Assembly (NCBI RefSeq): GCF_023516455.1
Contig: NZ_JAMGBA010000001.1
Coordinates: 62,001-126,000 of the forward strand
Length of the DNA stretch: 64,000 nt
Origin: Sphingomonas caseinilytica
Lineage (GTDB): Bacteria; Pseudomonadota; Alphaproteobacteria; Sphingomonadales; Sphingomonadaceae
Direction: 5' to 3'
The notes under the pieces are model-generated. The model was given only the letters and a program-made list of their open reading frames with translations. It searched no databases and was not told the origin of the DNA. Numbering within the stretch: position 1 is the first letter of the stretch; every line of letters begins with the position of its first letter. The position numbers and the translations under genes are program-made. Shown here piece after piece: positions 1 through 64,000 of the stretch.

Positions 1-13
1 TAGGCTCCTACCG

Positions 14-2032
14 ATGGGTGAGCGTGGGGCCATTCGGGCGATCGCACTTCAATGGCTATTGGGCGGTGTTGGGCTAGCGCTTGCCGCAGCGCCGCTGTGC
101 GCGCAGGAGCCTTCACCCAATCCCGGTGAGCTTGATCCATCGGCGCCGCTCGATCCGATGCCGGATCTCGGAGTCGAATGGCCGGACATGAACCAGCCAG
201 AGCCTGCCCCACCGCCCGAGGTCGAAGGAGTCACGCCCGAAGCCGCGCAGCAGTCGACAGAGGAAACCGCGGAGCGGGTCGAGGATATCGCGGCCACGCG
301 GCCTTACCGTTGGACGATCACCGGCATTGAGAGCCTGCCTGATGCAGAGGCTATCCAGGCAGGTTTCGACGCCCGGTCAGCGCTGGAAGGGGACAATGAC
401 AAGGCTGCCAACGCGGCGCAGATCGATCGCCGCGCCCGGGCCGACGCCGAACTGCTGGCCGAGTTGTTGCGGGCGCAGGGATATTATGATGCGCTGGTCG
501 AGCCGACCATCGAGGTGGCGGGCACGGCGCTAACCGTCCAGCTTACCGCCACCCCTGGACCCATCTATCGGTTCGAAAGCGTCGAGCTTCCGGGACTGGA
601 GGAAGCGGCAGGTGGTGAAGCGGGCGCTTTGCGCGAGGCCTTCGCGGTCAAGGCGGGCGATCCGGTCGTTGCGCAGAATGTGATCGGCGCGGGCGTTGGC
701 CTGCAGGTCGCGCTTGGCGAGCGGGGATTTGCGACCGCCAAGGTCGGCGAGCAGGATATCGTCATAGACCATGAAGCGCAGACCGCGCGGCTGGTCCTGC
801 CCGTCACGCCCGGGCCGATCGCCGTGTTCGGCCAGATCAGCGTCAGCGGCGAACCGGCCTTTTCATCAAAGCATGTTCAGCTCATCGCGCGCTTCAAACC
901 GGGGGACAGGTACGAAGCCGATGAAGTAATGGACCTGAAGAGGGCCCTCATCGCGACCGGGCTGGTCGCGTTCGGTGAGGTCCGGCAGGTTCCCCGCGAC
1001 GGGGGCAAGGTGATCGACCTTGCCGTGAAGCTGGAACCGGCGCCGATGCGTACGATCGCCGGAGAGCTGGGTTACGGCACGGGTGAGGGCATAAGGGCAG
1101 AGGCCAGTTGGCAGCATCGCAACCTGTTCAATCCTGAAGGCGCTCTGACGGTTCGCGGCGTATTGGGTACCCAGGAGCAGCTCGGCGCGGTGACATTCCG
1201 GCGCAACAACTGGCTTCGCCGCGACCAGGTGCTGAACGCACAGGCCTTGGCTGCCCACATCGACCGCGATGCCTATGAGGCCAAGACGCTGTCCTTGTCG
1301 GCCGGGTTCGAGCGGCAGAGCAATTTCATCTGGCAGAAGCGCTGGACCTGGAGCCTTGGGGCGGAGCTGGTCGCGACCGACGAAGAAGATACGATCGAGG
1401 CGACGGGCGAGCCGCGCCGGCGTACCTTCTTCATCGCCGCCATTCCCGGAAGCCTTGGCCTCGACGAGACGGACGACCTGCTCGATCCGACGAAAGGGTT
1501 CCGGCTGCTGGGCCGGTTGAGCCCGGAAATCAGCTTCCAGGGCGGTACCTTCCCCTATGCGCGCACCCAGATCGACGCGAGCACCTATCACCGGGTGTCA
1601 CAGTCGGTCGTGGCAGCGGGGCGGGTGCGGGTCGGGAGCATCCTTGGCGCGAACCGCGACGATATCGCGCCATCGCGGCGCTTCTATTCCGGCGGCGGGG
1701 GATCGGTTCGCGGCTACGGTTATCAGCGGATCGGCCCACGCGACGTCGACAATGATCCGATCGGCGGCCGCAGCCTCGCGGAATTCAGCCTGGAGGCGCG
1801 GGTAAGGCTGAAGGCGTTCGGCGGCAATTTCGGGGTAGTGCCGTTCATCGACGGAGGCACCTTGTCGACCGAAGCGCTGCCGGACTTCAAGGACTGGCAG
1901 ATCGGCGTCGGCATCGGAGCGCGATACTATTCGAGCTTCGGCCCGATCCGCCTCGACATCGGCACGCCGCTCAACCGCCAGAAGGGTGATGGCCGGATCG
2001 CCGTGGTCGTCGGCCTTGGGCAGGCCTTCTGA
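14..2032 (+). CDS. tamA: TamA-type outer-membrane translocation and assembly protein
   Basis: Omp85-superfamily protein of 672 residues, the outer-membrane half of the TamA-TamB module that helps insert outer-membrane proteins. A signal peptide covers about residues 1-30 (hydrophobic LLGGVGLALAAAPLCA, cleavage before Q31). A Pro/Glu-rich linker follows to about residue 90, then POTRA-type repeats to about 345, then a 16-strand-type barrel. The barrel carries the VRGY motif (GGGGSVRGYGY) typical of the Omp85 strand/loop signature, and the protein ends in the aromatic residue Phe expected of outer-membrane proteins. The stop overlaps the tamB start by one base (TGATG), which supports the pairing. 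The start at 14 is only 13 bases into the window, so upstream signals cannot be seen. Confidence 0.9.
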   Translation: MGERGAIRAIALQWLLGGVGLALAAAPLCAQEPSPNPGELDPSAPLDPMPDLGVEWPDMNQPEPAPPPEVEGVTPEAAQQSTEETAERVEDIAATRPYRWTITGIESLPDAEAIQAGFDARSALEGDNDKAANAAQIDRRARADAELLAELLRAQGYYDALVEPTIEVAGTALTVQLTATPGPIYRFESVELPGLEEAAGGEAGALREAFAVKAGDPVVAQNVIGAGVGLQVALGERGFATAKVGEQDIVIDHEAQTARLVLPVTPGPIAVFGQISVSGEPAFSSKHVQLIARFKPGDRYEADEVMDLKRALIATGLVAFGEVRQVPRDGGKVIDLAVKLEPAPMRTIAGELGYGTGEGIRAEASWQHRNLFNPEGALTVRGVLGTQEQLGAVTFRRNNWLRRDQVLNAQALAAHIDRDAYEAKTLSLSAGFERQSNFIWQKRWTWSLGAELVATDEEDTIEATGEPRRRTFFIAAIPGSLGLDETDDLLDPTKGFRLLGRLSPEISFQGGTFPYARTQIDASTYHRVSQSVVAAGRVRVGSILGANRDDIAPSRRFYSGGGGSVRGYGYQRIGPRDVDNDPIGGRSLAEFSLEARVRLKAFGGNFGVVPFIDGGTLSTEALPDFKDWQIGVGIGARYYSSFGPIRLDIGTPLNRQKGDGRIAVVVGLGQAF

Positions 2033-5000
2033 TGGTCGAGACCGCCGTCACCGCGCCCGGAGGCGGCGAAGAGCTGATCATCCTTTCTCGCCGCAAGCAT
2101 TGGGGCAAGCGGCTGGCGACCGAACTGGCGGTACTGCTGCTCGTCCTGCTTTCGCTAGCGGTCGGCGGGCTCATCCTGCTCGATACGGCGCCGGGCCACC
2201 GGTTCATCGTCGACCGCCTGGCCAAGGTGGAAACCGCGACGGGCCTCAAGATCCGTGTCGGACGGATCGAGGGATCGATCTACGGCAAGGCGCGGCTGAG
2301 GGGCGTTGCGGTCAGCGATCCTCAAGGCGTGTTCCTGACCAGCCCGTTGATCGTCATCGACTGGGCGCCCGGAGCATGGCTCTACAACGACCTCCACATC
2401 GACGAGCTGGAATCGCCCTTGGTGCGGCTGGAGCGGTTGCCGAAGCTACGCAAGACGGGGCGCAAGGGACCGATCCTTCCTAATTTCGACATTCATATCG
2501 GACGGCTGAAGATCGACCGGCTGGAGGTTGCGCGAGGTGTCGCCGGAGCGGCCCGGACGGGTAGCCTGTTGGGCGAAGCGGATATTCGCGCCGGGCGGGC
2601 GATGGTTGGGCTGAAGCTGGCGATGCTGGACGGCGACAAGCTGGCGGCCCGGCTCGATGCGGAGCCGGACCGCGACCGTTTCGACCTGGATGTCAGGGCG
2701 ATAGCTCCGCGTGACGGGTTAATTCCGGCCATCGTCGGTATTCGCCGGCCGATCGACCTGACCATAAATGGCGATGGAAGCTGGACCCGCTGGAGAGGGT
2801 CGGCTCGCCTGTTGGTCGAGAACCGGGAGTCCGCGAATCTCGCACTGGCGGTGGATAGCGGTCGATACCGGCTAAACGGAATGGTCGCGCCCGCGCCGTT
2901 CCTGAAGGGGCGATTGCAACGGCTGACCGCTCCGCAAATCCGGGTCTCGGGCAACGGAACATTCGTTGACCGGGTGCTTGACGGGCAGCTCGCCATGATT
3001 TCCCCGGCGCTGCGGGCGGTCGTCAAGGGCGGCCTCGATCTCGCCGATGGCCGCTACGACAAGCTCAGCCTCGGCGTAGACCTGCTTCGGCCGCCCGCGC
3101 TGTTCGACAATATGACCGGACAGAATGTGCGGTTGTTGTGGACGCTCGACGGTCCACGCGAAAGCGCGAATTTCGCCTATCGCCTGACCAGCCCGCGCGT
3201 CGCTTTCGACAAGACCGGCTTCGTCGATGTGAAGGCCGAGGGACGCGGCAAGATTACGCCCTGGCCGATGCGAGTACCGCTGCTGCTGAAAGCGCGATCG
3301 ATCACGGGAGTGGGCGATATCGCGGGCGGAATCCTCGCCAATCTCAGTCTTGAAGGCATGTTGTCGGTAACCCCGCAGCATATTCGAGGGGACAAGCTCA
3401 AACTCAGCAGCGCGAAGGTGAATGGGACCCTGTCCCTGCTGATCGACCTCAAGACCGGCAGGTTCGACATCGCCATTTCCGGCGGGATGAAGCGCTACCT
3501 GATCCCTGGCATCGGCATCGTCGATATCGAAACGCAGCTCCAGGTCGTGCCAGGTCCAAACGGCAAAGGATCGCGCGTCGTCGGCAAGGCGCAGGCCTGG
3601 GTCCGAAGGCTCGACAACAGCTTCTTCGCATCGCTGACGGGAGGACTGCCGCGTCTTACTACGGACCTTGAGCGGGGGCAGGATGGCATCCTGCATCTTC
3701 GCAACCTCCAGCTTTATTCGCCCAAGCTGAGGCTGTCGGGGAACGGGATAAGGCGAAAGGATGGCACCTTCCTCATCGAGGCGCGGGGCCGGCAGGAGCA
3801 ATATGGAACGCTTCGGCTGCGCCTGGATGGGCCGATCGAGCGGCCGAAAGTGGAGTTGTTCTTCGACAGTCCGAACGAAGCGCTTGGGATCCATGACATG
3901 CGGCTGTTCCTCGATCCCAATGCGCAAGGATTCGCCTATCGGGCCAACGGCCAGTCGCGGCTTGGGCCGTTCACTTCGAACGGTCAGATATTGCTGCCGA
4001 AGGGCCGGCCGACGGTTATCGATATTGCCGCGCTCGAAGTGGCGGGTTCGACGGCGCGCGGGCAGCTTCGGGCCGACCCGGGTGGCTTTACCGGCCAGCT
4101 TCGTCTTGCCGGCGGGCCGATCGAAGGGACGCTCGATTTTGCTCCGGTCAGCGGCAACCAGAAGATCGAGGCGCATCTGGCCGCGACCAACCTGACGGTT
4201 GCGGGGCCGCCGGAACTGAGCCTGCGGTCCGGCCGCGTTGATGGAACGATCATTCTGGCTGAGGGCCAGACAACGCTCGACGGGGTCCTGACAGCTCGAG
4301 GTCTGACGACCAGCGGTATTACGCTGGCGCGGCTCACGGCCAATGCCCGGCTAGTCAACGGGAGCGGCGAAGTCCGGGCGGCGCTGGCCGGAACGCGCGG
4401 AACCGCCTTCCAGATGGTGACGGTAGCGCAGGTCAGCCCCGATCGGATCAGCATCAGCGGGCGCGGTGAACTGGCCAAGCGGCCGCTCACCCTCGACAGC
4501 CCGGCAGTGTTCACCCGGGTGGCGGGCGGTTGGGAGATCGCGCCAACGCGGATCCGGTTCGGTGGCGGGCGTGGCACCTTGTCCGGGCGAACCGGTGACG
4601 AGCCGGAAATCCACGCCAACATCGAAGCGATGCCGCTGCAACTGCTCGACATCGTCTGGCCGAAGGCCGGGCTTGGCGGCACTGCCAGCGGCCGCCTTGA
4701 CTATCGCTGGGCAGGGCAGCCGTCCGGAAGTGCAAATCTGCGCGTGCGGGGCCTAAGCCGGGCAGGGCTTGTCCTGGCATCCAAACCCATCGACGTCGGG
4801 CTGAACGCGGTGTTGAACGGCGGCAATGCGGCAATGCGAGCTGTGGCGGTCAGCGACGGCAAGACCATTGGCCGGGCCCAGGCGCGATTTTCGCCGCTCG
4901 GGCGTGGGCCGATCGTCGCCGAGCTGATGAATGCGCCGATGCTGTTCCAGCTGCGCTACGCCGGGCCGGCGGATACGCTATGGCGGCTTTCCGGTGTCGA

Positions 5001-6213
5001 GGTGTTCGACCTGTCCGGCCCGATCGCGGTGGGCGCAGACGTCAGCGGCCGGCTCGTCGATCCGCAGATACGCGGCTCGTTGAAAGCCGACGGCGCACGG
5101 CTGGAAAGCGCGGTGACGGGCACGGTTATCGAGCAACTGAAAGCGCAAGGTCGCTTCGCGGGTCCAAGGCTGGTGCTGGGCGGGATTAGCGGGTCCACGC
5201 CGGGCGGCGGTTCGATCGCGGGTAGCGGGACGGTCGACTTCTCCGGCGGCAAGGCGGCGTTGGACCTGAAGTTCGACGCAACTCGAGCGCGCCTGCTTGC
5301 CCGCGATGACATCGCCGCGACGGTGACCGGACCGCTAGCAATACGTTCGAGCGGCGAGGGAGGTACGATCAGCGGCAATTTGAGGCTCAATAGCGGGCGA
5401 TTCACGCTGGGCCGGGCAAGCGCGGCCGCATCTGTCCCGCAATTGCAGGTCCGCAATGTCGGGCAGGACGCCGACTTGGCAATCGAGATCGAGCAGCTTC
5501 AGCCCTGGAAACTCGACATCGACTTGGCCGGCGATGATCTGACGGTGCGTGGACTGGGCATCGACAGCCTTTGGCGGACGGACGTCAAAATTGGCGGTTC
5601 CGTCGACGCGCCGCGCTTTACGGGCAGGGCCGATCTTGATCGCGGCGAGTATGAATTCGCAGGCCGGAGTTTCCGGCTTGCCCATGGCGTCATTCGTTTC
5701 CGTGGCGAGAGCCCGCCCGATCCGCTCCTCGACATTCGTGCCGAAGCGCAGGTGCAGGGGCTGGATGCCAGCATCCTTGTCACCGGAACTGGGTTAAAAC
5801 CGGAAATCCGCTTCGCTTCCGTGCCGCAGCTTCCGCAGGATGAATTGCTGTCGCGCCTGCTGTTCGGAACCTCGATCACCAACCTGTCGGCGCCCGAAGC
5901 GCTTCAGCTCGCTTCGGCGGTCGCCGCGCTCCAGTCGGGATCGGGCAATCTCGATCCGATCAACGCGGTCCGCCGCGCCGTCGGGCTCGATCGATTGCGG
6001 ATTATTCCAGCGGACATCGCTACGGGACAGAAGACCGCGATATCGGCCGGCAAATATCTCGGCCGGAAGCTTTTTGTGGAAGTCATCACCGACGGGCAGG
6101 GCTATTCCGCCACGCGGGTGGAATATCAGGTCACGCGCTGGCTTTCGATCCTGTCCTCGGTTTCGACAATCGGGCGGACCAGCGCCAACGTTCGGGTGTC
6201 GAAGGATTATTGA
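2032..6213 (+). CDS. tamB: TamB (DUF490) translocation and assembly module subunit
   Basis: Large 1393-residue protein with an N-terminal signal-anchor helix (about residues 25-47, LAVLLLVLLSLAVGGLILL) followed by AsmA-like sequence (VGRIEGSIYGKARLRGVAV). Long repetitive beta-rich sequence then leads to a C-terminal DUF490/TamB domain covering roughly the last 350 residues. In the family, TamB spans the periplasm as a beta-taco groove and contacts TamA; translational coupling to tamA (TGATG overlap) fits this. The length is typical of the family. Long reverse-strand ORFs across this gene are high-GC shadows. Confidence 0.9.
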   Translation: MVETAVTAPGGGEELIILSRRKHWGKRLATELAVLLLVLLSLAVGGLILLDTAPGHRFIVDRLAKVETATGLKIRVGRIEGSIYGKARLRGVAVSDPQGVFLTSPLIVIDWAPGAWLYNDLHIDELESPLVRLERLPKLRKTGRKGPILPNFDIHIGRLKIDRLEVARGVAGAARTGSLLGEADIRAGRAMVGLKLAMLDGDKLAARLDAEPDRDRFDLDVRAIAPRDGLIPAIVGIRRPIDLTINGDGSWTRWRGSARLLVENRESANLALAVDSGRYRLNGMVAPAPFLKGRLQRLTAPQIRVSGNGTFVDRVLDGQLAMISPALRAVVKGGLDLADGRYDKLSLGVDLLRPPALFDNMTGQNVRLLWTLDGPRESANFAYRLTSPRVAFDKTGFVDVKAEGRGKITPWPMRVPLLLKARSITGVGDIAGGILANLSLEGMLSVTPQHIRGDKLKLSSAKVNGTLSLLIDLKTGRFDIAISGGMKRYLIPGIGIVDIETQLQVVPGPNGKGSRVVGKAQAWVRRLDNSFFASLTGGLPRLTTDLERGQDGILHLRNLQLYSPKLRLSGNGIRRKDGTFLIEARGRQEQYGTLRLRLDGPIERPKVELFFDSPNEALGIHDMRLFLDPNAQGFAYRANGQSRLGPFTSNGQILLPKGRPTVIDIAALEVAGSTARGQLRADPGGFTGQLRLAGGPIEGTLDFAPVSGNQKIEAHLAATNLTVAGPPELSLRSGRVDGTIILAEGQTTLDGVLTARGLTTSGITLARLTANARLVNGSGEVRAALAGTRGTAFQMVTVAQVSPDRISISGRGELAKRPLTLDSPAVFTRVAGGWEIAPTRIRFGGGRGTLSGRTGDEPEIHANIEAMPLQLLDIVWPKAGLGGTASGRLDYRWAGQPSGSANLRVRGLSRAGLVLASKPIDVGLNAVLNGGNAAMRAVAVSDGKTIGRAQARFSPLGRGPIVAELMNAPMLFQLRYAGPADTLWRLSGVEVFDLSGPIAVGADVSGRLVDPQIRGSLKADGARLESAVTGTVIEQLKAQGRFAGPRLVLGGISGSTPGGGSIAGSGTVDFSGGKAALDLKFDATRARLLARDDIAATVTGPLAIRSSGEGGTISGNLRLNSGRFTLGRASAAASVPQLQVRNVGQDADLAIEIEQLQPWKLDIDLAGDDLTVRGLGIDSLWRTDVKIGGSVDAPRFTGRADLDRGEYEFAGRSFRLAHGVIRFRGESPPDPLLDIRAEAQVQGLDASILVTGTGLKPEIRFASVPQLPQDELLSRLLFGTSITNLSAPEALQLASAVAALQSGSGNLDPINAVRRAVGLDRLRIIPADIATGQKTAISAGKYLGRKLFVEVITDGQGYSATRVEYQVTRWLSILSSVSTIGRTSANVRVSKDY

Positions 6214-6240
6214 GGGTCGAGTAGGACCGTGCCACACAGG

Positions 6241-6324
6241 CGTCGCCCCAGCGGAGGCTGGGGCCCATGTCGTCGGGCATGGCGAGTTCGCAAAGACATG
6301 GATGCCAGCCTTCGCTGGCACGAC
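6241..6324. repeat. Paired palindromic intergenic repeat (REP-like, CCCCAGCG type)
   Basis: Two stem-loops in inverted arrangement between tamB and the permease. The left arm at 6246-6263 is CCCCAGC-GGAG-GCTGGGG. The right arm at 6303-6320 is TGCCAGC-CTTC-GCTGGCA. The ends read CGTCG... and ...CACGAC, the same layout as the element at 27540-27605. Translation gives WMPAFAGTT-like peptides, the usual signature of this dispersed family. It may act as a transcript 3' end for tamB. Confidence 0.75.
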
Positions 6325-6341
6325 AGGGGGAGGAAAGCCGG

Positions 6342-7754
6342 GTGAAGAACTGGAACGTCCGCAAGGCGATTGTCGCGCGCGAGGATATGCCGGAGCATCA
6401 CCGGCTGGCCCAATCGCTTAGCTGGCCGCACCTCATTGCCCTTGGCGTCGGCGCCATCGTTGGAACGGGCATCCTCACCCTGATCGGCGTCGGAGCAGGC
6501 AAAGCCGGGCCCGCCGTCATCCTCTCCTTCGCAATCGCCGGCGTCATCTGCGCCTGCGCATCGCTGGCCTATGCCGAAGTCGCGACGATGATCCCCGCTT
6601 CGGGCAGCGCTTATACCTATTCCTACACCGTATTTGGCGAGCTGATCGCCTGGATGGTCGGGGTGGCGTTGATCCTGGAATATACGCTGGTGGTCAGCGC
6701 CGTCGCGGTGGGCTGGTCAGGCTATGCTGCAGGCTTCCTGAATTCCATCGGAATGGGGTTGCCATTGGCACTGGTCAACGGACCCGAACTTGGCGGGATC
6801 ATCAACCTGCCGGCGATCTTCATCATCGTCGTCGTTGCCGGCCTGCTCATTGCAGGGACGCGGGAGAGCGCCACGCTCAACGCGTTCCTGGTGATCGTGA
6901 AGCTGCTGGCACTGGCATTGTTCATCGCCGTCGCCCTGCCGGTGTTCGATGCGTCGCACTTCCAGCCGTTCATGCCCTACGGGTTCGGTAAGTCGGGAGA
7001 GTCCGGCGCCGAAGTCGGAGTCATGGCGGCTGCCGCGATCATCTTCTTCGCTTTCTATGGATTCGACGCGATCGCCACCGCTGCCGAGGAAGCCAAGAAC
7101 CCGAGCCGCGACCTTGCGATCGGAATCGTCGGATCGATGCTGCTGTGCGTGCTGATCTACATGGCTGTTGCGGCGGCGGCGATCGGCGCCCTTGCAACAA
7201 CCCACTTCGCCAACAGCCCTGAACCGCTGGCGTTGATCCTGCGTGAAATCGGTCAGGGCTGGGCGGCCAAGATCCTCGGCGCGTCGGCGGTGATCGCTCT
7301 GCCCACGGTCATCCTTGCCTTCTTCTACGGACAGAGCCGCATCTTCTTCACCGTCGCTCGTGACGGCCTTCTTCCGGCGTTTTTGGCCCGGGTGTCCAGC
7401 CGGGGCACGCCGGTGCGGATCACCATTTTCACGGCGATCGTCACGTCCGTCTTTGCAGGACTGATCCCGCTCGACGCGATCGCGGCCCTTGCGAACGCCG
7501 GCACGCTGGCGGCGTTCGTGGCGGTTTGCGCTGCGATGCTCGTCTTGCGAGTCCGTGAGCCGAACCGTGAGCGCAAATTCCGTGCTCCGGCGGCCTGGCT
7601 GGTCGGGATCGTCGGTATCCTCGGCTGCCTGTACTTGTTCATAAGCTTACCGCAGCGGACGCAGATCTTCTTCGTCGCCGCGCAGGTTATCGGACTGGTG
7701 CTTTACGCAATCTACGGCCATCGCGCGGCGGAGAAGGCGAGGGCGGCGTCCTGA
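6342..7754 (+). CDS. APC-superfamily amino-acid permease (CAT-like)
   Basis: A 470-residue polytopic membrane protein of the amino acid-polyamine-organocation superfamily. The first transmembrane segment holds the substrate-binding GAIVGTGIL motif, followed by about eleven further hydrophobic segments and FYGFDAIATAAEEAKNP, typical of cationic-amino-acid-transporter-like permeases. The GTG start at 6342 was chosen because a purine-rich Shine-Dalgarno (GGGGGAGGAAAG) ends a few bases upstream. The earlier in-frame ATG at 6267 lies inside the palindromic repeat and would add repeat-encoded residues. The substrate cannot be read from sequence. Its stop overlaps the next gene's proposed CTG start. 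Confidence 0.85.
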   Translation: MKNWNVRKAIVAREDMPEHHRLAQSLSWPHLIALGVGAIVGTGILTLIGVGAGKAGPAVILSFAIAGVICACASLAYAEVATMIPASGSAYTYSYTVFGELIAWMVGVALILEYTLVVSAVAVGWSGYAAGFLNSIGMGLPLALVNGPELGGIINLPAIFIIVVVAGLLIAGTRESATLNAFLVIVKLLALALFIAVALPVFDASHFQPFMPYGFGKSGESGAEVGVMAAAAIIFFAFYGFDAIATAAEEAKNPSRDLAIGIVGSMLLCVLIYMAVAAAAIGALATTHFANSPEPLALILREIGQGWAAKILGASAVIALPTVILAFFYGQSRIFFTVARDGLLPAFLARVSSRGTPVRITIFTAIVTSVFAGLIPLDAIAALANAGTLAAFVAVCAAMLVLRVREPNRERKFRAPAAWLVGIVGILGCLYLFISLPQRTQIFFVAAQVIGLVLYAIYGHRAAEKARAAS

Positions 7755-9040
7755 CCACGCCCCACACCGCGAGGCAGCGTCTAACGAACATTGTCGGGGG
7801 CTCGGCGGGCAATCTCGTCGAGTGGTTCGACTGGTATGTGTACGCTGCCTTCGCGCTCTACTTCGCGCCGAGCTTCTTCCCAAAGGGCGACCAGACCGCA
7901 CAGTTGATGTCGACCGCCGCGGTGTTCGCGGTTGGCTTCGTCATGCGGCCGATCGGCGCCTGGATCATGGGCATTTACGCCGATAATCGCGGGCGGAAGG
8001 CGGGCCTGACGCTGTCGGTCAGCCTGATGTGCCTTGGATCGCTCGCGATCGCGGCGGCGCCAACCTATGCGCAGGTCGGTCTCCTGTCGCCGGCGGTCCT
8101 GGTCATTGCGCGAATGGTCCAGGGGCTCAGCCTTGGCGGCGAATATGGGTCCAGTGCGACCTATCTCAGTGAGATGGCCGGGTCGGAGCGGCGCGGATTC
8201 TGGTCCAGCTTTCAATACGTCACCCTGATCGCCGGACAGTTGCTGGCGTTGGCGCTGTTGCTGCTGTTGCAGGGGATTATGGGCGAGGCGGAGCTCGAAA
8301 GCTGGGGCTGGCGCATCGCATTCGCGCTGGGCGCGGTGCTGGCGATCGTGGTGTTCGTCATCCGCCGGCGGCTGACGGAAACATCGCATTTTCAACAGGT
8401 TGCGGCGCAGGGCGCTGAACGTCAGAAATCGAGTGGTTTGAACCTCATCAAGCACCATCCGCGCGAAGCGTTGCTGGTGGTAGCGCTGACGGCGGGCGGC
8501 ACGCTCGCCTTCTATGCCTACACGACCTACATGCAGAAATATCTTGCGAATACAGTAGGTTTCGACCGGGAAATGGCATCGCGCATCATGACTGCTGCGC
8601 TTGCGCTGTTCATGCTGCTTCAGCCTTTGGCGGGGTTGCTCAGCGACCGGATCGGGAGAAAGCCGGTGATGATCTTCTTCGGCGTTGCCGGGATGGTGCT
8701 GACCTGGCCCATTTTCACGACCCTGGAGACCACCCGCGATCCGCTGACCGCGTTCGGACTGGTGATGGCCGCGCTGGTCATCGTCACGGGCTACACATCG
8801 ATCAACGCGGTGGTGAAGGCAGAGCTCTTCCCCGGCCACATTCGGGCATTAGGCGTGGCGTTGCCCTATGCCATCGCCAACACGCTGTTCGGCGGAACGG
8901 CCGAATATGTCGCGCTGGCGCTCAAGGACGCCGGGCATGAGCGGTGGTTCTATATCTATGTGAGTGTGGTGATCGGCTTCAGCCTGATCACTTATGCGAC
9001 AATGCGGGATACCAAGCGAACAAGTCTTATCGAGGACTAG
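7751..9040 (+). CDS. MFS transporter, MHS (metabolite:H+ symporter) family
   Basis: About 429 residues and twelve membrane segments. The N-terminus GNLVEWFDWYVYAAFALYF and the following FPKGD are hallmarks of KgtP/ShiA-type metabolite:proton symporters. DNRGRKAGL matches the loop 2-3 MFS motif and DRIGRKPVM the second copy. The ligand is probably an organic acid or osmolyte, not determinable here. The only start preserving the first transmembrane segment is CTG at 7751, overlapping the permease stop as CTGA. A GAGGG Shine-Dalgarno (7739-7743) ends 7 nt upstream. The next conventional start, GTG at 7838, would cut into helix 1 and has no ribosome-binding site. Confidence 0.8.
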   Translation: MTTPHTARQRLTNIVGGSAGNLVEWFDWYVYAAFALYFAPSFFPKGDQTAQLMSTAAVFAVGFVMRPIGAWIMGIYADNRGRKAGLTLSVSLMCLGSLAIAAAPTYAQVGLLSPAVLVIARMVQGLSLGGEYGSSATYLSEMAGSERRGFWSSFQYVTLIAGQLLALALLLLLQGIMGEAELESWGWRIAFALGAVLAIVVFVIRRRLTETSHFQQVAAQGAERQKSSGLNLIKHHPREALLVVALTAGGTLAFYAYTTYMQKYLANTVGFDREMASRIMTAALALFMLLQPLAGLLSDRIGRKPVMIFFGVAGMVLTWPIFTTLETTRDPLTAFGLVMAALVIVTGYTSINAVVKAELFPGHIRALGVALPYAIANTLFGGTAEYVALALKDAGHERWFYIYVSVVIGFSLITYATMRDTKRTSLIED

Positions 9041-9059
9041 CGGGCGCAGCTCGTGCTGG

Positions 9060-10007
9060 TTAGCGCTTGAGATAGCCTTCAAGGTCGTCGCGGAGCTCTT
9101 CCAGCGACTGTCGCTTCCATTCTTCGGCCCATGGATTGTCCTGATCGACCGAAACCCTGCCGGAAGGGCCGGGCCGGGTCATCAGTTGAGGCGCCAGCTC
9201 GGGCTTGGAACCGACCAACACCCTCAGGTTGAAAAGATTGTTGAACTTGAGGCCGAATTTGTCGCCACAAGCCCAACTTACCGTCGCGAAATGCTGGCCG
9301 GCGTCACCAAGGTCGAGCAGGAGCTCGACGCCAAGCGGATATTGGACCGGGCTTTCGATCAGCGCGCCATGCTCGGATATGTTGCGTAGGCGCACCTTCT
9401 CATTGTTGTGCGCGAAATAGACTTCGCCCATCCACACCAGCGGATGGCGCCGTTCGGTGCGGCGGCTATTGGCGATCGCGTCGTCGCCATCGTCGTGCGG
9501 TTCCGCTGCATTGATGGGCCGCGAAGCTGCATCTTCGTCGCGCTTCTGCAGGGCGACGTCCGGGAAGCTGCGATGAATGACGTCGAGAAGTAGCGCATCC
9601 CGCGCCTCCGGGGCGCAATCGATACGCGTCTCATGCGCAAATTCCAGCCCGACGCGATCCTCGCGAATCCACCGGACGGCGCATTCGATTTCCGCGCCTT
9701 CCGCGAAAATCAGGTCGACACGTTCCCAGAGGCGAGGCGTGAAGTCGCAGCGGATCATCGCGCCGCCGCCTGACAGGTTGATCACATCGACTTCGTGGAC
9801 TTCGCCATCGAAGCGGGCAGAGGCATGTTCGTGCTCCAGCCGGTGGCGGTCGTCGTCGCGTTGGTTGCGGGTCCGGATCTCGCTTCGTGGGACATTGACG
9901 GTCGAAAGATCGTCTTCGGCAGCGCCGCGCTTCTTTTTCTGGCGAACCAACGGGTCGCCCGAGTGCAGGCCCTTCCCCGAAAGGATAGCCGAACGGAAGC
10001 TGTTCAT
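9060..10007 (-). CDS. Tandem PilZ-domain protein
   Basis: About 315 soluble residues with two PilZ-like beta-barrel domains. The first is near residues 50-160 (RHRLEHEHASARFDG, then INLSGGGAMIRCD). The second is near 180-270 (RRTERRHPLVWMGEV, then LRNISEHGALIESP). PilZ domains bind cyclic di-GMP through an RxxxR ...(D/N)xSxxG pattern. The second domain has RRTERR and NISEHG, and the first has NLSGGG, so binding by at least one is plausible. The ATG at 10007 (MNSFRS) has GAGG 8 nt upstream. It lies downstream of glnA on the same strand, separated by a strong hairpin. Confidence 0.75.
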   Translation of the reverse strand: MNSFRSAILSGKGLHSGDPLVRQKKKRGAAEDDLSTVNVPRSEIRTRNQRDDDRHRLEHEHASARFDGEVHEVDVINLSGGGAMIRCDFTPRLWERVDLIFAEGAEIECAVRWIREDRVGLEFAHETRIDCAPEARDALLLDVIHRSFPDVALQKRDEDAASRPINAAEPHDDGDDAIANSRRTERRHPLVWMGEVYFAHNNEKVRLRNISEHGALIESPVQYPLGVELLLDLGDAGQHFATVSWACGDKFGLKFNNLFNLRVLVGSKPELAPQLMTRPGPSGRVSVDQDNPWAEEWKRQSLEELRDDLEGYLKR

Positions 10008-10017
10008 TGAAACGACC

Positions 10018-10051
10018 TCGCATGCCATGGCACGATGACCTTGGCATGCGA
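10018..10051 (-). promoter_or_regulatory. 10-bp perfect inverted repeat overlapping the PilZ ribosome-binding site
   Basis: Arms TCGCATGCCA (10018-10027) and TGGCATGCGA (10042-10051) are perfectly complementary with a 14-nt loop. On the minus-strand RNA, the 3' arm ends in the GA of the GAGG Shine-Dalgarno of the PilZ gene. There is no U-tract, so it is a weak candidate terminator for glnA. It could restrict translation of the PilZ gene instead. Confidence 0.55.
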
Positions 10052-10083
10052 AGTGTTACGATCTGGTAACTTTCGTCGGAAAA

Positions 10084-11496
10084 TTAAGACGAATAATACA
10101 TGTCGAATTCGACCGGGGACGGGGTCATTTCCCAGCGGAGGACCTCTTCCCACTTAAGGTCGATGTAGGCGTCGATCTGGTCGTCGCTGAACACGTCGCC
10201 CTTGGTCAGGAACGCCCGGTCGTTGGCCAGCGCGACCAGTGCTTCGCGGAGCGAACCGCAGACGGTGGGCACGTTGACGAGTTCGGCCGGGGGCAGGTCG
10301 TATAGGTTCTTGTCCATCGCCTCGCCCGGGTGGATGCGGTTCTGGATGCCGTCGAGGCCAGCCATCAGCAGCGCCGCATAGGCAAGGTAGGGGTTGGCCA
10401 TCGCGTCAGGGAAGCGGAACTCGACCCGCTTCGCCTTCTCGCCGGCGCCGTAGGGGATACGGCACGATGCCGAGCGGTTGCGGCTCGAATAAGCGAGCAG
10501 CACCGGCGCCTCGAAGCCCGGAACCAGCCGCTTGTAGCTGTTGGTCGCCGGGTTGGTGAAGGCGTTGAGGGCGCGGGCGTGCTTGATGACGCCGCCGATG
10601 AAGTAGAGCGCCATCTCGCTGAGGCCGGCATAGCCGTTACCGGCGAACAGCGGCTTGCCGTCCTTCCAGATCGACATGTGGGTGTGCATGCCGCTGCCAT
10701 TATCCTTGGCGATGGGCTTCGGCATGAAGGTCGCGGTCTTGCCGTAGGCATGGGCGACCATGTGCACGACATATTTGTAGACCTGCATGCGGTCGGCGGT
10801 TTCGACCAGCTTGCCGTAGGTGAGGCCTAGTTCATGCTGGGCGGCCGCCACCTCATGGTGATGCTTGTCGCACGGAAGGCCCATTTCGAGCATGGTCGAG
10901 ACCATCTCGCCGCGGATGTCGCCGGCGCTGTCGACCGGGGCGACCGGGAAATAACCGCCCTTGGCGCGCGGCCGGTGGGCGAGATTGCCGCCTTCATATT
11001 CGCGGCCGGTGTTGGTCGGCAGCTCGATGTCGTCGAGCTTGTAATAGCTGACGTTATAGCCGTCCTCGAAGCGGACGTCGTCGAACATGAAGAATTCGGC
11101 TTCCGGACCGACATAGACTGTGTCGCCGATGCCGGTCGCCTTGAGATAGGCCTCTGCCCGGGTCGCGGTCGAACGCGGGTCGCGGGCGTAGAGCTCGCCG
11201 GTCGACGGTTCGACGATGTTGCAGACCAGGATCAGCGTGGGCGTGGCCGAGAAGGGGTCGACGTAGGTTGCGTCGAGGTCCGGCATCAGGATCATGTCGC
11301 TTTCGTTGATCGCCTTCCAGCCGGCGATGGACGAGCCGTCGAACATGAAGCCGTCGGTCAGCATATCCTCGTCGATGACCGAGGCGACCATGGTCAGGTG
11401 CTGCCACTTGCCCTTGGGATCGGTGAATCGAAGGTCGACATATTCGACCTCGTTTTCCTCGATCATTTTCAACACTTTTGCCGCGGCGTTCGCCAT
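10084..11496 (-). CDS. glnA: Glutamine synthetase, type I (GSI-beta)
   Basis: A 470-residue enzyme making glutamine from glutamate, ammonia and ATP, a cytoplasmic dodecamer in this family. The N-terminal beta-grasp ([13 protein letters not shown]) is followed by the DGSSIAGW loop, the metal ligands in YVGPEAEFF, the [11 protein letters not shown] segment and the adenylylation site NLYDLPP near residue 397. The adenylylation tyrosine indicates GlnE-type control. The start at 11496 has AAGAGG upstream. Same strand order: glnB, small HTH gene, then glnA. Confidence 0.97.
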
Positions 11497-11615
11497 GATG
11501 GACCTCTTGTCGATGGTTAGAATCGCGCCCGGTGGATTGATCCGGGCCTTGATTCACGGATTCCAGTACCGCGCGACGGAGTCACGGGGCCCGTGAACTT
11601 TTCACCCGTTGGAAG

Positions 11616-11828
11616 CTAAAAGGCGCGCCGCTGTGCCTGAAGCAGCATCCGGAGGAGCATTGCGACCGGGCGGGGCACGCCGACCTTGCCTTCCAGCCAC
11701 AGGCTGACGGCCGAGCGGCTGACGCCGATCGCGTTGGCGAGGTCGTTTTGGGTCCGATAGCCCAGCGCCCGCATATGGCTTTGCAGCTCGTCCGGGGACA
11801 TGGAGGCGAGGCGAGGGTCCTGGGTCAT
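11616..11828 (-). CDS. Small XRE-like helix-turn-helix protein
   Basis: A 70-residue protein. Residues about 21-60 (YRTQNDLANAIGVSRSAVSLWLEGK) are a clear Cro/XRE-type helix-turn-helix with the typical Q-x-x-LA-x-x-x-G-V-S-x-x-x-V-S-x-W spacing. There is no effector domain. It lies 15 bp after glnB and 119 bp before glnA on the same strand, so it is probably co-transcribed with glnB and may bind upstream of glnA. No ribosome-binding site stands out. The function is unknown; DNA binding is inferred from the motif. Confidence 0.7.
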   Translation of the reverse strand: MTQDPRLASMSPDELQSHMRALGYRTQNDLANAIGVSRSAVSLWLEGKVGVPRPVAMLLRMLLQAQRRAF

Positions 11829-11843
11829 GACGGCAAGGCGAGC

Positions 11844-12212
<369 letters not shown>

Positions 12213-12318
12213 TTATGCATGAGACGCCGAAAAGCGCCATGGCCTGATGCTGCGCTGCGGTGAATGTAAAATTTTCGCCAAACCTATGCCGCATTTTGCA
12301 GGCAAATCGTCTGACAAT

Positions 12319-13080
12319 ATGAAGAAAGCCATCATTCTTTCGGCCGGACAGGGCTCTCGATTGGGTCATCTGACGGACGACAGGCCCAAGTGCCTGATCG
12401 AGTTCAACGGCCGCACGCTGCTGGACCGGCAGCTGGACGCGCTCGCCGCCAATGGCGTCGAGGAGGCGGTCGTCGTGACCGGTTTCCGCGACGACCAGAT
12501 CGAAGCGGCGCTGAAGCGGCGCGGCGATATCGGGCCGCGCGTGCGCACGGTCTACAATCCCTTCTACAAGGTGGCGGACAACCTCGGTTCGCTGTTCGTG
12601 GCGCGCGACGAGATCGCGGGTGACGTACTTGTCTGGAACGGCGACACGCTGGTCAGCGAAGATCTGATGGCGCGCGTTGTCGGCAATCAGGCCCAGGAGG
12701 GTATTTGCGTCACCATCGACCGCAAGGAAGGCTATGACGAGGACGACATGAAGGTCGTCGTCGACGATGCCGGCCGGCTCCGCGCCATCGGCAAGCGGCT
12801 GAACCTTGCCGACGTCAACGCGGAATCGATCGGCCTTCTCGCCTTCCGCGGTGCGGGTGCGCAAACCTTCCGCCATGCGATCGAGCGTGCCATCAGGAGC
12901 AGCGAAGGGACCACCATCTGGTACCTGCGCGTCATCCACCAGATCGCCCAGGAAGCGCCGGTCTGGACGCTCGATATCAAGGGTCATGAGTGGGGCGAGG
13001 TTGACTTCCCGGAAGACGTCGAAAGCGCCCAGGCGCTCACCGAGCGCTGGGACGCCAAGCGGGAAGCTCAGGCGGCGTAA
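12319..13080 (+). CDS. NTP-transferase-fold nucleotidyltransferase (phosphocholine cytidylyltransferase-like)
   Basis: A 253-residue single-domain enzyme. It opens with the nucleotidyltransferase signature KKAIILSAGQGSRL, followed by RPKCLIEFNGRTLLDRQLDAL. The metal-binding WNGDTL and the later YNPFYKVADNLGSL and GHEWGEVDFPEDV resemble LicC-like sugar- or choline-phosphate nucleotidyltransferases. The ATG at 12319 was chosen over the upstream ATG at 12247 because the conserved domain begins there. The acceptor is uncertain. It is transcribed divergently from glnB. The 136-bp spacer carries no promoter I could identify with confidence. Confidence 0.7.
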   Translation: MKKAIILSAGQGSRLGHLTDDRPKCLIEFNGRTLLDRQLDALAANGVEEAVVVTGFRDDQIEAALKRRGDIGPRVRTVYNPFYKVADNLGSLFVARDEIAGDVLVWNGDTLVSEDLMARVVGNQAQEGICVTIDRKEGYDEDDMKVVVDDAGRLRAIGKRLNLADVNAESIGLLAFRGAGAQTFRHAIERAIRSSEGTTIWYLRVIHQIAQEAPVWTLDIKGHEWGEVDFPEDVESAQALTERWDAKREAQAA

Positions 13081-13081
13081 C

Positions 13082-13182
13082 CGGCGCGAAGTAAATTCGC
13101 GCCGTCGGTCCTGTCGCCCAAGGGGCGCAGGCCGTCCGAATTTCACCGGCTCTACGCGCTGCTAACGATTGCTCCGCAATCG
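13082..13182. terminator. Two hairpins between convergent genes
   Basis: CGGCGCGAA-GTAAA-TTCGCGCCG (13082-13104) begins 2 nt after the nucleotidyltransferase stop. CGATTGC-TCC-GCAATCG (13166-13182) lies 20 bp after the map stop on the other strand. Neither has a strong U-tract, so they are terminator-like or mRNA-end structures. Confidence 0.5.
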
Positions 13183-13201
13183 CTTCGCTGCGCTCGGCGG
13201 C

Positions 13202-14029
13202 TCAATATGGCGGGTTGTCCAAGCCCGTCGGGCTTTTGGTGAAGATCTCGCAGCCGGTTTCGGTAATCCCGATCGAATGTTCGAACTGGGCCGATAGCGA
13301 GCGGTCGCGGGTGACGGCCGTCCAGCCATCGTCGAGCAGCTTCACGTCGGCGCGGCCGATGTTGATCATCGGCTCCACGGTGAAGAACATGCCGGGCTTC
13401 AGCTCCGGACCAGTGCCGGGCCGGCCGGCGTGGATCACCTCCGGGCTGTCGTGGAACAGCCGGCCCAAGCCATGGCCGCAGAAATCACGAACCACGCCGT
13501 AGCGGTGCTTTTCCGCATGGCTCTGGATCGCATGGCTGATGTCGCCAAGGCGATTGCCCGGCTTGGCCTGATCAAGGCCGAGCATCAGGCATTCATAGGT
13601 GACGTCGACCAGCTTCTTGGCTTTCAACGCCACATCGCCGACCAGGAACATGCGGCTCGTGTCACCGTGCCAGCCGTCGAGGATCGGCGTCACGTCGATG
13701 TTGACGATGTCGCCGTCCTTCAGCGCCTTGTCGCCCGGAATTCCGTGGCAGACGACATGGTTGATCGAGGTGCAGCAGCTCTTGGTGTAGCCGCGATAGC
13801 CGAGCGTCGCGGGGACGCCTCCGGCCTCCAGCGTCATGCGGCGTACAATCTCGTCGATCTCCCCGGTTGTCACGCCGGGAACCACATGCGGTACCAGCGC
13901 GTCGAGGATCGAAGCCGCTAGCCGGCCCGCGCGCCGCATCCCCTCGAACCCTTCCGGTCCGTGGAGCTTGATCACATGGCTGCGCGGTTCGGCCCGATCT
14001 TCGGGGCCGACGTGGATATATTCCGTCAT
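13202..14029 (-). CDS. map: Methionine aminopeptidase, type I
   Basis: A 275-residue metalloprotease that removes N-terminal methionine from new proteins. The five metal ligands are visible: Asp in NIDVTPILDGWHGD (two), His in GHGLGRLFHDSP, Glu in FFTVEPMIN and Glu in QFEHSIG. The start at 14029 (MTEYIHVGPED) was chosen because upstream codons are unconserved-looking and run into the divergent gene. The start-to-start spacing with the cinA-like gene is only 28 bp. A TATCTT box on the minus strand ends 6 nt before the ATG, so a leaderless map transcript is possible. Confidence 0.92.
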   Translation of the reverse strand: MTEYIHVGPEDRAEPRSHVIKLHGPEGFEGMRRAGRLAASILDALVPHVVPGVTTGEIDEIVRRMTLEAGGVPATLGYRGYTKSCCTSINHVVCHGIPGDKALKDGDIVNIDVTPILDGWHGDTSRMFLVGDVALKAKKLVDVTYECLMLGLDQAKPGNRLGDISHAIQSHAEKHRYGVVRDFCGHGLGRLFHDSPEVIHAGRPGTGPELKPGMFFTVEPMINIGRADVKLLDDGWTAVTRDRSLSAQFEHSIGITETGCEIFTKSPTGLDNPPY

Positions 14030-14057
14030 ATGCCTAAGATAGGGAGGCACGGTCGGA

Positions 14058-14831
14058 ATGTCGAATGGAGAGCGTGACTTGCAGCGAATCTGGACGGCGG
14101 GGCTAATCGTAATCGGGGACGAGATCCTTTCCGGACGAACCCAGGATCGGAACATCGCTCAGATCGCGACCTGGCTGAACGTCCAGGGAATCCGCCTCGC
14201 CGAGGTCCGCGTCGTGCCCGACATCGAGGAGCGGATCATCGAAGCAATCGGCGCGCTCCGTTCGGCCAACGATTATTGCTTCACGACCGGCGGGATCGGG
14301 CCGACCCACGACGACATTACGGTCGATGCGGTCGCCAAGGCGCTGGGAGTGCCTGTCGCCGTCCATCCCGCCGCGCGAGCGATCCTTGAACGCTATTATG
14401 CCGACAAGGGGGGGCTCAACGAAGGCCGTTTGCGGATGGCGCGGGTGCCCGAGGGCGCCGAACTGATCGAAAACAAGATGTCGGGAGCACCGGGAATCCG
14501 GATCGGCAATCTGTTCCTGATGGCCGGAGTGCCGCACATCACGGCGGGAATGCTCGATGCGCTGAGCGGGACGCTGCAGGGCGGACGGCCACTGGTTTCG
14601 GTGACTGTCGGCGCTTTTGCGCCGGAGAGCGAGGTGGCGGAAATCCTCCGCGAAGCCGAGCAAGCGGTCGATGGCATTTCGATCGGTAGCTATCCCTTCT
14701 TCAAGGAAGGCCGGGTCGGATCCAATTTCGTCATTCGTTCGGAGGACAGCGCAAAGGCGAACGCAGTCGCCGAGGAGCTTGCCGGCAAGCTGGCTGAAGT
14801 CGGCTACGCTACGGTGGCCGGAGGTATCTAG
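14058..14831 (+). CDS. CinA N-terminal / molybdopterin-binding domain protein (COG1058)
   Basis: A 257-residue protein matching the MoCF-biosynthesis-like domain of CinA: GLIVIGDEILSGRTQDRN, VVPDIEERI, FTTGGIGPTHDDITVDAVAKAL and the later MAGVPHI. Stand-alone members lack the C-terminal nicotinamide-nucleotide amidase domain of full CinA, as here. In related proteins this domain acts as an ADP-ribose pyrophosphatase, but activity cannot be asserted from sequence. GGGAGG lies 10 nt before the ATG. Its end overlaps the convergent HlyD gene by 4 bp. Confidence 0.85.
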   Translation: MSNGERDLQRIWTAGLIVIGDEILSGRTQDRNIAQIATWLNVQGIRLAEVRVVPDIEERIIEAIGALRSANDYCFTTGGIGPTHDDITVDAVAKALGVPVAVHPAARAILERYYADKGGLNEGRLRMARVPEGAELIENKMSGAPGIRIGNLFLMAGVPHITAGMLDALSGTLQGGRPLVSVTVGAFAPESEVAEILREAEQAVDGISIGSYPFFKEGRVGSNFVIRSEDSAKANAVAEELAGKLAEVGYATVAGGI

Positions 14832-16000
14832 CGGTCGCCGGTGTCGATCCGCGCGACGACCGACATGCCCGGCCTGATGCGGTCCGCGAGCGGCTGGTCC
14901 GGGTCGATCCGAATACGCACCGCGATCCGCTGGGCGACCTTGACGAAATTGCCGGTCGCATTGTCCGGTCGAAGCACCGCAAATTCCGACCCGGCGGCTG
15001 GCGCCAGGCTTTCGACATGGCCCTTCAAACGGGTTTTGCCGAGTGCATCGACGGTGAAGGATGCCGGCTGGCCAACCCGCATGTTGCGCGTCTGAGCTTC
15101 CTTGAAGTTGGCGGTGACCCAGAGCTTTCTGGGGACCAGGAACATGAGCTGCGTGCCGGAGGTCACATATTGGCCGCGACGGACGCCGACTTCACTCAGC
15201 TGGCCGTCCTGCGGAGCCCGGATCACGGTATGATCTAGGTCGACTTCGGCCAAGCGGACCTGGGCCTTTGCCGATTCGACATTGGCGTTGAGGCCGGCGC
15301 GACCGACGATCACCGTGCGAACATCCTGCCGCCCGATCTCGCGAGCAGCGCGCGCCTGCCTTAGCTGGGCTTCGGCGGCACGAAGTGCGGCTATTTGCTG
15401 GTCGTGATCGCGGGTGGTTACCCAGCCGTTGCCGACCAGGGCGTCAATTCGACGCATGTCGGCCTGGGCCTTGATTAGCTGAGCCTGAGCATTTGCGATG
15501 GCCGCATCCTCCGCCAGCTCATTGGCCTCCCGCGAACGCTGCGCCTGTGTCGAATTGTCGAGGCTTGCCGCTTGCGACAGGACATTCGCCCGGGCCTGTG
15601 CGACCTTGGCGCTGTAAATGCGGTCTTCGATACGGACCAGGACGTCGCCTGCCTTGACCTGTTGAAAGTCCTGCACGGGCACTTCGGAAACATAGCCCGA
15701 TACCTGCGGGCTGATGATCGTCGTCTGGCCTCGCACATAGGCATTATCGGTCTGCTCGTAGCGGCCGCCGAAGGGAGGGAGTTGCCATGCGTATAGAATG
15801 AATATGACCGCAGCGACGACCAACAGAATGGCCGTCACCGTGGTGAGGTTCGACCGGGCCTGGGGGTTCCATCGCGATGGCGGGGGAGGGTCGATGGCTG
15901 CACCTTCGGAAGGGGCCGCAGCAGGCGCCGGACCATCGGTTGTGGACGATGCGCCACTGGAGTCAGTCTGCAATCGGGTTTCCACGTCAGCCGATCTCAT
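14828..16000 (-). CDS. HlyD/EmrA-type membrane-fusion protein
   Basis: 390 residues. A Ser/Ala/Pro-rich cytoplasmic N-terminus is followed by one membrane segment (about 52-72, LTTVTAILLVVAAVIFILYAW). The split lipoyl/barrel-sandwich motif comes next (TDNAYVRGQTTIISPQVSGYV), then an alpha-helical hairpin (about 125-225), then VIRAPQDGQLSEVGVRRGQYV and the beta-barrel. In the family it links an inner-membrane MFS pump to an outer-membrane channel. It starts inside the MFS stop codon (ATGA overlap), so the two are translationally coupled. No TolC-type gene is present nearby. Confidence 0.88.
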   Translation of the reverse strand: MRSADVETRLQTDSSGASSTTDGPAPAAAPSEGAAIDPPPPSRWNPQARSNLTTVTAILLVVAAVIFILYAWQLPPFGGRYEQTDNAYVRGQTTIISPQVSGYVSEVPVQDFQQVKAGDVLVRIEDRIYSAKVAQARANVLSQAASLDNSTQAQRSREANELAEDAAIANAQAQLIKAQADMRRIDALVGNGWVTTRDHDQQIAALRAAEAQLRQARAAREIGRQDVRTVIVGRAGLNANVESAKAQVRLAEVDLDHTVIRAPQDGQLSEVGVRRGQYVTSGTQLMFLVPRKLWVTANFKEAQTRNMRVGQPASFTVDALGKTRLKGHVESLAPAAGSEFAVLRPDNATGNFVKVAQRIAVRIRIDPDQPLADRIRPGMSVVARIDTGDR

Positions 16001-17676
16001 GACTTTTGTCCTTCAACGGGCCGGGCAGGCGCCATGGCTGCCATACGCTGTGCCAGTAGCACGATTGGGGAAATTTCGCCTCGCCGTCGCATCCGAAGCT
16101 CGATCGACACGCCCCAAAGGAAAAGCAGGCACGCCAATATTCCGATCACCAGGAACACATCGTTGTAGGCGAGGATATTGGCTTCGCGCGTGACCTGCCG
16201 GCCGAGCAGGATAGCGCCTTCCGCCGAACGAAGCGTCGGATCGGCGACCACGCCGTTCACCTGCTGCGCGCTGCCAGACAGGCGGGATGCCACATTGGGG
16301 TTGGTGAGCAGCACCTGTTCAACCAGATTGTGGGAGTGGAATTTCTCTCGCACCGTCTGGAACGTCCCGAACAACGCCGGCCCGATCAAACCGCCCAGGT
16401 TTTGCGTGGCGCTGAACAGGACGATCCAGCTGATGAAGTTCTGTGGGCCCGCCAGCAACGTACGTGAAATGCCGATCGCCATCGCCGGCCCCACGAACAG
16501 CAGTGCGCCGAAGCCGATCAGCGCCTGGCTGAAGTAGATATTCTCCGGGCGCGTCAGGTTGGTTGCACCGGCATCAAGGAAGGCGCCGGCGGCAATCATC
16601 AGGCAGGCTATCTGGATCAGGCGGGCGGGTGATTGCGGCTGGAATGCCCAGATCGCCGCGACAAGGCCCGCTAGCGAAGCCAGGGTGACAAAGATGTATA
16701 ATGTCTGGAACTGGTCGACCCCCATGCCGAGCGTGGTCAACAGTCCGACGGACCCGAATGTCTGCTCCGACAATAGGATGCGGATGAACATCGCTACCAG
16801 GGCGATGCGGATGATGACCCATTGGCTGAGCCACCGCGTCGTCAGAAGCGGCTTGGCCCGCCGATGTTCGATCATGATCCCCGCGGTGATCAGGATGACC
16901 GCCCCGATCAGCGCCCAGCCGATCCACGGTTCCTCCGTCCACCAAAGGGTGCGGCCGAGGCCGAGGGCGGCGCAGAGCAAGCCGATGCCCGGAAAGAGCA
17001 GTCCGATCGTAAGGAAATCCGTCTTCTCAAACACCTTCTCCCGCTCGCTCGGCGGCAAGGGCAGGATCAGCACCGCAGCCAGAGTCAGCAGCGCCAGTCC
17101 CAGTTCGAAGAAATAGGTCATTCGCCAGTCGCCCCATTCGAGCAGTGCCGGCGCGAGCGCCCGCGCCAATGGCGTTGAGACCTGCGGAATGCTGATGCCG
17201 ATGAGGATGGCGTAGAGGCGCTTGGGCCCCGGCATCGCCTGGAACATCGCCAGGATGCACAATGTGACCAGGCCGGATGCGGCGATGCCGCTCGCGGCGC
17301 GGATCAATAGCGCCGACCAGAAGCCGTGCACGAATAAATGTATCAGCGCCGTCAATGCATAGCCGACCAGGACCAGCCGGATGAAGAGCGCCAGTCCGAA
17401 CTGCTGGCGGAATTTCACCAGGACCAGGTTCGCGCAGACATTGGTCATGACATAGGCCGGCGGGATCCATGCTGCTTCTTCGGCGGTCAGGCCCAAGGTG
17501 CCCTGGAAGAAGGCAAGGTTGGCCGTCACCAGCGCGTTGCCAAGGCCGCCGGTGATGCCGGCAAGGACGCCGATCGCGCCATAGGCGCACATTCGATATG
17601 ACGGATGATCGGGATTGAAGGGCGACCCGGGGATGATCGGGCGCTCATGCGGCTTGAACTGGTAAGGCTGTGTCAT
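15997..17676 (-). CDS. DHA2-type MFS drug efflux transporter (EmrB-like)
   Basis: A 559-residue polytopic protein with about fourteen membrane segments. It begins MTQPYQFKPHERP, has GLTAEEAAWIPPAYVMTN in the first helices (a DHA2-like entry segment), and a C-terminal LAYNDVFLVIGILACLLFLWGVSIE. It probably pumps hydrophobic compounds or a metabolite together with the coupled HlyD protein. The ATG at 17676 was chosen over an upstream start that adds 41 unlikely residues. The upstream region holds a promoter-embedded inverted repeat at 17746-17760, suggesting repressor control, but no regulator gene is adjacent. Confidence 0.85.
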   Translation of the reverse strand: MTQPYQFKPHERPIIPGSPFNPDHPSYRMCAYGAIGVLAGITGGLGNALVTANLAFFQGTLGLTAEEAAWIPPAYVMTNVCANLVLVKFRQQFGLALFIRLVLVGYALTALIHLFVHGFWSALLIRAASGIAASGLVTLCILAMFQAMPGPKRLYAILIGISIPQVSTPLARALAPALLEWGDWRMTYFFELGLALLTLAAVLILPLPPSEREKVFEKTDFLTIGLLFPGIGLLCAALGLGRTLWWTEEPWIGWALIGAVILITAGIMIEHRRAKPLLTTRWLSQWVIIRIALVAMFIRILLSEQTFGSVGLLTTLGMGVDQFQTLYIFVTLASLAGLVAAIWAFQPQSPARLIQIACLMIAAGAFLDAGATNLTRPENIYFSQALIGFGALLFVGPAMAIGISRTLLAGPQNFISWIVLFSATQNLGGLIGPALFGTFQTVREKFHSHNLVEQVLLTNPNVASRLSGSAQQVNGVVADPTLRSAEGAILLGRQVTREANILAYNDVFLVIGILACLLFLWGVSIELRMRRRGEISPIVLLAQRMAAMAPARPVEGQKS

Positions 17677-17737
17677 GGCCAGCCGCCTGCTCTTGAACAA
17701 TGGGAGCCCTAGTCCAGTTAGTGTCGAATACAAGGCG

Positions 17738-17766
17738 ATTGATAAGTTGCACTTTGCAACGTTCAA
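17738..17766 (-). promoter_or_regulatory. Candidate promoter with embedded operator for the MFS-HlyD pair
   Basis: On the minus strand, TTGAAC (17761-17766) and ATCAAT (17738-17743) are separated by 17 nt. The spacer contains the perfect inverted repeat GTTGCA-N3-TGCAAC (17746-17760). A repressor site filling a -35/-10 spacer is typical of TetR- and MarR-type control. The -10 box is weak, so the promoter call is tentative while the inverted repeat is exact. Confidence 0.45.
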
Positions 17767-17819
17767 GGCCGGTTGACCTTCGACATCGGCACGTGGCAAT
17801 CGCGCCAGGCTTACCCAGA

Positions 17820-17893
17820 GCGGGTATGATGTAATGGCAGCCTGTCAGCTTCCCAAGCTGAACGCGCGGGTTCGATTCCCGCTACCCGCTCCA
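17820..17893 (+). tRNA. tRNA-Gly (anticodon CCC)
   Basis: A 74-nt cloverleaf. Acceptor arm GCGGGTA (17820-17826) pairs with TACCCGC (17883-17889), followed by discriminator T and encoded CCA. Anticodon stem TCAGC/GCTGA encloses the loop TTCCCAA, with anticodon CCC at 17852-17854. The T-arm carries GGTTCGATTCC. A TTGACC box at 17773-17778 with GCAATC 17 nt downstream could be its promoter. Confidence 0.95.
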
Positions 17894-17894
17894 C

Positions 17895-17923
17895 AATTCA
17901 ACCATGCGGGGCATGGCTGAATT
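17895..17923 (+). terminator. Long hairpin immediately after tRNA-Gly
   Basis: AATTCAACCATGC (17895-17907), loop GGG, GCATGGCTGAATT (17911-17923). Twelve of thirteen positions pair, beginning 2 nt after the tRNA CCA end. There is no U-tract. It may act as the processing or 3' end structure of the tRNA transcript. The 3' arm is the beginning of the 59-bp repeat unit. Confidence 0.5.
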
Positions 17924-18050
17924 CTGGAGCGCGCAGAGCGCTAGCGAAGCGGCGACAAAGCTAAATGCGGCATGGCTGAATTCTGGAGCGCGCAGAGCGC
18001 TAGCGAAGCGGCGACAAAGCTAAATGCGGCATGGCTCTATTTTGGAGCGC
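17911..18050. repeat. 59-bp tandem direct repeat (two full copies plus a degenerate third)
   Basis: The unit starting GCATGGCTGAATTCTGG occurs at 17911 and 17970 with identical sequence. A diverged copy starts at 18029 (GCATGGCTCTATTTTGG), so the period is exactly 59. Each unit contains GAGCGCGCAGAGCGCTAGCG, able to form a short stem. There is no ORF and no similarity to the tRNA 3' end, so it is not an integration-site duplication. The function is unknown. Confidence 0.85.
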
Positions 18051-18115
18051 CCTGAGCATTGCGAAGGGGCGTAGCGCGCAGAGTGTCGGGGCGACAATCT
18101 TCGAGACTCAAGAAG

Positions 18116-18152
18116 AGAGCGGGCGCAAATGCCTGACGCCTGCGCCCGCTCT
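18116..18152. other. 12-bp perfect hairpin in gene-free region
   Basis: AGAGCGGGCGCA (18116-18127), 13-nt loop, TGCGCCCGCTCT (18141-18152). It has no U-tract on the plus strand and a CTTCTT stretch on the minus strand. It lies in the roughly 400-bp gene-free interval between tRNA-Gly and the TonB receptor. A further smaller repeat, TCCGCGAA-GT-TTCGCGGA, sits at 18241-18258. Nothing else recognisable lies between them. Confidence 0.55.
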
Positions 18153-18289
18153 TCCACCGGCAGCATGAGTGCGGACACTAGAGGCACTCAGACCATGTGC
18201 GAAAAGGAGGCCAATCGCACAGCCTTCAAACGCATTGCTCTCCGCGAAGTTTCGCGGAAATCCGCCAATCTATGTTAGCATCTAGCTGA

Positions 18290-18328
18290 AAACAGAAAGG
18301 CCGCCACCCCAACGAAGGGGCGACGGCC
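18290..18328 (-). terminator. Rho-independent terminator of the TonB-dependent receptor gene
   Basis: On the minus strand, GGCCGTCGCCCC, loop TTCGTT, GGGGTGGCGGCC (complement of 18299-18328) is followed by TTTCTGTTTT. It lies 30 bp past the receptor stop codon. The strong GC stem with a U-rich tail makes this a standard terminator. Confidence 0.88.
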
Positions 18329-18358
18329 GAATCCGTCAGTCGATCAATCGGCTTGGAC

Positions 18359-21025
18359 TTACCAGCCGATGTTGAACGTAACGCTGAGCGTGCGCGGAGC
18401 GCCAATCTGCACGAACGGCGGGTTGTTGTACTGCGTGCTGGCCGTGTTCAACGACTGAGCAAGTCCGCCGCCGAAGCCGCCGACGTAGAAGGTGTCGAAC
18501 AGGTTGTAGACGTTCAGCTGGATGTAGGTCTTGTCCAGTTCCTGCGAGAAGTAGCCAAGGTTGAACCGCGCATCGAGGTTCACCAGCCAGTAGGCATCCG
18601 CCACCTTGTCATAGATCACCGCCGGATCGTTGGCCGGGTTGGCATCGTTCAGGTTGGTGAGGTTGATGCCGTTGTTGAACATCTGGGCGTTGTTGTCGAA
18701 GACATAGCGCTCGCCGGTCCGCTTGGCGGTAATGCCAAGATCGACCGGTCCGAGCGTGCCCGTGGCCGAGAGGCCATAGGTGTACTTCGGCTGGCCGGAC
18801 TCGCGGTTGCCCGCGGTCAGTGCGCAGCTCCGGATGATGTCCGACGGCAGCGCCGCGGCTGGGATGTTGTCGCAATCCTCGACGAGGCCGAACTGGCCGA
18901 GCTGAATGTTGTCCTTGATCTCGGACTGCATCCACGAACCGAACGCATAAACGGTCAGTTCCTTCATCGGCGAATAAGCTACCGAGCCGTCGATGCCCCA
19001 CTTGGTTACCTTGCCGAGGTTCCGATAAACGGTGGCGTCCAGCTCGGGATCATAGGCCGAAGCCAGGCGGTTATTGAACTTGGTGTACCAAGTCGCAACC
19101 TGAGCCTGGATCTTCGAGCTGCGATAACGCACGCCGAGATCGAAGGAGTCAGTGGTTTCCGGATCCGGCTTCGCCTCGTCGGTGCCCTCCGGGAAGAAGA
19201 AGGCGTTGTAGAGGTTATCGGTGCTGGGGACGGAGATATTCTTCGTATAGCTGCCGAAAGCCGAGATCTGCGGGGTGAAATCGTAGATCGCGCCGAGAGT
19301 CGGCAAGAACTTCGAATACTTGAGCACGCGGTGATCGGGCTGCGAATACGTCGGGTTGAATTCTCCGATGTCCTCATTGACGGCGTCATCGCCACCAGCG
19401 CACTCAACGAAACCGCCAGCCGATGAGGTGTAGCAGAAGTTTTCAAGGTCGCGCTTGAAGAAGGGCATACGGGCGCCGACGTTGACGGTCAGGTCGCCGA
19501 ATTCGCCACGATATTCCGCAGCAACTTGGTTCAGGATGGCGTAGGATTGGCGATCACGCTTCTGCAGATCGAATCCGGCTGCGGTCTGGATCGGATCGTT
19601 GACCGGGAAGACATCCTCGGGCTCACCATCATTTTCGAGTAGGCCGACCTGGCCGGTCTGCCGATGGTTCGAATAGTCATGAGTGAAGGTCGCGCGGACA
19701 GAATTGCTGTCGTCGATGTCATAGCGCAGACCGGCAATGACGGCGTAGCGACGCGTGCGGGTCTGGCTGGGTGCGAGAACAGTAACCTGGTCCAGAACAT
19801 CGCCATCTCCGTTGAGGTCGACGCCGTTCAGATAGGGGCTGCCACCGAAATAGCCGCCCACGCAGGTGATGTTGACGTTCGGCGCGGCGGTCGAGCAGTT
19901 CGAACGCGCGGTCCCGCTGACAGGAGCCGGGTTGATGTCGTAGCCGAATTCGCGAGCTGTCGCAGTGCCGCCGCCGTTGGCCTTGGTGTACTGGTAGCTC
20001 GGGTCGACCGTCAGCACGAGGCCGTCGGCCAGCGTGAAGCGCGAATTGCCGCGAACGTTGACACTGTTCGATGGGTTGTAGCGGCGATCGAATTCGGTGC
20101 CGCAAGTGTTCGCCGTATCAGGAGCGCCTGCCTGCGGCGCGTCGAGCGTGCAGGGGATGGCGATGTCATACTCGCGCTCGTCATTGTTGTCCGGGAAGCG
20201 GTTGCCCGTGCCCGAGCCGACGGTGCGGTTCGGATCGAGGCGCAGCGGAAGCGAGCCGAAGAAATTGTTGCGGTCCTGGTTATAGCGGCCGGCAACCGAG
20301 ACGAAGTCGCCGTTGTTGCCGATCGGCTGATAGATGCGACCGTTATACTGCTGCCGCTTCAGCTTACCGTAGTTGTTGTAGGGATTGTCGTACTTGGAGG
20401 TGCTGGCCGACAGGAACGCGCGGGTGCCATACGAAGTGAACTCGCCGGTATCGATCATGCCGAAGTAGCGGCGATAATCGAACTCGCCGAACGAAGCGCT
20501 GACGCGCCCACCGAAGTCGTTACCGGGAATCCGCGTGCGCTGGTTGATCGTGCCGCCAACTGCCGATGCCGTCGGCGAGTCGACATCGGTTGAACCGAGG
20601 TTGACGTTGACCTGTTCGATCAGTTCCGGGTCGATCGAGAAGTTCGAATAGATATTGTAGTTGCCGCTGTCGTTCAGCTGAATGCCGTCGAGCGTGTAGC
20701 TGACGCGCGTTGAATCGAAGCCGCGAACGGTAAGCGTGCCGCCGGCGTTGCCGTAAGCGTCATTGTTCTGAAAGCTGACGCCGGGAACGATATTGATCGT
20801 ATCAAGGACCGTCTGTCCCGGGCCACTGCGCGAGATCATTTCCTGCGTGACAACTGCCTTTGCCTTCGGCGCGTCTGGCGTCTGAATGCCGCCTACGTCT
20901 TGCGTACGGGCGCCGGTGACCACGATGGTTTCTTTTTCGAAGTCGACCGATCCGGTCGATTGAGCAAAGGCGGCAGTCGGCGCGAAAATTGCGGCCGCCG
21001 AGCAAAGCAGCGTGAACTTTTTCAT
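18359..21025 (-). CDS. TonB-dependent outer-membrane receptor
   Basis: 888 residues. Signal peptide MKKFTLLCSAAAIFAPTAAFA is cleaved before Q22. A TonB-box-like ETIVVTGAR follows, then the plug domain (VVTQEMISRSGPGQTVLDTINIVPGVSFQNND, LTVRGFDSTRVSYTLDGIQLND, to about residue 170), then a 22-strand-type barrel ending in an aromatic residue (FNIGW). The family imports siderophores, cobalamin, saccharides or other scarce nutrients using TonB energy. The substrate cannot be assigned and no Fur or TonB gene is adjacent. The ATG at 21025 is preferred over a GTG 12 bases upstream because it starts the signal peptide and leaves GGGG at normal spacing. The 256-bp upstream spacer shows no convincing promoter. 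Confidence 0.9.
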   Translation of the reverse strand: MKKFTLLCSAAAIFAPTAAFAQSTGSVDFEKETIVVTGARTQDVGGIQTPDAPKAKAVVTQEMISRSGPGQTVLDTINIVPGVSFQNNDAYGNAGGTLTVRGFDSTRVSYTLDGIQLNDSGNYNIYSNFSIDPELIEQVNVNLGSTDVDSPTASAVGGTINQRTRIPGNDFGGRVSASFGEFDYRRYFGMIDTGEFTSYGTRAFLSASTSKYDNPYNNYGKLKRQQYNGRIYQPIGNNGDFVSVAGRYNQDRNNFFGSLPLRLDPNRTVGSGTGNRFPDNNDEREYDIAIPCTLDAPQAGAPDTANTCGTEFDRRYNPSNSVNVRGNSRFTLADGLVLTVDPSYQYTKANGGGTATAREFGYDINPAPVSGTARSNCSTAAPNVNITCVGGYFGGSPYLNGVDLNGDGDVLDQVTVLAPSQTRTRRYAVIAGLRYDIDDSNSVRATFTHDYSNHRQTGQVGLLENDGEPEDVFPVNDPIQTAAGFDLQKRDRQSYAILNQVAAEYRGEFGDLTVNVGARMPFFKRDLENFCYTSSAGGFVECAGGDDAVNEDIGEFNPTYSQPDHRVLKYSKFLPTLGAIYDFTPQISAFGSYTKNISVPSTDNLYNAFFFPEGTDEAKPDPETTDSFDLGVRYRSSKIQAQVATWYTKFNNRLASAYDPELDATVYRNLGKVTKWGIDGSVAYSPMKELTVYAFGSWMQSEIKDNIQLGQFGLVEDCDNIPAAALPSDIIRSCALTAGNRESGQPKYTYGLSATGTLGPVDLGITAKRTGERYVFDNNAQMFNNGINLTNLNDANPANDPAVIYDKVADAYWLVNLDARFNLGYFSQELDKTYIQLNVYNLFDTFYVGGFGGGLAQSLNTASTQYNNPPFVQIGAPRTLSVTFNIGW

Positions 21026-21281
21026 GTTACTAGACACCCCAATAATGAGAAATTTTGTACCCAGACTTCTGGCACGCAGGGCTGCTAGTTTTGCATTGAG
21101 ACAATCGGGTGACTGGCCCGCTCGGCCGTCACTTTCATCGTCATGCGTTGCAGAAAAATCCCACCCCGGCGTACGCCCCGCCCGCGTGACTAGAGCTTAG
21201 AAATGCCAATTTCTACAGTTTTGTGACAGCGCCGCAATCACGTTGGGAAGTGATGCGATTCCGCAACTCTTTGCGTTAAGT

Positions 21282-21926
21282 TTACGCGTCGAGGCGGCGG
21301 CCGAGGCCGACCATGAGGTAGATGAGCGGCGGCACCAGCACGACCGAAAGCACGACCTTTGCCAGCATCTGGCCGAGCAGCAGTTCGCCAATCGGAAAGA
21401 CACCGTAGAAGGCGACGGAAATGAAGATCAGCGTATCGACAATCTGGCTTAGCCCGCTTGCGACGGCGGAACGGAACCAGAGCAGCCTGGAGCCTTCGCG
21501 GCCCTTCAACCTGCTGAAGATCGACACGTTCAATAGGGTCGAGATGCCGTAGGCAAGAATGCCGCCCAGCCAGATCCTTGGTGTCCCGCTCATCATCGTT
21601 TCGAACGAGGTGAGGCGAGCGGGGTCCATGTCATGCGCTGCGGGCAGGCCGAGCACGGCGAGGGTCAGAAGCAGTGATGCGATCAGCGGTACGAAGCCGA
21701 TCAGTATCAGCCGGTTGGCCATCTCGCGGCTGTGCAGTTCCGCAATCGCGCTCGAGGTGACCACCAGCAGCAAAAAGGCGAAGATGCCTGCCTCGACCGC
21801 GAGCGGGCCAAGCGCGACCTGCTTGTTGCCGAGCACACCTGCGATGCACACCATGCCGCCATAGAAAATGGCGAATGCAAACAGTGATGGGGAGATTGCG
21901 GGCTTGGCGGCTGCTTGATCGGTCAT
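21282..21926 (-). CDS. Queuosine-precursor transporter (YhhQ/VUT family)
   Basis: A 214-residue membrane protein with about six hydrophobic segments. The family pattern is visible: NKQVALGPLAVEAGIFAFLLLVVTSSAIAELHS in the first half, then ILAYGISTLLNVSIFSRLKGREGSRLLWFRSAVASGLSQIVDTLIFISVAFYG. YhhQ homologues take up queuine or preQ precursors for tRNA modification. The start at 21926 (MTDQAAAK) was chosen; longer in-frame extensions overlap the divergent kinase gene's promoter region. It is transcribed toward the TonB receptor. Confidence 0.8.
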   Translation of the reverse strand: MTDQAAAKPAISPSLFAFAIFYGGMVCIAGVLGNKQVALGPLAVEAGIFAFLLLVVTSSAIAELHSREMANRLILIGFVPLIASLLLTLAVLGLPAAHDMDPARLTSFETMMSGTPRIWLGGILAYGISTLLNVSIFSRLKGREGSRLLWFRSAVASGLSQIVDTLIFISVAFYGVFPIGELLLGQMLAKVVLSVVLVPPLIYLMVGLGRRLDA

Positions 21927-22044
21927 GCGCGATGGGTAGCGGCTGCGGCGCGGCCCGCAAGCCATTTCCGTTTGACGCTTTTTGAACGGATGGGCTAGGC
22001 GGCGCCCGATTTCCTTCAGACTATAAGGACCTTGCGACCAAGCC

Positions 22045-23031
22045 ATGGCCGACGCCGCTCTCGACATCGTTGCCATGGGAGACGCCATCGTCGACGTCAT
22101 CGCCGATTGCGACGACGAATTCATTCGGCGGCACAATCTTCCCAAGGGCTCGATGCAGCTGCTGAGCGCCGAAGAAGCCGACACGCTTTACGCGGCGATG
22201 GGCATGGCGCGCGAGATGTCCGGCGGATCAGCGGCCAACAGCATGGCCGGAGTCGCGGCGATGGGCGGGAAGGCGGCCTTCGTCGGCCAGATCGCCGAAG
22301 ACCAGCTCGGCCTCATCTTCGAACATGACATGCATGCGCTGGGCGTCAGGTTCGACACGCCGGCACTGATCGGAGGGCCGCCGACGGGACGCTGCCTCAT
22401 CCTGGTCACGCCGGATGCGCAGCGGACGATGAACACCTGCCCGGGGGCCAGCCATGAACTGTCGGCCGACACGATCAGCCCGGCTCTCATCGCGTCGGCG
22501 TCGATCCTCTATCTCGAAGGCTATTTGTTCGGACCGGAAAAGCCCCGTGCGGCAATGATGAAGGCGGTCGACATCGCCCATGCGGCGGGGCGGAAAGTCG
22601 CCTTCACGCTCAGCGAAAGCGTATGCATCGCTGGGCGCAAGGAAGGCTTCGGCAAGATGATCGACAGCGGCGGCGTCGACCTTCTGTTCGCCAATGAGGA
22701 TGAAGCCCTGCAGCTTACCGGGCGGACGGACCTTGAGTCCGCGCTCGACGAGCTGAAGGCCAAGGTACCGACATTGGTCATCACGCGGGGCCCGGAAGGC
22801 GCCATCGCCATCGAAAAGGATGAGCGGATTTCGATCCCTGCCGCCCCGGTCAGCGCCGTAGTCGATACGACCGGCGCAGGCGACCTGTTCGCGGCCGGGT
22901 TCCTCACCGCTCGCTGCAAGGGAGCAAGTCTTGAGCGTTGCCTTTGGACAGGGGCCATTGCGGCGGGCGAAGTGATCCAGCATTACGGCGCGCGGCCAAT
23001 GACCGACCTGAAGAAGCTCGTGCAACTATGA
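22045..23031 (+). CDS. PfkB-family sugar kinase, adenosine-kinase type
   Basis: A 328-residue ribokinase-fold enzyme. PfkB signature 1 is visible around GGSAANSMAGVAAMGGKAAFVGQIAEDQLG, and signature 2 is DTTGAGDLFAAGFL, with the catalytic Asp in GAGD. The N-terminus DIVAMGDAIVDVIADCDD resembles bacterial adenosine kinases. It probably phosphorylates adenosine or a related nucleoside. Context supports this: it overlaps (ATGA) a LOG-family nucleotide phosphoribohydrolase gene, and a nucleoside transporter follows. Confidence 0.82.
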   Translation: MADAALDIVAMGDAIVDVIADCDDEFIRRHNLPKGSMQLLSAEEADTLYAAMGMAREMSGGSAANSMAGVAAMGGKAAFVGQIAEDQLGLIFEHDMHALGVRFDTPALIGGPPTGRCLILVTPDAQRTMNTCPGASHELSADTISPALIASASILYLEGYLFGPEKPRAAMMKAVDIAHAAGRKVAFTLSESVCIAGRKEGFGKMIDSGGVDLLFANEDEALQLTGRTDLESALDELKAKVPTLVITRGPEGAIAIEKDERISIPAAPVSAVVDTTGAGDLFAAGFLTARCKGASLERCLWTGAIAAGEVIQHYGARPMTDLKKLVQL

Positions 23032-23603
23032 CCATCAAGCGGCTTGCGGTTTACTGCGGTTCTGCGCCGGGAACGGATCCGGCGTTTGCCGACATGGCTC
23101 GGGCGCTGGTCAGGGAGATGGCCGGTCGCGGAATCGATATGGTCTACGGCGGCGGCCGGCTGGGCCTCATGGGCATTATCGCGGACGAGATGCTGGAGGC
23201 GGGCGGCAAGGTTTACGGCGTCATTCCCCAGGCACTGGTCGATCATGAAGTGGCGCACCGCGGCTGCACCGAACTTCATACGGTCGCCAACATGCATGAG
23301 CGCAAAGCCAAGATGACCGAGCTGTGCGACGGCTTCGTCGCGCTGCCGGGCGGAATCGGCACGCTGGACGAACTGTTCGAGGCATGGACCTGGAACGCGC
23401 TCGGCTATCACGCCAAGCCCTTCTGCCTGCTCAATGTCCATGGGTTCTGGAACGATCTGGCCGATTTCATGGACCATGTCCGCGACAGCGGTTTCCTGAG
23501 CCAGGCGCGCCGTCTGCAGATGCTGAAGGCCGAAACTCCGGCCGAGGCGCTGGACCTACTGGACGAAGCGGCCAAAAACGCGGAACAAGGCGTCACCTGG
23601 TAA
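23028..23603 (+). CDS. LOG-family nucleoside 5'-monophosphate phosphoribohydrolase
   Basis: 191 residues. It carries the family motifs GGGRLGLMG (VYGGGRLGLMGIIADEML) and PGGIGTLDELFE, which form the nucleotide-binding and active site in LOG/TIGR00730 proteins. These cleave AMP or cytokinin riboside monophosphates to base plus ribose 5-phosphate. The start at 23028 (MTIKRLAVYCGSAPG) overlaps the kinase stop as ATGA. An upstream in-frame start would lie inside the kinase gene. It is often called lysine-decarboxylase-like in older annotation, which is misleading. Confidence 0.88.
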   Translation: MTIKRLAVYCGSAPGTDPAFADMARALVREMAGRGIDMVYGGGRLGLMGIIADEMLEAGGKVYGVIPQALVDHEVAHRGCTELHTVANMHERKAKMTELCDGFVALPGGIGTLDELFEAWTWNALGYHAKPFCLLNVHGFWNDLADFMDHVRDSGFLSQARRLQMLKAETPAEALDLLDEAAKNAEQGVTW

Positions 23604-23637
23604 GCGGTTGGAATGACCCGGGGAGGGGTCGCGTTTC

Positions 23638-24918
23638 ATGAATCAATATTTGCTCGGGTTGGCAGGAATTGCCGCCATCATCCTGATTGCGGTCGCTTTC
23701 TCGTCCAACCGCAAGGCGATCAACTTGCGGGTCGTGGGGGCTGCCTTCGCGCTCCAGGCCGCGCTCGCCTTCCTCGTCATCAAGACGCCGTGGGGCCGCG
23801 CAGTCATCCAGGGCATGTCCGATGGCGTCGCCGAGCTGCTCAGCTACGCGACCAAGGGCACCGAATTCCTCTTTGGCCCGAGCGCTTCCAATCCACTGGC
23901 GCACACATTCGCGATCGCTGCCCTACCGGTGATCGTCTTCTTCGCGTCGCTGGTTGCGATCCTCTACCATCTCGGGATCATGCAAAAGGTCGTGAAGTGG
24001 GTTGGCGGCGCGATCGGATGGGTGACCGGCGTCAGCCGGGTCGAATCGCTCGGCGCGGCCGCAAACATCTTCGTCGGCCAGTCGGAAAGCCCGCTTGTCG
24101 TGAGGCCCTACCTCCAGGCTTTGCCACCCAGCCACCTGTTCACCCTGATGAGCGTCGGCATGGCGGGCGTCGCGGGAACGATCCTCGCTGCCTATGCCGG
24201 CCTGCTGGGCGAGCGCTATCTGCCCTACCTCCTCGCGGCGGCGTTCATGTCGGCGCCGGGCGGTATCCTGATGGCCAAGCTTATCATGCCGGACGAACCG
24301 GCCGGCTCGGACGAGCTTGAACTGAAGGGCGGAGCCGCGAGCAGTGCGCCGGAGGATGACATCGACATCCACACCTTCGAGGACGGCGAGCGTCCGGCCA
24401 ACATCATCATGGCGGCCGCGCAAGGCGCGCAGACCGGCGTCAAGCTGGCGGTCGCGGTCGGCGCGATGGTGCTGGCCTTCGTCGCCCTGGTGGCGCTTGC
24501 GAACGGCATTTTGGGCGGCATCGGCGGTTGGTTCGGCCGGCCCGACCTGTCGTTCCAGGCGATCGTCGGCACGCTGTTTTCGCCGGTCATGTTCCTGATC
24601 GGCGTTCCGTGGAACGAGGCGGGCGTTGCCGGCGGCCTGTTCGGCACCAAGATCGTCCTCAATGAGTTCGTTGCCTTCATCGATCTCGGCAATGCGGCCG
24701 GACCCGCGGCGGCGCTGACCGAGCGTAGCCGGGCGATCGTTACCTTTGCGCTGTGCGGCTTCGCCAACTTCTCGTCGATCGCGATCCAGATGGCGGTGAC
24801 GGGCAATCTGGCGCCTAACCAACGGCCAATGATTGCCAAGCTGGGCCTCCGCGCCCTTCTGGCGGGTTCGCTCGCCAACCTGATGAGCGCGGCGCTGGCA
24901 GGATTAATGATTGGATAG
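23638..24918 (+). CDS. nupC: Concentrative nucleoside transporter, NupC type
   Basis: A 426-residue polytopic protein. CNT-family motifs are GQSESPLVVRPYL (the nucleoside-binding GQxEAP-like helical hairpin), LMSVGMAGVAGTILAAYAGLL, NEFVAFIDLG and CGFANFSSIAIQMA. It imports nucleosides with Na+ or H+. Members often carry an inter-membrane loop as at residues 220-255 (DELELKGGAASSAPEDDIDIHTFEDGE). It ends the kinase-LOG-transporter gene run and is followed two bases after its stop by a palindromic repeat. Confidence 0.92.
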   Translation: MNQYLLGLAGIAAIILIAVAFSSNRKAINLRVVGAAFALQAALAFLVIKTPWGRAVIQGMSDGVAELLSYATKGTEFLFGPSASNPLAHTFAIAALPVIVFFASLVAILYHLGIMQKVVKWVGGAIGWVTGVSRVESLGAAANIFVGQSESPLVVRPYLQALPPSHLFTLMSVGMAGVAGTILAAYAGLLGERYLPYLLAAAFMSAPGGILMAKLIMPDEPAGSDELELKGGAASSAPEDDIDIHTFEDGERPANIIMAAAQGAQTGVKLAVAVGAMVLAFVALVALANGILGGIGGWFGRPDLSFQAIVGTLFSPVMFLIGVPWNEAGVAGGLFGTKIVLNEFVAFIDLGNAAGPAAALTERSRAIVTFALCGFANFSSIAIQMAVTGNLAPNQRPMIAKLGLRALLAGSLANLMSAALAGLMIG

Positions 24919-24920
24919 GT

Positions 24921-24985
24921 GTCATTGCGAGGAGCACAGCGACGCGGCAATCCAGTCTGGATTGCTTCGCTTCGCTCGCAATGAC
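24921..24985. repeat. Dispersed palindromic repeat, GTCATTGCGAG type
   Basis: Terminal inverted repeats GTCATTGCGAG (24921-24931) and CTCGCAATGAC (24975-24985) are exact. The interior is imperfectly paired (GCGGCAATCCAG/CTGGATTGCTTCG). It begins 2 nt after the nupC stop, and a second member lies at 35858-35923. It probably shapes the 3' end of the nupC transcript. Confidence 0.85.
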
Positions 24986-25002
24986 GAGTATAGGCGCACC
25001 GT

Positions 25003-25953
25003 ATGACCGACGTAATTACCAGCGATAATGTTGCCTCTGTTTCCTTGAAGGACGCGGACAAGGATCCGCAAGGCTTCGCCCAGGAACTGGGCACCAGCTT
25101 CGTCGAATATGGCTTCGCCATCATTCGCGACCATGGCATCCCCGACGACCTGATCCACCGTGCCGAGGAAAAGGCGAAGCAATTCTTCGCTTTGTCCGAG
25201 GACGTTAAGAATGGATATTTTATCGAGGGGCAGGGCGGTGCGCGCGGCTACACGCCGTTCGGCATTGAAACCGCCAAAGGCTTCAAAGCGCACGATCTCA
25301 AGGAATTCTGGCACGTCGGCCGTGAGTTGCCGGAGGGACATAAGTTTCGGGACGTGATGGCCGACAATATCTGGCCCGCCGAAGTCCAGGATTTCCGCAA
25401 CACCTTCACCGAGCTTTACGCCGCGTTCGACGAGGCTGGGGTCAAGGTGCTGCGCGCCATCGCCCGCTTCCTCAAGGTCGACGAGGATTATTTCACCGAC
25501 ACGGTGCGCGACGGCAATTCGGTGATGCGCTTGCTCCACTATCCGGCGCAGTCCGAGCCGACGGGAGAGCACATCCGCGCGGCGGCCCATGAGGACATCA
25601 ACACCATCACCTTGCTGCTCGGCGCCGAAGAAGCCGGGCTGGAGCTGAAGACGAAGGATGGCCGCTGGATCCCGGTGTCACCCAAGCCGGGTGAGCTGGT
25701 CATCAATATCGGCGACATGCTGCAGCGGCTGACCAATGGCGTGTTGCGCTCGACGTCGCACAGGGTGGTCAATCCGGCGCCGGACCGCGCCAGCCATGCG
25801 CGCTATTCGATGCCGTTCTTCCTGCATTTCCGTCCGGATTTCGTGATCGAAGCGCTGCCTGGGACGGTTCCGGCAGGCGAGCAACCGAAGTGGCCGCCGA
25901 TCAGCAGCCATGAATATCTGCTAGAGCGGCTTCGGGAAATTAAGCTGACCTAG
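25003..25953 (+). CDS. 2-oxoglutarate/Fe(II) oxygenase, isopenicillin-N-synthase-like family
   Basis: 316 residues. An N-terminal DIOX_N-type region (SLKDADKDPQGFAQELGTSFVEYGFAIIRDHGIP) is followed by the double-stranded beta-helix. Fe ligands appear as His and Asp in AAHEDINTITLL and His in RSTSHRVVNP; the 2OG-binding Arg-x-Ser is RYSMPFF. The family hydroxylates or cyclises diverse small molecules, so the substrate is unknown. The upstream palindromic element lies directly before the start, so its promoter is unclear. Confidence 0.85.
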   Translation: MTDVITSDNVASVSLKDADKDPQGFAQELGTSFVEYGFAIIRDHGIPDDLIHRAEEKAKQFFALSEDVKNGYFIEGQGGARGYTPFGIETAKGFKAHDLKEFWHVGRELPEGHKFRDVMADNIWPAEVQDFRNTFTELYAAFDEAGVKVLRAIARFLKVDEDYFTDTVRDGNSVMRLLHYPAQSEPTGEHIRAAAHEDINTITLLLGAEEAGLELKTKDGRWIPVSPKPGELVINIGDMLQRLTNGVLRSTSHRVVNPAPDRASHARYSMPFFLHFRPDFVIEALPGTVPAGEQPKWPPISSHEYLLERLREIKLT

Positions 25954-25964
25954 TACGGGCGGCG

Positions 25965-26981
25965 TCAGACGGTCGGCACGATCGCCATGATGATGTCGCC
26001 CTGCTCAAGATTCTGCACCTGCGGACGCCAGAAGCCGTAGGGCGTCCCGTCGCGGATAATCCGTAACCCGAGACCGTCTGTAATATCCTTGAGCGGAGTA
26101 CCGATCTCTTCCGGCGCAACGCCGCGTTCGACGAGCTGGACACGTCCGCCCTTGGTCGCCAGGTCGGCGAGATAGTCGGCGATGTGATGGCCTGAATGCG
26201 TTGTCGCCAGTAGCAGCCCGGCGAAATCGAGCGGATTGACGACCACATCCGCGCCGGCCCGGCGTGCCGGGATCTCATTGTCCTGCTGGTTGACCGCAAG
26301 GCTGATATGGACATTTGGCGCGAGGTGCCTGGTCGTCAGGCAAATCAGGATCGACGTGTCGTCGCGGCCCGCCGAGATGATCACGAGCTTGGCGCGATCG
26401 ACATGCACTGCCCTGAGCGTCGCATCGCGGGTGGCATCGGCCTTTAGAACGGTGCAGCCAACGGCCTTCGCGACTTGCAACCGGTCCTCATTATTGTCGA
26501 TCACGACGATCGTATCCGGCTCGGCGCCCAACTCGATCATTTCCTGGACGGCCCGGCTGTTTTTGGTGCCGTAACCGACAACCACGATATGATCGCGCAA
26601 GCTGCGCTGGATGCGTCGCATGATGAACTTCTCCCAGGTGCGCCTGGCAACGAACAAATAGGCGGACCCGATAAAGACCAACAGGAAGAGGATTCGGATT
26701 GGCGTAACGACCAGCGCGTCGAACATTCGCGTCTTTTCCGTGACGGGAACGATGTCGCCGTAGCCGGTCGTCGTGGCGCTGATCATGGTGAAATAGATGA
26801 CGTCCAGAAAGCTGACGTGGCCGTCATGAGTATCCTTGAGCCCGCCACGTTCCAGCCAGTGGAACAGGATCAATATGCCGATCAGCGCAATGACTGCCGC
26901 AATGCGCCAGCCAAGTCCGAACCAACCGGTTATTCGGGATTTGCGCCGAAGCGTGAGCAGTTCTTCATACTCGGGCGCCAT
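25965..26981 (-). CDS. Two-TM potassium channel with RCK/TrkA-N domain
   Basis: 338 residues. Membrane segments lie at about 26-42 and 93-112, flanking a pore loop with selectivity filter TTGYGD (71-76). The RCK domain starts near residue 129 with a Rossmann motif (DHIVVVGYGTKNSRAV) and nucleotide-binding acidic residues (VVIDNN). A C-terminal RCK-C-like region (EEIGTPLKDITDGLGLRIIRDG) completes it. The layout matches MthK/KchL-type ligand-gated K+ channels. It is convergent with the oxygenase gene, 11 bp between stops. Confidence 0.88.
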   Translation of the reverse strand: MAPEYEELLTLRRKSRITGWFGLGWRIAAVIALIGILILFHWLERGGLKDTHDGHVSFLDVIYFTMISATTTGYGDIVPVTEKTRMFDALVVTPIRILFLLVFIGSAYLFVARRTWEKFIMRRIQRSLRDHIVVVGYGTKNSRAVQEMIELGAEPDTIVVIDNNEDRLQVAKAVGCTVLKADATRDATLRAVHVDRAKLVIISAGRDDTSILICLTTRHLAPNVHISLAVNQQDNEIPARRAGADVVVNPLDFAGLLLATTHSGHHIADYLADLATKGGRVQLVERGVAPEEIGTPLKDITDGLGLRIIRDGTPYGFWRPQVQNLEQGDIIMAIVPTV

Positions 26982-27027
26982 GGTCGATTTGTAACTTCAG
27001 AATTGCCTATGCGCCAGCACGCGCGAA

Positions 27028-27471
27028 TTAGACCGCATCTTCAAGGTTTGCAGGCCCAAAGCCGTGTGGGATTAGGGTCGAGATACTGTGCCTTTCGACA
27101 GTCGCGCCATCGCCTGACGAACATATGATTTCGATGTCACGGGCGGAGAGGCAATATGCTTCGTAGATCGCCTGACGGCAGCCACCACAGGGCGTGCACA
27201 CAATTGCGCCAGCCAAGCTGTCCGCCGAGCCGTCGCCGCCGGCAACCGCGATCCGCGCAACTTTGGCGAGCCCAAAGGCGAGATGGGCAGCGGAAAGCGC
27301 ACTTTGCTCCGCGCAGACGCCTAGGCGGTAGCAGGCGTTCTCGACATTGACGCCGGTGGCCACTTCCCCGTCGACACTCTCGATCGCGCAGCCGACCGAA
27401 AATCCCGAGTAAGGCGCATAGGCCTTCAATGCGGCTTGGCGGGCGGCGGCGATCAACTGTTCCTCGTTCAT
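27028..27471 (-). CDS. cdd: Cytidine deaminase, homotetrameric type
   Basis: A 147-residue zinc enzyme converting cytidine and deoxycytidine to uridine forms. The catalytic CAE motif (GVCAEQSAL) and the PCGGC zinc motif (CTPCGGCRQAI) are present; three cysteines as ligands mark the short tetrameric class. APYSGFSVGCAIE and NVENACYRLGVC also match. The ATG at 27471 (MNEEQLIAAAR) was chosen; a TTG eight codons upstream is possible. It belongs to the local salvage gene set. Confidence 0.92.
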   Translation of the reverse strand: MNEEQLIAAARQAALKAYAPYSGFSVGCAIESVDGEVATGVNVENACYRLGVCAEQSALSAAHLAFGLAKVARIAVAGGDGSADSLAGAIVCTPCGGCRQAIYEAYCLSARDIEIICSSGDGATVERHSISTLIPHGFGPANLEDAV

Positions 27472-27527
27472 GGATTTGACTTTAAGCGACAGCAAAGGCT
27501 CGAAACAAGGAATTGAGGAGTTCGGTG

Positions 27528-29309
27528 TTGCTTAAACTTCGTCATTCCCGCGAAAGCGGGAACCTAGGCCGGCATTTCTGGGTCCCCGCTTTCGCGGGGA
27601 TGACGATATTGGCGGGGTGCGCGACCACATCGCGCCAATCTGCTGAGCCGCAAGGGCCGGTCGAAGTGCAGATCCTCGCCATCAACGACTTCCACGGCAA
27701 TCTGGAGCCGCCGAAACTGACGGTTCCTGCCGCGGACGGCGCGGTGCCGGCCGGTGGTGTCGCCTATCTCGCGAGCGCTTTGAAGCAGCTTCGGACCGCC
27801 AACAGCGTGACGGTAGCCGCCGGCGACCTGATCGGCGCCACGCCGATCAGCTCGGCGCTGTTCCTGGACGAGCCCTCGATCAAGGCGCTGAGCATGGCCG
27901 GGCTGGAGCTGGCGTCCGTCGGCAACCATGAGTTCGACAAGGGTGCGGCCGAGCTGTTGAGGATGCAGAAGGGCGGCTGCGAGAAATTTACCAACCGCAA
28001 GCCATGTGCGGTCGAACCATTTGCAGGGGCAGGCTTCGGCTACCTCGCGGCCAATGTGCAGCGCGCTGACGGCACGACGCTTTTGCCAGGGACGGCCATC
28101 AAGGAAGTGGGCGGCCTCAAGATCGGCTTCATCGGCATGACCTTGAAGGAAACGTCGACGCTGGTGAGCCCGTCGGGCGTTGCTGGCCTCACCTTTGCCG
28201 ACGAAGTCGCCACCGCCAATTCGCTGATTCCGGGGCTGAAGGCCGCGGGCGCAAACTCGATTGTGCTGCTGATCCACCAGGGCGCGTCCATCACCGGGCG
28301 CTATGACGATCCGGCTTGCCCGGGTCTTGCCGGCGACATCATGCCGATCATGGCCAGGCTGGATCCGGCGATCCAGCTCGTAGTCTCAGGCCACACGCAC
28401 AATGCCTACATCTGCCGCGTGCCAGTGCCAGGGGGCGGGAGCCGCCTGCTTACCAGCGCCGGTCGCTATGGTACGCTGGTCACCGATATCCGGCTGACAT
28501 TCGACCGGCCGGGCGGCTCGCTAACCGGTGACAAGGGCGAGTTCGTGATCGTTCAAGGCGAAGCGATCCAGAGTGCGCGGCTTACAGCGCCGCTCGTGCA
28601 ATCCCACAAGGTTTACCCGGCTGATCCCGAGGTTGCTTCGCTGGTAGCCCGCTATCGCGAAGCCGCAGCCGGCGCTGCCAACCGGCCGATCGGGCGCCTC
28701 GGGGGCAGTTTGCTTAAAGGGCTCGACAATACGGAGAGCCAGGCAGCCGGCTTCATTGCGGACGGCCAGCTCTTCGTCGCTAGCGATCCGGCGCGCGGCA
28801 ATGCCGACTTCGGGCTAATGAACAATGGCGGCGCGCGGACCGACCTGATGCCGGAAGCGGACGGTACGGTTCGCTTCGGCCAGATCTTCGCGATGCAGCC
28901 CTTCGCCAACAATGTCGTGACGAAGAGCTATACGGGAGCGGAGATCAAGGCGGTTCTCGAACAGCAATTCTCGAGCGGCACGAACAGCGCCGCACGACCC
29001 AATTTGCTGACACCGTCGAACAATTTCCATTTCAGCTACGACCGGTCACGGCACGCTGGCCAGCGGATCGTCGCGATGACACTGAATGGAAAGCCGGTCG
29101 ACCCGGCCAAGACATATCGGGTGACGATCAACAATTTCCTGGCGTCCGGCGGCGACAATTTCACGTTGCTTGCGGTAGGGCGTGACCCGGTCGATGGCGG
29201 CCTCGATCTCGATGCGACGGAAGCCTATCTCGCGACCAACCCGGCGGCGCCGGCCTTGGGCCGGCTTACCGATTTGACGCCGAAGGATTGGGTGCCGCCC
29301 GCTTCCTAA
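27528..29309 (+). CDS. 5'-nucleotidase / metallophosphatase lipoprotein with repeat-derived signal peptide
   Basis: 593 residues. An N-terminal metallophosphatase domain (ILAINDFHGNLEPP, GDLIGATPISS, SVGNHEFDKG, VVSGHTHN) and a C-terminal 5'-nucleotidase domain (NADFGLMNNGGARTDL, FGQIFAMQPF, TYRVTINNFLASGGDNF) give the UshA/YfkN layout. The enzyme probably dephosphorylates external nucleotides. The TTG start at 27528 has GAGGAG 7 nt upstream. The signal peptide runs to lipobox LAGC with Cys31. Residues 5-26 are encoded by a palindromic repeat, which supplies the hydrophobic core FWVPAFAGM. The other possible start, ATG 27600, would leave no signal peptide. It overlaps the amn stop by 4 bp. 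Confidence 0.85.
   Translation: MLKLRHSRESGNLGRHFWVPAFAGMTILAGCATTSRQSAEPQGPVEVQILAINDFHGNLEPPKLTVPAADGAVPAGGVAYLASALKQLRTANSVTVAAGDLIGATPISSALFLDEPSIKALSMAGLELASVGNHEFDKGAAELLRMQKGGCEKFTNRKPCAVEPFAGAGFGYLAANVQRADGTTLLPGTAIKEVGGLKIGFIGMTLKETSTLVSPSGVAGLTFADEVATANSLIPGLKAAGANSIVLLIHQGASITGRYDDPACPGLAGDIMPIMARLDPAIQLVVSGHTHNAYICRVPVPGGGSRLLTSAGRYGTLVTDIRLTFDRPGGSLTGDKGEFVIVQGEAIQSARLTAPLVQSHKVYPADPEVASLVARYREAAAGAANRPIGRLGGSLLKGLDNTESQAAGFIADGQLFVASDPARGNADFGLMNNGGARTDLMPEADGTVRFGQIFAMQPFANNVVTKSYTGAEIKAVLEQQFSSGTNSAARPNLLTPSNNFHFSYDRSRHAGQRIVAMTLNGKPVDPAKTYRVTINNFLASGGDNFTLLAVGRDPVDGGLDLDATEAYLATNPAAPALGRLTDLTPKDWVPPAS
27540..27605. repeat. Dispersed palindromic repeat inside a coding sequence
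   Basis: The ends are CGTCATTCCCGCG (from 27540) and CGCGGGGATGACG (to 27605). The internal stems are TTCCCGC-GAAA-GCGGGAA and CCCCGC-TTTC-GCGGGG. The layout is the same as at 6241-6324. At 66 bp it equals 22 codons, is in frame and free of stops, and is translated as part of the lipoprotein signal peptide. Confidence 0.85.
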
Positions 29310-30757
29310 CGAAGCGGCGGCTCGTCGAAACTGCGCAGCTTGCGGCTGTGCAGGCCGTCGCCCTCATTGCGCAGGATATCGAGTGTTTCGATGCCAATCC
29401 GCAAATGCTGGCTGATCGCCCGCTCGTAAAAGGCATTGGCCTGGCCGGGCAGCTTCAGTTCGCCGTGCAAGGGCTTGTCCGACACACATAGCAGCGTTCC
29501 ATAGGGCACGCGGAAGCGGTAGCCCTGCGCCGCGACAGTCGCCGATTCCATGTCGATCGCCACCGCCCGGCTCTGGTTGAACCGAAGCGCGGACAATGTG
29601 TAGCGAAGCTCCCAGTTACGGTCGTCGGTGGTGACGACCGTGCCGGTGCGAAGCCGCTTCTTGACGCTGTCCTCATCCTCGCCGGTAACCGTCAGCGCCG
29701 CATTGTAGAGCGCAGTCTGAACCTCCGCGATCGCGGGGATCGGCACCTCGACCGGAAGGACATCGTCCAGCACATGGTCGTCGCGCAGATAAGCGTGGGC
29801 GAGCACATAATCGCCGATCGTCTGGCTAGGGCGGAGTCCGCCGCAATGGCCGATCATCAGCCAGGCCTCGGGGCGGATGACCGCGATGTGGTCGCAGATG
29901 GTCTTGGCGTTCGAAGGCCCGACACCGATGTTGACCAATGTGATGCCGTCGCCATCCGGCGTGATCAGGTGATAGGCGGGCATCTGGTGCCGCCGCCACA
30001 CGCCCGCTGCGATCTGTTCTTCGGCATCGGCGAGGTCGCCATGTTCGAATGTGCCGCCCGGAACCGACAATGAGGTGAAGCGGCTGTTCGGATCGCGCAG
30101 TGCGCCGACCGCGAAGCGCACGAACTCATCGACGTAGCGGACATAGTTGGTGAACAGGACGTAGCGCTGGAAATGCTCGGCCGGGGTGCCGGTATAGTGC
30201 TTGAGGCGCGCAAGGCTGAAGTCCGTGCGGAGGGCATCGAACAGCGCCAGTGGCCGTGTCGGATCGAGCGTGACGTCCCAGGCGCCATCCGCGACTTCGT
30301 CTCCGATGTGAACGAGGTCGGTGGAGGGAAACCAGCGGCTTAGCTCGGCCGTCCCGATGCCCTGAAGGTCGAGCTCTCCACCGTCCAGCACATAAGGATA
30401 GGGGATCTCGCTGGCCGATGTGCCGACGGTCACCTTGACCGGATAGTCGCGCACCAGATGCTCCAATTGCTCGCGCAGATATTCGCGGAACAGGGCAGGG
30501 CGAGCGATCGATGTCGTGTAAATGCCGGGCTGGTTCAGCCGGGCGAAGGCGCGGTCCGGCGTCGGCGGCGGAATTTCGGGATCATATTCGATCCGCAGTT
30601 CGGGATAGGCGAAGGCGCCGTCATCACGCTCGTCCGGATCGGGGCGGACCCCATTCTCGGCATATTGGGCCAAGGCTTTTCGAAGGCGGGCTACCGAGGC
30701 TTCGTAGCGGGTTTCAAGTTCGTCGAGGATATCTTCGATATTGTTCTTTTTTGTCAT
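29306..30757 (-). CDS. amn: AMP nucleosidase
   Basis: 483 residues. The N-terminal AMP-nucleosidase-specific domain (RPALFREYLREQLEHLVRDYPVKVTVGTSASEIPYPYVLDGG) is followed by a nucleoside-phosphorylase-fold catalytic domain (MIGHCGGLRPSQTIGDYVLAHAYLRDD, ...DMESATVAAQGYRFRVPYG). It hydrolyses AMP to adenine and ribose 5-phosphate, controlling AMP pools. Length and motifs match the enterobacterial enzyme. It is convergent with the 5'-nucleotidase gene and divergent from marR. Like the LOG protein at 23028, it removes the base from AMP-like substrates. Confidence 0.93.
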   Translation of the reverse strand: MTKKNNIEDILDELETRYEASVARLRKALAQYAENGVRPDPDERDDGAFAYPELRIEYDPEIPPPTPDRAFARLNQPGIYTTSIARPALFREYLREQLEHLVRDYPVKVTVGTSASEIPYPYVLDGGELDLQGIGTAELSRWFPSTDLVHIGDEVADGAWDVTLDPTRPLALFDALRTDFSLARLKHYTGTPAEHFQRYVLFTNYVRYVDEFVRFAVGALRDPNSRFTSLSVPGGTFEHGDLADAEEQIAAGVWRRHQMPAYHLITPDGDGITLVNIGVGPSNAKTICDHIAVIRPEAWLMIGHCGGLRPSQTIGDYVLAHAYLRDDHVLDDVLPVEVPIPAIAEVQTALYNAALTVTGEDEDSVKKRLRTGTVVTTDDRNWELRYTLSALRFNQSRAVAIDMESATVAAQGYRFRVPYGTLLCVSDKPLHGELKLPGQANAFYERAISQHLRIGIETLDILRNEGDGLHSRKLRSFDEPPLR

Positions 30758-30799
30758 GAGGCACCGGATTGGCCGCAGATTGTGGCGCTGGCAAGACAG

Positions 30800-30827
30800 T
30801 TGAATTACTAAGCATGCTTATTATATG
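30800..30827 (+). promoter_or_regulatory. marR promoter with palindromic operator in the spacer
   Basis: TTGAAT (30800-30805), 16-nt spacer, TATATG (30822-30827). The spacer holds the perfect 12-bp palindrome TAAGCATGCTTA (30809-30820). The -10 ends 8 nt before the marR ATG, predicting a 5' leader of only a couple of bases. MarR-family repressors typically bind such palindromes and repress their own operon; binding here is inferred. Confidence 0.65.
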
Positions 30828-30835
30828 CAGGCTCT

Positions 30836-31276
30836 ATGAAAGAGCTTGCCTGGGAATTGGCCGAAACGAGTCGGACGTTGCGGCGCCATTTCGACCGCCG
30901 CGCTTCGGCGCTTGGCGTGACGACGGCACAATGGCGCGCATTGGCATGGTTAGGCCATGAGCCGGGCTTGAAGCAGGTGGAGCTCGCCGAAAGACTGGAC
31001 GTCGAACCGATTACCGCCGGGCGCATTGTCGACCGGTTGGAAGAGGCCAAGCTCGTACTTCGCCAACCCGATCCGGTCGATCGACGCGTGTGGCGCCTGT
31101 TCCTGACCGATGAGGCCAAACCGATCCACATGCGACTGGCAGCGCTCGCCGAAGAAATGGCCGAACAGGTGTTCGACGGGCTGGGCAATGATGAAATTGA
31201 AGCGATGAGGGCGAAACTTGCGCTCATCCGGGAAAATGTCGGTCGCGTTGAGGCCGAGCAGAGGAAGTCCGCGTGA
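30836..31276 (+). CDS. MarR-family transcriptional repressor
   Basis: A 146-residue winged-helix regulator. LKQVELAERLDVEPITAGRIVDRLEEAKLVLRQPDPVDRRVWRLFLTDEA carries the HTH, wing (DPVDRRVW) and following helix typical of MarR/EmrR. ELAWELAETSRTLRRHFDRRASALGVTTAQWRALAWL forms the N-terminal dimerisation helices. It is first in an operon with emrA and emrB (GTGA overlap with emrA), so it almost surely controls the pump. The operator candidate overlaps its promoter. Confidence 0.9.
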   Translation: MKELAWELAETSRTLRRHFDRRASALGVTTAQWRALAWLGHEPGLKQVELAERLDVEPITAGRIVDRLEEAKLVLRQPDPVDRRVWRLFLTDEAKPIHMRLAALAEEMAEQVFDGLGNDEIEAMRAKLALIRENVGRVEAEQRKSA

Positions 31277-32322
31277 ACAAGATGACAGCAGTTGCAGCCG
31301 TCGCCCAAGATGTGAACGAGAGCGTTGCCGAGCCGAAAGGTAAGCGTCGGCTCGTCGTCATGCTGTCCGTCCCGCTGATGATCGCGGCTGTCGGCCTTTA
31401 TTTCTGGCTGGTGAGCGGCGCCACCGTTTCGACCGACAATGCCTATGTGAAGCAGGACGTCACCGCCATTTCGACGCAGGTAAACGGCCCGGTTTCTGCC
31501 GTCTATGTCCGCGAGAACCAGCATGTGAACCGGGGCGATATCCTTTATCGTATCGACCCGGCGCCCTTCGAGGCCGCGCTTCACGCCGCGCAGGCACAGC
31601 TGGCGGCGGCTCGTCTCCAGACCAACCAGCTTGAAGTTCAGGCGGCCGGTACAACCGCCGATATTCGCGGTTCAGAGGCCAATCTGGCGATCATGCGCCG
31701 CGCCTATGAGCGCCAGGCGGCACTGATGAAGGACGGCTTCACTACCAAGGCTGCCTATGACGATGCGCTCAACGATATGACCGAAGCGCAGACGGACCTG
31801 GCAAATGCGCGCGCCAAGTCGAACAATGCGTCGGCGGCGATCGCGCCTGCCGGCAATCAGCCACAGATCGCCGCTGCCCTGGCGGCCGTCGAGAAGGCGC
31901 GGCTGGACCTGCAGCATACCGTGGTTCGGGCGCCGACCAGCGGAATCGTCGCGCAGTCGGATCGCCTGCTGGTAGGACAGGCCGCGCTTGTCGGCGTGTC
32001 GATGTTGTCGATCGTCGGGGACCAGCAGGCCTGGATCGAGGCGAATTTCAAGGAAGGCGACCTCGCCAGGATGACTCGGGGCCAGTCGGCCGAGATCGAA
32101 TTCGACGCTTATCCTGATCTGAAGATCAAGGGCCACGTTGCATCGATCGGTTCCGGAACCGGGAGCGAATTCTCGGTTCTTCCGGCACAGAATGCCAACG
32201 GCAATTGGGTCAAGGTAACCCAGCGGGTTCCGGTCCGGATCGCCTTCGACAAGACTCCGCCGCGCGAAATGATCGCAGGATTGAGCTCGACCGTTACCGT
32301 CCGCGTCCGCGGCGGAAACTAG
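31273..32322 (+). CDS. emrA: EmrA-type membrane-fusion protein
   Basis: 349 residues. One membrane segment is at about 28-48 (LVVMLSVPLMIAAVGLYFWLV). TDNAYVKQDVTAISTQVNGPV is the first lipoyl half, followed by a helical hairpin (85-200), then VVRAPTSGIVAQSDRLLVGQ as the second half and a beta-barrel (IEANFKEGDLARM). It is the periplasmic adaptor of a tripartite drug pump. It starts with GTG inside the marR stop (GTGA). It is shorter than the HlyD protein at 14828, which has an extended Pro/Ala-rich N-terminus. Confidence 0.9.
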   Translation: MNKMTAVAAVAQDVNESVAEPKGKRRLVVMLSVPLMIAAVGLYFWLVSGATVSTDNAYVKQDVTAISTQVNGPVSAVYVRENQHVNRGDILYRIDPAPFEAALHAAQAQLAAARLQTNQLEVQAAGTTADIRGSEANLAIMRRAYERQAALMKDGFTTKAAYDDALNDMTEAQTDLANARAKSNNASAAIAPAGNQPQIAAALAAVEKARLDLQHTVVRAPTSGIVAQSDRLLVGQAALVGVSMLSIVGDQQAWIEANFKEGDLARMTRGQSAEIEFDAYPDLKIKGHVASIGSGTGSEFSVLPAQNANGNWVKVTQRVPVRIAFDKTPPREMIAGLSSTVTVRVRGGN

Positions 32323-32331
32323 GTTCGCATT

Positions 32332-33867
32332 ATGACCATCGAGCATTCGCTCGATCCCGGAAAGCGCCTGCTCGTCACCATTGCGGTGATGCTGGCAGTG
32401 CTGATCCAGGTGCTGGATACGACCATCGCCAACGTCGCGCTGCCGCATATGCAGGCAAGCCTTGGGGCGACACAGGAAAGCATCAACTGGGTCCTGACCA
32501 GCTACATCGTCGCGTCGGCAATCGCTCTCCCAATCTCCGGCTGGCTCGCGGACAAGGTAGGGCGGAAACGACTGCTCTTCTGGTCTGTCGTGGGTTTCAC
32601 GGCGGCGTCATTCCTCTGCGCCATCGCCCAATCGCTTCCCGAGATGGTGGCGTTTCGCGTGTTGCAGGGGGTAACCGGCGCATTTCTCGTGCCGCTTTCC
32701 CAGGCCACCCTATTCGACATCAACCCGCGCGAGCGCCACGCCCGGGCAATGGCTCTGTTCGGCGGCGGCATCATGATCGGGCCGATCCTGGGGCCGGTTC
32801 TCGGCGGCTGGCTGACCGACAGTTTCAACTGGCGCTGGGTGTTCCTGGTGAACATCCCGATCGGGACGCTGGCGGCGTTGATGCTGCTTCGTTTCATGCC
32901 GAAGAGCCCGAAATCATCTCATCGTTTCGATCTCATGGGTTTTGCCCTGCTCGGCCTGGCGCTCGGCGCTCTGCAGTTGATGCTCGACCGTGGCCAGCAC
33001 GAAGACTGGTTCCAGAGCATGGAAATCTGGATCGAGGCCGGCGTGTTCGCCGCCGCCGGATGGATGTTCGTCGTGCATACGGTGACAGCGAAGAAGCCGC
33101 TGTTCGATCGATCGCTCTTCGCTGACCGTAACTTCGCGATCGGCCTCATGTTCATGATGGTGACCGGCGTGCTGTTGCTTGCGGGGCTGGCGCTGCTGCC
33201 GCCATTGCTCCAGCAGCTTTATGGCTACTCCGTTCTGCAATCAGGCATGATGACGGCGCCACGAGGCGTTGGCACGCTGATTTCTATGTTGGTCGCTGGA
33301 CGGCTGGTCGACAGGGTCGACTTGCGCATCCTTGTCGCGGCCGGACTGGGCCTAATGGGTTGGTCGCTTCACATGATGACGGGTTTCGCCATCGAAATGG
33401 GCTCCGGTCCTGTCGTCTGGTCCGGCCTGGTCCAGGGGCTCGGGCTCGGCCTGGTGTTCGTGACGATGCAAAGCCTGGCCTTCGCAACATTGGCGCCGGC
33501 AATGCGGACGCACGCCGCTAGCCTCCTCAACCTGTCGCGCAACATCGGCGGTTCCATCGGGATCAGCCTTGTGACCAGCCTGCTGGCCCGCAACATGCAA
33601 TCAGCCCACGCCGACATGGCCGGCCATGTGACGGAGCAGGTGCTACCCGGCATCAGTCAAGGCCTCGCCACCCAGTTCGGATTGCCGGTCCAGAGCGCGC
33701 TGGCGATCGCCAATGCCGAGATTACCCGGCAGGCGGCGTTCATCGCCTATATCGACGACTTCTGGATCATGATGTGGCTGACCTTCGCCGCCATTCCGCT
33801 GGTCTTGCTGCTACGCCCGGCAAAGCCCCCGGCGCCCGGCGAGCCGCAGGTAGCGATGGCGGACTAA
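32332..33867 (+). CDS. emrB: DHA2-family multidrug MFS transporter (EmrB)
   Basis: 511 residues with fourteen predicted helices. Typical EmrB motifs are LDTTIANVALPHMQASLGATQESINWVLTSYIVA in helix 1-2, WLADKVGRKR (MFS motif A) and GGGIMIGPILGPVLGGWL (antiporter motif C). It exports hydrophobic toxic compounds by proton antiport with EmrA. It begins 9 bp after emrA and ends directly against the convergent dehydrogenase gene with no spacer. Confidence 0.92.
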   Translation: MTIEHSLDPGKRLLVTIAVMLAVLIQVLDTTIANVALPHMQASLGATQESINWVLTSYIVASAIALPISGWLADKVGRKRLLFWSVVGFTAASFLCAIAQSLPEMVAFRVLQGVTGAFLVPLSQATLFDINPRERHARAMALFGGGIMIGPILGPVLGGWLTDSFNWRWVFLVNIPIGTLAALMLLRFMPKSPKSSHRFDLMGFALLGLALGALQLMLDRGQHEDWFQSMEIWIEAGVFAAAGWMFVVHTVTAKKPLFDRSLFADRNFAIGLMFMMVTGVLLLAGLALLPPLLQQLYGYSVLQSGMMTAPRGVGTLISMLVAGRLVDRVDLRILVAAGLGLMGWSLHMMTGFAIEMGSGPVVWSGLVQGLGLGLVFVTMQSLAFATLAPAMRTHAASLLNLSRNIGGSIGISLVTSLLARNMQSAHADMAGHVTEQVLPGISQGLATQFGLPVQSALAIANAEITRQAAFIAYIDDFWIMMWLTFAAIPLVLLLRPAKPPAPGEPQVAMAD

Positions 33868-34656
33868 TCAGGCCGCGATGAAGCCGCCGTCGGCCATGTA
33901 AATCGAACCGTTGCAATAGGAGGACGCGTCGCTCGCCAGGAAGGCGATCAATTGCGCAACCTCCTCGTTGGTGCCGTAGCGGCCCATCGCAATGCTTGCC
34001 TCCAGCTGGCTTCGTACGGCTGCCGGATCGTCAGGCGACAGCTGATGTTCCAGGGATGCCATCATCTGGTTGTCGATCGGCCCGGGTCCGACGGCGTTTA
34101 CCCGGATACCATATGGACCAAGTTCCAGCGCGGCGGTCTTAACGAGGCCGTAGACGGCATGCTTGCTGGCCGCATAGGCCGAGATTGCGGGAAATCCGAT
34201 GCATCCCGCAACTGACGACAAGGCAATGATCGAACCGGCGCCTCGTGCTTTCATCGGTTCGACGCAATGCTTCATCGACAGCCAGATGCCGATGACGTTT
34301 GTCCGGATCGTCGCTTCAAATTCGGCGACACTCAGCAATTCAACCGGCTTCGCCGTGCCCACGGTGCCGGCGTTGGCGACCATGATGTCCAGGCCGCCGA
34401 ACTGCTCGATTGTTGTTGCAGCCGCCGCCGCAATGCTCTGCTCGTCGGCGGCCTCCGCGATGCTTCCGCCGACTTCGCCAAGGGGTGTCAGTCGTTCGAG
34501 TGTCGCTGTGAGTTTTTCGCCTTCGATATCCACCAGCATCACTTTGGCGCCGAGCTGCAGGAAGAGTTTGGCCGTTGCCTCTCCAATGCCGCCGGTTGCA
34601 CCGGTCACAATGGCGACTTTACCGTCGAGCCTTTGCCTGTTGATCTCGTCGGTCAC
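33868..34656 (-). CDS. Short-chain dehydrogenase/reductase (classical SDR)
   Basis: 262 residues. Rossmann motif TGATGGIG, NAG motif VANAGTVG, catalytic Ser in ALSSVAG and Tyr/Lys in YAASK, plus PGPIDNQMM and C-terminal SSYCNGSIYMADGGF. DIEG after the second strand suggests NAD(H) preference. The GTG at 34656 has GGAGAG upstream; an earlier start would add 19 poor residues. The substrate is unknown. It is divergent from the DUF167 gene. Confidence 0.85.
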   Translation of the reverse strand: MTDEINRQRLDGKVAIVTGATGGIGEATAKLFLQLGAKVMLVDIEGEKLTATLERLTPLGEVGGSIAEAADEQSIAAAAATTIEQFGGLDIMVANAGTVGTAKPVELLSVAEFEATIRTNVIGIWLSMKHCVEPMKARGAGSIIALSSVAGCIGFPAISAYAASKHAVYGLVKTAALELGPYGIRVNAVGPGPIDNQMMASLEHQLSPDDPAAVRSQLEASIAMGRYGTNEEVAQLIAFLASDASSYCNGSIYMADGGFIAA

Positions 34657-34733
34657 ATCGTCTCTCCAACCGAGAGGTGTTTGACGGCGCATACAGCGGG
34701 GTCCGCATAGCACAGGAGGCGGGAAAGGACGCG

Positions 34734-35024
34734 ATGAATTCGGAACGCAACCGTAACATCATCGGAATTCGAGTGACTCCACGCTCTGCCAAGCCGGGGA
34801 TCGGAGACTGGAAGATCGATCCAGGCGGTCGGCCATACCTGGAAGTGCGCGTTGCTGCCGCGCCGACCGATGGCGCAGCCAATGACGAAGTCATCAAGCT
34901 GCTTGCGAAGGCGCTCGACCTGCCCAAGTCCAGCCTGGCCATCGTCAGCGGACATTCTGCCCGGCTGAAACGGATCGAATTGCCGCTTGGTGAGGACGAA
35001 GTCCGCGCCCGGATCAGTCGCTGA
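34734..35024 (+). CDS. DUF167 (YggU-like) protein
   Basis: A 96-residue small alpha/beta protein. IGIRVTPRSAKPGIGDW, YLEVRVAAAPTDGAANDEVIKLLAKAL and VSGHSARLKRIEL follow the UPF0235/YggU family pattern. The molecular role is unknown in the family. The ATG at 34734 follows AGGAGGCGGGAAAGG, so the start is clear. It overlaps the 3' end of the convergent amidinotransferase-fold gene by 11 bp. Confidence 0.85.
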   Translation: MNSERNRNIIGIRVTPRSAKPGIGDWKIDPGGRPYLEVRVAAAPTDGAANDEVIKLLAKALDLPKSSLAIVSGHSARLKRIELPLGEDEVRARISR

Positions 35025-35787
35025 GCAGGCTCATGCAGGTGCCGCCGGCTTCGGCCTTCTGAAGCTCCGACAAGTCGATCACATCGACCTTGAAATTGCA
35101 GTGGCGCAGCAGCGCTGTTGTGCGGGGATTGCCCGCTGCCATGATGATCCGCTCGCCCGCGCGCACGACATTGGCCGCGAACGGCTCCTCGTCGGGGACG
35201 TAGAGAAACTCGACGCCGCTGAAATAGCCGGGATCTACCCAGTCGTCGTTGATGACCACGGTGGGGACGCCCTCATCGTCCAGTCCGGCGAAGGTCGCCG
35301 CCGTCTTGAGGTGGAGGCAGCGTTCCATCTCGACCGGGACGACCCAATAGCCGAGCGGGTTGACGATCGATTCCAGGGCCTGCGTTCCAGCGGCGTCCGT
35401 CCGGCTGGATTGCCCGACATAAAGGGTGTTCTCGATCCGCAGGACGTCGCCGCCGTCCAATGTGCCGGTCGGCAGGTAATGGACCTTGAAATGCGGCGTC
35501 AGGCCAACGGCGGTCGAGTAGATTTCATTGGCGCGCGATGCTGTGCCCGGCTTTGTAATGATGGCGTTGTCGCCGAGGATCAGCGCCGTGTCCTCGACGA
35601 AAACCGCATCCGGGTCGTCGGCGAGTTCCGGCAATCGTATGATATCGTACCCGGCCTTCTTGAGCGCTTTTTCATAGGCCGCATGTTGAGAAGCAGCGAG
35701 ATCGGGATCGATCTTCTGGCGATCGAGATGGGTCAGCGCGCATTCGACAATGCGCGGGCTGACGGCGCGGGTGAAAGCAATCGGCAT
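35014..35787 (-). CDS. Dimethylargininase-like amidinotransferase-fold enzyme
   Basis: 257 residues of the guanidino-group-modifying superfamily. Active-site residues are His in RCLHLKTA and Cys near the C-terminus in GGTCMSLL, with Glu/Asp in AVFVEDTALI. These match N-omega,N-omega-dimethylarginine dimethylaminohydrolase (DDAH), which yields citrulline from methylated arginine. Arginine-deiminase-like activity is the alternative. The start is uncertain: ATG 35787 is used, and TTG nine codons upstream is possible. The ribosomal-operon terminator ends only 26 bp before this ATG. Confidence 0.82.
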   Translation of the reverse strand: MPIAFTRAVSPRIVECALTHLDRQKIDPDLAASQHAAYEKALKKAGYDIIRLPELADDPDAVFVEDTALILGDNAIITKPGTASRANEIYSTAVGLTPHFKVHYLPTGTLDGGDVLRIENTLYVGQSSRTDAAGTQALESIVNPLGYWVVPVEMERCLHLKTAATFAGLDDEGVPTVVINDDWVDPGYFSGVEFLYVPDEEPFAANVVRAGERIIMAAGNPRTTALLRHCNFKVDVIDLSELQKAEAGGTCMSLLSD

Positions 35788-35812
35788 TGCGCGGTGGTAG
35801 CTGACGTTATGC

Positions 35813-35848
35813 AAAAGAAAAGGGCGGCTGGGATTGTCCCTGCCGCCC
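35813..35848 (-). terminator. Rho-independent terminator of rplM-rpsI
   Basis: On the minus strand, GGGCGGC-A-GGGA, loop CAA, TCCC-A-GCCGCCC is followed by TTTTCTTTT. The stem is eleven pairs with one A-A mismatch. It lies after rpsI and its palindromic repeat, and 26 bp before the DDAH-like ATG. Confidence 0.88.
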
Positions 35849-35857
35849 GATCCATTT

Positions 35858-35923
35858 CGTCATTGCGAGCAAAGCGAATCAATCCATTTGGATCGCCACG
35901 GCGCTGCGCGCCTCGCGATGACG
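35858..35923. repeat. Dispersed palindromic repeat, CGTCATTGCGAG type
   Basis: Left end CGTCATTGCGAG (35858-35869) and right end CTCGCGATGACG (35912-35923) pair with one mismatch. The layout is the same as at 24921-24985. It sits one base past the rpsI stop, between rpsI and its terminator. Confidence 0.82.
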
Positions 35924-35924
35924 A

Positions 35925-36509
35925 CTAACGCTTGCTGAACTGGAAGCTGCGGCGAGCCTTGGCCCGGCCGTACTTCTTACGCTCGACCACGCGGCTGTCG
36001 CGGGTCAGGAAGCCTTCGCGCTTCACCGCGGTACGGAGCGTCGGCTCGTAGCGCGACAGCGCCTGGGCGATGCCGTGCTTGACCGCACCGGCCTGGCCCG
36101 AAAGACCGCCGCCCTTGACGGTCGCGACAACGTCGTACTGGCCGACGCGATCGGTGACGTCGAACGGCTGGTTGATCACCAGGCGCAAGGTCGGACGAGC
36201 GAAATAGATCGACTGATCGCGGCCATTGACCTCGATCTTGCCGGTGCCCGGCTTCAGCCAGACGCGCGCAACGGCGTCCTTGCGGCGGCCGGTCGCATAA
36301 GCGCGGCCATATTTGTCGAGCTGCTGCTCGCGAAGCGGCGTCTCGGCCTGGGTGACGACCGGAGCAGCCGGAGCTTCAGCTTCGGCGGCCTCAGCCGCGG
36401 GAGCTTCGACGGTTTCGGTTTCCGCTGCCGGAGTTTCGGCGACTGCCGGAGCCTCGGGCTCCTGACCGGTCAGCGCGCCGAGGTCGGAAAGGGACTTCTT
36501 GCCAGCCAT
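35925..36509 (-). CDS. rpsI: Ribosomal protein S9 with N-terminal acidic extension
   Basis: 194 residues. The S9 core begins near residue 66 ([32 protein letters not shown]) and ends with the invariant [17 protein letters not shown] tail that reaches the P-site tRNA. The first 65 residues are rich in Ala, Glu and Pro and are absent from short bacterial S9; similar extensions occur in sphingomonads. The ATG follows the rplM stop by one base, so translation is coupled. Confidence 0.95.
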
Positions 36510-36510
36510 G

Positions 36511-36990
36511 TTATGCGCCCACCTTGTTCTTGCGGTTCATCGACGCGACGTCGAGAAGTTCGGGGTTCTGGCCGCCGTGCGGGTGCTCGGTGCCGTTGTA
36601 GAGGTGCAGGGCGCGCATCTGGTCGCGGCCGAGCGGGCCACGCGGGATCATGCGCTCCACGGCCTTTTCAAGGACGCGCTCGGGGAAACGGCCCTCGAGG
36701 ACCTTGTCGGCGCGGACTTCCTTCAGGCCGCCGGCATAGCCGGTGTGCTTGTAGTAAAGCTTCTGCTGCAGCTTGCGGCCGGTGAAGCGCACCTTGTCCG
36801 CGTTGATGACGACGACATGGTCGCCGCAATCGACGTGCGGGGTGAAGCTCGGCTTATGCTTGCCGCGCAGGATGTTGGCGATGATCGTCGCGACGCGGCC
36901 AACCACCAGATTCTCGGCATCGATCAGATGCCACTTCTTTTCCACCTCGGCCGGCTTTACCGACTTGGTGGTCTTCATCAGCGCCTTCAT
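36511..36990 (-). CDS. rplM: Ribosomal protein L13
   Basis: A 159-residue large-subunit protein. [71 protein letters not shown] and [21 protein letters not shown] are diagnostic. The ATG at 36990 has GAAGAGG 9 nt upstream; another Met lies four codons on. It forms the standard rplM-rpsI operon with its own sigma-70-like promoter upstream. Confidence 0.96.
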
Positions 36991-37050
36991 GGGCTGCGAC
37001 CTCTTCTTGAAACAGGAAAACGCCACCCCAGGGCAGCGCTTGTGAGCGCG

Positions 37051-37079
37051 CTAATCGCGATGGTGGGGCAAAAAGTCAA
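37051..37079 (-). promoter_or_regulatory. Sigma-70-like promoter of rplM-rpsI
   Basis: Minus-strand TTGACT (37074-37079) and GATTAG (37051-37056) are separated by exactly 17 nt. The predicted leader is about 55 nt before the rplM ATG and contains AGCGC/GCGCT, a short possible stem. Confidence 0.65.
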
Positions 37080-37111
37080 GCAAAAGCGGGCTCTTCTCGA
37101 CGGGTAAAATA

Positions 37112-37426
37112 TTACCGGACGTTGTCTTCCACCCAGTCGGCGAAGTCCGCCGACAGCCGTTCGATGGGCCAGACGACGATCGCAGGGATGTCGTAGCTGT
37201 GCAGCTCCTTGATCCGCGCGATCAGCGCGTCAGCCTTATCAAGAGTGGTCTTGAACAGGGCGGGGGTCTCGGTCGCGGACTGCACCTCGCCTTGCCAGCG
37301 GTAGATGGAGCGGCACGGCTGCAGGATGTTGACGCAAGCTGCCAGTCGCTCCTCGACGACCGTTTGACCGATCGTCTGTGCCTGTCCGGCATAGGTGAAG
37401 GTAGCGTAGACGGTGACGACGCTCAC
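37112..37426 (-). CDS. cutA: CutA-family divalent-cation tolerance protein
   Basis: A 104-residue ferredoxin-like trimer-forming protein. VVEERLAACVNILQPCRSIYRWQGEVQSATETPALFKTT and LHSYDIPAIVVWPI match the CutA1 pattern closely. Its link to copper tolerance in bacteria is weak and the biochemical role is unclear. It starts with GTG overlapping the ctaA stop as GTGA, so it is translationally coupled to ctaA. Confidence 0.92.
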   Translation of the reverse strand: MSVVTVYATFTYAGQAQTIGQTVVEERLAACVNILQPCRSIYRWQGEVQSATETPALFKTTLDKADALIARIKELHSYDIPAIVVWPIERLSADFADWVEDNVR

Positions 37427-38538
37427 GACTTTTCCCTCCCGTCGACATTGGCACCCCAGGTGTATGCCGCGACCACCAGCGCCCCGACCGCCTGATGCAG
37501 CACGGCGAGCACAATGTTCATGCCGGTCATGACGGTTGCGATGCCGAGCAGGATCTGGGTGCCGAAAGCATTGTGGATCGCTTTCGAGGCGCGACGGTCA
37601 ACTGGCTTCACCCGGCGCGCGAAAATGACCAGCGCGGCCACGACGACCCAGGCCCACCAGCGATGCAGGAAATGGAGCAAATAAGGGTCGTAGGTGAAGG
37701 CGTGGAGTACACCCTGGCTCCAGTCGACGCCCTCCGGATAGAGATGGCCCTGCATCATCGGCCAGTCGCTCGCGACATAGCCCGCGTTGAGGCCGGCGAC
37801 CCAGGCGCCGAGCAGCAGCTGGATGAACAGGATCACCGCAGTGAACATTCCGGCGCGGGTCAGGCGGGAAGGGCGGTTCTCGCCGGTCTTGGCCAATTGG
37901 CGCAGGTCCAGCGCGGTCCAGATCAGGGCAGCCATGATGAACAGCGCCAGCAGCAGGTGCGCGGAAAGGCGGAAGTGGCTGACATCGGTCCGCTCGACGA
38001 GGCCGGACTGGACCATGAACCAGCCCAACGCCCCCTGCGAGCCGCCCAGGATGAGCAGGGCAACGAGCTTCCAGCCGTAGCCCTGCGGAATCGCCCGCTT
38101 CCAAGCAAACCAGAGCAAAGGCAGGGCGAATACCAGGCCGATCAGGCGACCGATCAGGCGGTGGACCCACTCCCAGAAGAAGATGAACTTGAACTGGGCC
38201 AGGCCCATGCCCGCCGGGCCGTTGATCTCGCGGTACTCGGGCGTCGCCTTGTAGAGGTCGAAGGCGTGCTGCCACTGGTCGTGGGTCAGCGGCGGGATTG
38301 CTCCGGTGATCGGCTTCCACTCCGTGATGGAAAGGCCGCTTTCCGTCAGGCGAGTGATGCCGCCAACGACGACCATCAGGAATACCATACCGGCTACGGC
38401 GAGCAGCCAGTTGGCAATGGCGAGCGGGCGGCGCGTCGGATCGGCTAGCGTCCGCGGAGTTTCCAATGTCGATTCCATGCAGGGCCGCGATATGGCCGGA
38501 TCGCGGCGCCTTGCCAACATGTCAGAAAATTGAGCCAT
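37423..38538 (-). CDS. ctaA: Heme A synthase
   Basis: A 371-residue membrane enzyme that oxidises heme O to heme A for aa3-type cytochrome oxidase. Eight membrane segments are present, with heme-ligand histidines in FFWEWVHRLIGR, LLHFLHRWWAWV and VLHQAVGAL, plus TRLTESGLSITEWKPITGAIPP near the N-terminus. The ATG at 38538 touches the palindrome at 38539-38551. Met21 (38478) may be the true start, giving 351 residues and a normal leader. No clear ribosome-binding site favours either. Confidence 0.92.
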   Translation of the reverse strand: MAQFSDMLARRRDPAISRPCMESTLETPRTLADPTRRPLAIANWLLAVAGMVFLMVVVGGITRLTESGLSITEWKPITGAIPPLTHDQWQHAFDLYKATPEYREINGPAGMGLAQFKFIFFWEWVHRLIGRLIGLVFALPLLWFAWKRAIPQGYGWKLVALLILGGSQGALGWFMVQSGLVERTDVSHFRLSAHLLLALFIMAALIWTALDLRQLAKTGENRPSRLTRAGMFTAVILFIQLLLGAWVAGLNAGYVASDWPMMQGHLYPEGVDWSQGVLHAFTYDPYLLHFLHRWWAWVVVAALVIFARRVKPVDRRASKAIHNAFGTQILLGIATVMTGMNIVLAVLHQAVGALVVAAYTWGANVDGREKS

Positions 38539-38573
38539 GTGATATTGTCACGTTAGTCAAGCGACGTTATATC
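38539..38573 (+). promoter_or_regulatory. merC promoter overlapping a GTGA...TCAC inverted repeat
   Basis: TTGTCA (38545-38550), 17-nt spacer, TATATC (38568-38573) gives a good sigma-70 match. The -10 ends 7 nt before the merC ATG, so the transcript should be leaderless. The imperfect palindrome GTGATATTGTCAC (38539-38551) covers the -35 and touches the ctaA ATG, so a bound protein could affect both genes. Zur, encoded one gene downstream, is a possible binder (inference). Confidence 0.6.
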
Positions 38574-38580
38574 CTTCGCC

Positions 38581-38949
38581 ATGTCGCCCGTCGCGATTCC
38601 CACCCATCGGCTCGACCGGATGGCCATCGGCCTGTCGGGGCTGTGCGTCGTGCACTGCCTTGCGACGACGGTTATGCTTGCCTTGGTGTCGGCCGCTGGC
38701 GGCGTACTCGGTGCACCGATCGTCCACGAAATCGGGCTTGGCCTGGCGATGATCATGGGCGCAATTTCGCTTGGCCGCGGTATCATGGAGCATGGCTATT
38801 CCATGCCTAGCGCGGTCGGTGGTCTAGGCCTCGGCGTCATGGCCGGTGCGATGACCATGCCGCATGACGGCAGCGAGGCGCTCTACACGGTGGTTGGCGT
38901 CGCGATCCTCGCGCTCGGACACCGTCTGAATTTCATCGCCGCTGAATAG
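38581..38949 (+). CDS. MerC-domain membrane protein
   Basis: A 122-residue four-helix membrane protein. The first helix carries the paired cysteines SGLCVVHCLATTV typical of the MerC mercury-uptake family. No merR, merT, merP or merA is nearby, so a role in resistance is not supported. In this context, directly before a Fur/Zur gene, transport of zinc or another soft metal is possible. No ribosome-binding site precedes the ATG, consistent with a leaderless transcript. Confidence 0.8.
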   Translation: MSPVAIPTHRLDRMAIGLSGLCVVHCLATTVMLALVSAAGGVLGAPIVHEIGLGLAMIMGAISLGRGIMEHGYSMPSAVGGLGLGVMAGAMTMPHDGSEALYTVVGVAILALGHRLNFIAAE

Positions 38950-38993
38950 CCCTTTGGGTTGCGAGCGCCCCTCGCAAAGCTTATCTTTCCACT

Positions 38994-39452
38994 ATGTCCG
39001 GACACGCCCACCAGCTTCACCAAGGCGCATCATTGCGCGACGCAGCCGCTCGCAGGATCGTCGAGCGTGGGGAGCAATGGACCGACATGCGTGCCTCGGT
39101 GTTCGATGCGCTGGCGAGCTTCGACCGGCCGGCGAGCGCCTATGACGTTGCCGAAGCTGTGTCGAAGGCGCGCGGCAAGCGGGTCGCGGCCAACAGCGTC
39201 TATCGGATCCTCGACCTGTTCGTCGGGACCAACCTTGCGCGCCGGGTAGAGAGCGCCAACGCTTACATCGCCAACCAGCATCCCGGCTGCCTCCACGACT
39301 GCATCTTCCTGATTTGCGATACCTGTGGCCAGGCCACGCACATCGACGACGACAAGCTGTCCGAAGGCGTTCGCGCTGCGGCTGAACATGCCGGTTTTGC
39401 CGAGGTTCGACCCGTGATCGAGGTAAGGGGCCGCTGCGAAGACTGCAGCTAA
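38994..39452 (+). CDS. Fur-family metalloregulator, probably Zur
   Basis: 152 residues. The winged-helix N-terminal domain (MRASVFDALASFDRPASAYDVAEAVSKARGKRVAANSVYRILDLFVGTNLARRVES) is followed by a dimerisation domain with HPGCLHDCIFLICDTCGQATHID. A structural zinc site is formed by CDTC and the terminal CEDC. The sequence resembles Zur more than Fur (no HHDH motif; ends in RCEDCS). It is 44 bp after merC on the same strand, so the two are likely co-transcribed. Confidence 0.85.
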   Translation: MSGHAHQLHQGASLRDAAARRIVERGEQWTDMRASVFDALASFDRPASAYDVAEAVSKARGKRVAANSVYRILDLFVGTNLARRVESANAYIANQHPGCLHDCIFLICDTCGQATHIDDDKLSEGVRAAAEHAGFAEVRPVIEVRGRCEDCS

Positions 39453-39457
39453 GAAAT

Positions 39458-39486
39458 GAGGCGCCGCGGATGAACCGCGACGCCTC
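39458..39486. terminator. Bidirectional terminator-like hairpin between zur and an SDR gene
   Basis: GAGGCG-C-CGCGG, loop ATGAA, CCGCG-A-CGCCTC gives eleven pairs with one mismatch. It begins 5 nt after the zur stop. On the minus strand it is followed by ATTTCTT, serving the convergent dehydrogenase gene. Confidence 0.7.
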
Positions 39487-39504
39487 AATTGCCTGCTAAA
39501 CAGG

Positions 39505-40257
39505 TTAGAGCTTGGAACCGCCCGAAGCGTCGATCACCTGGCCGGTAACCCAGCCGCTGTCCGGTCCGGCGAGGAAGCCGGCGACACGCGCAATATCCTC
39601 AGCCTGGCCGATGCGCTTCAGTGCCTGCATCGACGTCACCTGGCTCTTGCCTTCGTCCGTGCCGATGAAACCGGCAGCCATGTCCGTTTCGATCGCCCCT
39701 GGCGCGATGGCGTTCACTCGAATGCCTCGTTCGCCAAGATTGACGGCCAGATAGCGGGTCAAGGTGTCGATCGCGCCTTTGGTGAGAGCGTAGACGGCTC
39801 CTCCTACGACAGTCTTTGCGACGATGGAGCTGGTAAAGATGATGCGCGCATCGTCGGAAAGGGAGCCAGCCAGTCCGGAAGTCAGCTGATAGGGTGCGCG
39901 CACGTTGACGGCGAGTAACCGATCGAGCGCCGCTACATCCGGCTCACCCAGGCTGTGACTTTCGAGGATTCCGGCATTGTTGACGAGGATATCGAGCTTT
40001 CGGCCGACAAGCTTCGACTTGGCGTCGGCGATCAGCTGATCGACCGATTCCACCTTTTCGAGGTTGGCGCCAATCGCTTCGGCGGAGCCTCCGGCTTGCT
40101 TGATTTCTGTGACCAATTGATCGGCTTCGCCCGAGGACCGGTTGTAGTGGACGAAGACATGGGCCCCGTCGTCGGCAAGGCGGCGGGCGATTGCCCGGCC
40201 GATCCCGCGCGATGCGCCGGTGACAAGGGCAGTCTGGTTCGAAAGTGGCTTAGACAT
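39505..40257 (-). CDS. Short-chain dehydrogenase (3-ketoacyl-ACP reductase-like)
   Basis: 250 residues. Cofactor motif TGASRGIG with downstream [10 protein letters not shown] suggests NADPH preference. NNAGIL, FTSSIVA and catalytic YALTK follow, then [14 protein letters not shown] and [14 protein letters not shown]. The ATG at 40257 has AGGAG 7 nt upstream. Such SDRs next to a divergent ArsR-type regulator are usually induced by a small molecule; the substrate is unknown. Confidence 0.87.
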
Positions 40258-40330
40258 GGAAAACTCCTGTTGATGTCCAACCCAAATGGGAGGGCTTTCC
40301 AATAGTTCAAGATATCCGAACAACGGAATA

Positions 40331-40358
40331 TTGGAATTTTCGAATTCCTCCTTACATT
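40331..40358 (+). promoter_or_regulatory. arsR-type gene promoter with inverted-repeat operator
   Basis: TTGGAA (40331-40336), 16-nt spacer, TACATT (40353-40358). The -10 ends 6 nt before the ATG at 40365, predicting a leaderless mRNA. The inverted repeat GGAATT-TTCG-AATTCC (40333-40348) covers the -35 and most of the spacer. A second imperfect pair, TATCCG/CGGAATA, lies just upstream toward the divergent SDR gene. Confidence 0.6.
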
Positions 40359-40364
40359 AGCGCC

Positions 40365-40694
40365 ATGGCCCGTTTCATTCACCCCGACCTGAAGGACGTC
40401 CCGCTGGAGAGCATGCTCCACGCCTTGTCCGATCCCTCGCGTCTGGCGATCGTTCGGTGCCTGAATAGGAATTTGGCCGACGGAGGTGCAGGTCTTGCCT
40501 GCAATGCTGCGGTGACCGAGGAACTTCCACGCGCCACCATGTCAAACCACTTCACGCTGCTACGTGGTGCTGGCCTGATCGAGAGCCGGAAGAAAGGAGT
40601 GTCGGTAATCAATCGCCTTCGCCGCGATGAAGTCGACGCGCGTTTCCCCGGGCTGCTCGATGCGGTTCTCGGTGCAACCGGGCAAGGCCTCTGA
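40365..40694 (+). CDS. ArsR/HTH_20-family winged-helix regulator
   Basis: 109 residues. LESMLHALSDPSRLAIVRCLNR is the classic ArsR entry helix. VTEELPRATMSNHFTLLRGAGLIESRKKGVSVINRLRRDEVDARFPGLL gives the recognition helix and wing. No arsenic-type CxC motif is present; the single Cys pair (RCLN...LACN) is not a known metal site, so the ligand is probably organic. It is divergent from the SDR gene across a 107-bp spacer containing the operator candidate. Confidence 0.85.
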   Translation: MARFIHPDLKDVPLESMLHALSDPSRLAIVRCLNRNLADGGAGLACNAAVTEELPRATMSNHFTLLRGAGLIESRKKGVSVINRLRRDEVDARFPGLLDAVLGATGQGL

Positions 40695-40768
40695 GCATTT
40701 CGTGAGCAATTGCTGAAATCACATGGTCATTGGTGACATGGCCGAAGTGAAGAGATAAGTGCACCGCC

Positions 40769-42697
40769 ATGTCTGATCGTCCCGACACGCCATTGCTCGA
40801 TAAGGTCAATTTCCCAGCCGATCTCCGTACCTTGGAGAAGGAAGAGCTGCCGCAGCTATCCGACGAGCTTCGAGCCGAGATGATCTCGGCCGTATCCCAG
40901 TCCGGCGGACATTTGGGATCGGGTCTCGGCGTCGTCGAGCTGACCGTCGCGATCCATTATGTGTTCGATACGCCCAACGACATATTGATCTGGGACGTCG
41001 GCCACCAATGCTATCCGCACAAGATCATCACCGGCCGCCGCGACCGCATCCGGTCGATGCGGCAAGGCGGGGGGCTCAGCGGCTTCACCAAGCGGACGGA
41101 AAGCGAGTTCGACCCGTTTGGTGCGGCCCATAGCTCGACCAGCATTTCGGCCGCGCTTGGCTTCGCGATTGCCAACAAGCTCAATGACAAACCGGGCCGG
41201 GCGATTGCCGTTATCGGCGACGGCGCGATGAGCGCGGGCATGGCTTATGAGGCGATGAACAATGCCCATGAGGCGGGCAACCGGCTGATCGTCATTTTGA
41301 ACGACAATGACATGTCGATCGCGCCGCCAGTCGGGTCGCTTCGCAACAGCCTCGCCAGGCTCGTTTCCTCCAGCAAATATCTGGGTCCTCGCCGCGTCGC
41401 GCAGAAGCTTGCGCGTGCCATGCCTGATCCGCTGCATCGCGCGGCCCGCAAGATGGAGGAGTTCACGCGCGGCTGGGTCACCGGCGGCACGCTGTTCGAG
41501 GAGCTGGGCTTTTATTATGTCGGCCCGGTCGACGGTCACAATGTCGAGGCCCTGGTCGAAATCCTCGAGAATGTGCGCGATGCCGAGGAAGGTCCGATCC
41601 TTGTCCATGTGGTGACCAAGAAGGGCAAGGGTTACGGACCGGCCGAGAGTGCGGCCGACAAATATCATGGCGTGGTCAAGTTCGACATCGTCTCGGGCAA
41701 GCAGGACAAGGGCCCCGGCGGCGGCCCGCCGGCCTATACGGCGGTGTTCGCGGAGGCGCTAAAGAATGAGATGGCGCGCGACGAGAAGGTCGTCGCCATC
41801 ACCGCAGCAATGCCGTCCGGCACTGGCCTCGACAAAGTCGAAGCGGCGTACCCCGACCGGACGTTCGACGTCGGCATTGCCGAGCAGCACGCGGTGACCT
41901 TTGCCGCTGGGCTTGCGGCACAGGGCCACCGCCCATTCTGCGCCATTTATTCGACCTTTCTTCAGCGCGCTTACGACCAGGTCGTCCACGATGTGGCGAT
42001 CCAGAACCTGCCGGTGCGATTCGCGATGGACCGCGCCGGGCTGGTGGGCGCCGATGGATGTACTCACGCCGGCAGCTTCGATCTCGCCTATCTCTGCACG
42101 CTGCCAAATCTTGTCGTGATGGCCGCCGCCGACGAGGCTGAGCTGGTTCACATGGTCCACACCATGGCCGTGCACGATAGTGGGCCGATCGCGGTCCGCT
42201 ATCCGCGCGGAAATGGCCGTGGGATCGCGCTTCCCGAGAATCCGCAGGCTCTCCAGATCGGCAAGGGCCGCATCGTCCGCGAGGGCAAGACCGTTGCCAT
42301 CCTGTCGCTTGGAACGCGCCTGGAGGAAGCGGAGAAGGCCGCGGACCTGCTCGAGGCCAAGGGCCTGTCCACGACGGTCGCCGATCTGCGCTTCGCCAAG
42401 CCGCTCGACGAGGATCTGATCCGCAAGCTGCTGACCACCCACGAAGTGGCGGTGACCATCGAGGAGGCAGCGATCGGCGGCCTGGGCGCCCATGTGCTCA
42501 CCATGGCCAGCGACGAGGGGCTCATCGATTCCGGCCTGAAGCTTCGGACCATGCGCCTTCCTGACATTTTCCAGGACCAGGAAGCGCCGCAAAAGCAGTA
42601 TGACGAAGCAGGGCTCAATGCGCCGCACATCGTCGAGACCGTGCTGAAAGCACTTCGCCGCAACGACGTCGCCGCCGATACGGGAGCGATCGCCTGA
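40769..42697 (+). CDS. dxs: 1-deoxy-D-xylulose-5-phosphate synthase
   Basis: A 642-residue thiamine-diphosphate enzyme making DXP from pyruvate and glyceraldehyde 3-phosphate, the first step of the MEP isoprenoid pathway. The ThDP/Mg motif [17 protein letters not shown], the transketolase-type [16 protein letters not shown] and the C-terminal domain ([18 protein letters not shown]) are all present. It heads a tightly packed run of eight genes to 47082. Upstream spacer 40695-40768 holds the palindrome AGCAATTGCT (40705-40714); no clear promoter was identified. Confidence 0.96.
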
Positions 42698-43116
42698 CCC
42701 TCGATTGGTGGTTCGTTTTCGGGATCCTGGGCCTGCTCGGCCTGTTCTTCCTGACCATGCCGATGTCACGCCGCCGTCACCACTGGCTGGCTCGCCGGCG
42801 GGGCCGGGTGGATGCCGAGCGGTTCGAGCGGGCCATGGCACGCGCATTCGTCTCAAGGACGACAATCCACTTCCTGTGGCGTGAACTGGCGCCGCACTAT
42901 CATGCGCCGCTGAGACCACTTCCCGACGACCGGCTGGAAAGCCAGATCATGATCGACCGGCCGGAAATCGAAGGGCTGATCATCCATTTCTGGCGGTCAA
43001 TGCGAGGCTCCGATCCCATTCCAGCATTTTCCTCGATCGGGCCCGATCCGACCGTCGCGGAACTTGGCCGGCACCTCGACCTGATGGCGGGCTGGACAGT
43101 GCAGAGCGTCGCGTGA
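42694..43116 (+). CDS. Hypothetical membrane-anchored protein with CTG start
   Basis: 140 residues if started at CTG 42694. One N-terminal membrane segment ([20 protein letters not shown]) is followed by a basic stretch ([14 protein letters not shown]) and a soluble domain of about 100 residues that I do not recognise. The CTG lies in CTGACC overlapping the dxs stop, with GGGAG (42682-42686) ending 7 nt upstream. The first ATG (42757) would delete the membrane segment and has no ribosome-binding site. It ends as GTGA within the next gene's start. Confidence 0.65.
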
Positions 43117-44198
43117 GCCGAGTGCGCCAATGGGGCAGGGCGGCGCTCGTCGCCTTCGTAGTCGCGCTGATCGTCGTTTCCTTCCTCCCAATCTGGTGGA
43201 CCGATCACTGGTGGGTGCGGATGTGGGACTTCCCCCGGCTCCAGGTTGCGGCGTTACTGGTCATTGTCTGCGTGGGCCTGGGGTTCGTTTCCGTGGGCCG
43301 GTGGCGCTGGCCCTTGTTGGCGGGCACTGCGGCCGCACTCGCGTGGCAGGTCAGCCATTTCGTCGCCTATTTCCGGCCATATCCAAGGCAGGTTGCGAGC
43401 ATCGAAAATTGCCCGGCGGGCAGGCAGATTTCGCTGTTGAACGCCAATGTGCTGATGACCAACAAGGACTATGGCCGGCTCATCGATCTGGTCGAGCAGA
43501 GGAAGCCGGACGTCCTCCTGCTACTGGAACCCGGATTCGAATGGGAAGCGGCGATAAAGCCGCTCCTCGCCGAATATCCCTTCCGACTTTCGGAGCCACT
43601 TCCAAATACTTATGGGATGATCCTGTTATCCAGATTGCCGATGGACGGGCGCATCCAGCATCTGCTCCAGCCAGCCGTGCCGTCCGCTCACGTCAGGCTT
43701 CGATTGGCCGGCGGCGAGCAGGTTGACCTTCACGCGGTCCATCCCGAGCCGCCATTGCCCGGCGACGATAGCGGCGAGCGCGATGCAGAGCTTGTAACCG
43801 TCGGGAAGCGCGTTCGCGATGTGGGCCGGGCGGCGATCGTCATCGGCGATCTCAACGACGTCGCCTGGTCGCGAACGTCGGACCTCTTCAGAAGGGCGGG
43901 AGGCATGCTCGATCCGCGCGTCGGGCGCGGCTTCTACCCCACCTTCAACGCCAATTATCCGCTGCTGCGCTGGCCGCTCGACCATCTGTTCGTCTCGCCG
44001 CACTTCAAGGTAATGAAGCTCGACCTGCTCCCGGATATTGGGTCCGACCATTTGCCGATTTTCTTCCAGCTTTGCCTGACCGAGAATGGGTCTGAGCGAA
44101 AGGTGTTGCCGGAAGCGTCTCCGTCGACCGAAGCCGAAGCGGCGCATGAGGTTCAGGCCGGCGTGGCCGAGCGGCAGGAAGAGCAGAATGGGCAGTAA
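43113..44198 (+). CDS. Membrane-anchored endonuclease/exonuclease/phosphatase-family protein
   Basis: 361 residues. Three N-terminal membrane segments span about residues 10-85. The EEP fold follows: ISLLNANVLM, Glu in VLLLLEPGFEW, DLHAVHPEPP, Asn/Asp in VIGDLNDVAW, and catalytic DHLP in GSDHLPIFFQL. The metal-binding and catalytic residues look intact. Targets of such bacterial EEP proteins include lipid or nucleic-acid phosphodiesters; nothing here decides between them. The GTG start overlaps the previous stop, and the 3' end overlaps tlyA by 11 bp. Confidence 0.82.
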   Translation: MSRVRQWGRAALVAFVVALIVVSFLPIWWTDHWWVRMWDFPRLQVAALLVIVCVGLGFVSVGRWRWPLLAGTAAALAWQVSHFVAYFRPYPRQVASIENCPAGRQISLLNANVLMTNKDYGRLIDLVEQRKPDVLLLLEPGFEWEAAIKPLLAEYPFRLSEPLPNTYGMILLSRLPMDGRIQHLLQPAVPSAHVRLRLAGGEQVDLHAVHPEPPLPGDDSGERDAELVTVGKRVRDVGRAAIVIGDLNDVAWSRTSDLFRRAGGMLDPRVGRGFYPTFNANYPLLRWPLDHLFVSPHFKVMKLDLLPDIGSDHLPIFFQLCLTENGSERKVLPEASPSTEAEAAHEVQAGVAERQEEQNGQ

Positions 44199-44928
44199 GA
44201 TCCGCGCCGACCAGTTGCTGGTGCAACTTGGCCTGGCGGAAAGCCGGACCCGGGCCCAGGCGCTCATCCTTTCCGGCAATGTGTTTGTGGGCGATCGGCG
44301 CGTTGCGAAGGCAGGCGACATGCTGGCCGACGATGTGGAGCTGACGGTCAAGGGCCGCGACCATCCCTGGGTCTCGCGCGGGGGGATCAAGCTGGAGCAT
44401 GGGCTCAAGCATTTCGAATTTGACGTGACCGGTGCAGTGGGGCTCGACGTCGGAAGTTCGACGGGCGGCTTTACCGACGTGCTCCTGAGCCACGGCGCGG
44501 CAAAGGTCTATGCCGTAGATGTCGGAACCAACCAGCTGGCCTGGAAGCTGCGCAGCGATCCGAGAGTGATCGTGCACGAGCAGACCAATGCTCGCGACCT
44601 CACTGGCCAAATCATTCCGGAAGCGGTCGATATCGTGGTCTGCGACGCGAGTTTCATTAGCCTGGCGAAGGTGCTGGATGCCGCGCTCGGCCTTGCGAAG
44701 CCCGGCGCCAGGCTCGTCGCGCTCGTGAAGCCGCAATTCGAGGCGGGCCGCGAGGAAGTCGGCAAGGGCGGGGTCATTCGGGACCCGGCGGTCCACCAGA
44801 GAGTTTGCGATGAAGCGGCCGAATGGGTCCGCTCAAAGGGCTGGCGAGTTCTGGGGATCGAGCAGAGCCCGATCACCGGACCCGAAGGCAATGTCGAATT
44901 CCTGCTTGGGGCGATAAAGGAGGATTGA
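44188..44928 (+). CDS. tlyA: TlyA-family rRNA 2'-O-methyltransferase / hemolysin A
   Basis: 246 residues. An S4 RNA-binding domain at about 3-65 (IRADQLLVQLGLAESRTRAQALILSGNVFVGDRR) is followed by an FtsJ-like SAM-dependent methyltransferase (GLDVGSSTGGFTDVLLSHGAAKVYAVDVG, ...VVCDASFISL, LVALVKPQFE) with a K-D-K-E-type catalytic set. The homologue methylates 16S and 23S rRNA ribose. The ATG at 44188 starts the S4 domain; the upstream in-frame start lies in the EEP gene. Its stop overlaps tspO (TGATG). Confidence 0.92.
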   Translation: MGSKIRADQLLVQLGLAESRTRAQALILSGNVFVGDRRVAKAGDMLADDVELTVKGRDHPWVSRGGIKLEHGLKHFEFDVTGAVGLDVGSSTGGFTDVLLSHGAAKVYAVDVGTNQLAWKLRSDPRVIVHEQTNARDLTGQIIPEAVDIVVCDASFISLAKVLDAALGLAKPGARLVALVKPQFEAGREEVGKGGVIRDPAVHQRVCDEAAEWVRSKGWRVLGIEQSPITGPEGNVEFLLGAIKED

Positions 44929-45461
44929 TGGCAAGCGTTGAGCGTGACGATCGAGGGATCTGGGGCAAGGCGGCCATTGCGATACCGGCGATCGTGCTTT
45001 GCGGAATCGCCGCCGGCTGGCTGTCCAACAGCGGCGTTGAGAACGACTGGTACGCCAAGCTCATAAGGCCCGGGATCCAGCCGCCGTCCTGGCTGTTCGG
45101 GCCGATCTGGGCGGCGCTCTACGCGCTGATGGGCCTGGCCGTGGCCGTGGTATGGAACGAGCCGCCGTCACGCGAGAGGGCGAACGCGCTGCGGCTGTTT
45201 TTCGCGCAGCTTGTCCTCAACTATGCCTGGTCGCCGGTATTCTTCGGCGGGCATTTCATCGAAACCGCGCTTGTGCTTTTGATCGTCATTCTTGTGTTGG
45301 CTCTGGCCACTGCAAAGACGTTCAAGAACATTCGGTCGATGGCGGGCTGGCTGTTGCTTCCCTATCTTCTGTGGTTGTGCCTTGCCGTGGTGCTCAACTA
45401 TGAGACGGGTAGGCTAAACCCCGGCGCCGATGCTGCGCCGCTTGGCCTGATTGGAGCGTGA
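44928..45461 (+). CDS. tspO: TspO/MBR-family membrane protein
   Basis: 177 residues, five membrane segments. WYAKLIRPGIQPPSWLFGPIWAALYALMGLAVAVVW is the hallmark of the translocator/benzodiazepine-receptor family, and NYAWSPVFFG follows the conserved pattern. TspO binds porphyrins and sterol-like ligands and modulates tetrapyrrole metabolism in Rhodobacter. There is one unusual feature: an N-terminal polar extension of about 12 residues. The start at 44928 overlaps the tlyA stop. Confidence 0.92.
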   Translation: MASVERDDRGIWGKAAIAIPAIVLCGIAAGWLSNSGVENDWYAKLIRPGIQPPSWLFGPIWAALYALMGLAVAVVWNEPPSRERANALRLFFAQLVLNYAWSPVFFGGHFIETALVLLIVILVLALATAKTFKNIRSMAGWLLLPYLLWLCLAVVLNYETGRLNPGADAAPLGLIGA

Positions 45462-45465
45462 ACTA

Positions 45466-45765
45466 ATGCAATCGCAGAACCGGATGTTCGACGATTTGGT
45501 CAAGATGATGAACGGCGTAGCCGGCACCATGGCTGGAGTGGGCCGCGAAGCCGAATCGTCGATGCGCGAGAAGATGCGCGAATGGGTCGGCGGAATGGAT
45601 TTCGTCGCCCGCGACGAGTTCGAAGCGGTGAAGGCGATGGCGATCGCCGCGCGCGAGGAGAATGAGGCGCTGAAGGCACGGATCGAAGCGCTCGAAGCGA
45701 CGGCGAGTCCCGCTGCCGCCAAGCCCAAGGCCGCGCCCAAGCCGCGGAAGGGAGCCAACCCCTGA
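45466..45765 (+). CDS. ubiK: UbiK-like accessory factor (BMFP domain)
   Basis: A 99-residue protein. MQSQNRMFDDLVKMMNGVAGTMAGVGREAESSMREKMREWV and a coiled coil (FEAVKAMAIAAREENEALKARIEALEA) match the YqiC/UbiK family, which assists ubiquinone biosynthesis enzymes. The C-terminus is a Lys/Ala/Pro tail. It begins 4 bp after tspO. Its stop TGA lies in CTGACC, the proposed start of ybjN. Confidence 0.88.
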   Translation: MQSQNRMFDDLVKMMNGVAGTMAGVGREAESSMREKMREWVGGMDFVARDEFEAVKAMAIAAREENEALKARIEALEATASPAAAKPKAAPKPRKGANP

Positions 45766-46265
45766 CCGACGTTTCCGAAACCGACGAGCGCGACGACGGC
45801 GCTCCGATCGAGATGCTGGAGCAATATTTCGAGGCTCGCGGGTGGGCCTGCGAGCGTGCGGGCGATGGCGAGATCATCGCGTCGGCAACCGGTAGCTGGG
45901 CGCAATATGAGCTTCGCGGCGTGTGGCGGCATGAAGACCAGGTGCTGCAGTTCCTGGCGTTCCCCGACATAAAGGTCGCCGCCGAAAAGCGTTCGGCAAT
46001 CTATGAATCCCTGGGCCTCATCAACGAGCAGCTCTGGCTCGGCCATTTCGAGCTGTGGTCGGGATCCGGCCTGATCGTGTTCCGCCACGCCGCTCTGGTC
46101 GGCGAAGGTGAAACGATGAGTTTCGAGCATGCCGAAGCGATCAGCGAAGCAGCGCTTGAAGAGTGCGAGCGCTTCTATCCCGTGTTCCAGTTCGTGCTGT
46201 GGGGCGGAAAGTCCCCGACCGAGGCGATCTCGGCTGCGTTGATCGACACGGCCGGAGAAGCCTGA
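45762..46265 (+). CDS. YbjN-domain protein with CTG start
   Basis: 167 residues if started at CTG 45762. The YbjN fold (type-III-secretion-chaperone-like) is visible in MLEQYFEARGWACERAGDGEIIASATGSWAQYELRGVWRHEDQVLQFLAF and the GHFELWSGSGLIVFRHAAL strand. The CTG overlaps the ubiK stop as CTGA, and GGGAG (45750-45754) ends 7 nt upstream. The first ATG, 45813, leaves the domain nearly intact but lacks a ribosome-binding site. The role is regulatory or chaperone-like in Enterobacteria, unknown here. Confidence 0.8.
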   Translation: MTDVSETDERDDGAPIEMLEQYFEARGWACERAGDGEIIASATGSWAQYELRGVWRHEDQVLQFLAFPDIKVAAEKRSAIYESLGLINEQLWLGHFELWSGSGLIVFRHAALVGEGETMSFEHAEAISEAALEECERFYPVFQFVLWGGKSPTEAISAALIDTAGEA

Positions 46266-46269
46266 CGTC

Positions 46270-47082
46270 ATGACGCCGGCTTTCCCGGCGCCGGCCTGGC
46301 TGGTCGGATGCGGCAATATGGCCGGGGCAATGGTTGCAGGCTGGCGGCTGGCGGGCATCGATTTTTCCGGCGTTACGGTGATCCGTCCAAGCGGAAAGCC
46401 GGTCGACGGGGTAACCACCGTCACCGACTATCCGGAGGAACAGCCTCAATTCGTCATGCTTGGCTTCAAGCCGCAGAAGCTGGACGAGGTCGCCCCAGAG
46501 CTGGCGCCGCATGTCGGTGCCCAATGCATCGTAGTATCGATGTTGGCGGGGGTGTCTGCTGAAACGCTGAGGGAGCGGTTCCCCGAGGCACGGTCGGTTG
46601 TTCGTGTCATGCCCAACTTGCCCGTGGCGCAGGGGCAGGGGATGACAGCGATTTACTCCCCGGATGGAGGTCGGGAGCAGCTAGCCGACATTGACCAGCT
46701 CATGGCGTCGCTCGGCGCGATCTCCTGGTGCGAAAAGGAAGAGGAGTTGGGCGTGATCGGCGCGATCGCGTCGGCCGGAATTGCCTATGTCGCGCGCTTT
46801 GCCGCGGCACTGGCGAAGAGCGGGGAGGCGCTGGGCATGCAGCCCGGCACGGCCGAACAGGTGGCGGTCCAGACATTGGTCGGAACGGCTGCCTATGTCG
46901 CCGACACTGGCGCCTCGATGAGCGAAATCGCAAAGCGGGTCGCAAGCCCCAAGGGAACGACGGAACAGGGGCTCGCGGTCCTCGACGCAGAAGAGGGCCT
47001 ACAGCAGCTGGTCGATCGCACGATCCAGGCTGCCGTCCAACGCTCCAGGGAACTGGCCGACGAAGCCGCCCGACGCAATTGA
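46270..47082 (+). CDS. proC: Pyrroline-5-carboxylate reductase
   Basis: A 270-residue NAD(P)H enzyme for the last step of proline synthesis. The N-terminal Rossmann motif AWLVGCGNMAGAMVAGW is present, as are SMLAGVSAETLRERF and VRVMPNLPVAQGQGMTAIY. The C-terminal signature (SPKGTTEQGLAVLDAEEGLQQLVDRTIQAAVQRSREL) is complete. It begins 4 bp after ybjN and is the last tightly packed gene of the dxs run. Confidence 0.94.
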   Translation: MTPAFPAPAWLVGCGNMAGAMVAGWRLAGIDFSGVTVIRPSGKPVDGVTTVTDYPEEQPQFVMLGFKPQKLDEVAPELAPHVGAQCIVVSMLAGVSAETLRERFPEARSVVRVMPNLPVAQGQGMTAIYSPDGGREQLADIDQLMASLGAISWCEKEEELGVIGAIASAGIAYVARFAAALAKSGEALGMQPGTAEQVAVQTLVGTAAYVADTGASMSEIAKRVASPKGTTEQGLAVLDAEEGLQQLVDRTIQAAVQRSRELADEAARRN

Positions 47083-47133
47083 CGGTAGGCACCTGCTCGC
47101 TTAGGCGCGTCGCCAATAATCGAGAGGGTGAAA

Positions 47134-48021
47134 ATGGCCGACACGCGCAGCTACGACGACCGGGATGGGTGGATATGGATCGATGGGAAGCTTGTTCCCT
47201 GGCGCGAGGCGAACGTCCACATCCTGACCCATGCGATGCACTATGCCTCGTCTGTGTTCGAAGGGCAGCGGGCCTATGGCGGGGTCATCTTCAAGCTCAG
47301 CGAGCATAGCGCGAGGCTGCGGAAATCGGCCGAGCTGCTGGGCTTCGAGCTCCCCTGGTCGGTCGAAGAAATCAATGCGGCCTGTGACGAGGTGGTGAAG
47401 GCGAACGACCTGACCGACGCCTATGTTCGGCCAGTCGCCTGGCGCGGTTCGGAAAATATGGGTGTCAGCCCCAAGAACACTAAGCCGCATATGGCGATCG
47501 CCGCGTGGAACTGGGGCAAATATTTCCCGCCGGAGATTGCGGACCGCGGCCTTCGGCTGGACATTGCCCCGTGGCGTCGCCCGGCGCCCTATACCGCGCC
47601 GGTGCACAGCAAGGCGGCCGGCCTCTACATGATCGCCAGCCTCTCCAAGAAGCATGCCGACGAGCGCGGCTACGACGATGCGCTGATGTTCGACTGGCGC
47701 GGGCAGGTTGCGGAAGCAACCGGAGCAAACGCCTTCTTCATCAAGGAAGGCAAGCTATTCACTCCGACACCGGACTGCTTCCTCAACGGCATTACGCGGC
47801 AGACGGTGATGGATCTCGCTCGCCGACGTGGGATCGAAGTCGAAGAGCGGGCCATTTGGCCGGACGAGCTGGAGAGCTTCGAACAGATGTTCATCACCGG
47901 GTCCGCGGCCGAAGTTACGTTCATCCGCTCCGCCGGCCCGTGGAACTTCGAAATCGGCGACCTGTCGCGCCAGCTGCAGCGCGACTACGACGATTTGGTC
48001 AACCGGCGCCTCAACTATTGA
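47134..48021 (+). CDS. ilvE: Branched-chain amino-acid aminotransferase
   Basis: A 295-residue fold-type IV PLP enzyme. The signature EATGANAFFIKEGKLFTPTPDCFLNGITRQTVMDLARRRGIEVEER matches class IV aminotransferases, and the catalytic Lys lies in APVHSKAAGLYM. The N-terminus WIDGKLVPWREANVHILTHAMHYASSVFEGQRAY is typical of IlvE. The ATG at 47134 follows GAGAGGG by a normal spacing; a GTG two codons upstream is possible. It is separated from proC by 51 bp. Confidence 0.93.
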   Translation: MADTRSYDDRDGWIWIDGKLVPWREANVHILTHAMHYASSVFEGQRAYGGVIFKLSEHSARLRKSAELLGFELPWSVEEINAACDEVVKANDLTDAYVRPVAWRGSENMGVSPKNTKPHMAIAAWNWGKYFPPEIADRGLRLDIAPWRRPAPYTAPVHSKAAGLYMIASLSKKHADERGYDDALMFDWRGQVAEATGANAFFIKEGKLFTPTPDCFLNGITRQTVMDLARRRGIEVEERAIWPDELESFEQMFITGSAAEVTFIRSAGPWNFEIGDLSRQLQRDYDDLVNRRLNY

Positions 48022-48095
48022 GCTTCCGCCTCCGAAGATTCATGGTTTCTTCGCACTCTACTGGCTAAGCGTAGCGTTGCCGGATCATTGGGAGG

Positions 48096-50468
48096 TTGGC
48101 GGAACGGCTTCGCGTGGGGGAACAGGAAACCAGTCTGGAGCAAAATAGCCGTCCCGGTTCACGCCGGTTGCGGTGTTCCGACCTGCTCTCGCTAAAGACG
48201 CCGCGCGACCGCATCGGGAAGGCCGTGCGCCAGGCGCAGATCGATGCCCTGGTCCGTCTCGTCCCGGCAACGGTTGCGATCCAGGTCCTGACTGCCGCGG
48301 TGATGGTGGTCGGCCTTCGGGACACGACCGACAATTTCCAGATCGGGCTGTGGTTTGGCGCTGCCTTGTTGCTGTGCCTGATGCGCGGCGCACGTGCGGT
48401 CCGGCTCCGTCACGATCCGGAATATGCTGAGCAATATCCGGCCAAGACCGGCACTATCTGCCTGCTAATCGCGATGCTGGCCTCGATGTGGCTGGTGCCG
48501 CCGCTGTTCTGGTTCGAAACAGCCGGGCCGAGCCAAAAGATATTCATGTGCGTCGTCATGGCCGCGCTGGTGAGCGCCGGCAGCATCACGCTCGTCTCGC
48601 TTCCGCAGGCCGCCATTCTTTACGTCGGAATCCTGACGATCGGCTGCGTTTCCTTGACCTTGAGGCTTGGAAGTCCGCCGATGTTCGGACTGGTCATTGT
48701 TTATTCCGGTGTGTTGATCGTCAATGTGGTCAGCACCGCGCGCCAGTTCATCGCCCATAGCCGCGATCGGATAGAGCTGCGCGAGCAGGGCGAGATCATC
48801 AAGCTGCTCCGTGAATTCGAAGCGTCCGGGTCCGGTGGTCTCTGGGAACTCGATGGAGATCTCAGCTTCGTTAAAATGTCCCCGGAACTGCTGGCGCCCA
48901 ATGGGCTTCGTGAGGAGCAGATCGTAGGCCGCCATTACAGCTGGCTGTTGGACCCAGCAGGCCAGGTTGTCGCCTTCTCATCCGGCATGCGGGATCTGTT
49001 CAGTGACCTTGAAAGCGGAACGCCATTCCGTGACCGGGCAATCCCCTCGCCCGATCATCAACGCTGGTGGTCGATATCCGGCAAGCCAATCCTTGATGAA
49101 AAGTCCGAGCTTGTGGGGTGGCGCGGTGTTGCCTCCGACATCACCGAGGCCAGGCTTTACGGCAACGATTCCGTGCGGGCCGCCCGAACAGACCCGCTGA
49201 CGGGCCTCGCCAACCGGCTGCTGGTTCGTGAGCTGCTTGAAGAAGCGGTGATGCGGCAATGGGACAATCAGAATGGCTGCGCGCTGCTCCTGGTCGATCT
49301 CGATCGGTTCAAGCTGGTCAACGATACCCTGGGTCATGCCATCGGCGATCAATTGCTGGTCGAAGTCGGACGGCGGCTTCAGGGCTCCGTCGGAGAGGGC
49401 GGCCGCGTAGGCCGCATCGGCGGTGACGAGTTCGCGGTAGTTTGGGGGGGTGGAAGCGATCGGCTGCAACTTGCTGCGGTCGCCGACCAGATCGTTGCCG
49501 ACCTGTCGAAGAGCTTCAACGTCGGCGCTGCAACGCTTCATGTCGGGGCGACCATCGGGATCGCGGTGTGCCCCACGGACGGCACCTTCGAAGAACAGCT
49601 CATGCGCAATGCGGACCTTGCTCTCTATCGAGCCAAGGAAGCAGGGCGCGGCGGGCATGCCTTCTTCGAGCGGTACATGTTCGACGAGGCGGAAGATAAC
49701 CGCCTGTTGGAGCAAGATGTCCGACAGGCGCTCGGCGGCGACGGCCTCGGGCTGGCCTATCAGCCCATCATTGATGCCGACAGCGGCGAGGTGGTGGCGC
49801 GCGAAGCATTGCTTCGCTGGCGGCATCCGAAGCGTGGGGAGATTCCGCCGGACCAGTTCATCCCGATCATCGAGGATGCCGGCCTTATCCACCAGATCGG
49901 CGACTGGGTGATCAGGGAAGCCTGCGCCGAAGCCGCGACCTGGGGCAGCGACATGAGGGTCGCGGTCAATATCTCCGCGGCGCAGCTGTCGGGAGCCGGG
50001 CTTGCCCGGACGGTGTTGGGCGCGCTTGCGGCAACGCGGCTTGAGCCTAGCCGCCTTGAACTCGAAGTGACCGAGAATGTGTTCCTGGGCGATGATGCGG
50101 CAACCCTGGCTTCGCTCGAGCGGCTCCGCGGATTGGGTGTTCGCCTGGTTCTCGACGATTTCGGCAAGGGATACAGCAGCTTCGGCTATCTAAGCCGTGC
50201 GCAGTTCGCCAAGATCAAGATCGACCAAAGCTTCGTTCGAGGCGCGGCTGAAGGGGCGAAGGATTGTGTCGCGATCGTCCATGCCATCCTGGCCTTGGCC
50301 CGTGGACTGGGTGTCGAAACGACCGCCGAAGGCGTCGAAACCGAGGCCCAGGCGGAGGTGATGCGGCTACTTGGATGCGATCAGCTTCAAGGCTTCCACT
50401 TTGGCCGTCCGGTTCGGGCCAACGAACTTCCGCGGACACAGCGGCAAGATAGCCGCCGAAGCGCCTGA
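48096..50468 (+). CDS. Membrane GGDEF-EAL cyclic-di-GMP enzyme with PAS region
   Basis: 790 residues. Several N-terminal membrane segments (about 50-215) are followed by a PAS-like region (about 240-350). The GGDEF domain has intact RIGGDEFAVVW near 442. The EAL domain starts at EALLRWRHP near 569, with NIS, ELEVTEN, DDFGKGYSS, KIDQSF, AEGVE and QGFHFG all present. Both catalytic sites therefore look intact. The RxxD inhibitory site, five residues before GGDEF, is absent. The start is uncertain: TTG 48096 touches GGGAGG; GTG 48114 is an alternative. Confidence 0.88.
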   Translation: MAERLRVGEQETSLEQNSRPGSRRLRCSDLLSLKTPRDRIGKAVRQAQIDALVRLVPATVAIQVLTAAVMVVGLRDTTDNFQIGLWFGAALLLCLMRGARAVRLRHDPEYAEQYPAKTGTICLLIAMLASMWLVPPLFWFETAGPSQKIFMCVVMAALVSAGSITLVSLPQAAILYVGILTIGCVSLTLRLGSPPMFGLVIVYSGVLIVNVVSTARQFIAHSRDRIELREQGEIIKLLREFEASGSGGLWELDGDLSFVKMSPELLAPNGLREEQIVGRHYSWLLDPAGQVVAFSSGMRDLFSDLESGTPFRDRAIPSPDHQRWWSISGKPILDEKSELVGWRGVASDITEARLYGNDSVRAARTDPLTGLANRLLVRELLEEAVMRQWDNQNGCALLLVDLDRFKLVNDTLGHAIGDQLLVEVGRRLQGSVGEGGRVGRIGGDEFAVVWGGGSDRLQLAAVADQIVADLSKSFNVGAATLHVGATIGIAVCPTDGTFEEQLMRNADLALYRAKEAGRGGHAFFERYMFDEAEDNRLLEQDVRQALGGDGLGLAYQPIIDADSGEVVAREALLRWRHPKRGEIPPDQFIPIIEDAGLIHQIGDWVIREACAEAATWGSDMRVAVNISAAQLSGAGLARTVLGALAATRLEPSRLELEVTENVFLGDDAATLASLERLRGLGVRLVLDDFGKGYSSFGYLSRAQFAKIKIDQSFVRGAAEGAKDCVAIVHAILALARGLGVETTAEGVETEAQAEVMRLLGCDQLQGFHFGRPVRANELPRTQRQDSRRSA

Positions 50469-50543
50469 TTTCGGCTTTTCAAGCCGCGCTTGGCCGCTAT
50501 AAGCCGCCCCGCGCGCATCGCTCCAATCCGGAGCAGCCCATGC

Positions 50544-50618
50544 TGGGGCGTCGCCAAGCGGTAAGGCACCGGTTTTTGGTACCGGCATTCGCAGGTTCGA
50601 ATCCTGCCGCCCCAGCCA
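50544..50618 (+). tRNA. tRNA-Gln (anticodon TTG)
   Basis: A 75-nt cloverleaf. TGGGGCG (50544-50550) pairs with CGCCCCA (50608-50614), then discriminator G and encoded CCA. Anticodon stem CCGGT/ACCGG encloses loop TTTTGGT, with anticodon TTG at 50576-50578. T-loop GGTTCGAATCC. A TATAAG at 50498-50503 may belong to its promoter, but no good -35 pairs with it. Confidence 0.96.
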
Positions 50619-50649
50619 TTTTCACGTCGTGTGGACAGCGCCTGCAATT

Positions 50650-51861
50650 TTACGCGTCAACAGGGCGCCGCAAGCCTGCCGGCCGCCAGTGTTGAACCTT
50701 CCAACCGCGTCTTGATAGCCAATCGATAATTGACGCCAGCCACTCAGCGCGGCGAATTGCGATCGGACGCCAGGATAGGGGATCCAAGCCGGTCCATGGG
50801 ATATATGGAGTGCGCCGGGCGTAGGCCCAAAGCTCCACGCGCACCGTCACGCGGTTGGAATTGGCGCGAGCATGGAACCCGCAAGTGTCCGCTGCAATCA
50901 GGGTGTTCGCTGGAACGGCGAAATGCGTCGGATTCGGCAAGTTTAACTCGCCAAGCTCTTCCGGCGTAATTCGGAATGAGCCGCGCTGGGATAAACGATC
51001 GCCGTGCTCCGCGACGTCAATGCTCTTGCGATACTCCCATTCGGCGCGCTCGGGCGTAAGCCGATGAGATCCGGCGACATATGTCAGCGGCCGGTCGTCC
51101 GGCCCAACGTCCGTCAGGAACAGCCATGCCTTCATCGAGGGATGGAATGTATCGGCATGGAGCTGGATCTGTGGATCTGGCGGCGCCTCGACGCAGCCGC
51201 CAATGATCGTTTGAATATAATAGAGAGGTGCGGTCCGACTGCTCGCCACATACGCCATGATCCCCTTCCACAGCGGACTATCGAGCATTCGATCAAGATC
51301 GGGCATCGCCGCAAGGAACTCTGGCCCTACCGGCACGCGCCTAGTTACGGTGTCGCCTTGCTGATGTATCCGGCTTTCCAATTTACATTCCAGCAACTCA
51401 GCCTGCAGCCGACGAAAGACATCCTCGGGTAGGAAATTTGGGACCTCGACAAAGCCGTCTCGATCGAACTGTTGCCTGAAGTCAGCTGGAATCAGACGGG
51501 CGAGCTTCGCCCGGCGATAAGCGGCAAGCCGGTGAGCTGCTTTAATTCGCCAAAGGTGGAGTCCAACCCTGTTCAATCGCTTTGAGCCAATGATCGGATT
51601 GTCGACGAAACTCTTGGCGCCGCTAACGACTGCGAGCACCCAGAACGGCAGTCGCCACCACCGCAGCTTGTTTTGACGGCGCTGTACGCTCACTGGTGTC
51701 GCGGCAACGGCGGTATTCCCGCTTTCGCGAAAACTGCTTTGATCCAACTGCAATTTGCCTCGCGCTGACTTTTTCGAAGGCTGCTTCCCGCCCACCAGGA
51801 TGCGATCCAAGAAGGGCTTCTGCCTTGCTACATAAAAAGGCCCCCCCGATTTGCACGTCAT
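50650..51861 (-). CDS. Phytanoyl-CoA dioxygenase (PhyH)-family protein
   Basis: About 403 residues. The oxygenase domain begins near residue 125 (FDRDGFVEVPNFLPEDVFRRLQAELL). Fe ligands are His/Asp in QLHADTFHPSMKAW and His in CGFHARAN; the 2OG-binding Arg follows in RVTVRVELWAYARR. It is preceded by WWRLPFWVLAVVSGAKSFVDNP. The start is uncertain: ATG 51861 is used, GTG 51693 would begin just before the conserved part, and neither has a clear ribosome-binding site. Codons near the 5' end include a run of seven G. It borders the polysaccharide locus, so a sugar or lipid substrate is possible. Confidence 0.75.
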   Translation of the reverse strand: MTCKSGGPFYVARQKPFLDRILVGGKQPSKKSARGKLQLDQSSFRESGNTAVAATPVSVQRRQNKLRWWRLPFWVLAVVSGAKSFVDNPIIGSKRLNRVGLHLWRIKAAHRLAAYRRAKLARLIPADFRQQFDRDGFVEVPNFLPEDVFRRLQAELLECKLESRIHQQGDTVTRRVPVGPEFLAAMPDLDRMLDSPLWKGIMAYVASSRTAPLYYIQTIIGGCVEAPPDPQIQLHADTFHPSMKAWLFLTDVGPDDRPLTYVAGSHRLTPERAEWEYRKSIDVAEHGDRLSQRGSFRITPEELGELNLPNPTHFAVPANTLIAADTCGFHARANSNRVTVRVELWAYARRTPYIPWTGLDPLSWRPIAIRRAEWLASIIDWLSRRGWKVQHWRPAGLRRPVDA

Positions 51862-52025
51862 CAGATGGGAGCTAACCAAAATTAAGCGGCAATGATGTTG
51901 CCGCGAAGACACGTTCCACAATTACTTTCATGACCGAAACAATATTTTGCGGCTGAAAAGCGTCCTTAATGCATCTATGATATTGACCTCAATCGAAATT
52001 ACATTAGGTGAACGTTTGTGGAGGG

Positions 52026-52045
52026 CATTTAATTCCAATTAAATG
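52026..52045. promoter_or_regulatory. 20-bp perfect AT-rich palindrome upstream of kpsF
   Basis: CATTTAATT-CC-AATTAAATG is a perfect inverted repeat in the A/T-rich 51862-52156 spacer, 112 bp before kpsF. No U-tract follows, so an operator is more likely than a terminator. Nothing else in this spacer was recognised beyond low GC and a TTGACC at about 51985 without a matching -10. Confidence 0.55.
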
Positions 52046-52156
52046 AACCACTTAACAGAAAAAGCGGTTTCGCGTTAGGCGATACCGGAATATGGTCTCC
52101 AAATCGCGCGGATGGGGCTCGGGTGTCGCGCTACGTGGTGTGGGGAAGCGTAAGAA

Positions 52157-53167
52157 ATGTCTATTCAAAATGCTGTTCGGTTCGATTTCCCGAGCCATTC
52201 GGTTCTCAATCGTGGTGCGGAAGTCATACGAACGGAAGCGGCGGCTCTCCAGCTCCTTGCCTCCTCCCTTGATGAATCGTTCATCATGGCTTGCGAGGCG
52301 ATTCTGCGCTCGCAAGGTCGTGTTGTTATCACCGGCATGGGTAAGTCGGGACATATCGGAAGAAAATGGGCCGCGACGATGTCCGCGACGGGCACGCCAG
52401 CGATCTATGTGCACCCGGCAGAGGCGGCTCATGGCGACCTTGGTATGCTCATTCGGGGCGATGTCCTGATCGTCATTTCCAATTCCGGAAATACCAGTGA
52501 GCTTCGCCCGTTTCTCAAATATGCCAAGGAAATTGGCGTGCCGGTGATTGGTGTCGCATCTCGACTGGACTCCATCGTTATGGAAAATGCCGACATCAAG
52601 CTCTGCTTGCCCGTGACGCGAGAGGCATGTCATGCCAACATCGCACCGACCACCTCTACCACCATGCAATTGGCGTTGGGCGATGCGCTAGCGATGACCT
52701 TGATGGATCTACGCGGCTTCTCGGTCGACGGAATGAAGGCACTGCATCCCGGCGGTTCGCTCGGTCTGAGGCTGACACCCGTGCGGGAGATGATGCATTC
52801 GGCTGACCACATTCCGCTGGTCGATCAATCGGCACCGCTGCGCGAAGTCATATTGACGATGACCTCTAAGGGATTCGGCATTGCGGGTGTGGTTGATCCG
52901 GCGGGCAGGCTTATCGGTGCAATCACTGACGGCGACCTTCGCCGTCACTTTGAGGATTTGGTCAACCCTGATGCGACGGCAGAAGAGGTAATGACACGGA
53001 ATCCAATCACAATCAGTGCCAATATGCTGGCGGAAGATGCACTTCAGCTTTTGAACGAGAATGAGATTACGGGCGCTTTCGTGATGGAGCCAATTGCACT
53101 TGTGAACACCAACGTGCCGGTGGGTATCGTCCACATTCATGACTTCTTGCGCATCGGCCTTGGCTAA
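52157..53167 (+). CDS. kpsF: Arabinose-5-phosphate isomerase (KdsD/KpsF type)
   Basis: 336 residues. The SIS domain (about 35-180: VITGMGKSGHIGRKWAATMSATGTPAIYVHPAEAAHGDLGMLIRGDVLIVISNSGNTSEL) is followed by two CBS domains (about 205-335: MHSADHIPLVDQSAPLREVILTMTSKGFGIAGVVD and VMTRNPITI). It converts ribulose 5-phosphate to arabinose 5-phosphate for KDO synthesis. GGGGAAG sits 7 nt before the ATG. It is followed by kdsB after 6 bp, confirming the KDO context. Confidence 0.92.
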   Translation: MSIQNAVRFDFPSHSVLNRGAEVIRTEAAALQLLASSLDESFIMACEAILRSQGRVVITGMGKSGHIGRKWAATMSATGTPAIYVHPAEAAHGDLGMLIRGDVLIVISNSGNTSELRPFLKYAKEIGVPVIGVASRLDSIVMENADIKLCLPVTREACHANIAPTTSTTMQLALGDALAMTLMDLRGFSVDGMKALHPGGSLGLRLTPVREMMHSADHIPLVDQSAPLREVILTMTSKGFGIAGVVDPAGRLIGAITDGDLRRHFEDLVNPDATAEEVMTRNPITISANMLAEDALQLLNENEITGAFVMEPIALVNTNVPVGIVHIHDFLRIGLG

Positions 53168-53173
53168 TTTGGA

Positions 53174-53983
53174 ATGGCTTCTCCAAGTTTTGCGATCGTC
53201 ATTCCGGCACGCTACGCGTCCACACGATATCCCGGAAAGCCGCTGGTTCCTCTAAAGGGCGCTGGCGGCACCGCTAAAACCCTGATCCAGCGCAGTTGGG
53301 AATGCGCTTCAAGCGTTGCTGGATGCACCGGGGTATGGGTTGCAACGGATGACGCGCGCATTGCGGATGAGGTACATGGATTTGGGGGAAGCGTCGTAAT
53401 GACGTCCCCAGAATGCGCCAATGGTACCGAGCGCTGCGCGGACGCGATCGCGCAGTTGGGCGACATTGCCGACGTGGTCGTCAATCTGCAAGGTGACGCA
53501 CCCTTGTCGCCGACGTTCGCCGTTGAGCGGCTCGTTGCGCGCCTGTCGGCAGATCCAAGCGCTGTGATGGCGACGCCGGCCGTTCGCTGCTCGCCATCGG
53601 TGCTGAAGCATTTGCTGGATGATGTGGCCGAGGGCAGGGTAGGGGGCACAACCGCGGTGTTCGACCGATCCGACAGGGCATTATATTTCTCCAAGCGCAT
53701 CCTGCCGTACCTGCCGAATGCCGAGCAGATCGAGGAGCCTGTCCCGGTCCACCTGCATTTAGGCATGTACGCTTATCGGCCGGAAGCATTGTACGCCTAC
53801 CGCAGCTCTGAGCCTTCGAATCTCGAACTGTTGGAAGGGCTTGAACAGCTAAGGTTTCTGGACATGGGGATGCCTGTATCGGTCGTCCGGCTGGAACCCT
53901 TGGAGTGGGATTCCATTGAGCTTAATAATCCCAGCGATGTCGCGGTCATCCAGAGAGTATTGATTCAGCGTGGAATCGACTAA
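53174..53983 (+). CDS. kdsB: CMP-KDO synthetase (3-deoxy-manno-octulosonate cytidylyltransferase)
   Basis: A 269-residue nucleotidyltransferase. AIVIPARYASTRYPGKPLV is the CMP-KDO synthetase signature. VWVATDDARIADEVHGFGGSVVMTSPECANGTERCADAI, VVNLQGDAPL and HLGMYAYRPEALYAY match the family. It activates KDO with CTP. It is directly after kpsF, and its 3' end overlaps the glycosyltransferase start by 14 bp. Confidence 0.93.
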   Translation: MASPSFAIVIPARYASTRYPGKPLVPLKGAGGTAKTLIQRSWECASSVAGCTGVWVATDDARIADEVHGFGGSVVMTSPECANGTERCADAIAQLGDIADVVVNLQGDAPLSPTFAVERLVARLSADPSAVMATPAVRCSPSVLKHLLDDVAEGRVGGTTAVFDRSDRALYFSKRILPYLPNAEQIEEPVPVHLHLGMYAYRPEALYAYRSSEPSNLELLEGLEQLRFLDMGMPVSVVRLEPLEWDSIELNNPSDVAVIQRVLIQRGID

Positions 53984-55688
53984 TCAGCCTGGTTGGTTGC
54001 CGCGAAAGAGCGAGGCTGGTTTGAAGGTGGGCGCATCCGAAAGCCCTTCATTTTTGCGTGGGCAGGCTCAGCTTGCATTGCGGATTTGGCTGACCCTCAG
54101 AGTGCATGCGGATGGATTTCGGGCCAATCCCTATGCCTATATCCAGGCTGCGGGATGGCGCTTGCGCGGCCTCAAGGTAAGGTCGCGAAATCGGATTGCA
54201 CCTCTGGCGGGCAGTTCGCCTCATGCATACGAGTTATGGAAGGCGCGCAAGCAATCGGCACCATCGCCGCAACCGGCGGCGCCTGCCGAGCGAGCGTTGC
54301 CTAAAATCCTGCCGATCGTCGATTGCAGGTCCGGCTCGGCAATTGAAGATACGCTTATCTCGATAGCCGGGGCGGGGAACGCCGCCCAGCCAATTCTGAT
54401 CGGTGGCCCTCCGTTGCCCGGATCTTTCCAGGTGGCATGCCCTGATCAACTCCGCCAGCATCTGCTTCCGCAGGGATCGTGGATATGCCCAATGGCGTCG
54501 GGAGATCTTCTGGCTCCAGGAGCCTTCGACGCCTACTCAGCAGCTATCTTATCCTCCCCGGAGGCCGGCGTAATTTATGCCGATGACGATCTGATATTAC
54601 AGTCCGGAGAGAGTGGGCGCCCCCATTTCAAGCCCCAATGGAACCGGGATCTCTTCGATCACCACGATTATATCACCGGCGCTTCCGTCCTTCGCGTACG
54701 TCCTGAGACCTTCGCATCTTGGCCCAGTGACGGCTGGGTGGACGCACTTTTGGGCGAAATCCTGAAATCCGGACCTGCGCCTGTCCATCTACCGTTGATG
54801 CTGCATCATCGCTGCTCGCGGCCAGCTCCGATAATTCCTTTGCTGCATGCCGAGCCGCTCGGAGAAGCGCCAGTAGTCAGCGCAATCATTCCGACGAGAA
54901 ATCATTTCCGCTTGCTTCGTCATTGCATCGAGGGTGTCGAGCGAGCTGATTACCCAACCGTCGAGATTATCGTCATCGACAACGACAGCGACGATCCTGA
55001 AACCTTGGCCTACCTCAAGCAATTGGAGTTTGCTGGCTACAAAGTCCTTCGACGACCTGGCCGGTTCAATTTTTCAGTGCTCAACAATGACGCCGTCCGG
55101 CAGGCGTCGGGGTCGATGCTGTGCTTTCTTAACAACGACGTCGAAATGATCGATCGGAACTGGCTTACGCCATTGGTTCGGCAGGCTATCCGCCCGCAGA
55201 TCGGGGCGGTCGGCGCGATGCTGCTCTATCCCGACCACACCATTCAGCACGCGGGCGTCTATCTTGGCATCGGCGGAGGTGCAGGCCATGCGCATCGGTT
55301 CCTTCCCGATGAAGATCCTGGCTATTTCAATCGGGCACGATTGCCTCAGTTGGTCAGTGCAGTCACGGCCGCATGCATGACGGTGGATCGCGAAAAATTC
55401 CTGCAGGTAGAAGGATTTGACGAGTCGCTTTTCCCGGTGGCGTTCAATGATGTAGACCTCTGCCTCAAGCTGAACCGTCGCGGATGGCAGTCGTTCTATG
55501 AGCCGCGGTCAAGACTGATACACCATGAGTCCAAATCTCGAGGAAGCGATAGTGCAAGGCCCAACCGCGCCCGATTTGCCGGGGAACTCCAAGCATTGAA
55601 GGCCAAGTGGCATACCGATCAACATCGTGACCCGTTTCACCATCCCGAGCTCAGTCCTTTCAGCGAACAGTTTGTCGTGGCCATTTAA
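53970..55688 (+). CDS. GT2-family glycosyltransferase with degenerate N-terminal half
   Basis: 572 residues. The C-terminal GT-A domain (from about 305) has VVSAIIPTRNHFRLLRHCIEGVERADYPTVEIIVIDNDSDD, the NNDVE metal-binding motif, DHTIQHAGVYLGIGGGAGH and the acceptor-side FDESLFPVAFNDVDLCLKL, as in WbbL-like rhamnosyltransferases. The N-terminal half keeps YADDDLI and HFKPQWNRDLFDHHDYI, remnants of a second GT2 copy without its nucleotide-binding start. GTG 53970 gives a 14-bp overlap with kdsB; TTG 53997 is an alternative. Confidence 0.82.
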   Translation: MESTNQPGWLPRKSEAGLKVGASESPSFLRGQAQLALRIWLTLRVHADGFRANPYAYIQAAGWRLRGLKVRSRNRIAPLAGSSPHAYELWKARKQSAPSPQPAAPAERALPKILPIVDCRSGSAIEDTLISIAGAGNAAQPILIGGPPLPGSFQVACPDQLRQHLLPQGSWICPMASGDLLAPGAFDAYSAAILSSPEAGVIYADDDLILQSGESGRPHFKPQWNRDLFDHHDYITGASVLRVRPETFASWPSDGWVDALLGEILKSGPAPVHLPLMLHHRCSRPAPIIPLLHAEPLGEAPVVSAIIPTRNHFRLLRHCIEGVERADYPTVEIIVIDNDSDDPETLAYLKQLEFAGYKVLRRPGRFNFSVLNNDAVRQASGSMLCFLNNDVEMIDRNWLTPLVRQAIRPQIGAVGAMLLYPDHTIQHAGVYLGIGGGAGHAHRFLPDEDPGYFNRARLPQLVSAVTAACMTVDREKFLQVEGFDESLFPVAFNDVDLCLKLNRRGWQSFYEPRSRLIHHESKSRGSDSARPNRARFAGELQALKAKWHTDQHRDPFHHPELSPFSEQFVVAI

Positions 55689-55693
55689 GCAAG

Positions 55694-56458
55694 ATGGCCA
55701 AAATCCAACTTCCAACCGTGACGCTATGTGCGGCCGCTTCAGTGAATATGCCGGCAACCGTCGCGGCCCTCCATGCAAGCATGGCACATCTGGAGTTTGC
55801 CGAGTGTCTCCTGTTCACAGATGGCGAGCGGGCAACTTGCGAGAGTATTCGCCAAGTGCGCATTCCAAGGTTGCGCAGCTCACTAGATTATTCGGAATTC
55901 ATGATCCGGAGTTTGCCGGAGCATATCCGGACGGAGCACTGCCTCGTTGTGCAGTGGGACGGATTCGTCATAAATGCAGATCGCTGGGATCCGTCGTTTC
56001 TGAATTTTGATTATATTGGTGCGCCCTGGCCACAATTCGATGACGGTCACAACGTTGGCAACGGTGGATTTTCATTGCGCAGCCGCAGGCTTCTCAATGC
56101 TTGCCGGGACGATCATTTCCGCCCTGGCGGTGCGGAGGACTTAGCCATCTGCCGCGTTAATCGGCCGATGCTCGAATCGGAGTTCGCAATCCGGTTTGCG
56201 GATTTGCCAACCGCTGAACGCTTCTCTTTCGAACGAACCATGCCGGCCGCCCCAACCTTTGGGTTCCATGGCGTATTCAACATGATCGAGGCGATCGGCG
56301 AGGATGCATTCTGGAATCACTACCTTGGCCTCGACGACCGCACGAGCGCACATCTGGATTTCTGGCAAATCTTGCGGCAGCTGGGCCGCGGTCCGCACGC
56401 GTCCAGGAGGCGGAGGAAGTTCGTCGTGGATCGCCTTGCTGGCCTATTCCGCAGCTAG
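55694..56458 (+). CDS. DUF5672-family protein, probable surface-glycan enzyme
   Basis: 254 residues. The family pattern is clear: LVVQWDGFVINADRWDPSFLNFDYIGAPWPQFDDGHNVGNGGFSLRSRRLL, followed by RPGGAEDLAICRVNRPMLE and FGFHGVFNM. DUF5672 proteins occur in polysaccharide clusters and are thought to be glycosyltransferases (inference; the ED motif near GGAEDLAIC could be catalytic). It begins 5 bp after the GT2 gene. It overlaps the convergent glycosyltransferase gene by 15 bp. Confidence 0.8.
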   Translation: MAKIQLPTVTLCAAASVNMPATVAALHASMAHLEFAECLLFTDGERATCESIRQVRIPRLRSSLDYSEFMIRSLPEHIRTEHCLVVQWDGFVINADRWDPSFLNFDYIGAPWPQFDDGHNVGNGGFSLRSRRLLNACRDDHFRPGGAEDLAICRVNRPMLESEFAIRFADLPTAERFSFERTMPAAPTFGFHGVFNMIEAIGEDAFWNHYLGLDDRTSAHLDFWQILRQLGRGPHASRRRRKFVVDRLAGLFRS

Positions 56459-57178
56459 CTTGTCCGGTCCGCTATTGGCCGCGCTTTTCAGATAGAGGTT
56501 GCGTTCCTTCAGCCACAGGTCCGCATAATCGCAATCCTGCCATTCATCGAACCATGGGCCGCCATTGGTGTAATGGATCACCCGAGGCGTCTTGTCCGGC
56601 TTGGGATATTCGCCTTCCAGGAAGTTCCAATCGAGCTCCAGAGCGCCAATGGCAGCGTCATCCTTCACCCATTCGAACCGGTGCAGAAACGCAGGCGTTG
56701 CATTATTAACGACTTCAGGCGTTAGGCCCTTAACGTCAGGATGGCTGCAGTTGAAGATCATGAACGACGACCAATTCTTCCGAGGATAGGTGGTCTGCAG
56801 CTTGCCATCCATCTTAACGGCATGAGTCGGAACATAGTCGTGCTGAACGCAATAAACGGCCTTTTCGGGATCGAGTCCGTCAAATATCTTTCGGATATCC
56901 GACGTATAAAGAAAATCGCAGTCCGAAAAGACAACCCACCCATCATTAGCTGCAAGAAACGGTGTTAAGAAGCGGGTGAGTGAAAATTCTGTTGAAGAAT
57001 TAACATCGAAGGGGCGAGTATATAGTCCGAGCTCACGGAGCACATCTTGCCGAAGAGGGATAACGATCAAGTCATTGTCAGCATGGCGCAGCAAAGAGTG
57101 ACGGGCAACCTGCCAGGCAATATCCTCGCGGCTATCGTACCCAATAAATATTTTGGTGACCGGGTGGACGCTGTTCAT
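56444..57178 (-). CDS. GT8-like glycosyltransferase
   Basis: 244 residues. KIFIGYDSREDIAWQVARHSLLRHA, VVFSDCDFLYTSDIRKIFD (DxD-type metal-binding site), CVQHDYVPTHAVKMDGKLQTTYPRKNWSSFMIFNC and DWNFLEGEYPKPDKTPRVIHYTNGGPWFDEW fit small GT-A transferases found in surface-glycan loci. The ATG at 57178 (MNSVHPVTK) was chosen over a longer start. It is the only minus-strand gene between 52 and 64 kb, divergent from the 1184-residue protein. Confidence 0.78.
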   Translation of the reverse strand: MNSVHPVTKIFIGYDSREDIAWQVARHSLLRHADNDLIVIPLRQDVLRELGLYTRPFDVNSSTEFSLTRFLTPFLAANDGWVVFSDCDFLYTSDIRKIFDGLDPEKAVYCVQHDYVPTHAVKMDGKLQTTYPRKNWSSFMIFNCSHPDVKGLTPEVVNNATPAFLHRFEWVKDDAAIGALELDWNFLEGEYPKPDKTPRVIHYTNGGPWFDEWQDCDYADLWLKERNLYLKSAANSGPDKLAAE

Positions 57179-57371
57179 TACTATTGGAGCTCGGTATGAA
57201 ATGGCCTGTCGGCTGTGGCACATGCCTTTTGAATGAGGCTAGCGCAAGTGTGAAGCTCAATTGGACGGCCGGGGCGCTAAACCTCGAAGAAGATTGAAAT
57301 TTGGCTTCAGCCGCCGGTATAGGCGGTCGCCTCACATCTCCCGAACTGACACGGAGCAAAGCGCATCTTCG

Positions 57372-60300
57372 ATGAAGTCCCGACCGTTTGACTGCGCTGT
57401 CCTCGTGCTTGGGATGCATCGGTCGGGAACGTCCGCGCTCGCCGGGCTTCTCGCACAGTGCGGCTTTGGCGCGCCAGAACATCTCATTCCGGCGAGCAAT
57501 GCTAATGAGCGCGGATTTTTCGAATCAGAGCAGATCAATGCCTTTAACGATGCGATACTTGCCGACTGCGGCCAGAACTGGCTCAGTTTGGCGCCAATCG
57601 CCGAGGATTGGTGGAGCGGCGATGATGCCGCCCGCCGCCAGGCCCAATTGGATGCATTGGTGGCTGGAGAGTTTGCCTCCACCAGGATGCCTGTCATCAA
57701 GGATCCCCGGATATGCCGCCTTTTGCCCCTGTGGGAACAAGCCCTGGACCGGCAGGCAAAGGAGACGCGGGTCGCGCTGATCATCCGGTCGCCGGCCGAA
57801 GTCGCTCAATCGCTGCACCGGCGCAACCAGCTCGATATCGAGCTCGGGATGCTTTTGTGGGCGCGCTACAATCTTGATGCGGAATACCATTCCCGAAATC
57901 TGAGGCGTCGGATTCTCAGCTTCGAGGCGCTTCTGGGTGATTGGAGGCGCTCAGTTGAAAAGCTCGACTTGCCGATTTCGCCGGATTCAATCCGCAGCGA
58001 ACAAATCGATCAATTCCTGAGCGTCCCGCTTCGTCATAATCATGGCGATCTCGCGTCGACGAGCAGAATCGGCCTCGTCCACGAGTTGCACGAGATACTC
58101 TCTCGATGGGCGGCCGATGGCGAACGCGCGGAAGACTATTCCGACCTAGCCCGAATTCGCTCCAACTTCGATGAAATGGGGTTGCTCCTCGGTGACCTGA
58201 CCGAAAAGGGTCGCCTCGAACGAAAGCGACGGACTTCCCTTGCCGCCAAGGCGGCCGCAACCGAGGCGGAACTTGAAAGCCGCGAGCAACAATTTGCCGG
58301 TCTTGTCCAATCAATTGAGCGGTCATTCGACAATCTCGAGCAACGCAATCAGGCCCTGCAAACCCATATGCAGAGGCTTGAGGAGGAATTCGCCAACATC
58401 GCCTCGCTGGAAAAATCACTCGAGCAGGCGACAACCTTGGCGGCAACGCAGGCCAGGGAGCTTGAAGCCGCTGCTGAGGATCGTCGCCGGATAGAGCAGC
58501 AGCTGGCGGAAATGTCGGAGGGAGCCGTCCGCTCGGCCGCTGAGCTTGCGAAGGCTCGTTCCGGGATCGAACATTTTGAGCGCGAATATCAGTCGGCCAA
58601 GAAGAAGTATCGATCAACCCAAGGGCTGCTCGAGCGAGAGCAGAAAGCGCACCAGACGACGGCGCGCAGATTGAAATCCCAGGGCGCCCGATTGGCGGAA
58701 ATTGAAATAAGTCCCGGTTGGCGAACAGAGCGGCGCATCCGGCACGTCTGCCTGCGGTTGCGGACCGTCTTTACCGCCCCCTTGAGCGGCAAAAGGAAGA
58801 ATCGCGAGGCGATTGCGCTGTTGAAGTCCTCCGCGATGTTCGATCCGGAGTGGTATCTGCAAAGCTATCCCGACGTGGCTGTGACCGGCCTCGATCCTTA
58901 CGACCACTTCTTGAGTCACGGCTGGAAGGAAAGCCGGAACCCCAGCGCGGCATTCAGCATCTCCCGCTACCTGCGCGCTAACCCCGACATTGCAGCAGCA
59001 GGGGTCAATCCGCTGCTCCACTATCTCGAGCATGGACAATTCGAGGGTCGCGAAGCCCTTGCGGGTGGTGCTCAGGCAAGGCCGAGCTTGCCGCTCACCG
59101 AAAAGCTGGACCCGGCCGCGCCGGTTTACAGCTCAGGCTCGGCGGAACCGGAGATAGCCTGGCGCCGGGCGGCGCACGAGGCGCTGGCCGGGACTGCACT
59201 GTTCGACGACTTCGGAGCTGCGATCGGTGTCAGCTCCGCCGAAGACGCATTCGCTGCAATACGGCAATCGCTATGCACTCATCCGAGGGACTACGGATCG
59301 ATCTTCAAATCGGGAGAGGAAGCGCAAGATCAAGAAACCGACAGGTTCCTGGAAGACGCCTTTTTCGTGAACTGCAATCGCCTCAAGGTCCGGCTTCGTC
59401 CCGCCAGCGCCCCGGTGGTCGTCCGAATGATCCAGGCGGACTCTTCGCTGGAAAGGATCCGGTTGGTAGGTGAAGGAGTTATCGCTAACGCCGCCGACAG
59501 CGTCGACGCGGACCTGGCAAACCCCTATTTTCCGGTCGCCATCGTGCGTTGTAGCGCAGACGGCGAACTCATTGACTGGCGAGTGCTGAGATTCCCGTCA
59601 CTTTGCCGTGGCGGCTGTCACTATTTCGAATTGGTAGATCTGGCGTCGGGGTCTGATGTCGACTTGCTCGCCGTGGCCAATGGCCTATGGCGCCAGCTTT
59701 GCGAAGCCCAGGAAGATCGCTCAGGCCCCTTGCTGCGCGAAATCGAAGTGGAAGTTGCAGGAAATGACGGTCAGGGCAGGCTCTTCCAATCCCACTTCCG
59801 GGACTGGCTCGACCGGCTGTTCGGCATCTCGATCAAGGCGTCTTCCCTGCCGGACCCGGACGCTGGAGAGAGCTTCCTGGCCCGCACCGCGACGCTTTCT
59901 CCGGCCAGCGCACGGCAGCATGGAGGAAGCCTGATCCTGACGGGTGACATGGCGCCGACCATTTCCATTCTGTGCGCGCCAGCGACCTCAAAAGGAATGT
60001 CAGAGTCTCCCTTACCGGTGGTAATGATTTCCCCTGAACCAGAGGAGCCGGCGTTCCGGTACGATCTGCCGACAGCAAAGATTGTCGCCGCGCGCATCGC
60101 CAAGCGGGGCGAGGTGTCGATATTTCCTCGATTGAAGAGCGGGACGCCGCCAACGGCAGTCGCTGGCGCAATTCGCTTCCTGACCCGCTCGCCTTCGGAT
60201 GTTGAGCTGTTGATGCCGAATAGCTCGGGCGATGCGTTGCCAGATGGAGAGGCCCTATCCTGGCTCGTGGCATCACGGCACGATCGCGACCAAATGCTGT

Positions 60301-60926
60301 TCGACACATTGGCAAGCGTTGCCGTGCAGGCGGGATCGACGCCCCCCCGGCTTGCCTTGGTCGGCCCGGTTTCGACGCACTTGAGAGAAAGGTGCGACCT
60401 CCTGTTCTCCGATCGCTGGCGTGACTTTGAAACTGTCGACGAGGCGCTGCAGTCGGACATCGGCGACGTGGTTGCATCGATCGTTCCCGGCGTCGTCCTT
60501 CATAACGTGACGACCGGATCTTTGCTGCGACAGGTCCTGGCCCTTCGAGGAGTAGTGTCTGCAAGCTGTCCGCTGGTGGCGCAGGCCCCCGGCGGCAAGT
60601 CACGCCGGACTCTTATCGTCGACGGCGGCCAAATATTCATTGGCGAAGGTGCCGCTCAGCAGCTGGCCCCGTTCGCGCGCGCCAACCTGCTGTGGCGATC
60701 GACCTTCGCAGTTGCGGCACCTCCTTCGGGCCTGTTCGTCGCACGCCGCGATGCGCTCGCAACTTGGCACAAAGGGGAGCGGCACGAGAAGGGCATTCAC
60801 CTCCTGACCTCCCTTACAACCGCCAGCCTGTCAGTCGAAGAAGATGTGGCCAACATACAGCCCATGGTTATCCCTACGCCATCCGCCTCCAGCCGGTCGG
60901 TCTGCGAAAGAATTCTGGTCGGATGA
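57372..60926 (+). CDS. 1184-residue sulfotransferase/coiled-coil protein with unknown C-terminal half
   Basis: Residues 1-230 look like a sulfotransferase: GMHRSGTS (14-21) is the PAPS 5'-phosphosulfate loop, and LIIRSPAEVAQSLHRR (137-151) resembles the 3'-phosphate site. Residues about 285-445 are coiled coil. Residues 487-562 hold two copies of the glycosyltransferase-associated repeat (FDPEWYLQSYPDVAVTGLDPYDHFLSHGWKESRNP, then SRYLRANPDIAAAGVNPLLHYLEHGQFEGR). Residues 563-1184 are unrecognised and may contain a GT-like domain. The ATG at 57372 begins the P-loop domain; a start 111 bp upstream adds Arg-rich residues. It overlaps the next gene (ATGA). Confidence 0.75.
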   Translation: MKSRPFDCAVLVLGMHRSGTSALAGLLAQCGFGAPEHLIPASNANERGFFESEQINAFNDAILADCGQNWLSLAPIAEDWWSGDDAARRQAQLDALVAGEFASTRMPVIKDPRICRLLPLWEQALDRQAKETRVALIIRSPAEVAQSLHRRNQLDIELGMLLWARYNLDAEYHSRNLRRRILSFEALLGDWRRSVEKLDLPISPDSIRSEQIDQFLSVPLRHNHGDLASTSRIGLVHELHEILSRWAADGERAEDYSDLARIRSNFDEMGLLLGDLTEKGRLERKRRTSLAAKAAATEAELESREQQFAGLVQSIERSFDNLEQRNQALQTHMQRLEEEFANIASLEKSLEQATTLAATQARELEAAAEDRRRIEQQLAEMSEGAVRSAAELAKARSGIEHFEREYQSAKKKYRSTQGLLEREQKAHQTTARRLKSQGARLAEIEISPGWRTERRIRHVCLRLRTVFTAPLSGKRKNREAIALLKSSAMFDPEWYLQSYPDVAVTGLDPYDHFLSHGWKESRNPSAAFSISRYLRANPDIAAAGVNPLLHYLEHGQFEGREALAGGAQARPSLPLTEKLDPAAPVYSSGSAEPEIAWRRAAHEALAGTALFDDFGAAIGVSSAEDAFAAIRQSLCTHPRDYGSIFKSGEEAQDQETDRFLEDAFFVNCNRLKVRLRPASAPVVVRMIQADSSLERIRLVGEGVIANAADSVDADLANPYFPVAIVRCSADGELIDWRVLRFPSLCRGGCHYFELVDLASGSDVDLLAVANGLWRQLCEAQEDRSGPLLREIEVEVAGNDGQGRLFQSHFRDWLDRLFGISIKASSLPDPDAGESFLARTATLSPASARQHGGSLILTGDMAPTISILCAPATSKGMSESPLPVVMISPEPEEPAFRYDLPTAKIVAARIAKRGEVSIFPRLKSGTPPTAVAGAIRFLTRSPSDVELLMPNSSGDALPDGEALSWLVASRHDRDQMLFDTLASVAVQAGSTPPRLALVGPVSTHLRERCDLLFSDRWRDFETVDEALQSDIGDVVASIVPGVVLHNVTTGSLLRQVLALRGVVSASCPLVAQAPGGKSRRTLIVDGGQIFIGEGAAQQLAPFARANLLWRSTFAVAAPPSGLFVARRDALATWHKGERHEKGIHLLTSLTTASLSVEEDVANIQPMVIPTPSASSRSVCERILVG

Positions 60927-62410
60927 ACGTCGCAGTTTTGATTCCGTCCGATTCCTATCGGCACAATGCCGGTGCTCGGATCCGCTACGGGCGAGTGGCG
61001 AAGCCGCTTCGGAAGCTCGGAATTTCGCTGGTCCTTGAGGATATTGCGACATTCGACGCGGCCACCAGCGAGTGCAATGTACTGCTGCTCAGCAAATGTT
61101 ATGACGCTCGTGCACTGGTCGTCGCGGCGCAGGCGAGGGCACTCGGCAAGCTGGTCGGGGTCGACCTGTTCGACGATTATTTCAGCCAGCAGTCCGACGC
61201 GCGCTTGGCGCGTTTCCGCCAGTGGCTGACCAGCTTGGCGAGCCTCCTCGATTTCGCCCTATGTTCGACGCCCGCGATGGCCGACATTGCTCGGCGCTAC
61301 CATCCTGACCTCCGGGTTCATGTTATGAACGACCCATCGGGATTAAAGCCCGACATAGGTCCCGTCCTAGATCGCAAGATGGATGCCCTTAAACAGACCG
61401 GCCTACTGACGGTCGGCTGGTTCGGGATGGGCGATAACCCGCATTTCGAAGTGGGCGTCAGCGATCTGTTGGCCTATTCAGATATGCTAACGGCATTGGC
61501 CCAGCGCAGCGGTCTGGCGGTCCAACTCCGGCTGTTGACCAACGCGCGGGCGCTGGACGCGGGCCGACTGAAACTCATTTCTCAATTGCCAGTCGAAACG
61601 ACCGTTGGGGAATGGAGCCTTGAGGCGGAAGCCGCGCTGCTGCGCGAAAGTTTTGCAATATTTCTGCCGGTCAACGCCCAGCCGTTCAGCATTGCCAAGT
61701 CGCTCAACCGGGCCGTTACCGCCATTAGCGCGGGTTGCCAGATCCTTTCCGCCGGCTATCCGCTTTACGAGGCTTTCGAACCGCTCATCTATCGCGATGC
61801 ATGTAGCTTCTCAGACGACGTGTCGACGCCTGGTGGCCGCATGCGCCTGAACACCCGAAACCTCACAAGGCTCGAAACGCTTTTTGAGGAATATGCCGAC
61901 GCCGATACCGAGGCCTCGCGGCTAACTGGCTTCCTGGAAGCACTGCCGCAACAATCGGTCGGGCCGCAACGCTTGGCGGTGCTTCACGGCATCGGCGCTG
62001 CGCCAGCGGTCCACACGCTGGTCCAGGCGGGAGGAGGCTTGTCCGTCGCTTCGCCATTTACTCCGACTAGCTTGAACTTCGACATCATTCTCGGGGTCGG
62101 CGAGCAGGCTGGCGCGGTTGAGGTGTTGGTCGCCAACCGACATGATGCTCTAATGAATCCCGAAGTGGGTCCCTGGGTGGACTGCAGTCGCAATCCCGGT
62201 TTTCGGAAGGCCAGCATCGGAATTGACGGCGTCTTGGCTATTGGGCCCGATTGGTACCGAAGCGCCGAGACTCCGCTGCAACTGGCAACGTATGGTTCGA
62301 CGATGGAGGCCGCGGAGCGTGCACTGTCCGCAATGCTGGGTCCGACCATCATTCTGAAAAGCGAGGCCTCCCGGCTGCCATTGCCGCTTCTCCCAGCGAC
62401 TGCCCGATGA
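60923..62410 (+). CDS. GT-B-like glycosyltransferase, divergent
   Basis: 495 residues. MNVAVLIPSDSYRHNAGARIRYGRVAKPLRKLGI resembles the N-terminal Rossmann half of GT-B enzymes. GLLTVGWFGMGDNPHFEVGVSDLLAYSDML and FAIFLPVNAQPFSIAKSLNRAVTAISAGCQILSAGYPLYEAF resemble the C-terminal donor-binding half, with sugar-nucleotide EX7E not clearly present. The last 150 residues are unassigned. It is coupled to the previous and next genes by ATGA overlaps. The sugar and linkage are unknown. Confidence 0.7.
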   Translation: MNVAVLIPSDSYRHNAGARIRYGRVAKPLRKLGISLVLEDIATFDAATSECNVLLLSKCYDARALVVAAQARALGKLVGVDLFDDYFSQQSDARLARFRQWLTSLASLLDFALCSTPAMADIARRYHPDLRVHVMNDPSGLKPDIGPVLDRKMDALKQTGLLTVGWFGMGDNPHFEVGVSDLLAYSDMLTALAQRSGLAVQLRLLTNARALDAGRLKLISQLPVETTVGEWSLEAEAALLRESFAIFLPVNAQPFSIAKSLNRAVTAISAGCQILSAGYPLYEAFEPLIYRDACSFSDDVSTPGGRMRLNTRNLTRLETLFEEYADADTEASRLTGFLEALPQQSVGPQRLAVLHGIGAAPAVHTLVQAGGGLSVASPFTPTSLNFDIILGVGEQAGAVEVLVANRHDALMNPEVGPWVDCSRNPGFRKASIGIDGVLAIGPDWYRSAETPLQLATYGSTMEAAERALSAMLGPTIILKSEASRLPLPLLPATAR

Positions 62411-64000
62411 GCCAACGCCCAAGCGCCTATTTCATCATTAACCTGGTGCAGGACATAAACATCCTGCGCCCCCTGATTGTCATGGCTGCTCGAGATTTCG
62501 GGCTGCGGACTCATCTGCTGGTCAGTCCGCAATTTGCCGGCCGTGACCTGTTCGGCATTTGGGAGCGAGAACTGCGGCTGCTTGAGGAAGAGCACGGCAT
62601 TGGTCGCACTGATTTCTCCGACGCGTGGCAGGCAAGTCAGGCGTTGATCGGACCGGGCGTCCTGTTCGCGGGGAGTGAATCCAACCTGGCGGGTCACCGA
62701 ACCTCTCACGACATCCTGCGCATGTCGCCGGCGGATATAGTCTGCGTGACACTTCAGCACGGTTTCGAATGTGTCGGTTTCCGCCACAACGCAGCCCATG
62801 ACCGTGCCCACGGTCGATCTGTTTCCTTTGCGGCCGATTTGGTCTGTGCCTGGCAGCCGCTCGACCTACTGACCTCAATGGCCCCATCTCAACGGGCCAA
62901 AGTGATCGTGACCGGTCCAACCTCCGTGCTGCAATCCTTTCCGGAAACCGGCGCCACGTCATCGGCCGCGCCCGGCATCGTTTGCGAGAATCTGCATTCG
63001 GTCCGGATGAGTTCCGGTAACCTCAAGGCCGATTTCGTCTCGTCTTTCGAGCAGTTCTGCGGGCTGATGAAGCAGGAGACTCGCCAGGTCGTCCTCCGTC
63101 CCCACCCAGGCGGGCAATATGCACTGAAGAACAGCTTGCCGCTCCCCGCGAACGCCACGATCAACAACCAGCCAATGTTCAGGGTCGACCTGGGCCGGTA
63201 TGCCTATGGCATCTCGGCCCCGTCCTCGGTGATCATCGACATGGTCCTTGCCGGCATTCCCACGGCGGTATGGCGCGATGCGGGGCAACAAGTGTCCGCC
63301 GACAATTACGACGGGCTCGCAACCGTGACGACCGTTTCGGACTGGGCCGATTTCGCCAGGTCGGCCATGGAGGATCCCGAACCCATCCTTGAAAGGCAGC
63401 GCCGCTTTCTGGCGGAAACCCAGATGCCTACCGACCCGCAGCGGGTCTACGGCCGATATGCCGAGCTGTTCGCCGCCGCCCTCCGGCTGGAATCGCGGCC
63501 CTATCGCGTGTCGGTCGAGCGGGAGCGGATTCTGTTGGTGGCCAACGCCCACCTGCCGACTGTCCAGGTTTGCCTGGAAAGGCCGCTAGAGGGCTTAGTC
63601 CGAAACGGAGCTGTGGCAACGCAGCTGATCACCGAATTCGAGCTTGCTGCGGCCCATAAGCGGGGCGGGGCGGACGGAGCCCGGGAATGGCTGGACGATG
63701 AATTCAAGCGGTTCGGTCCGACCGCCCTCATGTTCAGCCGCTATAGTGGGCCGATGGCCGAAACCATCCTTGAACTGGCCGACGGAATCCCCGTCATCTA
63801 TCACATCGACGACGATCTGCTGGGGGTCCCGGAGACCATCGGGGCGCGGAAATTCACCTATCACAACAATCCGGCGCGGCTGGAAACTGTGCGGCTGCTG
63901 CTAGAGAGGTCCGATCTCGTCTATACCTCCACCGAGCGGCTGAAGCGCCGGCTGCAGGAATATTATCCGCAAGCAAATATGGTGGCAGGTGCGATCAACA
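62407..64000 (+). CDS. Bipartite glycosyltransferase, partial (runs off window end)
   Basis: An open reading frame of at least 531 codons with no stop before 64000. The N-terminal part resembles polysaccharide-biosynthesis proteins of the CDP-glycerol-transferase or capsule type: VTLQHGFECVGFRHN, VVLRPHPGGQY, YGISAPSSVIIDMVLAGIPTAVW. From about residue 375 a second part starts (RILLVANAHLPTVQVCLERPLEGLVRNG), resembling a GT-B N-terminal domain with a YHIDDDLLGVPE motif. The start overlaps the previous stop (ATGA). The C-terminal end is unseen. Confidence 0.75.
   Translation, partial: MSQRPSAYFIINLVQDINILRPLIVMAARDFGLRTHLLVSPQFAGRDLFGIWERELRLLEEEHGIGRTDFSDAWQASQALIGPGVLFAGSESNLAGHRTSHDILRMSPADIVCVTLQHGFECVGFRHNAAHDRAHGRSVSFAADLVCAWQPLDLLTSMAPSQRAKVIVTGPTSVLQSFPETGATSSAAPGIVCENLHSVRMSSGNLKADFVSSFEQFCGLMKQETRQVVLRPHPGGQYALKNSLPLPANATINNQPMFRVDLGRYAYGISAPSSVIIDMVLAGIPTAVWRDAGQQVSADNYDGLATVTTVSDWADFARSAMEDPEPILERQRRFLAETQMPTDPQRVYGRYAELFAAALRLESRPYRVSVERERILLVANAHLPTVQVCLERPLEGLVRNGAVATQLITEFELAAAHKRGGADGAREWLDDEFKRFGPTALMFSRYSGPMAETILELADGIPVIYHIDDDLLGVPETIGARKFTYHNNPARLETVRLLLERSDLVYTSTERLKRRLQEYYPQANMVAGAIN

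Follow-up and report, generated by a model that had tools for sequence, protein, structure and literature searches.

How a dispersed palindromic repeat comes to lie in the predicted signal peptide of a conserved enzyme, and what it may do there, is the question raised by a putative 5'-nucleotidase lipoprotein gene in a 64,000-nucleotide stretch of the Sphingomonas caseinilytica genome (assembly GCF_023516455.1, contig NZ_JAMGBA010000001.1, positions 62,001 to 126,000 of the forward strand), hereafter called the window, whose numbering is used throughout (Table 1). The open reading frame runs without a stop to 29309 and matches the Pfam families PF00149 and PF02872. A first-pass annotation of the same DNA had described a repeat of 66 bp, or 22 codons, in frame between TTG 27528 and the lipobox LAGC, and both its coordinates (27540-27605) and its reading are correct: TTG 27528 and the codons CTT AAA CTT are followed by the 22 repeat codons, from CGT 27540 through ACG 27605, and these directly by ATA TTG GCG GGG TGC, which encode ILAGC. 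Outside the repeat, the signal comprises only the four codons before it (TTG 27528 included) and ILAG after it. The peptide that had been read from the repeat, RHSRESGN...WVPAFAGMT, was likewise borne out (RHSRESGNLGRHFWVPAFAGMT), and the element is a dispersed one. We consider it probable that a REP dimer replaced the start-proximal part of the signal peptide, that it is translated from an upstream start and supplies the basic n-region and most of the h-region, and that the native cysteine is lipidated.

Table 1. Features of the repeat-bearing 5'-nucleotidase locus, in window positions.
Feature	Position	Strand	Basis
GAGGAG, Shine-Dalgarno-like motif	27515..27520	+	sequence reading; 4 nt before GTG 27525, 7 nt before TTG 27528
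5'-nucleotidase lipoprotein gene (predicted)	27528..29309	+	open frame, PF00149 and PF02872; start inferred from motif spacing and lipoprotein rule
CGTC-1-type REP head-to-head dimer, 66 bp, 22 codons, RHSRESGNLGRHFWVPAFAGMT	27540..27605	.	genome copies, family description (PMC3733652), hairpin
Uncharged stretch FWVPAFAGMTILAG, presumed h-region	27576..27617	+	translation and hydrophobicity; all but ILAG repeat-derived
Lipobox LAGC, Cys codon 27618-27620	27609..27620	+	equivalent lipobox position in the orthologues read

REP sequences of the CGTC-1 family, as described in the main text of Di Nocera et al. (2013, PMC3733652), have a CGTC tag, an 8-bp stem starting with AT, a 4-base loop and a CCA-like tail, and occur mostly as head-to-head dimers. 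According to the same text they are mostly intergenic, lie near the 3' ends of ORFs and are commonest in alphaproteobacteria, some being found inside ORFs, truB included; they are equated with dRS3 in Neisseria and RPE-6 in R. conorii, no dedicated transposase is known for them, and RAYT is not required. The window element fits the description of such a dimer. Its outer tags are CGTC (27540-27543) and GACG (27602-27605), and two head-to-head units with stems and loops of the CGTC-1 kind can be made out by eye (ATTCCCGC-GAAA-GCGGGAAC and GTCCCCGC-TTTC-GCGGGGAT), with imperfect outermost stem pairs and the tail CTA, not CCA. In its own genome, 39 matches on the two strands to a 141-base query merged into 17 full-length copies, the window copy included, and 6 arm-only stretches, and only 17 of 121 copies sampled from six genomes lie in coding sequence, in agreement with a family of many dispersed copies placed mostly outside it. 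The region 27500-27630 is predicted to fold at -66.2 kcal/mol (z = -5.9, with 0 of 200 shuffles as good), forming a very stable hairpin that begins about 10 nt past the start codon. At the peptide level, a set of 397 genomes from 96 genera of the bacterial family contained matches to the repeat in 108 genomes and 53 genera (E up to 0.01), and relatives of it occur in the records of many phyla, at no fewer than 71 loci. Rfam gave only sub-threshold matches over 27000-28500. A Y1 (RAYT-type) transposase was considered as the mover and set aside: of the genus's 71 genomes, 3 have a PF01797 match, and none was found in this one. The likeness to the RPE elements of Rickettsia that the first-pass annotation had drawn holds through the equation of CGTC-1 with RPE-6, the element itself being better described as a CGTC-1 dimer.

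A lipoprotein signal has a basic n-region, an uncharged hydrophobic run and a lipobox with its cysteine at about residue 15 to 35, as a PROSITE-type rule has it. GTG 27525 and TTG 27528 are both possible starts and agree with the rule, the cysteine falling at residue 32 or 31, respectively, and from either of them a basic n-region is followed by the 14-residue uncharged run FWVPAFAGMTILAG and then by the lipobox. TTG 27513 also opens the frame and just misses the 35-residue limit, with the cysteine at residue 36. The TTG start that had been proposed is plausible behind GAGGAG, as is GTG 27525, and one of these two is the most plausible start. ATG 27600, which lies within the repeat and had been named as the start that would overturn an export role, gives no match to the rule, the cysteine being residue 7 with no charged n-region before it. 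A simple codon-usage gene caller placed the start of the window gene after the lipobox, and starts after the repeat were also called in L052, L242 and L362, so the caller gives no backing to upstream starts; in the window gene its late start conflicts with the conserved lipobox and is therefore taken as a weakness of the caller. The earlier claim that the repeat provides the hydrophobic core stands in part: on the most plausible reading it would supply FWVPAFAGMT of the run, while ILAG is native and the run is weaker than in relatives (mean hydrophobicity 1.53 vs 2.84 and 2.32 in the two nearest). The start codon, export and lipidation of this protein are predictions drawn from such features of the sequence.

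The 5'-nucleotidase has a match in 53 of 71 genomes of the genus, that in G042 being confined to the repeat stretch, and 30 nucleotidase loci, the window's own included, were read. All 29 others display what the first-pass annotation had proposed to look for in relatives, a short, ordinary lipoprotein-type N-terminus without the insertion. The lipobox was found in 29 of 29 loci anchored by script, again with the window's own among them, and the thirtieth, L026, shows a lipobox on reading. By eye, the three closest orthologues (L010, L011 and L012) keep their start and signal peptide intact and have a different repeat, GTCATTGCG, just before them, and L024 has a repeat remnant upstream of the nucleotidase start; as these repeats occupy the same intergenic spot, the spot has been hit repeatedly and looks like a recurrent landing site for other or out-of-frame repeats. 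The upstream neighbour of the window gene is an ORF on the opposite strand, so that the insertion sits between divergent genes. The mature 5'-nucleotidase is under purifying selection, with a dN/dS of 0.10 over 547 codons at an identity of 0.81 to the closest orthologue. The insertion itself was seen in one genome only, and retention across species is thus evidenced by the SH3 gene described below and not by the nucleotidase gene.

Other genes carry the element at the corresponding place. In this genome, the right-arm peptide is also found within the predicted signal peptides of an SH3-domain protein (PF06347) and of CcmH (PF03918), and a CcmH of another genus (L093, named by eye) carries the repeat in its signal peptide. 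Further predicted cases, named by Pfam, are an M23 peptidase lipoprotein (L116), CopB (L126) and an efflux-type outer-membrane lipoprotein from a Burkholderiales MAG (L129). The L126 copy has long open frames on both strands, of which the CopB frame alone was checked, and in L129 a second stretch after the lipobox (SPSPRPSPKGEG) resembles another dispersed repeat family. A first overlap scan, run on loci chosen by peptide, picked out 4 repeat stretches among 74 (L108, L116, L081 and L086), of which L108 and L116 are used here. Long frames such as those at L089, L099, L109 and L121 were discounted, since GC-rich DNA probably gave rise to them by chance. The native part of the core is ILAG in the window gene and MIGMAG in L116, the two genes in which the repeat would give most of the core. 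The repeat may do no more than lengthen the n-region in L093, L129 and L264, since a native hydrophobic run comes after it there. Possible alternative starts are the repeat's own ATG in L264 and a loop ATG in L242.

The SH3 gene has a match in 67 of 71 genomes and was read at 66 loci (30 + 36), that is, in all matching genomes but G055, where the match lies only in the repeat part. The repeat is present in the signal peptide at 8 of these loci and absent from 58. In all eight, a start before the repeat overlaps or abuts an upstream stop (TGATG, TAGTG or TAGGTG) and opens a stop-free frame to the mature domain, with element lengths of 68, 71, 74, 77 and 88 and the left arm in two frames; in G000 and G009, the called upstream gene ends at this stop/start junction. 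The junctions were picked by eye and then checked for frame, and the junction pattern is matched at only 11 of 22 ordinary SH3 loci. Placing the starts by any stop nearby was abandoned: with a TGA inside the repeat's own ATGAC, such a choice carries no meaning. On a tree of the mature SH3 domain, the repeat label needs 5 changes, at least 3 of them forced by well-supported branches, with gains and losses not told apart, and G047, G054, G036 and G056 make up one repeat-bearing group (support 90/65). For ccmH, which has a match in 68 genomes, 30 loci were read; 2 of them carry the repeat, and in each a GTG overlaps the preceding gene's TGA. A separate observation concerns the SH3 gene of G009 (L201), in which the right arm reads WVLAFAGMT: the proline of the hydrophobic run has given way to leucine, the kind of change that improvement towards a signal core would be expected to bring.

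A base rate was obtained from 121 copies in six genomes, taken among the matches listed (G000, 17; G009, 21; G036, 24; G217, 20; G306, 18; G266, 21). They were found by DNA matching to avoid selection by peptide, and were classed by the codon-usage gene caller and by eye, shorter arm-only matches being left out. Outside this set stand one G306 copy (L325), which lies before an ordinary start, three G217 copies (L095, L115 and L118), which overlap no called gene, and the G036 SH3 copy L362, found by protein search. Signal peptides hold 6 of the 121 copies (the window copy, L051 and L052; L108 and L264; L242), with none among the 39 copies of G306 and G266. Seven others lie in frame in the interior of cytosolic-type genes, in the manner of RPE elements: a formyltransferase (L271), truB (L278, L285 and L318), an ABC ATPase (L284, sufC-like by eye), a biotin carboxylase type (L299) and a mutL-like gene (L294, by eye). 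Three genomes from two genera have the truB copy at nearly the same place, about codons 154-181, and the main text of Di Nocera et al. describes insertions in the truB of two other species (PMC3733652). Four copies are C-terminal (L039, at 1855-1923, L306, L316 and L340), and in L306 and L316 the protein ends in the third frame of the right arm, with FPLSRE and then a stop. The remaining 104 were called outside coding sequence, L338 being uncertain; its candidacy as a coding copy was ambiguous and it was left uncounted, and L343 was rejected as an in-gene copy on account of a stop between repeat and gene.

The copies in signal peptides and those in gene interiors are read in different frames. 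The right arm appears as W(V)PA(F)AGMT in all 6 signal-peptide copies vs 1 of 7 interior copies, the other interiors being GSRFRGNDE-like (Fisher two-sided p = 0.0047; 0.015 without L264; 0.048 by gene family; copies from related genomes are not independent). The chance of 6 of 13 N-terminal or interior copies lying in signal peptides would be 2e-8 to 1e-6, on the rough assumption that signal peptides make up 1.5 to 3% of coding sequence and with copies treated as independent though the genomes are related. In 63 genes the called start falls between 12 nt before and 60 nt after the end of a sampled copy; the frame stays open across the repeat in 18 of these, 3 being signal-peptide genes, and the lengths of 50 non-CDS copies are spread 19, 19 and 12 over the three classes modulo 3.

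These observations bear unequally on several other accounts of the locus. The repeat could be an untranslated 5' element, with translation starting in or after it, for example at ATG 27600. The main text of Di Nocera et al. suggests that many REPs in N-terminal parts of ORFs may be extragenic because translation may start downstream (PMC3733652), the codon-usage caller also picked later starts, and many sampled copies just precede an ordinary start. Nevertheless, a protein begun at ATG 27600 would have its cysteine at residue 7 and no charged n-region, and in the SH3 gene the frame is kept from the upstream junction in 8 of 8 loci, although the elements have five lengths and the left arm is read in two frames. 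The junction and frame evidence speaks against an untranslated element in the SH3 gene and ccmH, and for the window gene we regard one as unlikely. Still less likely, in our judgement, is that the insertion broke the signal peptide and left a cytosolic allele or a dying gene. A single genome, a weak core and a non-ATG start are what such an allele might present, whereas the long intact frame and the low dN/dS over 547 codons point the other way, with the proviso that a recent insertion would leave this ratio unmarked.

The repeat might also be a neutral passenger that the n-region tolerates, export being left to native residues alone. This view is plausible for L093, L129 and L264, which have a native hydrophobic run behind the repeat; for the window gene we find it very improbable, the native core amounting to ILAG only there and to MIGMAG only in L116. 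In the repeat-bearing SH3 genes, too, the native remainder is short and begins without charge, whereas most ordinary orthologues have a charged start and a core of some 15-17 residues. The least credible account is that the RNA hairpin matters, by tuning translation or transcript stability, and that the peptide is incidental. The great stability of the hairpin and its closeness to the start codon lend themselves to such a role, and REPs are often discussed as RNA elements (PMC3733652, main text), but the kept frame and the hydrophobic right-arm frame in signal peptides would be left unexplained.

If the repeat is instead translated as part of the signal, as we favour, a CGTC-1 REP dimer would have landed near the nucleotidase start and taken the place of the start-proximal part of the signal peptide, an order of insertion and loss of native codons that we infer. 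Translation would begin upstream of the repeat and read through it; the left arm and loop would give the basic n-region, the right arm would give the uncharged, hydrophobic WVPAFAGMT, which joined to the native ILAG would form the h-region, and the native lipobox cysteine would be processed and lipidated. REPs lie near ORF ends, and where genes abut, as at ccmH and the SH3 gene, the end of one ORF would be the first codons of the next. All that a signal peptide requires is a basic beginning, a hydrophobic stretch and a site for cleavage; the palindrome could give the first two when its right arm is in the hydrophobic frame. With such placement and such lax needs, frame-keeping insertions with a hydrophobic right arm would survive at these sites; insertions in other frames or in cytosolic N-termini would presumably be lost, and interior survivors would be mostly those in the hydrophilic frame. 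On balance, we also lean towards the wider view that CGTC-1 dimers have served repeatedly as raw material from which signal peptides arise, selection retaining the hydrophobic frame where the protein is exported and the hydrophilic one where it is soluble, with several independent domestications, one of them spanning four species.

Related systems have been described. The CGTC-1 REPs of Di Nocera et al. resemble the window element in tag, short stems, 4-base loops, dimer form and placement; their main text regards many N-terminal copies as probably untranslated and names no signal peptide (PMC3733652), whereas in-frame signal-peptide copies are found here. Additional file 3 of that paper lists intragenic REP peptides, and single signal-peptide cases could be among them. 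The RPE of Rickettsia are, like the window repeat, palindromic repeats in frame within protein-coding genes, but the segments they encode are described in the main texts as solvent-exposed (PMC3767692, PMC10969869), whereas here the same kind of arm stands in the hydrophobic frame in signal peptides. The RU-2/YAPL element also lies in a predicted signal peptide, and differs in its length of 168 bp, its enterobacterial hosts and its confinement mainly to one gene of unknown function, with no multi-family recurrence in the texts consulted (Delihas 2007, PMC2759123; PMC2229807). The first-pass suggestion that use as an export signal would be a distinct outcome is thus tempered, one repeat-derived predicted signal peptide having already been published, and it gains in that the predicted use recurs in other genes and species. 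In the literature searched, mostly the main texts of open-access papers, one REP family used recurrently in several conserved exported proteins was not found, and the term 'signal peptide' is absent from the main text of PMC10969869 and PMC12306157.

Signal peptides diverge fast and their origins are hard to trace, and a recognisable repeat makes the birth of one visible and roughly datable. The case shows a route by which selfish DNA inside genes may become useful. There are consequences for annotation, too: N-termini derived from REPs are under suspicion of misannotation, and trimming them would strip the export signal from real lipoproteins and periplasmic proteins.
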